Positions 1-38,254 of a stretch of DNA of 38,254 bases are shown here, piece after piece (positions within the stretch are counted from its first letter, which is position 1; every line of letters begins with the position of its first letter). This DNA is from Alphaproteobacteria bacterium (GTDB lineage Bacteria; Pseudomonadota; Alphaproteobacteria; Puniceispirillales; Puniceispirillaceae). The position numbers and the translations under genes were made by a program. Below the pieces are notes generated by a model, which was given only the letters and a program-made list of their open reading frames with translations, was not told where the DNA came from and made no database searches. The stretch lies in assembly GCA_016779005.1 (NCBI GenBank), contig JADHOL010000016.1, positions 1 to 38,254 of the forward strand, in the 5' to 3' direction.

Positions 1-60
1 CGCGAGGTAGCTGATAAATTAAAAGAACAAGGGGTCTGGCAAGGAGAGGCAACCAAATGA
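1..60 (+). CDS. ccmE: Cytochrome c maturation protein CcmE, C-terminal end (partial)
   Basis: Only the last 19 codons are present, read in frame 1 and ending in TGA at 58-60. The visible tail (EVADKLKEQGVWQGE) looks like the C-terminus of alphaproteobacterial CcmE, the periplasmic heme chaperone that carries heme covalently to the CcmF/CcmH ligation complex. The stop overlaps the ccmF start (ATGA at 57-60), as expected for a translationally coupled ccmE-ccmF pair. The heme-binding histidine lies outside the window. The assignment rests on this short tail and on the neighbouring ccmF. Confidence 0.75.
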   Translation, partial: REVADKLKEQGVWQGEATK

Positions 61-2009
61 TTACCGAGATTGGTCATTTCTCGCTGATTTTTGCCTTTGT
101 TCTGTCACTATGTCAGTCTCTTGCCCCTATTTATGCAGCCAGAAAATCAATAGATGCAATTCACAACGTTACTATCAGATTAGCGATTTTGAATGCCATT
201 TTTGTATTGATATCTTTTAGCTGTTTGGTATGGGCCTTTATTGTATCAGATTTTTCAGTAGCTCTGGTAGCAGAGCATTCCCATTCTAGTAAGCCCCTCA
301 TCTATAAAATTTCTGGTAGCTGGGGCAATCATGAAGGCTCTCTGCTAATGTGGATTGTTATTCTGTCTGTTTTTGGTGCTGGATTAGCGCTTACCCAAAA
401 AACAATGGGGCTCTTACAAAAATCAGCAACCCTGGGCATGCAAGGGGTTATTAGTGCCGCCTTTATTGCATTTAGCCTTTTTACTTCCAACCCATTTGAG
501 AGGCTTTCTGTGCCTGCGTTAAATGGCAATGGCCTTAACCCAGTATTGCAGGATATAGGGTTAGCACTTCACCCACCAACCTTATATGTAGGGTATGTGG
601 GTTTATCACTAGCATTTTCTTTTGCAGTTGCTGGTCTTATCACAAATTCAGTGGATAGAAACTGGGCTCGTTATATGCGGGTTTGGGTGCAAATTGCATG
701 GTGTGCATTAACACTTGGAATTGGACTTGGCAGCTGGTGGGCCTATTATGAGCTTGGTTGGGGCGGATGGTGGTTTTGGGATCCCGTTGAGAATGCCTCT
801 CTTATGCCTTGGCTTGTTGCTACGGCCTTATTGCATTCAGTCATTGTAGTAGAACAGCGAGACCTGCTTAAAAGCTGGACAGTCCTTTTGGCAATCACTG
901 GTTTTTCATTATCTTTGCTGGGAACCTTTATTGTTCGCTCTGGTCTTTTGACCTCTGTTCATAGCTTTGCATCAGACCCAACACGTGGATTATTCATATT
1001 AGGTATTTTGATTTTCTCAATTGGCCCGCCGCTATTATTATTTGCCATTCAAGGCCCAAAAATAAAAACAAATGGATATTTACATCTACTCAGCCGAGAG
1101 ACAGGGCTGGTAATAAATAACTTTCTTTTGATATGTGCATCAATCATTGTGCTAATTGGCACGTTCTACCCGATCGCATTAGAGATAGCGACTGGCATGA
1201 AAATTACAGTGGGGCCTCCCTATTTTGAGGCTACCTTTAATCCCATCATGGCATTACTGGTTATAATGATGGGGATTGGTCCATTTTTGGTATGGAAAAG
1301 AGGCATCCTGCCTAAATCAAATCAAATCTGGATAGTCGCAATTGCAGGTACAGCTGTGATTTCTGCAATTTCGTTTTGGGCAAGCCCTGAATTATCAATA
1401 TCTGCGCTGGCTGGGATTGCAACTGCTGGATGGCTTGGTATCACCATTTTATGCGATATTTTTGTTAAAATTCAAAAATTAAACCGCAATTCTGATTTCT
1501 GGCCGCATATCCTCCATCTTCAATGGGGTATGTGGATAGCACATTTTGGCATTGTTATTTTTCTTGTTGGCGCTCTTGGCGATGGTATCTACAAAACCGA
1601 GTCGGTCGCGCGCATGCATATTGGGGATAAGATTTCCTTAGGGTCTGATAGTGCAGAGCTTCAAGCTATTTCCACCAGAAATGGCCGTAATTATGAAGCG
1701 CTGGTTGCTACATTGAAGCTTTCTGATAGTGATAATATGCAGATAGGTATGTTATATCCAGAGAAACGAATTTACCCAGTTGAAAGACAAACAACAACTG
1801 AAGCTGCCATTCGTCAAACAGTGACCGCCGATTACTATGCTGTCTTAGGAGATGGTAATAGGGCTGATGGCTATACCGTAAGACTCTATCACAAGCCTTT
1901 TGTGTCATGGATTTGGATTGGTGTTATTATGATGGCATCAGGCGTTGCAACATCCATAATAATAAAGCGATTAAAACCTAAACACACACAAACAGCGTTA
2001 ACATCATGA
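57..2009 (+). CDS. ccmF: Heme lyase CcmF (cytochrome c biogenesis)
   Basis: Polytopic inner-membrane protein of 650 residues, the usual CcmF length. With CcmH it ligates heme delivered by CcmE to the CXXCH motifs of apocytochrome c in the periplasm. The tryptophan-rich WWD signature is clear near residues 228-250 (GWGGWWFWDPVENASLMPW), followed by many hydrophobic segments and a C-terminal membrane anchor ending in a basic tail. The start overlaps the ccmE stop by four bases, and the stop overlaps ccmG in the same way, so the block is one operon. No truncation or frameshift is seen. Confidence 0.97.
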   Translation: MITEIGHFSLIFAFVLSLCQSLAPIYAARKSIDAIHNVTIRLAILNAIFVLISFSCLVWAFIVSDFSVALVAEHSHSSKPLIYKISGSWGNHEGSLLMWIVILSVFGAGLALTQKTMGLLQKSATLGMQGVISAAFIAFSLFTSNPFERLSVPALNGNGLNPVLQDIGLALHPPTLYVGYVGLSLAFSFAVAGLITNSVDRNWARYMRVWVQIAWCALTLGIGLGSWWAYYELGWGGWWFWDPVENASLMPWLVATALLHSVIVVEQRDLLKSWTVLLAITGFSLSLLGTFIVRSGLLTSVHSFASDPTRGLFILGILIFSIGPPLLLFAIQGPKIKTNGYLHLLSRETGLVINNFLLICASIIVLIGTFYPIALEIATGMKITVGPPYFEATFNPIMALLVIMMGIGPFLVWKRGILPKSNQIWIVAIAGTAVISAISFWASPELSISALAGIATAGWLGITILCDIFVKIQKLNRNSDFWPHILHLQWGMWIAHFGIVIFLVGALGDGIYKTESVARMHIGDKISLGSDSAELQAISTRNGRNYEALVATLKLSDSDNMQIGMLYPEKRIYPVERQTTTEAAIRQTVTADYYAVLGDGNRADGYTVRLYHKPFVSWIWIGVIMMASGVATSIIIKRLKPKHTQTALTS

Positions 2010-2560
2010 ATGTTCGTTATATCCTGCCAATTGGAATTTTCTGTGTAATTGCTCTTATTTCTGGGGTTGCAATGATATCAATATTAAATGGTGATCAAAG
2101 CAGAACCCAGCTTCCCTCCCCGCTAATCGGCAAAAAAGCGCCTGAACTTGTTTTAACCTCCTATGGAAGAACTCAGGCCTCTTCCGATGCCGCCTTAGAT
2201 TTTAAACAGATGATTGGAGATAAGCCTTTTATCGTAAATTATTTTGCGAGTTGGTGCGCCCCTTGCCAGAAAGAAATTCCGTTTCTGGAGAAATTATCTC
2301 AAAAAGTTCCGATTATCGGGGTTGCCTACAAGGATAAGCCAGATGAATTGGCAATTTTTTTAGAACGGTTTGGCAATCCATTCCTGCATATAGGGCTTGA
2401 TAATGATGGGAAAACGGCGATTAACTGGGGTGTGTATGGCATTCCAGAAACATTTCTTATCTCTGATGAAGGCATAATAATTATCCGTCATGCGGGTGAG
2501 ATGACGCATGATGTTTATCGCTCTATATTCCTGCCCAAAATTGAAGAGATGATGCAATGA
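2006..2560 (+). CDS. ccmG: Thiol:disulfide interchange protein CcmG/DsbE
   Basis: Membrane-anchored periplasmic thioredoxin-like protein of 184 residues. It reduces the heme-binding cysteines of apocytochrome c, taking electrons from CcdA/DsbD-type proteins. An N-terminal hydrophobic segment (about residues 5-27) anchors it, and the active site is W83-C84-A85-P86-C87 in a thioredoxin fold. The later GIPETFLI stretch contains the cis-proline loop typical of CcmG. The start overlaps ccmF (ATGA) and the end overlaps ccmH in the same manner, so expression is coupled. Confidence 0.95.
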   Translation: MNVRYILPIGIFCVIALISGVAMISILNGDQSRTQLPSPLIGKKAPELVLTSYGRTQASSDAALDFKQMIGDKPFIVNYFASWCAPCQKEIPFLEKLSQKVPIIGVAYKDKPDELAIFLERFGNPFLHIGLDNDGKTAINWGVYGIPETFLISDEGIIIIRHAGEMTHDVYRSIFLPKIEEMMQ

Positions 2561-4266
2561 GAGGTGTAATCGGTGTCAATAAATCCGCTATCAGCCAACT
2601 TATCGCTGTCCTAATGGGTGTGGTTATAGCGATTACCCTGTTCTCGCCGCTTATTCTTAAAAACGCTTTTGCGATTACAGCTGAGGAAATGCTGGAAGAC
2701 CCTGTTCTTGAAAAAAGGGCGCGCACTATATCTGCTGGTCTTAGATGCCTTGTCTGTCAAAACCAGTCAATTGATGATTCAGATGCAGAGCTCGCGATAG
2801 ATTTAAGAAAGCAAGTGCGCGATTATTTAAAACAAGATATGAGTGATGAGGCGATTTTTCTGGCGTTGAGAGAAAAATATGGCGAGTTCGTTTTATTATC
2901 ACCGCCAATTCAGCCTGCTACTTATTTGTTATGGATTGCACCTCTGGCAATTCTTGGCATAGGTATATTATTAATGGCGAATTTATTCTTCGCTGCCAAA
3001 AAAAATAATCGCGGCTCTTTATCACAAAACAACAAATCCTCTGGATTACAAGTTGTCTTGCCTTCAAGCAAAAAAAAGAAGAAGAGCGAGACAGGAGAGG
3101 CTCAAATTCCAGATATAATCAAAATCACCTTTCCTGTATTTGTGTTAATTCTAAGCGTTGCTATTTATCTTGGCTTGGGACGGCCAGACCTGAATGACCA
3201 GCCGCTTGCAGAACGAAGCGAGATGCGAGCAACAGCAGAAAAAGAATTAGAAGATAGGCAAAATGCGGCTCTTAAGGCCTTTAATCAAGCAAAAGCCCGC
3301 GTTGAGAAAAATCCTGAGAGTCTGTCAGCGCAATTTATGTTAGCAGCAACCGCATCGCAAATAGGCTCAATTGAAGATGAAGTTAACGCGCTGGAAAAAT
3401 CATTATCACTCAGTGGCGGTGATGCCCGGATAAAATCTCAACTGGCTGAAGCACTTACAAGACAAGCAGATGGGCAAGTAACTAAAGCTGCTTCAAGCCT
3501 GATATCACAAGCATTGCAAACCAACCCTGAAGATATACGCGCTCTTTATTTAAGAGGCCTTGAATCATTTCAGAAAGGTGAGATGGGAGATGCCATACTA
3601 GCATGGCAATCCACAGCAACGCTAATTCTACCAGACTCGCCTCTAGCCGATACATTACGATCTGATATTGCAAAAGCGGCAACATCAAATGGGGTTGATA
3701 TCCCAAAAATTAAATTTGCAAGCCTGCCAAAAAGTAATATTTCAGATTCAGGGGGCAATAATGCATTAATAGATGTAAATCCAACATTATTCGAAGAACA
3801 GCGCTCGCAATTTTCTAATCTATCAGAAATAGAACAAGCTCAATTTATCCAACAAATGGTGCAACGTCTCTCTGACAGGTTGGAACAACAGCCAGAAAAT
3901 TTTTATGGGTGGCTTCAGCTAGCAAACGCGCATCTGTCGATGCAAGATGTGGCGTCTGCAAGTAATGCGCTTAACTCTGCCGCTAATGCTGTTACTTCCG
4001 ACGAGCACAGAATTGCTCTAATCGAAGCTGCTCTTTTATCGCACACCAGCTTATCATTAACGCAACTGGTTGAAAACCAATTAGCCTTGCTGCCAGATAG
4101 CTTAAGGCAATCCAACTCAATAAAGTTTCTTGAAGGCGAATATTGGCGACAAATCGGAGATAATAACACAGCCATTAAGCTATGGTCAGATATTTTAAAT
4201 GAAATTCCAGCCGAAGGGCAACAAGCGCAAACGTTGCAACAATTAATAGCGGAGCTGAGTAACTGA
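2557..4266 (+). CDS. ccmH: Fused CcmH-CcmI cytochrome c maturation protein
   Basis: 569 residues in two parts. Residues 1 to about 150 are a CcmH/CycL domain with a signal-anchor, the redox motif L62-R-C64-L-V-C67-QNQ and a second membrane segment near 125-145. The rest is CcmI/CycH-like: a third membrane segment (about 188-207) followed by a helical TPR-rich periplasmic region (about 220-560) that would hold the C-terminal helix of apocytochrome c. Many alphaproteobacteria keep ccmH and ccmI as separate genes; the fusion resembles E. coli CcmH. A lysine run lies between the domains in the cytoplasmic loop. This is the last gene of the operon. Confidence 0.93.
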   Translation: MRGVIGVNKSAISQLIAVLMGVVIAITLFSPLILKNAFAITAEEMLEDPVLEKRARTISAGLRCLVCQNQSIDDSDAELAIDLRKQVRDYLKQDMSDEAIFLALREKYGEFVLLSPPIQPATYLLWIAPLAILGIGILLMANLFFAAKKNNRGSLSQNNKSSGLQVVLPSSKKKKKSETGEAQIPDIIKITFPVFVLILSVAIYLGLGRPDLNDQPLAERSEMRATAEKELEDRQNAALKAFNQAKARVEKNPESLSAQFMLAATASQIGSIEDEVNALEKSLSLSGGDARIKSQLAEALTRQADGQVTKAASSLISQALQTNPEDIRALYLRGLESFQKGEMGDAILAWQSTATLILPDSPLADTLRSDIAKAATSNGVDIPKIKFASLPKSNISDSGGNNALIDVNPTLFEEQRSQFSNLSEIEQAQFIQQMVQRLSDRLEQQPENFYGWLQLANAHLSMQDVASASNALNSAANAVTSDEHRIALIEAALLSHTSLSLTQLVENQLALLPDSLRQSNSIKFLEGEYWRQIGDNNTAIKLWSDILNEIPAEGQQAQTLQQLIAELSN

Positions 4267-4321
4267 TCTGCATTTTTTGCCGTCGCTTTTTGCCATCACT
4301 AGTGCTGTCACTGATGCCGTT

Positions 4322-4335
4322 ACTTTTTTAAAAGT
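4322..4335. terminator. Weak AT-rich inverted repeat between convergent genes
   Basis: A perfect 14-base palindrome made of ACTTTT, TT and AAAAGT lies between the convergent ends of ccmH-ccmI and fpr. It carries T- and A-runs on either strand and could be a bidirectional terminator, but the stem is nearly all A/T and the loop is too tight for a strong hairpin. Confidence 0.25.
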
Positions 4336-4346
4336 GAACATTTAAT

Positions 4347-5141
4347 CTAGCCAACAAACGCCTTTTCCACCACATAATGGCCGGGCTGTGAATTTGCACC
4401 TTCAACAAGTCCAAATTCCTCACAAATTTCTTTCATATCTGTATTCATTGCCATCGAGCCACAAATCATTACTCTATCCTGTTCAGGTGAAAATGGCGCG
4501 ACGGATAATAGAGAAAATAATTCTCCGTTGCGAATTAAGTCTGTTGCTCTTCCGGTTATTTCAGAATCCTCACGCGTTGTAGATGGCAAATATCTGAGTT
4601 GTTTCAGCGCAGATTCGCCTATCAGCGGATTTTCCTTCATAGTTTCAACCAGCTCTTTTCCATAGGCTAGCTCTGCTATATCTCGGCATGTATGTATCAA
4701 TATAACCTGCTCATACTTTTCATATAATTCAGGGTCTCTTATAAGAGAGGCAAAAGGGGCGATGCCTGTACCTGTGGCAATCATATAAATCCGCTTACCA
4801 GGGATTAATGCATCTAACACTAATGTTCCGACAGGCTTTTTTCGCATGATTATGAAATCACCGATTTGTATATTCTGTAATCTTGAGGTAAGCGGGCCGT
4901 CTGGGACTTTTATCGAGTAAAATCCCAACTGTTCATCCCAACTTGGCGAGGCAATTGAATAGGCCCTTAATAAGGGTTTGCCTCTCTCATCAAGAAGGCC
5001 AAGCATTATGAATTCTCCAGAACGAAATCTAAAACTAGCCGGGCGTTCTACTGAGAAAGAAAATAATCTATCCGTCCAATGCCTCACCTCTGATATTCTA
5101 ACCGCATCATCTGTCTGCGCCGTAACCGTAAATGATGTCAT
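4347..5141 (-). CDS. fpr: Ferredoxin--NADP+ reductase (Fpr)
   Basis: 264-residue FAD flavoprotein that moves electrons between NADPH and ferredoxin or flavodoxin in the cytoplasm, commonly for biosynthesis and oxidative-stress protection. The FAD-binding R59-A-Y-S-I-A-S-P motif and the NADP-binding GTGIAPF at 124-130 are visible. The C-terminus ends in VEKAFVG, the extension typical of proteobacterial subclass I FprA enzymes. Length and motif order are normal. It is transcribed alone, convergent with the ccm operon and divergent from the MntX-like gene. Confidence 0.93.
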   Translation of the reverse strand: MTSFTVTAQTDDAVRISEVRHWTDRLFSFSVERPASFRFRSGEFIMLGLLDERGKPLLRAYSIASPSWDEQLGFYSIKVPDGPLTSRLQNIQIGDFIIMRKKPVGTLVLDALIPGKRIYMIATGTGIAPFASLIRDPELYEKYEQVILIHTCRDIAELAYGKELVETMKENPLIGESALKQLRYLPSTTREDSEITGRATDLIRNGELFSLLSVAPFSPEQDRVMICGSMAMNTDMKEICEEFGLVEGANSQPGHYVVEKAFVG

Positions 5142-5453
5142 CTAGCCTGTCCTCATTCTGCCATAAGGTCGTTATGTCTAACCAAAAGAAGCAGCATAGC
5201 CGTTATTAAGCAAAAATATACTTCTCATTTTTTTTTAATCTGTATTCGTGCAACGTCATCTTTCTATATTTTAGGTCATTTATGTCAATTACTTAAAATT
5301 GCAACGTTACGTCCTATTCTAGATTCAACTTTTATATCCAAGACTTCTTACAAGCTTCAGATTAGAAAACAATAAATTTAGCCTTGACTAACTATGTAAG
5401 TTCCCTATTTTATATATTATGGATAGTAAACTAGTATGTCAGCAGGAAATAGC
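5142..5453. other. Divergent intergenic region, fpr / MntX-like gene
   Basis: About 310 bases of very AT-rich DNA between two divergent genes. A possible sigma-70-like element for the rightward gene is TTGACT at 5384-5389 followed by AT-rich sequence (TATTTT at 5406-5411, 16-base spacing). I see no clear Fur/Mur-like palindrome, no riboswitch-like fold that I can defend, and no small ORF with a ribosome site. Confidence 0.4.
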
Positions 5454-6617
5454 ATGGCTGATGCGTCAGTAGCGTCTACTCGCCTAAATTCAGTAAATAG
5501 CCAGAAATTAGTAATAACGCTATTTATCTTAAGCGTGCTTGGATATGGTCTTTTAAATCACGAATTTGGTGAGATCGTTATAGCGTCTATTGCTGATGCC
5601 TACATACAAGTAACCTCGTTTGTTGCCGCTACATTATTTTTATTTTACGGGATTGAGCGGCTATTCAAAATTGATATTACCAAGAAATTATCTGAGTCTG
5701 GAAATTTCCAGGTATTTTTTGCAGCCCTGCTTGGCGCATTGCCTGGGTGTGGCGGCGCTATCATCGTGGTTACCCGTTATGTTTCGGGCTCGCTTAGTTT
5801 TGGCTCTGTCCTTGCGACATTAACAGCAACCATGGGGGATGCGGCCTTCTTGCTAATAGCCAAAGAGCCAACCACTGGACTATTCATCATGGGATTAGGG
5901 CTCTTTGTTGGCACCATCACTGGATATGCAGTAGATAAGATACATGGAAAAGACTTTCTAAGGCCAAAAACATCTCCAAACCCGCCAGTTGATAATAGTC
6001 ACGCCAGCAGGCAGTCAAACTCACTTGTGTTAATACGATTTTGGGTAATGCTTATCATACCTGGCATCGCACTTGGTATTCTTGCCGCTTTTCAAGTAGA
6101 TATTGACGCATTATTGGCCAACCCCTTTATTGCCCAGCCTGGAACTTATCTTGGCTTTATTGGCGGGCTTTTCTGCGTATTTCTATGGGTGGCGCCTAGT
6201 TTTTTGAAAAAGGGCACTCAAAATAATGCTAAGATCCCTGCCTATTTAAGAGATACTATTGCTGACACAAACTTTGTGACGGCTTGGGTTGTATTTGCAT
6301 TCCTGATTTTCGAAATCTGGATGTTTAGCTTTAATATTGACCTTGAAAGTTTATTTAGTGGTTTTGCTTTATATCTTCCTTTGATTGCTGTTGTAATTGG
6401 GCTTCTTCCTGGCTGTGGGCCGCAGGTAATCGTAACAAGCATGTATATCGGAGGCATTATTCCGTTGTCTGCGCAGATTGGAAATGCAATCAGCAATGAT
6501 GGCGATGCCTTATTCCCTGCTATTGCACTGGCTCCAAAAACAGCCATCGTTGCAACTTTATACTCAACCATTCCTGCTCTTATCTTTGGCTATGGATGGT
6601 TTTTTATGTTTGAATAG
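5454..6617 (+). CDS. Putative manganese transporter, MntX-like (PF11449-type membrane protein)
   Basis: Multi-spanning inner-membrane protein. Numbered from the upstream ATG at 5436, two halves carry the same signature with identical spacing: PGCG at 103-106 then GDA at 134-136, and PGCG at 325-328 then GDA at 356-358. This suggests an inverted-repeat transporter with a metal path built from the paired motifs. The family includes MntX, a manganese transporter reported in marine Roseobacter, Vibrio, SAR11 and SAR116 bacteria, and proteins labelled putative heavy-metal exporters; substrate and direction are inferred. I prefer the ATG at 5454 because AGGA at 5444-5447 sits six bases before it, while the ATG at 5436 has no good ribosome site. 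Confidence 0.75.
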   Translation: MADASVASTRLNSVNSQKLVITLFILSVLGYGLLNHEFGEIVIASIADAYIQVTSFVAATLFLFYGIERLFKIDITKKLSESGNFQVFFAALLGALPGCGGAIIVVTRYVSGSLSFGSVLATLTATMGDAAFLLIAKEPTTGLFIMGLGLFVGTITGYAVDKIHGKDFLRPKTSPNPPVDNSHASRQSNSLVLIRFWVMLIIPGIALGILAAFQVDIDALLANPFIAQPGTYLGFIGGLFCVFLWVAPSFLKKGTQNNAKIPAYLRDTIADTNFVTAWVVFAFLIFEIWMFSFNIDLESLFSGFALYLPLIAVVIGLLPGCGPQVIVTSMYIGGIIPLSAQIGNAISNDGDALFPAIALAPKTAIVATLYSTIPALIFGYGWFFMFE

Positions 6618-6734
6618 CACCCAGTTAAAAAAACCCATGCATCACTTTGTGGTCTTACCGCATTTGAAACTTTATGATATTATTTGGCATCAAATAGCTT
6701 CAACGAGACATCACTGAAAAGTGGAATGAGCAAG

Positions 6735-8915
6735 ATGAGCAATCAGACACATTATACGCTGTGGGAGACCATGGCACTCGCAGAATATAAAAATGCCCCT
6801 GAGAAAATTTCAGGAAAAACAAGTTTAGACGGTCTTGAGATTAAGCCGCTATACACAAAAGATGATTTGAAAGAATGTGATCATCTTGAAAATTTTCCAG
6901 GACAAGCTCCTTTTACGCGCGGGCCAAAAGCAACCATGTATACAGGTAGGCCATGGACAATTCGCCAATATGCTGGTTTTTCAACAGCAGAAGATTCTAA
7001 TGCATTTTTTAAACAAGCGCTTGCAGGAGGCCAGAAAGGCCTTTCGGTTGCGTTTGATTTAGCAACACATCGCGGCTATGATTCAGACCACCCAAGAGTA
7101 TCAGGAGATGTAGGTAAAGCAGGTGTTGCGATTGATACAGTTGAGGATATGAAGCGACTATTTGCGGATATCCCGCTTGATAAAATGTCAGTTTCAATGA
7201 CAATGAATGGGGCTGTTCTGCCTATTTTAGCAAGCTTTATCGTCGCAGGTGAAGAACAAGGCGTATCTGCAAAAGACCTCTCCGGCACCATTCAAAATGA
7301 TATTCTAAAAGAATTCATGGTGCGAAATACCTATATCTACCCGCCAGAGCCTTCTATGCGGATTGTATCTGATATTATTGCTCATACTGCTTCTGAAATG
7401 CCCAAATTTAATTCTATTTCCATTTCCGGGTATCATATGCAAGAAGCAGGCGCAAATCTGGTACAAGAACTTGCCTTTACGCTTGCTGATGGTCTTGAAT
7501 ATGTAAAAGCAGCTCATGAACGCGGATTAGATGTAGATCAATTCGCACCACGATTATCTTTTTTCTTTGCGATTGGCATGAATTTTTTTGCCGAAACTGC
7601 CAAATTAAGAGCCGCACGCACTCTTTGGGCAAGTTGGATGTCACGCCTATTTAATCCTAGCGATACAAAATCACTGATGCTTCGCACCCATTGTCAGACA
7701 AGCGGTGCAAGCCTGACAGAACAAGACCCCTATAATAATATTGTCAGGACAACCATTGAAGCAATGGCAGCAACGCTTGGCGGCACGCAGTCACTACATA
7801 CAAACTCGTTTGATGAGGCAATTGCCCTTCCCTCAGAATTCTCAGCAAAGATAGCCAGAAATACACAGCTTATCCTACAGCATGAGGCTGGATTAACAGA
7901 TACAATAGACCCGCTTGCAGGTTCTTATTACGTCGAAAACCTTACCTCACAACTTATATCAAAAGCCAATATGCTGATTGAAGAAATAATGGATATGGGC
8001 GGAATGACAGTTGCCGTCCAGCAAGGATTTCCAAAAAGGGCAATTGAAAAGATTGCCACAAAAAAACAAGCCCTTATTGATTCAGGTCAACAGGTGATTG
8101 TAGGGGTAAATCGATATCAATCCGAAAATGAGCCTGAAATTGATGTCCGTATGATTGATAATTCTTCTGTAAGAAATGCACAAATCACACAAATATCCAA
8201 GGTTAAATCAGCACGCGATAATACCGCTGTTGCCGTTGCGCTCAGCAAACTTAAAGAGGCTGCCCAGACAGGCCAGAATAATTTGTTATCCCTTGCAATA
8301 GAGGCGATGCGAGCAAGAGCGACTATAGGCGAGGTGTCAGAGACATTAAGTGATGTTTATACCCGCCATCGCGGCGTAAGCGAGGTGGTCCGAAACATCT
8401 ATGCTGATGCATATGGCAATGCAGAAGAATTAGAGCCTATCTATACAGCAATCAGCCAATTCAAGTCAGAGACGAATAACGCGCCGATACTGTATCTTGC
8501 TAAGCTAGGGCAAGATGGTCATGACAGAGGCGCTAAAATAATAGCAAGCGCTTTTGCTGATTTTGGCTATGACGTTATTGCTGGTGACTTGTTTGAAACG
8601 CCGCAGGAAGCAGCAGAAAGCGCCATTTCAAAAAACGTTCATGTTATTGGTATCTCATCTCTGGCGGCAGGTCATAAAACGCTTATTCCAGAATTAATAA
8701 ACCATTTAAAAGCAAAAAAAGCAGAAGATATACTTGTTATCTGTGGCGGTGTGATACCGCAACAAGATTACGATTTTTTATATGAAGCTGGCGTTGCAAA
8801 AATCTTTGGCCCTGGTACAGCTGTTAGTGACGCCGCGCTTGAGACTACTAACGCTGTGATTAGCAATAATCAACGCACTCATAATTACCGAAAAGCACGG
8901 TTATCTGGCGAATAG
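6735..8915 (+). CDS. scpA: Methylmalonyl-CoA mutase
   Basis: Adenosylcobalamin enzyme interconverting methylmalonyl-CoA and succinyl-CoA, the last step by which propionyl-CoA enters the TCA cycle. The N-terminal barrel carries the [18 protein letters not shown] substrate-tunnel motif, the [19 protein letters not shown] block and the SGYHMQEAG histidine. The C-terminal B12 domain has the DGHDRG motif around residue 594, with the cobalt-ligand histidine, then SSLAAGH and a terminal FGPGT. The frame is open back to a TTG at 6684, but ATG 6735 has GTGGA nine bases upstream and gives 726 residues, normal for a single-chain mutase; ATG 6726 is an alternative. No cobalamin riboswitch is visible upstream. 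Confidence 0.95.
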
Positions 8916-8975
8916 GCATCCAACGGGAATAGTGCCTAAAAAAAGCTATTGTTGTTTTTTTAAGCTCAATGAACC

Positions 8976-9004
8976 CTTGAACAAGGCAATGCGCTCTCTT
9001 ACAT
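8976..9004 (+). promoter_or_regulatory. Candidate heat-shock (RpoH) promoter for clpB
   Basis: CTTGAA at 8976-8981, then 17 bases and TTACAT at 8999-9004, followed by AAAT. The -35 is identical to the one upstream of htpG on the other strand and fits alphaproteobacterial sigma-32 promoters. The -10 is only a fair match and the leader to clpB would be about 240 bases, so this is a moderate call. Confidence 0.4.
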
Positions 9005-9064
9005 AAATGAGGTAGGGGTTGAGCGTATATTTTTTATCTCATCCCCCTGTTTAAATATTTAATG

Positions 9065-9109
9065 GTCAAAGATTTATTAGCCAAAGACTTATTGGCCAAA
9101 GACTTATTG
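9065..9109 (+). repeat. Three tandem 15-base repeats upstream of clpB
   Basis: Three head-to-tail units at 9065-9079, 9080-9094 and 9095-9109. The last two are identical (GCCAAAGACTTATTG) and the first differs at three positions. They lie in the 338-base gap between methylmalonyl-CoA mutase and clpB. The 15-base period keeps the reading frame, and the repeats sit inside a 19-codon ATG-to-TAA frame at 9062-9121 that would encode repeated AKDLL pentapeptides, without an obvious ribosome site. Apart from this and the candidate heat-shock promoter, I see nothing else in the gap but AT-rich sequence and the clpB ribosome site. Confidence 0.8.
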
Positions 9110-9253
9110 GCAGGAGCGTAAAGGCTCTGTTATCAAATGATATTTTTGGGCCTTAATATCACGCCATGCAAACAAATAAAAAACAGCACATAAAAAAAAC
9201 AAATAGTTAAATTATCGTTTGCTGTACACTTAATTAATCAAAGGAGAACAAGT

Positions 9254-11866
9254 ATGGATGCAAACAACTTGACAGCAATCTCTCGTTCTGCTCTAACAGA
9301 GGCGCAGAATTATGCTCTTACACATTCCAATCCCAGTTTAACAGATATACATCTTTTATCTGCCTTACTGAAAAATGATGCGGTATCTCTTCCCAAATTA
9401 CTAAATCGGTCTGGTGTTGACCTGATTAAGTTAACAAGCGCTGTCTCTGAGGCACAAGAAAAGCTGCCTGAGGTAAAATCTGAGACAACCGAAATAAAAC
9501 TCCAAATTGACCAAACACTTGCAAAAATTCTGGCAGTAGCCGAGCAATGGTCAAAGCAAAGAGGCGATAGCTTTATCGCAAGTGATGCGGTTCTGCTGGC
9601 AATGGCAGAATCCAATGGTTCTACTGGAAAGCTCTTAAAACACCATAATCTAAATATCCAAGCGTTAAAACAAGAAATCGAAGCGCTGCGTCAGGGCCGC
9701 AAGATTGAGAGTGATGCAGGCGAAGAATTATTTGAAAGCTTGAGTAAATATGCCCGCGACCTAACCAATGATGCGATGCAAGGCAAGCTAGATCCGGTTA
9801 TCGGGCGCGATGAAGAAGTCAGACGAACTATGCAAATTCTGGCAAGGCGAACCAAAAACAACCCCATTTTAATTGGTGAGCCAGGGGTTGGTAAAACCGC
9901 TATTGCAGAGGGGCTTGCTCAGCGCATTGTTTCTGGAGATGTTCCAGAGGCATTATTAAATAAATCTATCCTGGCGCTTGATATGGGCGCATTGGTAGCT
10001 GGCGCAAAATATAGAGGAGAGTTTGAAGAGCGTTTAAAGTCCGTTATTAATGAAGTCCAGTCGCGCGAAGGAGAAGTGATTTTATTTATTGATGAGATGC
10101 ATCAACTTGTAGGAGCTGGCAAAACCGATGGTGCTATAGATGCATCAAACTTGTTAAAACCGGCCCTTGCCCGCGGTGAATTACATTGCATTGGTGCAAC
10201 GACATTAGATGAATATAGAACCTATATTGAAAAAGACACTGCATTAGCACGCCGTTTTCAGCCCGTATATGTAGGGGAGCCGACAATCGAAGATACGATA
10301 TTTATCTTACGCGGTCTGAAAGAAAAATACGAAGCACATCACGGAATTCGTATTACGGATGAAGCACTTGTTGCGGCTGCAAAATTATCAGATCGCTATA
10401 TTAATAACAGGTTTCTGCCAGATAAGGCCATAGATGTAACAGATGAGGCCGCTAGCTTCATGCGAATGCAATCAGACAGCAAGCCAGAGGCGCTAGATGC
10501 CATTGACAGGTCTATATTACAGCTCAAAATTGAACAAGCGGCATTACAAAAAGAAGCTGATTCAACCAATCCGAATGATAGATTAGAGCATATTTCAGCT
10601 GAGCTTAAGCATCTTGAAAACGAGTCACATGAGCTAACTCAGAAATGGCAAACTGTTAAATCAAAATCAGAAGCAGTGAAGCAGTTGCAGCTAAAAATAG
10701 AAGATGCGCGCCATCTTCTAGAAGTATCACAGCGCAATGGCAATCTTGAAAAAGCAGCTGAACTGACCTATTCAATCCTGCCGGCATTAACGCATGAACT
10801 AGATGTCGCCAAAAAAGCACTTGAAGAAAGTGATTCTATCGGACAACAGGTAGAAAGCCGTCATATTGCGCTTATCATTAGCCAATGGACCGGCATTCCT
10901 GTCTCAAAAATGTTGGCTGGTGAGGAAGAAAAACTACTTCATATGGAAGAGCAAATGGCTACCCAAATTGTTGGCCAAGATGAGGCTGTTTCTGCTATCG
11001 CAAATGCCATAAGACGTTCGCGCTCTGGATTAAGCGACCCTAACCTTCCGCTTGGTAGTTTTCTAATGCTAGGCCCGACCGGGGTTGGAAAAACAGAACT
11101 TGCAAAGGCACTTGCTGTATTTTTGTTTGATAAAAAAGACGCAATTTTGCGCCTTGATATGTCAGAATATATGGAAAAGCATTCTGTCTCAAGGCTCATA
11201 GGCGCCCCGCCAGGCTATGTGGGCTATGAAGAAGGTGGAAGCCTAACAGAAGCGGTAAGGCGTCGTCCCTACCAAATTATTTTGTTTGACGAGGTTGAAA
11301 AAGCACATCCTGATATTTTTAATATTCTGCTTCAGGTGCTTGATGAGGGCAAGCTGACAGATAGTCAGGGCCATAACGTTGATTTCCGTAACACGCTGAT
11401 TTTGTTAACCTCTAATCTTGGTGCAGAACATCTGCTGGCACTTGAAGAATCAGAGCCAGTTGAAAAAGCAAGAGAGCAGGTAATGTCAGAGGTTCGCTCT
11501 GCCTTTAGACCAGAATTTCTGAACAGGTTAGAAGCTATCTTGCTGTTCCAGCGGCTATCAAGAGACAGCATGGCAAAAATTGTTGAAATTCAATTAAAAG
11601 AACTTCAGGCTAGGTTGTTGGAACGCTCTATCACGCTAACAGTTTCAGAACCTGCAAAGGCATGGCTTGGAGCCAAAGGATATGACCCGCATTATGGGGC
11701 GCGGCCTTTAAGGCGTCAGATACAGCTACATATTCAAAACCCGTTAGCTGAGGACTTAATTGCAGGTAAATATTCTGATGGCGATTCTATTTTTGTAGAT
11801 GTCTCAGATATTGATGATGGTCTAATTTTTCACAAAAATTCAGACGTTTCTGATGCAAAACTATAA
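9254..11866 (+). CDS. clpB: ATP-dependent disaggregase ClpB
   Basis: Hsp100 chaperone of 870 residues that, with DnaK, pulls polypeptides out of aggregates in the cytoplasm. Order: Clp N-domain (1 to about 145), first AAA+ module with Walker A GEPGVGKT near 208-215 and Walker B LFIDEMH, coiled-coil middle domain (about 405-530), second AAA+ module with GPTGVGKT near 607-614 and Walker [12 protein letters not shown], and the C-terminal small domain. The acidic C-terminus is normal. AAGGAG at 9240-9245 supports the start. A CTTGAA heat-shock-like promoter lies about 270 bases upstream, and a secreted protein gene follows 22 bases downstream, probably on the same transcript. Confidence 0.98.
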
Positions 11867-11888
11867 TTAAATAAATGAGGTTTGATGA

Positions 11889-13031
11889 ATGAAAAAACAT
11901 TTTACCTCTTATATTTTAATTGCGATCATAGGGGGTGTGATTAACGCTCAATATAGCTTTTCGCAAACAAGCATATCGCTTAGCAATGGCGCTGCGTTAT
12001 CCTATCAGAGCGGTGATATAGATTTATCTGACTATAGAGGTGAGATGAATGACGTAATTTATCACCCCCCTGATGGAGGAATGTTAACTGCTGAAACTAT
12101 TACAATTCAAACTGACAAACATGCCCAAGATGAAAATTCCAAAACCAACAAAACAATATATAAATTGGTTGAAATCAATAAGGGCAAGATTGCATCAATC
12201 CAAGAGCAGTATCATCTGTCCGCTGATTTAATAGAGCTTCGTGATTTTCCGCATAGCTTAATTGCCCAACTCCTCGAAATAGGCGGCGATGATAATCTAA
12301 GCTGGGATATCAAAACAGCTTCACCAAAATTAGAACTCCTAGATGTTGATTTTAGTGGCAATGGGATTATCGCAGAATCAGAAAAGATTAAGGGCAGCAT
12401 TACCCCCATTTTAAACAATCCAACTAATAGCCCGCGGCTGGTTAATTTTGAACTTATGATTGAAAATTCAGACATAATTCCAGTTGGAGATTCTGAACTT
12501 GCAACTAGATTAGCATCAATCTTATCAGATTTAGAATTGCAAAAATTAACACTATCTCTATCAACGAAAAGTCAGTATTTACAGATAAATAACATCCAGC
12601 AGATAGAGTTACGCCTCACGGCACGCCAACTCTTCAGTGTGGCAATCACTCTTTATATTGAATATCCAGTGTTAGAAAATCTAACCGAACTCGAAGAATC
12701 CGAGCTTGCTATAACGCTTCTGCAGAAAATAAAATTACACAAAATCAAAATAGAGCTAGAAGATTTTGGATTAAATGCCAGGCTCCCTAATGCGAGACTA
12801 AATGAGTATCATAGCAGTGCCAAAAAATTGCAGAATTTGGTGCTTGCAATTATACCTGCTAATGGACAGCGGCTTACAACACCCATAATGCAATTTGTGT
12901 ATAATGGCGGCACACTTACCCTGACATCGCAGCCCAGCACCCCAAAGCCAGTAGCGCTGATTGCGAGCATGCTTCTTTTTCCAGACTTGCTGGTTAAAGA
13001 ATTTGCTATTTCGTCTGAGCATCATCCATAA
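11889..13031 (+). CDS. Secreted protein of unknown function behind clpB
   Basis: 380 residues that I do not recognise. An N-terminal hydrophobic signal (about residues 4-24, ending near QYSFSQ) predicts export to the periplasm or outer membrane. The rest is an alternation of short amphipathic strands rich in Ile, Leu, Asn and Thr with few cysteines or aromatics, suggesting a beta-rich fold of the lipid-binding or AsmA-like sort; that is only a guess. GAGG at 11877-11880 supports the start. It follows clpB by 22 bases, so heat-shock co-transcription is likely. Its 3' end overlaps the convergent htpG 3' end by 26 bases (13006-13031), so each gene encodes the other's last codons on the opposite strand. 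Confidence 0.8.
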   Translation: MKKHFTSYILIAIIGGVINAQYSFSQTSISLSNGAALSYQSGDIDLSDYRGEMNDVIYHPPDGGMLTAETITIQTDKHAQDENSKTNKTIYKLVEINKGKIASIQEQYHLSADLIELRDFPHSLIAQLLEIGGDDNLSWDIKTASPKLELLDVDFSGNGIIAESEKIKGSITPILNNPTNSPRLVNFELMIENSDIIPVGDSELATRLASILSDLELQKLTLSLSTKSQYLQINNIQQIELRLTARQLFSVAITLYIEYPVLENLTELEESELAITLLQKIKLHKIKIELEDFGLNARLPNARLNEYHSSAKKLQNLVLAIIPANGQRLTTPIMQFVYNGGTLTLTSQPSTPKPVALIASMLLFPDLLVKEFAISSEHHP

Positions 13032-14892
13032 TAGAAGAAGCCATAACCCGCGTCATCCTTTTAGAAAATGCGGTTAGATCAGAGGGCATGCGCCCCTCAA
13101 GAATTTGTGCCTGATCGAATAGCAAATGGGAAGCATCATCAACAAGCCCATTCTCCTTGCTTCCTGATTTTGCATCTGCCATTTTATTTAATGCTGCTAC
13201 CAAATCATGGTCTGGGTTTAATTCCAGAATTCGAGGCGCGCCTTGAAAATCTTTGTTATGCGCTTTCATTAATCGCTCCATCTGAATATCCATGCCGTTC
13301 TCATCAGCTACCAGACAGGCCGGGCTTTCAGTAAGCGTTGATGATAATCGGACATCTGCTATTTGCTCTCCTAAATTGGTTTTAATACGAGCGATTAGCA
13401 TATCAAATTCAGAAGGATCTGCTTTTTTCTTTTCAGTATCCTCTTGCTCAAATTTATCCAAATCAAGCGCGCCTCTGCTTGCAGACTTAAACTTCTTACC
13501 CTCAAATTCTGGAACTAGTGGAAGCCAAAACTCATCAATAGGATCACTTAAAACAATGACATCAATATCACGCGCTTTAAATCCTTCAATATGGGGGCTG
13601 ATTTCCGCCTGCTCTACTGTTTCAGAAGATAAATAATAGATTTCTTCTTGCTGTTCTTTCATCTCAGAAACATATTCAGCAAGACTGATATAGCCGCCTT
13701 TTCTGCATGAATAAAACCGGCATAATTCCAAGATTTTTTCCCTGAAATCTGCATCCTCATAGAGACCTTCTTTAACGACCAAGCCAAATTCAAGCCAGAA
13801 ATTCTCATACGCCTCCTGATTTTTTCCTGCCTGTTTTTTTAACTCAGACAATACGCGTCTGATAATAGATTTCTTGATTTTATTAATGGCAGGAACTTGT
13901 TGTAGCATCTCTCTGCTAACATTTAAATCAAGGTCAGGGGTATCCACAACGCCGCGCACAAATCGAAGCCAATTTGGAACCAGATCCTCACATTCATCGG
14001 TTATGAAAACGCGGTTTATGTATAGTTGCAGGCGTGATTTACGCTCTGGATTAAATAAATCCAAAGGGCGCGTGCTTGGCACAAATAACAGGCTGGTAAA
14101 GTTTGTAACCCCTTCAGTGACATTATGCAGGGTTAAATAAGGCGTATCATAAGCAGCACTTGCTTGCTGATAGAAGGAAGTATATTGTTCTTGTGTGATT
14201 TCTGACTTTGGTCTTGTCCAGATTGCTGAAGCACTATTTAGCATCGTGCTTTCTTCTGCATTCTGCCAATATATTGGGGCTGACAGATGGTCAGAATATT
14301 TCTTGATCATATAGGAAATTCTCTGCTCTTCTAGAAATTCCTTTGCATCTTTTTTCAAATGAAGAATGATATCGGTTCCAGCCTCACTGCGCTCTGCATT
14401 ATCAAGGCTATATCCAGTTGCGCCATCCGAATGCCATTTAAATGCCTTATCGCTGCCTGCTTTTCTAGAGATAACATCAACGGTTTCAGCCACCATGAAT
14501 GCAGCATAAAATCCAACGCCAAACTGCCCTATAAGAGAGAGTTTGCTATCATCATTTTCCTTTGATGCTTCGAGCTGTTTTATAAAATTCTGAGTGCCAG
14601 AACGTGCAATCGTGCCAAGCGATGATACCATATCATCTGAATCCATCCCAATACCGTTATCTGATAGGGTAAGCGTTTTTGCTTTTTTATCAGATTTAAT
14701 GTGAATCTGTAGTTCTTGCTCAGCTTGAAGTGATTGATCTGTTGATGCTAGAAACCGCCTTTTATCAAGCGCGTCTGATGCATTTGATATGAGTTCACGC
14801 AAGAATATTTCACGATTGGAATAAAGCGAGTGAATAACGATATCTAATATTTTACTGGTATCTGCTTCAAAAGCTCTATTTTCGATGGTCAT
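13006..14892 (-). CDS. htpG: Molecular chaperone HtpG (Hsp90)
   Basis: 628-residue bacterial Hsp90, cytoplasmic ATP-driven dimeric chaperone. The GHKL ATPase domain is at the N-terminus with REIFLRELISNASDALDK, the nucleotide motif DNGIGM, the lid sequence GTIARSGT and GQFGVGFYAAFM. The middle domain contains the catalytic-loop LDLNVSREMLQ, and the C-terminal dimerisation domain follows. Length is normal. It is transcribed alone toward clpB and overlaps the 3' end of the secreted-protein gene. A heat-shock-like promoter lies about 65 bases upstream of the start codon. Confidence 0.98.
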   Translation of the reverse strand: MTIENRAFEADTSKILDIVIHSLYSNREIFLRELISNASDALDKRRFLASTDQSLQAEQELQIHIKSDKKAKTLTLSDNGIGMDSDDMVSSLGTIARSGTQNFIKQLEASKENDDSKLSLIGQFGVGFYAAFMVAETVDVISRKAGSDKAFKWHSDGATGYSLDNAERSEAGTDIILHLKKDAKEFLEEQRISYMIKKYSDHLSAPIYWQNAEESTMLNSASAIWTRPKSEITQEQYTSFYQQASAAYDTPYLTLHNVTEGVTNFTSLLFVPSTRPLDLFNPERKSRLQLYINRVFITDECEDLVPNWLRFVRGVVDTPDLDLNVSREMLQQVPAINKIKKSIIRRVLSELKKQAGKNQEAYENFWLEFGLVVKEGLYEDADFREKILELCRFYSCRKGGYISLAEYVSEMKEQQEEIYYLSSETVEQAEISPHIEGFKARDIDVIVLSDPIDEFWLPLVPEFEGKKFKSASRGALDLDKFEQEDTEKKKADPSEFDMLIARIKTNLGEQIADVRLSSTLTESPACLVADENGMDIQMERLMKAHNKDFQGAPRILELNPDHDLVAALNKMADAKSGSKENGLVDDASHLLFDQAQILEGRMPSDLTAFSKRMTRVMASSIMDDAQTK

Positions 14893-14963
14893 TTTTATGG
14901 TATTCCTCTATTTTTTTAAAATTCGGCCTGCTAGCAAGCGACAAATAATCTGGTCTGAATAGC

Positions 14964-14992
14964 ATTTAGGCATCGCAGCATAAGGTTTCAAG
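14964..14992 (-). promoter_or_regulatory. Heat-shock (RpoH) promoter of htpG
   Basis: On the minus strand: CTTGAA (14992-14987), a 17-base spacer, then CTAAAT (14969-14964). Spacing and sequence fit alphaproteobacterial sigma-32 promoters (CTTGAA plus a -10 element starting with C). The implied start lies about 65 bases upstream of the htpG ATG. Confidence 0.6.
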
Positions 14993-15072
14993 AGTTATGG
15001 TTTTTGGTTTTTACCTACCGCTCAAAAAGAGAAATGTCCTTTTAGTAGTTTTTACCTGATTATGGCAAAAAA

Positions 15073-15405
15073 ATGAGTGATAAAATCTATAAAATCTGCC
15101 TGATTCAAGAATGGCAATCAGCCTGTATCAAAGGCATTTATAAAGGCTCGCAGGTTGATCTAGAAGATGGCTTTATACATTTTTCAACCCAGAAGCAGCT
15201 TAGTGCAACCGCAAAGAAACATTTTCACGGTCAGAGAAATCTAATTCTTGTGGAGTTCGACATAAAAAACGTATCTCTCACTTGGGAGCCTTCTAGAGGC
15301 GGCGAGTTATTCCCTCATTTGTATCAAGAATTGCCTATTTCCGGGTCAGAGAAAACCTGGTTGCTTGCGCTTGATGAAAATAACTCGCCTGTGCTACCAT
15401 TTTGA
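15073..15405 (+). CDS. DUF952 family protein
   Basis: 110-residue cytoplasmic protein of the DUF952 family (PF06108), whose function is not established. Diagnostic features are the LEDGFIHFST stretch around residues 36-45, the central L-V-E-F-D strand and the WEPSRGGELFPHLYQELP motif near 77-94. Length is normal for a single-domain member. The frame begins inside the overlap with a five-codon ATG frame at 15062-15076, which is probably meaningless. It is monocistronic or weakly linked to the carbonic anhydrase 140 bases downstream. Confidence 0.88.
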   Translation: MSDKIYKICLIQEWQSACIKGIYKGSQVDLEDGFIHFSTQKQLSATAKKHFHGQRNLILVEFDIKNVSLTWEPSRGGELFPHLYQELPISGSEKTWLLALDENNSPVLPF

Positions 15406-15544
15406 TTAAAAAAGAATGACCTCTGTGAGCCAGCTTCGCTGTTAGACATATAATGATTTTTAACAAATGATAAACCCACTAAAACTACCAGTAAGACTGT
15501 AAGTAAGACTGCGACTAAAACGAAAACCCAATTTAGGAACATAA

Positions 15545-16162
15545 ATGCCAACAAAGAAACGTTTAATTGAGAAGTTTAATCATTTTCTAAACTCCTATTA
15601 TCATGAAAATAGTGATTTAATGAGGGAACTAGCGGATAAACAAAATCCGGAATTACTTGTGATAGCCTGTTCTGATAGCAGAATAGATCCAGCGATTTTA
15701 TTCAATATGCAACCAGGGGAGGTTTTTAGCGTTCGTAATGTTGCTAACATCGTGCCTGCATTCGATGCGGGAGCTGATAACCACAGCATATGGGCAGCAA
15801 TTGAATATGCTATTTTTGGACTAAATATAAAATCAATAATGGTTCTAGGTCACTCAAATTGTGGCGGCGTTAATTATCTATCAAACCTCATTCGTGAAAA
15901 TGATACTGGCTCATTTTATCACCTTCCAATTTGGGTCAGAAACGCCGCATCTGAGCAATTCTCAATGCTTTGTCACGCCCACACACAAGAGCAAGATAGC
16001 GGGCTATTGGAGAGGGAGAATGTCATGCATTCTATTCGCAACTTGCAGGCCTGTCCTTGGATAGAAGACAGATTAGCAAATAAGAGTCTGGCGTTAAACG
16101 GCTTTCGGTTTGATATCAAAAATGGGGCTCTTGAGACTGTATATTCCTCCGAAGAACGTTAA
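15545..16162 (+). CDS. Beta-class carbonic anhydrase
   Basis: 205-residue zinc enzyme for reversible CO2 hydration. The metal ligands are visible: C42 within CSDSRIDP (with D44 and R46 as the catalytic dyad), H103 and C106 within HSNCGGV. The order and spacing are those of beta-carbonic anhydrases. It probably supplies bicarbonate for carboxylases and pH balance. The stop is two bases before the LysE-family gene, so the two genes are likely co-transcribed. Confidence 0.95.
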   Translation: MPTKKRLIEKFNHFLNSYYHENSDLMRELADKQNPELLVIACSDSRIDPAILFNMQPGEVFSVRNVANIVPAFDAGADNHSIWAAIEYAIFGLNIKSIMVLGHSNCGGVNYLSNLIRENDTGSFYHLPIWVRNAASEQFSMLCHAHTQEQDSGLLERENVMHSIRNLQACPWIEDRLANKSLALNGFRFDIKNGALETVYSSEER

Positions 16163-16164
16163 GG

Positions 16165-16821
16165 ATGGAAGCACTAGATTGGGGCGCGTTAATCATTATC
16201 TGTATAGCGGGCGCGCTATCACCAGGTCCTAGTTTACTTGTAATTATATCTATCACAACAAGGTACGGAAGATTAGCTGGCATACTTGGCGCAACCGGCC
16301 ATGGGCTTGCGATTTTTGTATATGCCCTTACCACAGCGCTGGGGGTTAGCTGGCTTTCAAGTTCTGCAAATCAGCTATTCTTTTATGTTCAGATATCAGG
16401 AGCCTTGCTTCTTTTATGGATGGGCTTATCTATGCTGATTTCTGCGCTGATTTCTAAGCTAATTTCTTCAAACAAAACATCCCCTGTTTCAGAAAACACA
16501 TACACCCCGCGCAAACTTGGCTTTGCATTTACAGATGGGTTTCTGATAGGTATTCTTAATCCAAAAATTGCCGCCTTTTTCGCTTCTCTATTCAGTCAAT
16601 ATGTAATCCCCTCACAACCATTATTAACAAGCCTTGTCATGGCAACCACAGCTAGCCTCATCGATATGGTTGCATATTGCATGGCGGCGCTGGTTGCAAA
16701 TACGCTACTGGTAAAATATTTGTTTTTAAATTATGCTCGCCTTCGAGATTGCATATTCGGACTTTTACTTTTGATCTTAGCCCTATCTGTTATCCATAAT
16801 AGTTTTGGGGATAGTTTTTGA
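16165..16821 (+). CDS. LysE/RhtB family amino-acid exporter
   Basis: 218-residue inner-membrane protein with about six hydrophobic helices. The family signature SPGPSLLVIIS appears at residues 18-28, and the second half carries GFLIGILNPKIAAFF, the matching LysE motif. Members export amino acids or homoserine lactone-like compounds; the substrate cannot be read from sequence. It starts two bases after the carbonic anhydrase stop, and the AAGG just before the ATG is too close to act as a normal ribosome site, which points to translational coupling. Confidence 0.9.
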   Translation: MEALDWGALIIICIAGALSPGPSLLVIISITTRYGRLAGILGATGHGLAIFVYALTTALGVSWLSSSANQLFFYVQISGALLLLWMGLSMLISALISKLISSNKTSPVSENTYTPRKLGFAFTDGFLIGILNPKIAAFFASLFSQYVIPSQPLLTSLVMATTASLIDMVAYCMAALVANTLLVKYLFLNYARLRDCIFGLLLLILALSVIHNSFGDSF

Positions 16822-16860
16822 GACTGTTTTTTTATTGTTAGTTAGGTTTGTAATAGTGCA

Positions 16861-18087
16861 ATGTCTTTAATTAGCTCTGCTTTTTTGGCAAAATCCTTTA
16901 AAGAGCATATACGCTCTCCTATCGGATTTTTAATTCTTGTCTCTATTGCGATGCCAATCGCTATGTCGAGCTGGATTGCCTTGCTTAATAATTTTGTAAT
17001 TGAAAAAGCGTCCTTTACAGGCGTTGAAATTGGCTGGCTTCACACTGTAAGAGAGATACCAGGCTTTCTTACAATTACCGTAATATTTGCAATCCTTGTG
17101 ATTAAGGAGCAACGGCTAGCCGTCATCTCTCTTATTCTAATTGGCGGCGCCGTTGCGCTTACTGGTTATTTCCCAATTTTTAGCGGTTTGCTTATAACAA
17201 CTTTTATAAGTTCCATCGGATTTCATTTTTTTGAAGCTGTAAACCAGTCTCTACAACTTCAATGGCTTGATAAGAAAAAAGCCCCTCAAATTCTTGGATG
17301 GCTTCTTGCTGTTGGCTCTGCAACTTCACTTGTTACCTATCTTATCATTGCAATTGGTTTTGCTTATTTTGATTTGAGTTATGAGCAGGTTTATGTAAGT
17401 GCGGGATTAATGACTATCCTGCTTGCGATTATAGCCTACCTTTTTTGGCCTCGTTTTGAGGAGAAAACACCACAAAATAAAAAAATTATTATACGGAAAG
17501 CCTATTGGCTATATTATGCTCTGCAGTTTGTTTCTGGTGCGCGAAGGCAAATTTTCACTGTATTTGCTGCCTTTATGATGGTTGAGAAATTTGGTTTTGA
17601 AGTACATCACATAACCTGGCTATTTATTATCAACTTTGTCTTGAATATTATATTTGGCCCCATTATGGGCTGGCTTGTAACCAGACTTGGCGAGCGGTGG
17701 GCACTTACAACTGAATATATCGGATTAACATTGGTTTTCATTGCTTATGGGGGTGTTTACGCCTTTTCATGGGCAGCTTGGGTCGCCGCTGTTTTATATG
17801 TTGTAGATCATCTTTTTTTTGCAATGGCATTTGCGCAGAAAACCTATTTTCAAAAAATCGCAGCGCCAGCAGATCTAGCGCCTACAACCGCGCTGGCGTT
17901 TACCATAAATCATATTGCAGCTGTAACACTGCCAGCGTTTCTGGGTTATCTATGGATAACCTCCCCTCCTTCTGTTTTTATTTTCGCAGCTGTTCTTGCT
18001 ATTATTTCAGTTTTCTTATCTCTTATGATACCGCGTCATCCCAAAGCTGGGCATGAAACAATTTTTTCAGCAAAAACCAATCCTTGA
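16861..18087 (+). CDS. MFS transporter, substrate unknown
   Basis: 408-residue protein with about twelve hydrophobic segments in two halves, separated near residues 200-220 by a charged cytoplasmic loop (EEKTPQNKK). The second half contains a GWLVTRLGERWAL stretch that resembles the conserved MFS loop between helices 2-3 and 8-9. I do not recognise a specific subfamily and assign no substrate. It lies 39 bases after the LysE-family gene and 24 before a methyltransferase gene, so the genes could share a transcript, but the ribosome sites are weak. Confidence 0.8.
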   Translation: MSLISSAFLAKSFKEHIRSPIGFLILVSIAMPIAMSSWIALLNNFVIEKASFTGVEIGWLHTVREIPGFLTITVIFAILVIKEQRLAVISLILIGGAVALTGYFPIFSGLLITTFISSIGFHFFEAVNQSLQLQWLDKKKAPQILGWLLAVGSATSLVTYLIIAIGFAYFDLSYEQVYVSAGLMTILLAIIAYLFWPRFEEKTPQNKKIIIRKAYWLYYALQFVSGARRQIFTVFAAFMMVEKFGFEVHHITWLFIINFVLNIIFGPIMGWLVTRLGERWALTTEYIGLTLVFIAYGGVYAFSWAAWVAAVLYVVDHLFFAMAFAQKTYFQKIAAPADLAPTTALAFTINHIAAVTLPAFLGYLWITSPPSVFIFAAVLAIISVFLSLMIPRHPKAGHETIFSAKTNP

Positions 18088-18111
18088 GTAAAAAGCCTTT
18101 ATGATTGTCAC

Positions 18112-18723
18112 ATGAACGAAAAATGGAACAAGAAATATGCGCAAAGCCCTTTGCCTCTATTTGGCAACAAGCCGTCCTTTATCTGCCAGCAATCCCTTGC
18201 TATAGATACACAAGCGCTAAGCCCATGTCTGTTTATAGGAGATGGAGAGGGCAGAAATAGCCGCTATATGGCAACATCCGATATAAAAGTTACTGCTATT
18301 GATTTCTCAGAAATAGCGACAAGCAAGGCACGTGATGCCGATTATAAATCTGGATTTGAAATCACACGAATGGTTGCAGATGCCTCAAAATGGAGTGCTG
18401 GCGACCGAAAATTTAAATGCTGCTTTATGATTTTCGTTCATGTAGCTACATATGAGAGGCAGGCAATTTTTTCAAACATCAGTAATATGTTACATAAGGG
18501 TGGTCATTTTTTTATAGAGGGCTTTTCTCAAGCGCATTTAAAGCATCGCTCTTTTGGCCCTTCTGATAGGGGTGTACTTTATGATGCAAAAACCATTATA
18601 CACCAGCTACCCTCCTTCAAGTTAATCACCTCTACTGTTACAGATGAAATTCTTGATGATGCTCCGGGTCATGTTGGGCTTGCATCTATCAGCAGACTAC
18701 ATTTTACTAAAACAACACGTTGA
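18112..18723 (+). CDS. Class I SAM-dependent methyltransferase (TehB-like)
   Basis: 203-residue soluble Rossmann-fold protein. The SAM-binding glycine motif is FIGDGEGRNSRYMA (about residues 42-55), followed by the acidic strand-2 end (VTAIDFS) and a motif II-like FKCCFMIFVHVA. The N-terminal NEKWNKKYAQSPLPLFGNKPS is typical of the TehB/thiopurine-methyltransferase-like group, some members of which methylate tellurite or small thiols. The substrate is unknown. It follows the MFS gene by 24 bases, so detoxification by export plus methylation is possible but unproven. Confidence 0.85.
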   Translation: MNEKWNKKYAQSPLPLFGNKPSFICQQSLAIDTQALSPCLFIGDGEGRNSRYMATSDIKVTAIDFSEIATSKARDADYKSGFEITRMVADASKWSAGDRKFKCCFMIFVHVATYERQAIFSNISNMLHKGGHFFIEGFSQAHLKHRSFGPSDRGVLYDAKTIIHQLPSFKLITSTVTDEILDDAPGHVGLASISRLHFTKTTR

Positions 18724-18750
18724 AATGATATTTTTTAAAGGACATAAATA

Positions 18751-19935
18751 ATGAGTAATCCTGTATATATTTTATCGGCATTGCGTTCTGCTATTGGTAG
18801 TTACGGTGGCGCTTTAAAAGATACATCCCCAATTGATTTGGGAATTAGTGTTGCAAGCAACGCTATCAAGCAATCTGGGCTGAATCCTGAACAAATTGGA
18901 CATGCTGTTTATGGCCATGTGATACACACAGAACCAAAGGATATGTATTCACCAAGATGCATTGCAATGGGTGCAGGATTGCCAGAAACATCTCCTGCTT
19001 TTCAGGTAAATAGATTATGCGGCTCTGGATTGCAGGCAGTTGTAAGTGCATGCCAGCTTATCGAGTTAGGAGATACCCACGCAGCATTAGCAGGCGGGGT
19101 AGAGGTGATGTCGCGGTCTGGCTATTTGCTTGCCAACCACCGATTTGGCGCAAGAATGGGTGATGGATCAGTTCAAGATATGATGATGGGAGCGCTTCAC
19201 GATCCCTTTAGCGGCGTGCATATGGGCGTGACAGCAGAGAATATTGCCGATGAATATAATATTTCAAGAGAGGAAATGGACGCATTTGCAATTACGTCTC
19301 AAGAGCGTGCAATCGCGGCTGCAAAGGCTGGGTTCTTTAAAGAACAAATAGTGCCCATTGAGGTAAAACAACGCCGCACCAGTGTGATGTTTGACGAAGA
19401 TGAACATATTAAACCAGATACCTCAAAAGAGGCCCTAGCTGGCTTGAGAGCTGCTTTTAAGAAAGATGGTGCGGTAACTGCTGGCAATGCGTCTGGCATT
19501 AATGATGGAACTGCCTCGATAGTGCTTGCGAATGAGACAGTAACTAACTCAAACGGCAAAGAGCCAATGGCCCGCATAGTTAGCTATGGGTTTGGCGGTG
19601 TATCCCCTCATATTATGGGTATGGGGCCTGTTCCGGCTAGCAAGATGGCTCTTGAGAAAGCAGGACTTAAGATAAGTGACCTTGATGTGATTGAGAGCAA
19701 TGAAGCCTTTGCTGCCCAAGCCTGTGCCGTTTCCAAAGCACTCATCTTGCCTGCTGAAATTGTGAACCCAAATGGGGGGGCAATTGCTCTTGGCCATCCG
19801 GTAGGCGCAACTGGGGCAATATTGCTTACCAAGTTAGTTCACGAGTTAATGCGTATTAATGGCAAATACGGTATGGCAACAATGTGTATTGGCGGCGGTC
19901 AGGGTATAACGGTAATTGTGGATGCCGCATTATAA
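18751..19935 (+). CDS. Acetyl-CoA C-acyltransferase (thiolase II)
   Basis: 394-residue biosynthetic-type thiolase condensing two acyl-CoA units, or cleaving 3-ketoacyl-CoA. The catalytic set is complete: nucleophile C90 in NRLCGSG, H349 in GGAIALGHPVGATGA and the base C379 in CIGGGQG, matching the spacing of PhaA/AtoB-type enzymes. AAAGGA at 18737-18742 supports the start. It could serve polyhydroxyalkanoate or ketone-body metabolism (PhaA, BktB or AtoB); the immediate neighbours do not decide, so no symbol is given. Confidence 0.95.
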   Translation: MSNPVYILSALRSAIGSYGGALKDTSPIDLGISVASNAIKQSGLNPEQIGHAVYGHVIHTEPKDMYSPRCIAMGAGLPETSPAFQVNRLCGSGLQAVVSACQLIELGDTHAALAGGVEVMSRSGYLLANHRFGARMGDGSVQDMMMGALHDPFSGVHMGVTAENIADEYNISREEMDAFAITSQERAIAAAKAGFFKEQIVPIEVKQRRTSVMFDEDEHIKPDTSKEALAGLRAAFKKDGAVTAGNASGINDGTASIVLANETVTNSNGKEPMARIVSYGFGGVSPHIMGMGPVPASKMALEKAGLKISDLDVIESNEAFAAQACAVSKALILPAEIVNPNGGAIALGHPVGATGAILLTKLVHELMRINGKYGMATMCIGGGQGITVIVDAAL

Positions 19936-19980
19936 TCTAGCTGACAATAATTTTGAGTGCCGTAATGATCTTAACTTCAA

Positions 19981-20010
19981 CTTAAATCAGCTTAAATCAA
20001 CTCAAATCAG
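19981..20010. repeat. Three tandem 10-base repeats after the thiolase gene
   Basis: Exact-length units CTTAAATCAG, CTTAAATCAA and CTCAAATCAG run head to tail in the short gap between the convergent thiolase and small-secreted-protein genes. A 10-base period is close to one helical turn. A short complementary TGATTT follows near 20018-20024, so a weak hairpin is possible. No function is assigned. Confidence 0.7.
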
Positions 20011-20013
20011 TGA

Positions 20014-20280
20014 TTATTTGATTTTACAGTAGAATTCACGCTGGCAATCGGTGCGAGGATCTTCTGTTGATACAACAACATCATCCCCTGCTTTTTGTGG
20101 TCTATATCTACAAGAAGTGCTGGTTGCGTCACGTTCTACCTTGTATAATCTGCATAGCTGAAATTTTACAGGCGGGTCTTTTTTAGGGATATACATTCTA
20201 CCCTCAGCCATTGCAGCTGATGTCGCTGAGAATTGCAGCAACATAATTCCTAATATCAGATATCCCGCACAAATCCTCAT
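20014..20280 (-). CDS. Small secreted cysteine-containing protein, unknown
   Basis: 88 residues, not recognised. An N-terminal signal peptide is clear (hydrophobic residues 6-20, then SATSAAMAEG with an Ala-X-Ala-like cleavage site near 22-25). The mature part would be about 63 residues, basic, with four cysteines (one near LCRLYK, one near TSCRYR, and two in the C-terminal CQREFYC), suggesting two disulfides in the periplasm. It starts seven bases after the stop of the upstream 70-residue gene and is the last gene of a leftward set. Confidence 0.65.
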   Translation of the reverse strand: MRICAGYLILGIMLLQFSATSAAMAEGRMYIPKKDPPVKFQLCRLYKVERDATSTSCRYRPQKAGDDVVVSTEDPRTDCQREFYCKIK

Positions 20281-20287
20281 CTAAGCA

Positions 20288-20500
20288 TCACTTCTCTGAT
20301 TTTGAATTTTCAGTGTCTTCAGCAGAGCCAGGAAGATACGCCTTCCCCTGCACTGCTCGTGCACCAAGGAATTCCATATCGTCAGAATTGGTTTCTGTTA
20401 ATTGATTTAACTTTGTCTCAATCAATTTTTCTGCCTGTTCTAATGTGTCTGCTTCAATCTCCGCAATACCGTCGATGATCCAGTGAACTTTTACGTTCAT
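20288..20500 (-). CDS. Small conserved-looking protein, unknown
   Basis: 70 residues, beginning MNVKVHWIIDG and rich in Glu, with a beta-alpha-beta feel: a strand, then a helix containing LEQAEKLIETKL, then an acidic disordered tail. The pattern resembles small DUF-type proteins in which a strand is followed by a helix of the EADTLEEAE kind, but I cannot name the family. The frame extends to a GTG at 20512, but GGAGGT at 20505-20510 lies four bases before the ATG at 20500 and decides the start. It precedes the secreted cysteine protein by seven bases. Confidence 0.7.
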   Translation of the reverse strand: MNVKVHWIIDGIAEIEADTLEQAEKLIETKLNQLTETNSDDMEFLGARAVQGKAYLPGSAEDTENSKSEK

Positions 20501-20557
20501 ATCTACCTCCACCCTAACCTGTCCAATTCGCTGATTAATCGCTATAATGTAATGATA

Positions 20558-21190
20558 TCACTTTATAGTGGACAGCGTATCAAATATCTCACTTGCTCTA
20601 TTTTGTAATTCAACAATTGATTTTATCTCAACCATCCCTTCAACTTCATCACGGGCAAGAAACGCGCCTTCGATTAAAAAGGCGCTTGCTATAGAATACC
20701 AAAGATACGCCTCTTCAAAATTTGGCTCCTCAACGAGCTCTTTGTAAAATAATGCAAGCTCCATTAGTGCAGACTTATCGCCTGTATCAATTCGGCTCAG
20801 AAGAGTCTCTTCAATTCTTTCTCGCGTTAATTTTAAGGCATCATCAGGCAAAAGGCTTATTATATCTTTGCTTAATTCTTCGGCAGGCTCGATACCGCCA
20901 AGATAAGCAGACCAAGCCCAGTATAATGCTTGCTGATAATTGCGTGGCCTGCCTTTTCCCGATTGTAATAATAAGGCAAGATTATACTGAGCATCATGCT
21001 GAGCTGCATTAGCTTGCAGCTCAAATAAAGTTACAGCATGTTGATAATTCTTATCTTTAACTGCTTGGACAGCCTCTGCAAACGTAATGTTGCTTGTGGT
21101 TATATCACCAAGCGCCATATTGGCAGGTATCACAAACGCTGCTAGGAACGAAAAAACGCGAATTCCAATTCTGATTGCTTTGAAGCACAT
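20558..21190 (-). CDS. Secreted Sel1/TPR-like repeat protein
   Basis: 210 residues with an N-terminal signal peptide (hydrophobic 8-26, ALGD cleavage region). Two Sel1-like repeats follow: YNLALLLQSGKGRPRNYQQA with ALYWAWSAYLGG (about 69-100) and a second, more diverged unit LMELALFYKELVEEPNFEEA with YLWYSIASAF (about 140-171). Such alpha-solenoids act as periplasmic protein-binding scaffolds. It starts four bases after the stop of the upstream gene with a nitrile-hydratase-leader-like domain, so the two are coupled. A role in flagellar or envelope assembly is possible from position only. Confidence 0.8.
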   Translation of the reverse strand: MCFKAIRIGIRVFSFLAAFVIPANMALGDITTSNITFAEAVQAVKDKNYQHAVTLFELQANAAQHDAQYNLALLLQSGKGRPRNYQQALYWAWSAYLGGIEPAEELSKDIISLLPDDALKLTRERIEETLLSRIDTGDKSALMELALFYKELVEEPNFEEAYLWYSIASAFLIEGAFLARDEVEGMVEIKSIVELQNRASEIFDTLSTIK

Positions 21191-21194
21191 AAGC

Positions 21195-21584
21195 TTATCG
21201 GCCAGCCATCATTACAAGCTGAAGGTAGAAAATTCGGGTTCGAAATTTCGAATTTGCCCGTCGTTCATAAACAACAATTCTCGGACGCGAGGAATCTGGT
21301 TTTTGAAACTCAACATCCATTGATTCTGGCAAAAACACGCCATTTAATTCAAGGGTGCCTTGTGGATCTTCTGAAAAACTTCGATGGAATTTTTGATCTA
21401 TCCAGATTCGAGCTAAAACTCTGCCAAGTATGTCTGGGAGCTGTTCTCTAACCGCTTTTTTATCTGCAAGATATACATCTTCATTAACCAGAGAGAGTGA
21501 TGATACATTTTTTGTTTTTTTAATGACTGCGGGTAAATTTCCGTTTTTCACAGGAACCAACGCATTTGAATTATTGCTGCTCAT
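21195..21584 (-). CDS. Small protein with a nitrile-hydratase-leader-like (NHLP) domain
   Basis: 129 residues. Residues 1 to about 40 are a low-complexity Asn/Ser/Lys region without a signal peptide. Residues 50-108 look like the nitrile hydratase alpha-like leader domain: a helix with ILGRVLARIWIDQKFHRSF, then SEDPQGTLELNGVFLPESMD and a closing strand with RPRIVVYERR, matching the family pattern of aromatic-D-x-x-F, DP, and G-x-x-L-P. The C-terminal 20 residues (basic, then LQLVMMAGR) would be the only possible core peptide, and no Gly-Gly cleavage site is seen. No modifying enzyme is nearby. It is divergent from flgG and leads the four-gene leftward set. Function unknown; the domain call is by eye. 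Confidence 0.7.
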   Translation of the reverse strand: MSSNNSNALVPVKNGNLPAVIKKTKNVSSLSLVNEDVYLADKKAVREQLPDILGRVLARIWIDQKFHRSFSEDPQGTLELNGVFLPESMDVEFQKPDSSRPRIVVYERRANSKFRTRIFYLQLVMMAGR

Positions 21585-21710
21585 AGCATTTCCGAATCAG
21601 TCTCTAATTTATTCTATCATGCCATAAATTAGCAAACATGAAAATAGCGTTATTTAAGCTTTAAAATTATTTGGTTAAAAACTAAAAAATTTAAGCTATC
21701 TCCTTTTTAC

Positions 21711-21724
21711 GGCACGATTCTTGA
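21711..21724 (+). promoter_or_regulatory. Candidate sigma-54 promoter upstream of flgG
   Basis: GGCACG at 21711-21716 and TTGA at 21721-21724 place GG and the -12 position exactly ten bases apart, as in sigma-54 promoters. The -12 dinucleotide is GA rather than GC, and the base before GG is C rather than T, so it is weaker than the other three sites in this window. The leader to the flgG ATG would be about 37 bases. Confidence 0.45.
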
Positions 21725-21772
21725 ATTCATTAACGCTGAAGTAATTTAAATTTGTCTCAAGGATTATCACCT

Positions 21773-22549
21773 ATGATCAATATCATTCGAACTGGATTGG
21801 ATGCTTCCAATAAGGAAATTTCAACAATTTCGCATAATCTGGCTAATGGATCTACGATTGGTTTTAAGAAAAGCTCAGCTGAATTTACAGATATTTATTC
21901 ACAACAAGTGGAGCTAAGAGACAATATTGACGTAGGTCTTGGAACTCGATTTGTGGGCGCACAGCGCAATCATCAGCAAGGAAGCTTCATCCAAACCGAT
22001 GGCTCACTCGACCTTGCCATAAATGGTAATGGATTTTTCCCAGCACAAGCAGCTGATGGCACAATCAATTACACAAGAGACGGTTCACTCTCGATGGATA
22101 ATGAGGGGAATATAATCTCCTCCAAAGGTGACAAGATACTATCAGATAATGGAACACCGTTAAAAATTCCGTTTCAAGTAAAAAATGAGAAAGACGAAAT
22201 TGAAACCCTAGCAGAAGTAAAAATCGAAGAAAATGGGGCAATAAACACATTATACAGCAATGGTTCAACAGCCCTTATTGGAAATGTCGGGTTAGCCATA
22301 TTTGCGAATGAAACTGGTTTAAAAGAGGTTGGCATGAACCAATATCGGCCAACCCCTATGTCAGGAGCTGCAAGAATTGGCAGGGCAGGCGAGACTAATT
22401 TTGGCAGGATCCAATCAGGCGCGCTAGAGGCATCTAATACCGATGCAACAGCAGAAATGACCAAGATGATTAAGGCACAACAAGCATTTTCAGGGTCATC
22501 TAGAATGCTTCAGGCTGAGGCAGATATTACAAAACGATTGATGGGATAA
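21773..22549 (+). CDS. flgG: Flagellar rod protein FlgG (distal rod)
   Basis: 258 residues. The N-terminal rod/hook motif TISHNLANGSTIGFKKSSAEF and the C-terminal ALEASNTDATAEMTKMIKAQ are the coiled-coil-forming ends of axial proteins. The start RTGLDASNKEISTISHNLAN and the central LDLAINGNGFF closely follow FlgG of polar-flagellate gammaproteobacteria. FlgF is the alternative, since the two are paralogues and only one copy is present here. The frame extends to a TTG at 21752, but the ATG at 21773 matches the family start and has AAGGA upstream at 21758-21762. It stands alone, convergent with the unknown gene after fliA, with the stops two bases apart. Confidence 0.8.
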   Translation: MINIIRTGLDASNKEISTISHNLANGSTIGFKKSSAEFTDIYSQQVELRDNIDVGLGTRFVGAQRNHQQGSFIQTDGSLDLAINGNGFFPAQAADGTINYTRDGSLSMDNEGNIISSKGDKILSDNGTPLKIPFQVKNEKDEIETLAEVKIEENGAINTLYSNGSTALIGNVGLAIFANETGLKEVGMNQYRPTPMSGAARIGRAGETNFGRIQSGALEASNTDATAEMTKMIKAQQAFSGSSRMLQAEADITKRLMG

Positions 22550-22551
22550 CA

Positions 22552-23064
22552 TCACCGTAGCGGGAATATAAAATCAATATGTTTGATGATGATTTCTCGT
22601 GTATCCTCAATATATAAATCCCCATTAACACTGACGCTTAGCTTGTCTTGCAAATAAAGTGTCACCGTAATTGGCCTTCCAACAGACCGGATTGCGATAA
22701 ATTTTTCAGTTAACGCGTTGAAGTGTGAGGCCGGCATTACCCCCTTGCACTGCATCACCGGTCTGTCTCTTGGGATAATAACCCCGCCAGAAAAACCACT
22801 AGAAAAACCGCCAGAAAAACCACCAGAAAAACCACCAGAAAAACCGCCAGAAAAACCGTCATAAGATGCATCTTGCGGTACCTCTTCAGCACTGTTTTTA
22901 TAATGTTGGATTTCTACATTACATTTACCACGTGCGATGGTAAGCAGCGTGCATGATAAGCTTAATTGCTGATCCGTCGTATTATTCAATACAGATAAGT
23001 CTGCTGTCTGAACAGACATTTGGATTGAATCGATTTGGCTCCATTCGAGCGTATCAAGCGACAT
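22552..23064 (-). CDS. Unknown protein with GGFS tandem repeat, coupled to fliA
   Basis: 170 residues, no recognised family and no signal peptide. Residues 1 to about 65 form one domain. Then a low-complexity linker of Gly-Gly-Phe-Ser units (about residues 70-94) encoded by six 12-base repeats joins a C-terminal domain with a PilZ- or FlgZ-sized beta pattern (PITVTLYLQDKLSVSVNGD); that comparison is weak. The start codon lies inside the end of fliA (11-base overlap), so translation is coupled and a flagellar role is likely. It ends the flhA-flhF-flhG-fliA operon, a position where chemotaxis or motility accessory genes often follow. Confidence 0.7.
   Translation of the reverse strand: MSLDTLEWSQIDSIQMSVQTADLSVLNNTTDQQLSLSCTLLTIARGKCNVEIQHYKNSAEEVPQDASYDGFSGGFSGGFSGGFSGGFSSGFSGGVIIPRDRPVMQCKGVMPASHFNALTEKFIAIRSVGRPITVTLYLQDKLSVSVNGDLYIEDTREIIIKHIDFIFPLR
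22787..22858 (-). repeat. Six tandem 12-base repeats encoding GGFS units
   Basis: Six units of CCAGAAAAACCR (plus-strand orientation) run without gaps; the second has CTAG in place of CCAG. They are in frame and encode the flexible Gly/Phe/Ser linker of the gene after fliA. The near-identity of the units points to recent slippage expansion, so the copy number may vary between strains without breaking the frame. Confidence 0.9.
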
Positions 23065-23773
23065 CTTGCTGATTGGCTTTTTGAATGAATTCCCGCAATT
23101 TTCGAACAGCTGATTTTTTGATTTGAGATACTCTTCCAGTTGTAACTTCTAATACTTCTGCAATCTCATATACATTTAACTCTTCGACATAATATAATTG
23201 TATTACAAGCGCTTCTTTCTCAGGCAGGGTTGTAAGAGCTTCTTTTAAAAGAGATTTCATCTCGGTTTCGTTTAGCTGTTCTTCGGGCGTATTTTCTTCT
23301 GATACAAACCAAATAGAAAACTCATCATAAACGCCGTCCAGAGATTGATGCACATTAGCTTGAAAAGCATGTTCCCAATCCATCATTTCCTGATCAGAAA
23401 TCCCCAAATTCTCAGCAACTTCCCTACTATTTGGATCTCTGCCAAGAGATTGACGTAGATTCTCCTCAGCTATTTTTGTTTTCTGCTGCATCTGAATGGT
23501 TGTTCTGCACAAATTAGATGATTTGCGAAGATGATCAATGATTGTGCCGCGCACCCTAATACTGGCGTAGCTAGCAAAACTCGCCCCTTCTTGAACCGTG
23601 TAGTTCTGGGCCGCAAGAACCAGCCCATAATAGCCTGTCTGGATTAAATCTTCGATTTCAACAGATGCATGAACGCGCCCATAAATATGCCAAGCAATTT
23701 TCTTCACCAGTTCCAGATGACCAGAAACAAGATCCTCAACATTTGGTTTTTGTTCAGGATAACTTGGGCGCAT
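23054..23773 (-). CDS. fliA: RNA polymerase sigma-28 factor FliA
   Basis: 239-residue flagellar sigma factor. Region 2 is VEIEDLIQTGYYGLVLAAQNY preceded by LVKKIAWHIYGRV; region 3 carries RDPNSREVAENLGIS; region 4 is the helix-turn-helix LNVYEIAEVLEVTTGRVSQIKKSA near the C-terminus. It should direct late flagellar genes (flagellin, motor, chemotaxis) and be held by FlgM, which is encoded at 31184. The start overlaps the flhG stop by one base (TAATG), and the end overlaps the next gene. Many alphaproteobacteria run flagella without FliA, so its presence here is notable. Confidence 0.93.
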   Translation of the reverse strand: MRPSYPEQKPNVEDLVSGHLELVKKIAWHIYGRVHASVEIEDLIQTGYYGLVLAAQNYTVQEGASFASYASIRVRGTIIDHLRKSSNLCRTTIQMQQKTKIAEENLRQSLGRDPNSREVAENLGISDQEMMDWEHAFQANVHQSLDGVYDEFSIWFVSEENTPEEQLNETEMKSLLKEALTTLPEKEALVIQLYYVEELNVYEIAEVLEVTTGRVSQIKKSAVRKLREFIQKANQQDVA

Positions 23774-24576
23774 TAGCCGACTCTCTTGCTTTGAACAATG
23801 TGCTGATCGAAAAAGCGTATTCCGCCTGTTTCATTCTTTGGGGAATTCAATATGTTTTTTGCAATTCTCTGAAAACACGCATTTTCTCTGCTGTCTTTTG
23901 CTTCTGTGCTAATCGGCTTTCTTGAAACAATAGATTGCCGAATTCGGGTGGATAATGGCAAATGCCCTACATAATCAAGATTTACGTCTAAAAACTTTTG
24001 AGCTATCGAATTAAACTTTTCAAAATGCGCTTTTGCCTGTGCTTCGCTCTGGGTCATATTCACCACAACTGAAAAATTAGATAACCCAGCTTCCAGATGT
24101 GCCGCTTTAATAAGTGAATAAGCATCCAGAAAACTTGTGGGCTCGCCCACCAAGACAATAAGCACTTTGTCTGCTGCAGAAACAAATGCAAGTGAGCTAT
24201 CGGACGCACCAGCTGGCACGTCAGCAACGAGCATATCAGTTTCATCTGCAATTTCATCAAACAAGCGAATGGTTTGGTATCTGGTTTTCTTATCAAGATT
24301 CAACATATCAATAAGCCCGCTACCACCAGATGCAAATTTAAGCCCTGCTGGACCAGAACATAAGGTTTGTTCGATGGACACGTTTCCTTTTAACGCGTCA
24401 CTGATGAAATAGTCAGGTTTGACCCCTAACAAGATATGGGCGTTTGCCATACCAAAATCAGCATCTAATAACGTAGTTCGCTTATTCATCTGTGCAAATG
24501 TGAGACTCAAATTGACGGACATGCTGGTCTTGCCAACGCCCCCTTTTCCACTTGCTACTGCGATTGATGTTGCCAT
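23773..24576 (-). CDS. flhG: MinD/ParA-like flagellar number regulator FlhG (FleN)
   Basis: 267-residue deviant-Walker ATPase with GKGGVGKT at residues 10-17, the DADFGMANAHILLG motif (40s) and VVNMTQS near the base-binding loop. FlhG limits flagellar number, antagonises FlhF and in gammaproteobacteria also restrains the sigma-54 activator FlrA/FleQ. Oddity: the protein begins directly with the first beta strand (MATSIAVASGKGG); the N-terminal helix with the DQAxxLR-type motif that stimulates FlhF GTPase in studied species is missing, and no upstream in-frame start is apparent that would restore it. It lies between flhF (32 bases away) and fliA (one-base overlap). Confidence 0.9.
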   Translation of the reverse strand: MATSIAVASGKGGVGKTSMSVNLSLTFAQMNKRTTLLDADFGMANAHILLGVKPDYFISDALKGNVSIEQTLCSGPAGLKFASGGSGLIDMLNLDKKTRYQTIRLFDEIADETDMLVADVPAGASDSSLAFVSAADKVLIVLVGEPTSFLDAYSLIKAAHLEAGLSNFSVVVNMTQSEAQAKAHFEKFNSIAQKFLDVNLDYVGHLPLSTRIRQSIVSRKPISTEAKDSRENACFQRIAKNILNSPKNETGGIRFFDQHIVQSKRVG

Positions 24577-24608
24577 AATTTAACTCTTTCTAATACTAGC
24601 CTAACAGG

Positions 24609-25739
24609 TCAGCAGTTTTCTTTCAAATATTGAGATAAAATTGCTTCACTTGCTATTGCTATTGCTCCGACAATTGACTTAGTGCCTGTCAATAATGCTA
24701 TTTGCGCTCTTGAAGAAATCAACGCAGAAAGCTCAACAGGTGATAATTCACATTCATCTAATTTTGTAAGTGCTGTAACAGGCTCTAAACTATCATAAAG
24801 TGAAGATTGATGTGTAATCATCTGACTATTATAATTACCTGCTAATGTTTGAATAATCGTTAATTCCCGTGGTGCAAAAATTTCATTTGCCTGTTTCAAC
24901 AGCGCAACTATTTTTGCAGCTTCAGTAGAAAAATCCAATATGAATTGTGTATCTTTTTGTTTCAATAGAGACAAGACAGAGCTTATTCCCACCTGCTTGA
25001 CAGGCATATTTAGTAATCTTCCAAACGCTTTTAAGTCATCTGTGGGCTGCGAGGCTGTTTGGGTAACAGATACTAATACTGGTTTGCCAAACTTGGCTGT
25101 ATCAGCGCAGCAGGTGGCAATTTTTGCCGCCAGAGTTGTTTTTCCAGAGCCACTACTGCCTACTAATGCAATAATACGCGACTCATAAATATTTTCTGCA
25201 AAGGGCGCTATAAGCTTGCGGGATAATGAACGCAAAAATGAAAAACGACCTCGCTCTTGATCTTGTTCTGCAAAACTGCTCGCAAAGGCATCAATCAATT
25301 CTGGTGAAAACCCAGCTTGCATTAACTGCACTGGCAAGCTATGTCCTAATTCAACTGACAGCTCGTCACGCTTTGTGAGCATTAATCCTGTCATCATTGA
25401 TTTAAGGGATGAAATTTCTGTTTTTAGAGATTCAAAATCATCTTTTGATATTGCTGATGTGTTTTTTGAGGATAACACATCTTGAGTTGATACAATCTCA
25501 GCAAAAGCTTTTTTAGGGGATGGATTTGTATCAATTAATTTGGAATCAAAGATTTTAGAGAATGCTTTTACAGAGGGACGATGGGTTTCCTTTGTCATCG
25601 TTGATTCATTAGTTGCACGCATCGACACTCTACCATTTTTCTTGGTTGTGTTAATGATATAGGCATCTTCGCCCAGCTGCTCAAATACATCTTCCATTGC
25701 AGATGCAGTATCTTTTGCGGTTACTGTAATTGTTGCCAT
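24609..25739 (-). CDS. flhF: Flagellar SRP-type GTPase homologue FlhF, degenerate active site
   Basis: 376 residues. The N-terminal ATITVTAKDTASAMEDV and AYIINTTKKNGR match the FlhF B-domain start; a linker follows, then a four-helix N-domain (about 120-185) and a G domain with P-loop GSSGSGKT at 194-201 and TKLDE at 325-329. FlhF marks the pole for flagellar assembly together with FlhG. Oddities: where SRP GTPases carry the DTAG (G3) motif, this protein has ILDFSTEA at 267-274, and where they have the D-T-x-R-x-A-A (G2) loop it has VTQTASQPTD. GTP may be bound but hydrolysis looks doubtful. AAGGA ten bases before the ATG supports the start. Confidence 0.85.
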   Translation of the reverse strand: MATITVTAKDTASAMEDVFEQLGEDAYIINTTKKNGRVSMRATNESTMTKETHRPSVKAFSKIFDSKLIDTNPSPKKAFAEIVSTQDVLSSKNTSAISKDDFESLKTEISSLKSMMTGLMLTKRDELSVELGHSLPVQLMQAGFSPELIDAFASSFAEQDQERGRFSFLRSLSRKLIAPFAENIYESRIIALVGSSGSGKTTLAAKIATCCADTAKFGKPVLVSVTQTASQPTDDLKAFGRLLNMPVKQVGISSVLSLLKQKDTQFILDFSTEAAKIVALLKQANEIFAPRELTIIQTLAGNYNSQMITHQSSLYDSLEPVTALTKLDECELSPVELSALISSRAQIALLTGTKSIVGAIAIASEAILSQYLKENC

Positions 25740-25770
25740 AATCTTTAGTCCTTCTTATATTTCTGAGTGA

Positions 25771-27882
25771 TTAGCTATCTGCTTCACCGGTTATGGTTGC
25801 AACGACTTCGATTTTCCTCGTTTCTGGTAATTCTGTGAATGCTAACACCACGATATCATCAATATGTTGGCGTATAATCTTGGAGAATTCCTTGCGTATT
25901 GCAGGCGAGACAACAATCACAGCCTGCCTTCCTTTTGCAGCAAGTGCATCATTAGTATCAGAAATTTTGCGAAGCAATTGCTGAGCAAGCGCATTATCAA
26001 TAACGAGCCCTTCTTCGCCGCTTTGACGCGCCATTGTGATCAACATATGCTCTAACTCAGACCCTAATGTGATCACTGGTAGGGGCTGATTTAGAGGGGC
26101 TACTTGTTGAATTAACAGACCTGCTAATTCAGGGCGAAGCATCTCTGCTGTATCAATAATACTCAAATTTCGTCCTGCAAGTGTTGCCAGATTTTCCAAT
26201 ATTCGCCTCAAATCGCTAATGGGAACGCGCTCTTCAAGTAACGCACGCAAAATCCCTGTTAGCTGGTGCAAAGGAACCAATTTAGGCACGACTGATTGAA
26301 CCAGATTAGGGGCTGTTTCAGATAAATTATCTAATAGCATCTGAATATCGTCCTGCCCGACAAGCTGGCCTGCATATTTATAGAGTATTTGGCTTAGATG
26401 CGTTGTCATGACAGAATCAGGGGCAATAATTACATAGCCTTTACTCTCCGCCTCTACCACATCATTTGGCATTATCCATACTGCATCCATTCCAAAAGTT
26501 GGATCCTTCACTTCAATGCCTTCTATTTTAATAGATGAATTCTCTCCTGGAATAGCGAGCTTTCTTTCAGGATAAACCTGATCCTCCCCTACAATTGTTT
26601 GCCCAATACGCAATCGATAGGTATTTGCCTCTAAGGTAAGATCATCTCTAATCCGAACAGCAGGAACAACAAACCCAAGGGATTTAGATACTTGTCTTCT
26701 TATTCCTGTTACTCTGTTAACGAGCGTGCCTCCATTTTCATCATTCACCATTTCAACAAGACCATAGCCAAGCTGAATAGATACAGGCGAGTTATCTGCA
26801 ATTTCGGATAATTCGATTTGCTCTGGTTTTGCTGTATCTCCTTCAAGACGCAGCTCACCGGCCTCGCCAGCAACGGCTTCTTGCTCGCTCGCCGCCTGCA
26901 TTTTTTTATTAACAAAGAACGCAACGCCGCCTGCTGCAAGACCCGCAATCAAAAACAGGGCATTTGGCATACCTGGCACAAATCCAAGAAGCAATAAAAC
27001 CCCAGCCACAGGATACCATGCGCGAGAAAGGCTTACCTGCTCGCCAATATGCTGAGCCATATCTTGTGTTGAGGAAACGCGCGTTACGATTATTGCGGTT
27101 GATATTGCCAGAAGCAGAGAGGGGATTTGTGCAACCAGACCATCGCCTACAGATAAAAGTACGTAATTCTGAGCTGCTACTTCAAAGCTAAGGGAATGTT
27201 GTGCAAGGCCAATAATCAGGCCACCCACAATGTTAATAATAAGAATAAGGATACCGGCAACAGCGTCTCCTTTAACAAATTTTGACGCGCCATCCATAGC
27301 ACCATAAAAATCTGCTTCACTGCTTATTTCTTTTCTGCGTAACGTTGCTTCTTCGTTTGAGAGCACACCTGCATTAAGGTCAGCATCAATAGCCATTTGT
27401 TTTCCAGGCATTGCATCTAGCGTAAATCTAGCTGTTACCTCAGATACTCTTCCTGCACCTTTGGTGATTACCAATAAGTTTATAATTACCAAAATCACAA
27501 ATACAAATATGCCAACGGCATAATTTCCAGCAATTACAAATTCGCCAAATGCCTTAATCACTTGCCCTGCCGCATCAGGACCCGTATGGCCTTCGCTTAA
27601 CACAATGCGTGTAGAAGCGACATTCAACGCCAAGCGCAAAACCGTTGCAATTAGCAGAAGGCTCGGAAAACTTGAGAAATCAAGAGGACGATAGGTTTGC
27701 AAAGAAACCATTAATATTACAAGTGAGATTAAAATATTGGAGACAAAAAAAGTATCTAGCAGAAAAACGGGAAGTGGCAGTACCATCATGGCTACTAGCA
27801 TTAAAATTCCGAGTGGCATTGTCGCAGAGGATAGTAGTCCTTTTAAATCTGACAGCCCCAAACGCCTTAGTGTCATTTCCAT
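25771..27882 (-). CDS. flhA: Flagellar export gate protein FlhA
   Basis: 703 residues, the core of the flagellar type III export gate in the inner membrane. About eight membrane segments fill the first 320 residues, with the FHIPEP signature region (RFTLDAMPGKQMAIDADLNAG) intact in the large loop; a cytosolic substrate-docking domain follows (about 355-700). The frame reaches an ATG at 27915, but GGAGAGG sits eight bases before the ATG at 27882, which gives the usual length. It heads the leftward flhA-flhF-flhG-fliA operon, and a near-perfect sigma-54 promoter lies upstream at 28063-28076. Confidence 0.96.
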   Translation of the reverse strand: MEMTLRRLGLSDLKGLLSSATMPLGILMLVAMMVLPLPVFLLDTFFVSNILISLVILMVSLQTYRPLDFSSFPSLLLIATVLRLALNVASTRIVLSEGHTGPDAAGQVIKAFGEFVIAGNYAVGIFVFVILVIINLLVITKGAGRVSEVTARFTLDAMPGKQMAIDADLNAGVLSNEEATLRRKEISSEADFYGAMDGASKFVKGDAVAGILILIINIVGGLIIGLAQHSLSFEVAAQNYVLLSVGDGLVAQIPSLLLAISTAIIVTRVSSTQDMAQHIGEQVSLSRAWYPVAGVLLLLGFVPGMPNALFLIAGLAAGGVAFFVNKKMQAASEQEAVAGEAGELRLEGDTAKPEQIELSEIADNSPVSIQLGYGLVEMVNDENGGTLVNRVTGIRRQVSKSLGFVVPAVRIRDDLTLEANTYRLRIGQTIVGEDQVYPERKLAIPGENSSIKIEGIEVKDPTFGMDAVWIMPNDVVEAESKGYVIIAPDSVMTTHLSQILYKYAGQLVGQDDIQMLLDNLSETAPNLVQSVVPKLVPLHQLTGILRALLEERVPISDLRRILENLATLAGRNLSIIDTAEMLRPELAGLLIQQVAPLNQPLPVITLGSELEHMLITMARQSGEEGLVIDNALAQQLLRKISDTNDALAAKGRQAVIVVSPAIRKEFSKIIRQHIDDIVVLAFTELPETRKIEVVATITGEADS

Positions 27883-28062
27883 GACATCATCCTCTCCATA
27901 AAAACTGCGTCGCATATCTGAGCTGAAATAGATCTATCAGAAACAGAAAAACTGAGGGATTTACTAGGTTTTTTATTTATCTGGCTCACTATTTGCACGT
28001 TACAGCTCACTTTAATTTAGTCTTATAATAGATAGCCTGAACATCAGACCTATGAGAAAAAG

Positions 28063-28076
28063 GCAAGAAGCGTGCC
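28063..28076 (-). promoter_or_regulatory. Sigma-54 promoter of the flhA operon
   Basis: On the minus strand TGGCACG, four bases CTTC, then TTGC: an essentially perfect match to the TGGCACG-N4-TTGC consensus, with GG and GC separated by ten bases. The predicted start is near 28051, giving a leader of about 170 bases to the preferred flhA start. Confidence 0.85.
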
Positions 28077-28130
28077 ATATCTAGCAATCAAAGGGATAAT
28101 TTTAGCTTTTATGGAAGGTTAGGGATGGCT

Positions 28131-28144
28131 GGCATGAATCATGC
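28131..28144 (+). promoter_or_regulatory. Sigma-54 promoter of the flgP-flgT operon
   Basis: TGGCAT, five bases, then ATGCAT: GG at 28131-28132 and GC at 28143-28144 are ten bases apart. The predicted start near 28156 is about 37 bases before the flgP ATG. It is divergent from the flhA promoter 54 bases away, so one enhancer-bound activator in between could serve both. Confidence 0.7.
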
Positions 28145-28192
28145 ATGAGGGCAAGACATCAAATCGGTTAACTACCTTAAGAGAGACCAGAC

Positions 28193-28720
28193 ATGAAATA
28201 TTCGTTTTCTTTTATCGTGCCAATAGCAGCAACTCTTGCATTGACGAGCTGCGGGCATGTTATGACAAGTGGGACAGATACGCGCTCATCTATGATTACT
28301 CCTGCTGAATTGGCAGCAAGCAATCAGGACACGCCAACATCTTCCCTTAATTCTGTGCGCGAAATTTTTGACGCTAACTCAGAAAATATCCCAACCTTGA
28401 CTGCCGTTGGATATGCCGTTGTATCCTCTCAGCCAGGACAATCAGATGCGCAACGCCGGTTAATGGCAATACGGTCCGCACGAATGGCAGCAATGCGCGA
28501 TCTAGCTGAACAAATACACGGATTACAAGTAGATAGTTCTACAACCGTAATAGATTTAATGGTTCAGAATGATACCTTCCGCGGCATTGTGTCTGGCACA
28601 ATCAGAGGCGCACGCACTGTTCGCATTAATCCAACTGGATCTGATACGTATGAAATTGTTTTAGAAATAGACCGCGAAATGATTAATTACCTAATCGATA
28701 CAGGTCGCAGAGTGGCCTAA
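28193..28720 (+). CDS. flgP: FlgP-like outer-membrane lipoprotein (LPP20 family)
   Basis: 175 residues with a lipoprotein signal ending in the lipobox L-T-S-C20. The C-terminal domain (about 65-175) matches the LPP20 family: a GYAVVSSQPGQS strand, then RRLMAIRSARMAAMRDLAEQ helix, then a strand-rich end EIVLEIDREMINYLI. FlgP homologues in Vibrio and Campylobacter sit at the outer membrane around the flagellar L-ring or basal disk and are needed for polar flagellar rotation. It is the first gene of a seven-gene flagellar operon behind a sigma-54 promoter. Confidence 0.85.
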   Translation: MKYSFSFIVPIAATLALTSCGHVMTSGTDTRSSMITPAELAASNQDTPTSSLNSVREIFDANSENIPTLTAVGYAVVSSQPGQSDAQRRLMAIRSARMAAMRDLAEQIHGLQVDSSTTVIDLMVQNDTFRGIVSGTIRGARTVRINPTGSDTYEIVLEIDREMINYLIDTGRRVA

Positions 28721-28768
28721 CAATTGTTACCGCAGATGCATTTACTAGAAAAAATAAAAGGTAGAATA

Positions 28769-29932
28769 ATGGTGAACATAGTATCAAAAATACCCTCACC
28801 CTTGATATTATGGTGTTCTGTTATGAGCGGCATTATGCTGCTTGTAACGTGTATTGCTAATGCATCTCCTTCTAACTCGTTTCAGTTTACAACCGCTACT
28901 GGCAGAGCGGCGATTACATCGAATGTGCCAGCAGAACTTGCTAGAATGAGAGCTCTTGAGGATGCGTTATACCTTGCCGCGCTGCAAGGCGGCGCTAACA
29001 TTAACGGATTTTCAGCAGTGTCCACTGATACCTCTGTTCAAGATCACTTTGTGGTTCGTCCTTCAAGCAAAATTCTAGATTACACGATAATATCAGAGGA
29101 GAAATCAGGCTCACAGATAGAGGTAAGCATAAGAGCGGCAGTTGGAAATTTGCCTGAAAAAAAATGTAACCGAACACGCCCTCTCAATATGACATTATAT
29201 CGCCCTGATACATATATCGATATGAATGTCCCAGCTTGGATTGAAATTTATCATTCTAAATTATTCAATGAGCTATCATTCATGCTTGATAGTGACCCGC
29301 TCATAAAGATTAGCAATGCGATGAATGTACCACTCTCTCCGCAAAAATTAAGAACAATTGACGAAAGATTTGATTATGCAAGCTTACTTTCCCCTCAAAT
29401 TCGCGTAAGATCAGGTGACTTTGCGATTATCCCTACATTATATCTCTCGGCAGGGGACAAACCTACTAGGTTTGTGACATCCCGCCAAATTGAAATCAGG
29501 CTTGGTCTGAAAGTCTTTAACGGCGCGAGTTATGATTTAATTGGGGAGTTTGAGAGAACTGCCCTATTTGAGAATGATAGAATTGCCCTTTTCCAAAATC
29601 TGGCTGATTTGGACAAACCAACTAGAGAAGATTTGATCGAAGTTATGAGAGGCCTGATTGGGCCATTAACGTCAGAGATGATAACAACCCTTGGCTGTCA
29701 ATCCCTAAATGACATCCTTTATTTAGACGCGCAGCAACTGACCGCTCAGCTTGGAAGCAATCAAGGTATTACGCCAAATATGCTGGCCATAACTTCTGGC
29801 AAACATAGTCCCTGGAGCGTATTAAGAGTGGTGTCTGTTGCGTCAAACTCTTCAATTTTAGAGCCCCTTGATAAAGCACGAGAATTGAGCGAGCTCGATG
29901 GAAAAACTGTTGAATTTATGGAGTTGAATTAA
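28769..29932 (+). CDS. flgT: FlgT-like flagellar outer-ring (H-ring) protein
   Basis: 387 residues with an N-terminal signal peptide (hydrophobic core then CIANASPSN). The first domain (to about 125) has the FlgT-N pattern: TGRAAITSNVPAELARMRAL, then EDALYLAALQGGANINGFSA, then an ILDYTIISEEKSG strand pair. A middle domain and a short C-terminal beta domain (VLRVVSVASNSSIL) complete the FlgT plan. Two cysteines (CNRTRP, LGCQSL) could pair. FlgT builds the H-ring around the LP ring in Vibrio. The frame opens at a TTG at 28724, but ATG 28769 has AAAGG at 28757-28761. It ends overlapping the LysM gene start by one base. Confidence 0.8.
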   Translation: MVNIVSKIPSPLILWCSVMSGIMLLVTCIANASPSNSFQFTTATGRAAITSNVPAELARMRALEDALYLAALQGGANINGFSAVSTDTSVQDHFVVRPSSKILDYTIISEEKSGSQIEVSIRAAVGNLPEKKCNRTRPLNMTLYRPDTYIDMNVPAWIEIYHSKLFNELSFMLDSDPLIKISNAMNVPLSPQKLRTIDERFDYASLLSPQIRVRSGDFAIIPTLYLSAGDKPTRFVTSRQIEIRLGLKVFNGASYDLIGEFERTALFENDRIALFQNLADLDKPTREDLIEVMRGLIGPLTSEMITTLGCQSLNDILYLDAQQLTAQLGSNQGITPNMLAITSGKHSPWSVLRVVSVASNSSILEPLDKARELSELDGKTVEFMELN

Positions 29933-30396
29933 TGCCTATTATCAATATAAAACGAAGTTATAGTGTTTTTCTTGCTAGCATCTTGGCGCTACCGCTCTCA
30001 ACTCTGGCGATAGCACAATCCCAGCCGATTGTTGTTTTGGAATATCCAAACTCTAGCACTAATCAGCAGAATTTTTCAGATAACTTATTTGTTCAAAATT
30101 ACGATTATACAACCACTCATAAAGTTCAACCAGATGAGACACTTAGTCATATATTAGATGATTATTATTCTGGAAGCGGATTAAATATGAAGTTTGTCGA
30201 AATGGCGATTATCGCGCATAACAAACACGCATTTGTTAAAAATAACCCTAATTTTCTATTTGCTGAGAAAACTTTAAAACTCCCTTCTTTAAATCAAATA
30301 CAGGCAATGCTTCTAGGAGATAATGCCCCTGAGAGTCTTACAAAACCAAAATCAGGCGCCGCTAGAAGTCAAGAAATCTACTTTATCGGAGGCTAG
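29932..30396 (+). CDS. Secreted protein with FimV-like LysM domain
   Basis: 154 residues, signal peptide at 1 to about 29 (ending STLAIAQSQ). A LysM domain follows at about 61-118: THKVQPDETLSHIL, a helical insert, EMAIIAHNKHAFVKNNPNF and a closing LFAEKTLKLPS. This layout, with AxxxxNKHAF in the middle, is that of the FimV/HubP N-terminal LysM, which binds peptidoglycan; the transmembrane and cytoplasmic parts of FimV are absent. The protein is probably periplasmic, anchoring the outer-ring proteins FlgP and FlgT to the cell wall. It overlaps the flgT stop by one base and precedes flgA by eight bases. Confidence 0.75.
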   Translation: MPIINIKRSYSVFLASILALPLSTLAIAQSQPIVVLEYPNSSTNQQNFSDNLFVQNYDYTTTHKVQPDETLSHILDDYYSGSGLNMKFVEMAIIAHNKHAFVKNNPNFLFAEKTLKLPSLNQIQAMLLGDNAPESLTKPKSGAARSQEIYFIGG

Positions 30397-30404
30397 TTCT
30401 TAAG

Positions 30405-31133
30405 ATGGCACGCAGCTTAGCTATTATTATAGCTCTTATATGCCTTACCACGCCCTCGAAGCTATTTGCTGAAACAGGCCTCAGCGGTAAGTCGGTTAAA
30501 GAAGCTATTCAACATACCCTTACCCTTAATAATATCTCCGCAACCCCTATTATAAATGAGAAAAAACTATTTCCAAAATGCGCAAATAAATTATCTATAA
30601 ATCCTTCTTATGGAAATTGGAAAACGGTTTCTGTAACATGTCAGGGCAACGCGCCTTGGAAAATCACGGTTAGAAATAAATTCAGTGCACCTGCAAAAGC
30701 TTCTAACATTGCCAACCCTTCAGTGCCTAAAACACAACGCACAATCCAACTATTTGATGAAGTCAAGGTGGCTGCAATTACGCGCAGCATACGGCGCGGA
30801 GATGTAATTACCCCTGCGGATGTTACTGAAATCAAAATTCCGGTTAATAAAGCTACCGATATTTTCCCAAATTATAAGGATTTGATTGGAAGACGCGCAA
30901 AAACAACCATAAAAGCGCTGACCCCTGTATTTTCAAGACAGCTTGAGACAAATTTTATGATTGAGGAAAATATGCAAGTAACCATAATTCATCATGGCAA
31001 ACACATATCTGTACAAATGGAGGGCGTTGCGTTAGAAAATGGGCAATATGGCGATTGGATTAACGTCAAAAATAGCAAAAGCGGACGCATAATATTAGCA
31101 AAGGTTATTGCTGAAAAAAAAGTTACCATTTAA
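30405..31133 (+). CDS. flgA: P-ring assembly chaperone FlgA
   Basis: 242 residues with an N-terminal signal peptide (to about residue 22). The C-terminal half (about 110-242) carries the SAF-like and beta-clip parts typical of FlgA: VAAITRSIRRGDVITPADV, then DLIGRRAKTTIKALTPV, then VTIIHHGKHISVQMEGVALE and DWINVKNSKSGRIILAKV. It is the periplasmic chaperone for FlgI P-ring assembly. Two cysteines in the N-terminal domain are conserved-looking. It is followed by flgM after 50 bases, matching the common flgA-flgM order. Confidence 0.92.
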   Translation: MARSLAIIIALICLTTPSKLFAETGLSGKSVKEAIQHTLTLNNISATPIINEKKLFPKCANKLSINPSYGNWKTVSVTCQGNAPWKITVRNKFSAPAKASNIANPSVPKTQRTIQLFDEVKVAAITRSIRRGDVITPADVTEIKIPVNKATDIFPNYKDLIGRRAKTTIKALTPVFSRQLETNFMIEENMQVTIIHHGKHISVQMEGVALENGQYGDWINVKNSKSGRIILAKVIAEKKVTI

Positions 31134-31183
31134 CCTAACATTTATGGTGAATAGGTCGTTATACTTATTGAGGAGTAAAAAAA

Positions 31184-31489
31184 ATGGTTGATTCAATAAA
31201 ACAGTCCATGAACCGAATTGATGTACAGCGTACTCGTGTTAATAATACCGATACAAAGCTTGATACAAAATCATCTGATGTGAGCAAGGGTTCAGCTTTA
31301 GATCGTGCAAATATTGACACAAGTAAGTTAGAGGTTTCGGATAAGGTAGCTCAGTTGGCAAAACAACCGCCGATTGATACAGAAGCGGTTGCGCGTATTA
31401 AAAATGCAATTTCTGATGGCAAATACCCTATTGATATCGAAGCTGTGTCAGATGCATTGATGGATGCGTATCGTGACATGAAATCTTAG
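31184..31489 (+). CDS. flgM: Anti-sigma-28 factor FlgM
   Basis: 101 residues, Ser/Thr/Asp-rich and disordered-looking in the first half. The FliA-binding C-terminal helices are visible: VSDKVAQLAKQPPIDTEAVA, then RIKNAISDGKYPIDIEAVSD, then ALMDAY, the standard VxxIKxAIxxGxYxID pattern. FlgM holds FliA until the hook is finished and is then exported through the flagellar channel. GAGGAG at 31169-31174 supports the start. Its partner fliA is in the opposite-facing operon of this same window. Confidence 0.93.
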   Translation: MVDSIKQSMNRIDVQRTRVNNTDTKLDTKSSDVSKGSALDRANIDTSKLEVSDKVAQLAKQPPIDTEAVARIKNAISDGKYPIDIEAVSDALMDAYRDMKS

Positions 31490-31519
31490 ACATATATCTC
31501 TTTAGTAACGGAGATGTAT

Positions 31520-31825
31520 ATGACTGAGAGAAATTTGGATGTTTTTCTAGACACCTTCAAGTCGATTCTTGAAGGTGCATTGTTATGCCTAAATGATGGC
31601 AAATTATTTAATGAAAAAATCCATGAAATCGAACAGGCCTTATTGGATGCCTCACCTGAGCTTGTCTCTCAGTTAGGTCAGCACTCTATTGAGAGTGAAC
31701 AGGCAAAAAAAATTAAATTTATCATAAGCCTTATTCAAGAACTTGAATTAAAATCCAACGCTAAACTGAATTGGTTTCAGGGTTTAGATAAACATTTAAA
31801 GCGAACACTTGCTAATGACATCTAA
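31520..31825 (+). CDS. Short helical protein, probable FlgN-type chaperone
   Basis: 101 residues, almost entirely helical by pattern (heptad-like leucines and isoleucines, no glycine clusters, no signal). The position directly behind flgM is that of flgN, the export chaperone for the hook-filament junction proteins FlgK and FlgL, but it is shorter than the usual roughly 140 residues and I see no decisive motif. The ATG at 31514 is possible, but CGGAG at 31509-31513 sits six bases before the ATG at 31520, which I prefer. Call made mostly on context. Confidence 0.6.
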   Translation: MTERNLDVFLDTFKSILEGALLCLNDGKLFNEKIHEIEQALLDASPELVSQLGQHSIESEQAKKIKFIISLIQELELKSNAKLNWFQGLDKHLKRTLANDI

Positions 31826-31827
31826 AA

Positions 31828-31848
31828 AAGGTCTTATAAAAAGACCTT
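31828..31848 (+). promoter_or_regulatory. Hairpin just before the ribosome site of the DUF2802 gene
   Basis: A perfect eight-base stem (AAGGTCTT and AAGACCTT) with a five-base loop (ATAAA) begins three bases after the flgN-like stop codon. No T-tract follows, so it is not a standard terminator. The ribosome site (AAGGGGG) begins immediately after, and the CCTT of the stem could alternatively pair with AAGG. It may tune translation of the TTG-started gene or mark an RNA processing site. Confidence 0.55.
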
Positions 31849-31860
31849 AAGGGGGATGAG

Positions 31861-32289
31861 TTGCAACAAACTTCTGATATCACACATTACCTAATTACTC
31901 AATTTGCAGGATTGGTTATTCTTGCGATTGTGATGATTGCATTTATTTTAATAATACAAAAAGCAATCGGTAAATTAGCACAGCAAATACATTCTGCATC
32001 ATCTGAATTAAACATAATGAACACTCAGATTTCAGAGAGCCAAAAAGTGCTCGTTTCTGTTTTCACACAGAATGATAAAATCACTTCGGATATTTCAGAA
32101 TTAAATAAAAAACTAACTTCCATACATCAAGAGCTCTCATTGCTGTCTAGCGATTATTCTGACAATCAGCAAGTCTCTCAAGCAATTGAGCTCGCTCGCA
32201 AAGGCTCAAGCACCAAAATAATAGTTGAACAGACCGGACTTTCATCCGAAGATGCAGATGCTATAGTGAGATTCCATGGGGAAAACTAA
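31861..32289 (+). CDS. DUF2802 membrane-anchored flagellar-cluster protein
   Basis: 142 residues: one N-terminal membrane segment (about 12-33), a coiled-coil stretch (about 38-97, with heptads in QIHSASSELNIMNTQISE and DISELNKKLTSIHQEL) and a C-terminal DUF2802-type helix-turn-helix-like motif (VSQAIELARKGSSTKIIVEQ then TGLSSEDADAIVRFHG). DUF2802 proteins occur in flagellar clusters of polar flagellates such as Vibrio and Pseudomonas; their role is unknown. The start is a TTG with a GGGGGA ribosome site; the nearby ATG at 31856 is in another frame. It is the last gene of the flgP operon. Confidence 0.8.
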   Translation: MQQTSDITHYLITQFAGLVILAIVMIAFILIIQKAIGKLAQQIHSASSELNIMNTQISESQKVLVSVFTQNDKITSDISELNKKLTSIHQELSLLSSDYSDNQQVSQAIELARKGSSTKIIVEQTGLSSEDADAIVRFHGEN

Positions 32290-32316
32290 TCGTCTTAGCA
32301 TCCCAATATTTTCTGT

Positions 32317-32333
32317 ATAGTAAACTATTTTTT
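32317..32333 (+). terminator. Weak candidate terminator after the flgP operon
   Basis: A four-base AT-rich stem (ATAG and CTAT, loop TAAA) is followed directly by TTTTTT. The position, between the end of the rightward flagellar operon and a leftward lipoprotein gene, fits a terminator, but the stem is short. Confidence 0.3.
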
Positions 32334-32377
32334 GATGATTTTTAGCGTGAAGCTGCCTTTATGAGCATTGCGCCTTT

Positions 32378-32722
32378 TTACATTTTAAACTTATCCACCA
32401 CGCAACTTACTTTTTCATAAGTATTTCCAATGAAGATTTTGGTAGAGCCTGTTTGCCTATTCGTAATAAGGCGAAGCCCCTCAGATTCTATTATTATCTC
32501 ATCTTGCGTAAGCAATGTAATTTCAGCTTGAACGAGTTTAGAGGCGAATTGTATATTGGCCGTAGCGCCTTGCTTTAATTTTCCAACCGATATTTCGTAA
32601 AGAGCGGTTTGTCTTGGCTGACAGAAATAATTCTCATAGCTAAACCTGTTTAAATCATCACATGCGGTAGCAACAAACACCAGACCTATTAAGCAGAAAA
32701 GGGATACTCCAGATAATTTCAT
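32378..32722 (-). CDS. Putative small lipoprotein, unknown
   Basis: 114 residues with a hydrophobic signal (about 5-19) ending in VATAC21, an acceptable lipobox. The mature part is short and beta-rich (TANIQFASKLVQAEITLLT, then DEIIIESEGLRLITNRQTG), with two further cysteines (YFCQPR, SCVVDK) that could form a disulfide. I do not recognise a family. It lies between two flagellar blocks in the opposite direction; GGA in AAAAAGGAATAATT just before the ATG is a fair ribosome site. Role unknown. Confidence 0.65.
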   Translation of the reverse strand: MKLSGVSLFCLIGLVFVATACDDLNRFSYENYFCQPRQTALYEISVGKLKQGATANIQFASKLVQAEITLLTQDEIIIESEGLRLITNRQTGSTKIFIGNTYEKVSCVVDKFKM

Positions 32723-32817
32723 AATTATTCCTTTTTACAGTATTTATCTAATGCTTTCCCTAAAAGCAGATTTTCCCGAACAAACAAATCTCGAAGATGT
32801 TGTTTTCTTCCTTAATA

Positions 32818-33414
32818 TTATTCTTCATCCTCTGTTTGTTTAGAAGATGCATCAGAAACATCCTCTAATTCTTCATCTTCCATTTGTTCAGAAGATGTAT
32901 CAGAACCATCCTCTAATTCTTCATCGATTTCTGGTTCTGACACTTCTACGGTTTCTGCTTTTCCGGCTTCGATAAGTATTTCGGCTTCCTCATGGTGAAC
33001 ATCCACAATTACGCCTTTTGGAAAACGCACTCCTTTGACAATACTATTTTCAGTAATCCGTAATCGCACCCAGTCTGTGTCATTTTCCTCATCATCCTCA
33101 AAAAGGTTATCCTCACTAGGGTTATCTGGCAAATCCTGTTCAGGGGCCATAAATTTAGATACTAATGAGGCATCCTCTTTTTCTTGTATATCAATTATGC
33201 GCTGTCTTAACACGTACACGCGTGCTGCTAAGATACCAAGCCGTTTTTGCTCATCTTGTTCTTTATCGAGTAGCTGCTTTAAAAAGTCGATTGTTTCAGA
33301 GAATGTTTTTCCATCACAGGCTTCAATTAATTTTGCACGAATAGCGACCACTTCTGGCGAAAGTAAAATCGAACTTCCAGCACCCGCACGGTTATCATCA
33401 AAAGAGAATTCCAT
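32818..33414 (-). CDS. Acidic protein with C-terminal repeat, under a bidirectional sigma-54 promoter with flgB
   Basis: 198 residues, no signal peptide, not recognised. Residues 1-75 are helical (SPEVVAIRAKLIEACDGKTF, then ETIDFLKQLLDKEQDEQKRL) and might bind a partner; residues 115-160 form a small beta domain (DWVRLRITENSIVKGVRFPK then GVIVDVHHEEAEILIEAGKA). The C-terminus is two 16-residue repeats beginning DEELED, strongly acidic. GAGG about seven bases before the ATG supports the start. A sigma-54 site at 33451-33464 on the minus strand gives a leader of about 25 bases. Co-regulation with flgB suggests a flagellar assembly or control role; that is inference. Confidence 0.75.
   Translation of the reverse strand: MEFSFDDNRAGAGSSILLSPEVVAIRAKLIEACDGKTFSETIDFLKQLLDKEQDEQKRLGILAARVYVLRQRIIDIQEKEDASLVSKFMAPEQDLPDNPSEDNLFEDDEENDTDWVRLRITENSIVKGVRFPKGVIVDVHHEEAEILIEAGKAETVEVSEPEIDEELEDGSDTSSEQMEDEELEDVSDASSKQTEDEE
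32830..32925 (-). repeat. Two tandem 48-base in-frame repeats in the acidic-protein gene
   Basis: Two units, 32878-32925 and 32830-32877, differ at only a few bases and encode DEELEDGSDTSSEQME and DEELEDVSDASSKQTE. A partial third unit (DEE) precedes the stop codon. This is a recent in-frame duplication of an acidic tail. Confidence 0.9.
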
Positions 33415-33438
33415 TTTTTAACCTCACTATTTAATTTT

Positions 33439-33452
33439 GGCATCTTACTTGC
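33439..33452 (+). promoter_or_regulatory. Sigma-54 promoter of flgBCDE
   Basis: TTGGCAT, five bases CTTAC, then TTGCAA. GG at 33439-33440 and GC at 33451-33452 are separated by exactly ten bases. The predicted start is near 33464, about 65 bases before the flgB ATG. Confidence 0.8.
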
Positions 33453-33464
33453 AATTTCTACACC
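33451..33464 (-). promoter_or_regulatory. Opposed sigma-54 promoter of the acidic-protein gene, sharing the -12 box
   Basis: On the minus strand TTGGTGT, five bases AGAAA, then TTGCAA: GG (33464-33463), ten bases, GC (33452-33451). The -12 GC is the same base pair step used by the flgB promoter because TTGCAA is palindromic. The predicted start near 33439 coincides with the -24 GG of the flgB promoter, and the reverse is also true. The -24 side (GGTGT) is a weaker match than GGCAC. Confidence 0.6.
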
Positions 33465-33528
33465 AAATCACGGGATATTTCTTTTTATTTATACCGTTAT
33501 TGAGTTGAATTTACGAGGTCCAAATGAA

Positions 33529-33915
33529 ATGAAAAGCATAGGCGATCATCTGAATTTTCATGCATCTGCACTGCAATTGCGGTCTCGCAGAAATGATATT
33601 CTTGCATCTAATATTGCAAATGCAGCTACTCCTAACTTTAAGGCGCGTGACTTGAATTATGACCATCAAATTCGCCAAGTCGGCGGAACAGGCCCTCTTA
33701 AAGCTACTGATAGTAAGCATTTTAATGTAGCGGTTAAGAACCCACATCAAACACTTTTCTACAGGCAGCCAATCAACCCGTCATTAGATGGAAATACCGT
33801 AGAGTTGAGTGTTGAACAGCTTGAATTTTCTGAAAATTCATTAAGGTACCAAACATCTCTTGAATTCTTAAATAACAGGATAGCAGGCCTTATGTCCGCT
33901 ATTAGGGGTGAATAA
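33529..33915 (+). CDS. flgB: Flagellar proximal rod protein FlgB
   Basis: 128 residues. The N-terminal axial motif (RSRRNDILASNIANAATPNFKA, residues about 20-41, read here as RRNDILASNIANAATPNFKA) and the C-terminal helix (NSLRYQTSLEFLNNRIAGLM) are those of FlgB, the rod protein nearest the MS-ring. The frame extends to a TTG at 33505, but the ATG at 33529 matches family length and has GAGG at 33515-33518. The stop overlaps the flgC start by one base. fliE, often found next to flgBC, is not here. Confidence 0.93.
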   Translation: MKSIGDHLNFHASALQLRSRRNDILASNIANAATPNFKARDLNYDHQIRQVGGTGPLKATDSKHFNVAVKNPHQTLFYRQPINPSLDGNTVELSVEQLEFSENSLRYQTSLEFLNNRIAGLMSAIRGE

Positions 33916-34331
33916 TGGCAGATATTAACAACGTATTCGATATCTCTGGCAGAGCAATGGCAGCACAATTAGTGCGTCTTAATACGATTGCCAGTAACCT
34001 TGCAAACGCCGGAAATCTTGCCTCTTCCGAGGATGAGGCATATCGCTCGCTAAAACCTGTGTTTGAGACTAAATATGCGGATGAAGTTAGGAAAAACGGG
34101 ATCGCAACTGCACAAGCTGTAGATATCGTTGAAACTAATCGCCTTCCTGAAAAACTATATCTGCCAGACCATCCAAGTGCTGATGATAACGGGTTTGTAT
34201 ATAGCGCAGCCGTAAACATTGAAGAAGAATATGTCGAGATGATGGAGGCCAGTCGCCAATATCAAAATAATGTAGAAGTCATCACTACCCTAAGAACACT
34301 AATGATGCGCACCATAAGTATGGGCAAATAA
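33915..34331 (+). CDS. flgC: Flagellar proximal rod protein FlgC
   Basis: 138 residues, normal FlgC length. The N-terminal ISGRAMAAQLVRLNTIASNL followed by ANAG is the axial-protein motif, with SSEDEAYRSLKPVFE after it, and the C-terminal EEEYVEMMEASRQYQNNVEV then ITTLRTLMMRTISMGK is the helix that packs into the rod. Start and flgB stop overlap (TAATG), so the two rod proteins are translationally coupled and made in step. Confidence 0.94.
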   Translation: MADINNVFDISGRAMAAQLVRLNTIASNLANAGNLASSEDEAYRSLKPVFETKYADEVRKNGIATAQAVDIVETNRLPEKLYLPDHPSADDNGFVYSAAVNIEEEYVEMMEASRQYQNNVEVITTLRTLMMRTISMGK

Positions 34332-34349
34332 ATTAAATCGGAGAAGATT

Positions 34350-35045
34350 ATGAGCAGCATAGACTCAAATAGCCAGACACATTTAAACACAATTCTTGAT
34401 AAAATTGGTGTAAAGAGTGAGGAATCCAAAAAACCTGCATCAAAGGATAATTTGGGTCAGGAGGACTTCCTGAAACTAATGACAACTCAACTACAAAATC
34501 AGGACCCATTCGCTCCTATGGAGAATGCTGAGTTTATTGGCCAGATGGCGCAGTTTTCGACTGTTACCGGAATTGCAGAAATGGGTGAAGCACTCAAATC
34601 AATTAGTTCCCAGTTAAATGAGTTCCGCATTGCCACAGCTTCAAACATGCTTGGTAGCTCTGTAATGATACCTGGGAATTATGCACGAATTGACTCTGAA
34701 CAGACAATTCATGGAATGGTTGACCTACCAAAGGCCTCTGCCCAAACAGAAATTCGATTTACGGATGCAACCGGTACTATTTTACATAGTAAACAGCTAG
34801 GCGCGCAAGCATCAGGTCTCGTAGGTTTTAGCTGGGAAGATATCCCATCTGACATTGTGGACAAGAATGAGACGATACGAATTGAAGCATTTGCTGATTT
34901 TGGAAATGGTGTGGAAAGCCTTACTCCATCTGTATTTGCAGAGGTTCTTGCTGCTTCCACCGGTGATAAAACTAAAGGTGTGGTTTTAGATGTTCGTGAT
35001 TATGGCGAGATTCTTGCATCAGACGTTCAGAAGTTCAGACGCTAA
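34350..35045 (+). CDS. flgD: Hook-cap/hook assembly protein FlgD
   Basis: 231 residues. The N-terminal FlgD signature is clear (LGQEDFLKLMTTQLQNQDPF at about 36-55, then APMENAEFIGQMAQFST), followed by a beta-rich body with FlgD Tudor and Ig-like character (IRFTDATGTILHSKQLG, GLVGFSWEDI). FlgD caps the growing hook and guides FlgE polymerisation. It follows flgC by 18 bases with CGGAG upstream of the ATG, and precedes flgE by 46 bases. Confidence 0.94.
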   Translation: MSSIDSNSQTHLNTILDKIGVKSEESKKPASKDNLGQEDFLKLMTTQLQNQDPFAPMENAEFIGQMAQFSTVTGIAEMGEALKSISSQLNEFRIATASNMLGSSVMIPGNYARIDSEQTIHGMVDLPKASAQTEIRFTDATGTILHSKQLGAQASGLVGFSWEDIPSDIVDKNETIRIEAFADFGNGVESLTPSVFAEVLAASTGDKTKGVVLDVRDYGEILASDVQKFRR

Positions 35046-35091
35046 TTATATAAAAATAACTATTGATAAGAAAATTTAGGAGAAAGATGAA

Positions 35092-38000
35092 ATGTCATTC
35101 TATACCGCGCTTACAGGATTGAACGGCTCGCAAGCAGATATTTCCGCGTCATCAAACAACATTGCAAACGTTGGAACAACTGGCTTTAAAAGAAGCCGTG
35201 CTGAATTTGGTGATATTTTCGCGACGTCACCATTACAGAACGCATCCTCTTCTATTGGTTCAGGTACAATTCTTAAAGGCATTAAACAGCAATTTACCCA
35301 AGGAAACATCGCTGCCTCTTTGAATGCACTTGACCTTGCAATTTCTGGTCAGGGGTTTTTCGCTCTGAAGCCTTCCCTTACGTCTACTCAAACAGTTTAT
35401 ACAAGAAATGGTTCACTTAACGTTAATAATGACCGTTATGTTGTTGATTCAGCTGGGCAGTATTTGCTAGTTTACCCAGTTAACGAAGACGGGTCTGTTA
35501 CTGCCAAAGATTTGGATAGTGCTTTACCTATGCAATTACCTGTTACATCTGGCGACCCAAAAGCGACTGGGAATATTGAGCTTGGCGTTAACGTTCCTGC
35601 TGCCGCTGAAGTGGTCCCTGACAAGCCTCAATTTGCTGATGGATATTCATTTAATCCATCAAACCCAGAAACATATACTAACTCTACATCAATTACCATA
35701 TTTGATGATTTGGGTAACCCTACAATTGCTACAATTTATTTTATCAAAACACAAAACGCTTCAGCAGAAGACCCAACAAACAAATATGATACGCGTCTAG
35801 TTATTAATGATACAGTAATTGATCCAGATTTAGTTAGCTCTGTTGATGACGCAGGTAATCAGATTTTTATTGATCGATTTGGAGCGCAAACAACTCAAGT
35901 CCCTGATGACAACTACTTCTTAGAAGGAAAAGGCTCACCATTATATAAACTAGATGACCTTCAATCTTTGGTTGACTCCGAGCCAACTAAAGTTAGAGGG
36001 CAGATATCTGCATTTGATTTTGGTGATGAGGGTGACAAGTTAGTTGAAATTATAACTGACCCTGTTTTATTTAATGCAACGCGTGAATCTGGTGTTGCAG
36101 ATAGCCAAGTCTTCTGGGGCAAAAACTTCATGAGCATAAAGGTTGATGATATTGACACCCCCGTGAATATTGATATTCGTCCAGGTAAATATAATGCAGA
36201 ACAACTTGCAACAGAAGTTACAAGAGCAATTAATCACAAATTTGGAGATGACAGGAAGTTCCAGATTGTTCAAAACGTGGATGATACTCTAAACTTTAAT
36301 TTTTATAAGTTATTAGCCGATGGAACTTCATCAGGTCTTTCAAACGGGGAGATAGAAGTTGATTTGCTTGGGCCTTCTTTTGTAACTGATGTAAATAGTA
36401 TCGACTTGGATGGCGCTTCGCCTGACTTTACTAAAGAAGAGTTCTTGGCCCACGCACAATCAAGAATTAATGATGCATTAAACGAATACGCAGTAACTTC
36501 AGCAGATGATACTGTTCAATATGCAAGCGCTTTGGGTGTAAATGATAAATTATTCGCTAGAACTTCTGGTTCCCAGATGTCAGATGTTCTTGAGGCAACA
36601 GAAATAGTCAAGTTCAAGCATTATTCTTCTTCTTTAGACAATCCAAGTAAATTTACAGTAACGGACAATAGCGCGATATCAGATACTGATGATATTGCAG
36701 TGACCGCCTCAGATGATACAACTGCAGCTAGCTATAATTGGTCTGTATCAAACGAAGTCTTTGACCAAGGAGACTCTTTTACTATCTCGATTGACTCCGA
36801 TAATACATATACTTATACCGCCAACTCAGGTGATACCAGAAATGAGGTCATTTCAGGACTTATTAGTTTAATTGGCACAGATTTAGAAGGCGAATTCACC
36901 TTAACAACTACTGAGGACACTTCAGGGTTTTCAAATCTGATTGTTACATCTGACACTGTTAATACACCCTTTACCTTTGCAGCAGATTTTGAAGATTACT
37001 CTTCAACTGATACATATTTTACCGCTATAGAAACAACAGCTACAACAGCCTCTTTTAATCTAGAAACAGACGCTGTAGCAAACTATGATATTGGCGATCA
37101 GATATCTTTTTCTGTTATGAATAATGATGTGCAGGAAGTTGTATCATACACGGTAACTGCCGATGATATAGGTGCAGATAACGCAGCAACCGCTTTAGCT
37201 GTTGCTTCTGCAATTACGGCTGAACTTAATCCAACCAGCTTTACAATAGCACAAACAGAAAACACTTCATTGCTTACATTTACAGGAGCAAACGGGGCAA
37301 ACATTGAGGCCGGAGCTACTATCACAAAGTCTCAAAACTCTACTAATGATGTAAGTGTTTCTGATAAATATCTAGTTCATTCCTATTATGGTGCCCGCCC
37401 TCAACTTAGCGTATATGATACAATTACTGCTGTGGCTGCAGGGAGTAATAATCAAACTATAGAATATGATGGAACAGATACACTAAAGATTTACGTTGAT
37501 GATGCTTCAGGTTTCACTCAGCTGGAAACAATTCGGGTAGCTGGCAACTTTAGTGATGATGACATTGATAGCGGTGCGAATAATCTGATAAATGGCCGTG
37601 AATTTACAATTGCCAGCATTGATACGACCGATAATTACATTACGATATCCACGCAAGGGTTAGGATTCGAAACAAATGCGCAAACAATAATGTTTACCTC
37701 CACTGATGTGCATGTTCTTAGCGATGAATCCACAAGTGTAGAAGCCTATTTCGAAGGTGCCGAGAATGTCTATGAAGATGCAGCTGTTGCCTTCAATAGT
37801 CAAAAAATAATATTAAGAGAGACAGGCGCTTCAAATAAACATTCTTACACTAATGATGATATTGCCAATATTACTGGCGGAAATGGTATTTTTGAAATCA
37901 CAGAAACTGTATTTGACATTACCCAAGACGTGGATGGAACTTCTAGAAATTCAATAGAAATACTTGGTTTGAACGGCCTTGACCAAAACGATACTAAAAC

Positions 38001-38254
38001 TGTTTGGGTAGATGAGAAAAATCCACCACTAAGAATAAATTATGATGCATTAACACAGAAACTGCAATTTTCCGTTGACAGAACTGTTCTTGGAACTGGA
38101 ACCGACAGTAACTTCAACTCATTTACTGTTTTCGGTAGTGACGAAGCACAAGAAACAAACAATCTTGGAATACCAGGGCGCGATGATGCAACAACTGGAT
38201 TAATCAGAGGCGGTGAAAGACTTTTGACAGGCACATTTGTCGCGTCAGGCGCAG
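35092..38254 (+). CDS. flgE: Giant flagellar hook protein FlgE (5' complete, runs off the window)
   Basis: Open without a stop from ATG 35092 to the window end: 1054 codons so far, against 400-500 residues for most FlgE. AGGAGA at 35078-35083 supports the start. The N-terminus is canonical (FYTALTGLNGSQADISASSN, NIANVGTTGFKRSRAEFGDI, then LDLAISGQGFFAL near 80-95). DIRPGKYNAEQLATEVTRAI at about 363-382 is a hook-domain segment. Two similar units begin GDSFTISI (residue 560) and GDQISFSV (residue 668), each followed by a YTYTA or SYTVTA strand and a T-rich tail: a duplicated adhesin- or Ig-like insert. No cysteine occurs in the visible part; composition is rich in Asp, Thr, Ser and Asn. The conserved C-terminal helix must lie beyond the window. 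Confidence 0.93.
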   Translation, partial: MSFYTALTGLNGSQADISASSNNIANVGTTGFKRSRAEFGDIFATSPLQNASSSIGSGTILKGIKQQFTQGNIAASLNALDLAISGQGFFALKPSLTSTQTVYTRNGSLNVNNDRYVVDSAGQYLLVYPVNEDGSVTAKDLDSALPMQLPVTSGDPKATGNIELGVNVPAAAEVVPDKPQFADGYSFNPSNPETYTNSTSITIFDDLGNPTIATIYFIKTQNASAEDPTNKYDTRLVINDTVIDPDLVSSVDDAGNQIFIDRFGAQTTQVPDDNYFLEGKGSPLYKLDDLQSLVDSEPTKVRGQISAFDFGDEGDKLVEIITDPVLFNATRESGVADSQVFWGKNFMSIKVDDIDTPVNIDIRPGKYNAEQLATEVTRAINHKFGDDRKFQIVQNVDDTLNFNFYKLLADGTSSGLSNGEIEVDLLGPSFVTDVNSIDLDGASPDFTKEEFLAHAQSRINDALNEYAVTSADDTVQYASALGVNDKLFARTSGSQMSDVLEATEIVKFKHYSSSLDNPSKFTVTDNSAISDTDDIAVTASDDTTAASYNWSVSNEVFDQGDSFTISIDSDNTYTYTANSGDTRNEVISGLISLIGTDLEGEFTLTTTEDTSGFSNLIVTSDTVNTPFTFAADFEDYSSTDTYFTAIETTATTASFNLETDAVANYDIGDQISFSVMNNDVQEVVSYTVTADDIGADNAATALAVASAITAELNPTSFTIAQTENTSLLTFTGANGANIEAGATITKSQNSTNDVSVSDKYLVHSYYGARPQLSVYDTITAVAAGSNNQTIEYDGTDTLKIYVDDASGFTQLETIRVAGNFSDDDIDSGANNLINGREFTIASIDTTDNYITISTQGLGFETNAQTIMFTSTDVHVLSDESTSVEAYFEGAENVYEDAAVAFNSQKIILRETGASNKHSYTNDDIANITGGNGIFEITETVFDITQDVDGTSRNSIEILGLNGLDQNDTKTVWVDEKNPPLRINYDALTQKLQFSVDRTVLGTGTDSNFNSFTVFGSDEAQETNNLGIPGRDDATTGLIRGGERLLTGTFVASGA

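Follow-up and report, generated by a model that had tools for sequence, protein, structure and literature searches.

Promoters for sigma-70 in which divergent transcripts share one -10 element are known from the work of Warman, Grainger and colleagues, and according to the available part of their paper, the two directions of such promoters in E. coli compete only when one of them is strongly active, noise then also being lower (PMC12825309). For sigma-54, the available descriptions of zraSR/zraP (PMC4987338) and of the Azotobacter VnfA1 targets (PMC9542535) are of divergent, separate promoters under one activator; in Salmonella, 20 RpoN sites were counted as bidirectional, these being divergent regions in the available text (PMC10794520). 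The 'bidirectional promoter region' of hrpL/hrpJ is one in which hrpJ is read from an HrpL hrp-box, as described in the accessible part of PMC5263251. Among flagellar systems, divergent promoters of fla2 in Rhodobacter sphaeroides share a CtrA site, the flgB promoter being one of the cases (PMC6180460, available part), and in Fla1 of the same species RpoN2 acts with FleQ and FleT, sigma-54 driving the basal body and hook genes (PMC7277832, available part).

Here, we describe a 28-base site between flgB and a divergent gene in the window, i.e. the whole stretch of 38,254 nucleotides that was analysed. The site is kept by many marine alphaproteobacteria in a form that can be read both ways, and judging from its sequence, RNA polymerase probably has to choose a side.

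Genomes and sequences compared

The window corresponds to contig C37 of a genome of 1.97 Mb that is about 92% complete. Within its order (SAR116), 80 flgB matches were obtained in 78 genomes, and 76 upstream regions (75 fetched, plus that of the window) were used; G036:C44, G039, G086, and G098 were left out as fragments or contig ends. Family labels are f1 (n = 33 sequences), f2 (n = 7), f3 (n = 2), and f4 (n = 34); for f1-f3, the only selection criteria were homology of flgB and the site on the plus strand. On the flgB protein tree, changes in the site and in 59 flank columns were counted over 38 taxa selected without regard to the minus-strand site and, separately, over eight f4 taxa; 4 of the 58 labelled loci (L050, L052, L060, and L071, all f2) are absent from the tree, so that f2 is represented by one taxon.

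For the class, 387 alphaproteobacterial genomes, each at least 90% complete, were surveyed. Eight of the class matches (in f11, f19, and f64) came from the pattern search itself and do not enter the count of 42 sequences or the rate test given below. Twenty loci were fetched by flgB similarity alone, several of them being the same contigs as in the surveyed genomes. The GC of a sigma-54 -12 element is by convention placed at positions -13/-12, and predicted transcription starts were derived by setting GC in this way.

The site between flgB and the divergent gene

Direct reading of the window gives TGG-N8-TTGCAA-N8-CCA at 33438-33465, 28 bases that read TGGCATCTTACTTGCAATTTCTACACCA. GG lies at 33439-33440, TTGCAA at 33449-33454, and CC, which is GG on the minus strand, at 33463-33464; these positions and the symmetry about 33451/33452 are exactly those of the original prediction. 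In the flgB direction, the site reads TGGCATCTTACTTGCA, with GG and GC ten bases apart and one mismatch to TGGCACN5TTGCA; in the divergent direction, it reads TGGTGTAGAAATTGCA, with the same ten-base spacing of GG and GC, now on the minus strand, and three mismatches to the same pattern. The -24 element of the flgB promoter is thus read as TGGCAT (33438-33443, plus strand), the candidate -24 element of the divergent promoter as TGGTGT (33460-33465, minus strand), and the palindrome TTGCAA (33449-33454) as a -12 element shared by both strands. From the spacing to the -12 element, transcription is predicted to start at 33464 towards flgB (plus strand) and at 33439 towards the divergent gene (minus strand). 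Both predicted starts fall on the opposite GG, in agreement with the earlier claim that the -24 box of each promoter coincides with the start of the other. The minus-strand GG-N10-GC of this site is the sole one listed within 33415-33700, and a search of 33300-33600 gave no sigma-70-like promoter.

The window contains a single TGG-N8-TTGCAA-N8-CCA, where 0.01 would be expected, and of 100 shuffled versions, 1 contained the pattern. By chance, the bare skeleton GG-N10-GC-N10-CC is common (3.83 expected vs 2 found in the window), the looser one-strand sigma-54 pattern shows no real excess (135 in the window vs 123.59 in shuffles), and the symmetric pattern occurs at three further places in the window's own genome, so that a single genome would not prove the site. 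It is taken as real because it is kept in 42 of 42 f1-f3 sequences, which were chosen without regard to the minus-strand box.

Two other sigma-54-like sites, with one mismatch each, are present at 27982-27997 (plus strand; TGGCTCACTATTTGCA) and 28062-28077 (minus strand; TGGCACGCTTCTTGCC), between the divergent flhA (25771-27915, minus strand) and an ORF at 28193 (plus strand). These two face each other, so that their transcripts would overlap.

Conservation within the order

TGGCA-N6-TTGCA is found in 76/76 flgB upstream regions of the order. In f1-f3, both -24 boxes, TTGCAA, and CCA are present in 42/42 sequences, with zero length change across the 28 bases; 15 of the 90 aligned columns are invariant, all of them within the -12 element and the two -24 boxes, counting the T that precedes the left box. 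The left -24 element is TGGCAT or TGGCAC in 50/50 sequences; the right one is TGGTGT in 28/50 and TGGCA in none of the 50, matching poorly beyond TGG. Both GG positions and TTGCAA are conserved jointly, as the original prediction had proposed to check among relatives, in the window and in all seven genomes of its genus that have flgB.

Family f4 retains the -24 and -12 elements of flgB in 34/34 regions and has CCA in 0/34; its sixth -12 base drifts (20 A, giving TTGCAA; 12 G, giving TTGCAG; 2 C, giving TTGCAC), and a minus-strand GG-N10-GC is found nearby in just 1 of the 34 regions. Since the flgB promoter is retained there without the minus-strand -24 element, that element is not needed for flgB transcription; with CCA absent and the palindrome kept in only 20/34, the right box and the palindrome appear to go together with something else, namely the divergent gene.

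On the flgB tree, the three minus-strand TGG columns show 0, 0, and 0 changes over the 38 taxa, vs a flank mean of 11.1 and a flank minimum of 2; in f4 (eight taxa), the right TGG columns change 2, 5, and 2 times vs a flank mean of 2.4. As a control, 119 rows of TGGCA-N6-TTGCAA-N10-W were collected from 32 family genomes, and CCA was present in 21/21 at flgB vs 5/98 elsewhere (counted by hand), many of these 98 rows being sites that need not be promoters.

Spread across the class and beyond

TTGGCA-N6-TTGCAA-N8-CCA occurs in 13 of the 387 class genomes, and the reversed control pattern gave one match. All 13 matches stand at the locus of flgB and the divergent gene (five in SAR116, five in f11, two in f19, and one in f64). 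With a profile built from 16 members of the divergent protein's family, 14 of the 387 genomes are found, namely the same 13 and G223, which has flgB with TGGCATGTAAATTGCAG and has no right-hand TGG. Loss of the minus-strand GG where both genes are kept, which was to count against the original prediction if seen in close relatives, is found in none of those; it is found in the more distant f4 and in G223, which hold both genes, so that the arrangement is not indispensable.

Among the 20 loci fetched by flgB similarity, 18 have the symmetric site. It is present in 6/6 of L072-L077 (AG-453-O22, Nereida ignava, two contigs of MAG casp40, LSUCC0031, and Marinibacterium sp.), and the divergent gene in each belongs to the same family; it is listed as an ORF in five of the six, and the frame in L074 opens with TTG. 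No such site was found within the stretch of L080 (Desulfobulbus) that was examined. In a Rhodobacteraceae MAG (L078, 4926-4953), CCA is kept and the -12 element is TTGCAC; the divergent ORF there (315 aa) looks different by eye, and this is possibly an intermediate or decayed form of the site.

Eight pattern matches were obtained in 396 genomes of the phylum, one of them being the window. For the seven others, inspection of the listed ORFs by eye revealed no flgB; four of these matches are covered by an ORF of at least 90 aa, and three (L236, L237, and L241) lie between oppositely directed ORFs. The match in L237 (1501-1529, motif on the plus strand; TTGGCACGGTGATTGCAACAGCAAGTCCA) lies between ORFs that resemble urease gamma (minus strand) and a substrate-binding protein (plus strand); in this one genome of another class, it is a possible independent symmetric site.

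The flgB operon and the divergent gene

The gene flgB encodes a rod protein (33505-33915, plus strand; Pfam Flg_bb_rod, E 4.5e-9). It is listed from a TTG; the likely start is the ATG at 33529, after GAGG at 33515-33518, and homology to most relatives starts near residue 8-9. Next in the operon are a flgC-like rod gene (33915-34331, plus strand; Pfam Flg_bbr_C, Flg_bb_rod) and flgD, for hook capping (34350-35045, plus strand; Pfam FlgD, E 1.3e-23).

The divergent gene (32818-33414, minus strand) is an ORF of 198 aa with GAGG at 33425-33422 before its ATG. It is followed by a gene for a small protein of 114 aa (32378-32722, minus strand) with a signal-like N terminus by eye, for which no protein family was found and which is possibly co-transcribed with the divergent gene; by eye, L072, L073, L204, and L205 have small ORFs like it downstream of their divergent gene. 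In the window, the divergent protein has a helical N-terminal part, a small beta domain, and an acidic tail; W, RF, and A/L positions of the beta domain are conserved from SAR116 to Rhodobacterales, and the charged tail is variable. Its earlier description as an acidic protein holds for the window and does not extend to all members, the tail being lysine-rich in Nereida and other Rhodobacterales. No Pfam or NCBIfam family was found for it above cut-off; the beta domain gives weak DUF7210/DUF7302-like matches below cut-off. In the structure model (mean pLDDT 69.2, pTM 0.37), the helices are confident and the beta domain is moderately confident; a Foldseek search against the PDB returned nothing at E <= 0.001, the best rows being GINS-like with TM about 0.2.

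The divergent gene is present in 38 of 61 relatives and lies beside and divergent to flgB in 38/38 (coordinates compared by eye), and flgB is present in 39 of the 61, the extra one being G039, in which flgB lies only 60 bases from the contig end. This constant tie to flgB marks the divergent gene as flagellar. At 19 loci that have the symmetric site, the start codon of this gene and the site centre are 28-48 nt apart, taking the nearest ATG (TTG in two loci). In f4, the corresponding distance is 75-121 nt in genera g14 and g17 and about 45 nt in g18 and g19; the latter value falls among those of the symmetric taxa, so that use of the site cannot be read off the distance alone. Family f4 has probably moved the divergent gene to another promoter. 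A possible replacement promoter for this gene is a block like CGACAATATAAAAAAAACTAAAG, found repeatedly in g14 some 30-60 bases ahead of the flgB -24 element (e.g. L135, L144), where it separates the site from the displaced gene.

Downstream of the divergent gene and on its strand, L075 has a rod gene of the flgE/F/G family (Pfam), and L074, L076, and L077 have flgF-like ORFs (by eye). The minus arm may therefore carry rod genes in these loci.

Sigma-54 machinery

RpoN is encoded in the window's genome, with one Sigma54_DBD match (E 2.8e-61). PF00158 is found at six places, one of which has a GxFTGx (GAFTGA-type) motif, GSFTGA; the genome being about 92% complete, these are the places present in the assembly, and the frame of the GSFTGA activator begins at a contig end, its N-terminus missing. 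The gene lies ahead of fliF (Pfam YscJ_FliF) on the same strand. The assumption of one activator made in the original prediction is thus in keeping with a single sigma-54 activator genome-wide with a recognisable GAFTGA-type loop, and with just one such activator, it is very likely that one protein serves both arms. Two loci of the same genome (L189 and L190, contig C38) encode response-regulator activators that are NtrX/NtrC-like by reading and have no GAFTGA loop; sigma-54 in this genome may for that reason serve flagella only.

Discussion

The explanation that we favour, with good though not full confidence, is that 33438-33465 would be a bidirectional -24/-12 promoter with a shared -12 element, taken by one polymerase at a time and biased towards flgB. 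The core of the original prediction, a sigma-54 promoter in which one palindromic -12 element serves both strands and a -24 element stands on each side, is supported by the comparison of genomes. As TTGCAA would be a -12 element on either strand, sigma-54 polymerase could bind in either orientation; the strong left -24 element (TGGCAT) would send it to flgB, and the weaker, conserved right one (TGGTGT) to the divergent gene, transcription of both arms being presumably sigma-54-dependent. The two sites overlap completely, so that one sigma-54 holoenzyme should be on the DNA at once, and steric exclusion appears hard to avoid given this overlap. A common enhancer-binding activator, most likely the one beside fliF, would fire whichever orientation is loaded. 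Both operons would then be on simultaneously, in an unequal ratio for which the two -24 boxes would be mainly responsible; flgB should come out ahead in most cases, since its -24 element is the better one and the right one is never TGGCA.

The original prediction had allowed for mutually exclusive or randomly alternating expression under the one activator. A fixed bias looks more plausible than an even switch, since the two genes co-occur in relatives and TGGCA is not found on the right; random alternation between cells is a possible, predicted option that is at present unsupported. Sigma-54 polymerase binds a promoter before it can open it, and its closed complexes are stable and long-lived before activation. 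Stronger competition would thus be expected than at sigma-70 promoters, and a two-orientation promoter would be a clean test of orientation choice and mutual exclusion. A more speculative reading, less likely than not, would be an orientation switch in which silent polymerase is pre-loaded one way and this pre-loading, not the activator, decides the split event by event. If this is true, the switch would be a sigma-54-specific kind of promoter choice, kept in several alphaproteobacterial lineages.

Other readings of the right-hand box were weighed. CCA might not be a second -24 element, but belong to the flgB promoter or to the site of another regulator at the flgB start: CC stands exactly at the predicted +1 of flgB, where a regulator site could be conserved too, and beyond TGG the box follows the sigma-54 consensus poorly. 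We consider this unlikely, as f4 keeps the flgB promoter throughout but never CCA, its CCA columns changing about as the flanks do, as the sixth -12 base, dispensable for the flgB promoter in f4, is invariant in 42/42 f1-f3 sequences together with CCA, and as the symmetric pattern tracks the divergent gene through several families. That the symmetry arose by chance and was passed on by common descent is barely credible, even though TTGCAA is self-complementary, so that a sigma-54 promoter with such a -12 element needs just one opposite-strand TGG, and CCA also follows in 5 of the 98 control rows away from flgB; the TGG columns stayed unchanged on the same tree on which the flanks change 11.1 times on average, and 13/13 class-wide matches are at one locus. 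Chance symmetry was set aside after the shuffles, the control sites, and the change counts on the flgB tree.

Two further readings accept that the site can be bound both ways. In one, the promoter is bidirectional and the sharing is a compact means of driving two operons, without regulatory meaning and with negligible competition. This has a real, if lesser, chance of being correct: in the available text of PMC12825309, basal transcription at five bidirectional sigma-70 promoters in E. coli did not suffice to cause competition, and the small genomes of the present group may favour compact intergenic regions. It leaves aside the exact symmetry and the lack of any indel in the 28 bases over 42 sequences, where two close separate promoters would suffice; the longevity of sigma-54 closed complexes should moreover strengthen competition, both points being arguments and not tests. 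In the other, the minus orientation is a decoy, at which reverse-parked sigma-54 polymerase lowers flgB output and the transcript is incidental. The reverse -24 element is indeed consistently weaker than the forward one; but the site tracks a conserved divergent gene with its start codon within the 28-48 nt given above in 19 loci, the divergent ATG is preceded by GAGG in the window and by a similar purine-rich sequence in many of the other loci, and we regard a decoy as very improbable.

It is the deep conservation, and not a single sequence, which suggests that a bidirectional core promoter can be selectively held in a flagellar regulon. The divergent gene, found alongside flgB in the genomes studied, may code for a so far undescribed part of the flagellum or for a factor in its assembly.

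Comparison with known systems

A -12 element shared between divergent sigma-54 promoters was not found in searches of an open-access library, and a precedent elsewhere, as in subscription journals, is possible. This sigma-54 equivalent of a shared -10 element appears to be new, its absence from those searches being weak evidence. Like zraSR/zraP (PMC4987338) and the VnfA1 targets (PMC9542535), the present locus has two outward sigma-54 promoters (predicted here) and one enhancer-binding protein; unlike here, the available descriptions of those systems contain no shared core element. The hrpL/hrpJ region, as described in the available part of PMC5263251, differs in not consisting of two sigma-54 promoters.

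The fla2 system of R. sphaeroides resembles this locus in that divergent flagellar operons of an alphaproteobacterium are coupled via common DNA; what is shared there, according to the accessible part of PMC6180460, is an activator site and not a sigma-factor core element, and the system is not a sigma-54 one. In Fla1 of the same species, fleT lies within the fliEFGHIJ operon, and the activator found here is likewise near fliF; the available description of Fla1 (PMC7277832) has no shared -12 element and no divergent partner of flgB, unlike here.

The closest likeness is to the sigma-70 promoters of PMC12825309, as far as its available text describes them: a pseudo-symmetric core element is common to two divergent starts, which are predicted ones here, and polymerase can occupy only one of two orientations at once, as it would here. 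The present site differs in that sigma-54 would be used, the shared element is a -12 and not a -10, transcription should depend on an activator, and the predicted starts are 25 bases apart; the main text of that paper contains none of the words sigma54, rpoN, and sigma factor. By the definition given in its available part, with divergent starts that flank one core element or lie inside it, the element is present and conserved here and the starts are predicted. With TTGCAA as the common -12 element and no sigma-70-like site, the promoter would work like this class, as described there, without being filed in it.
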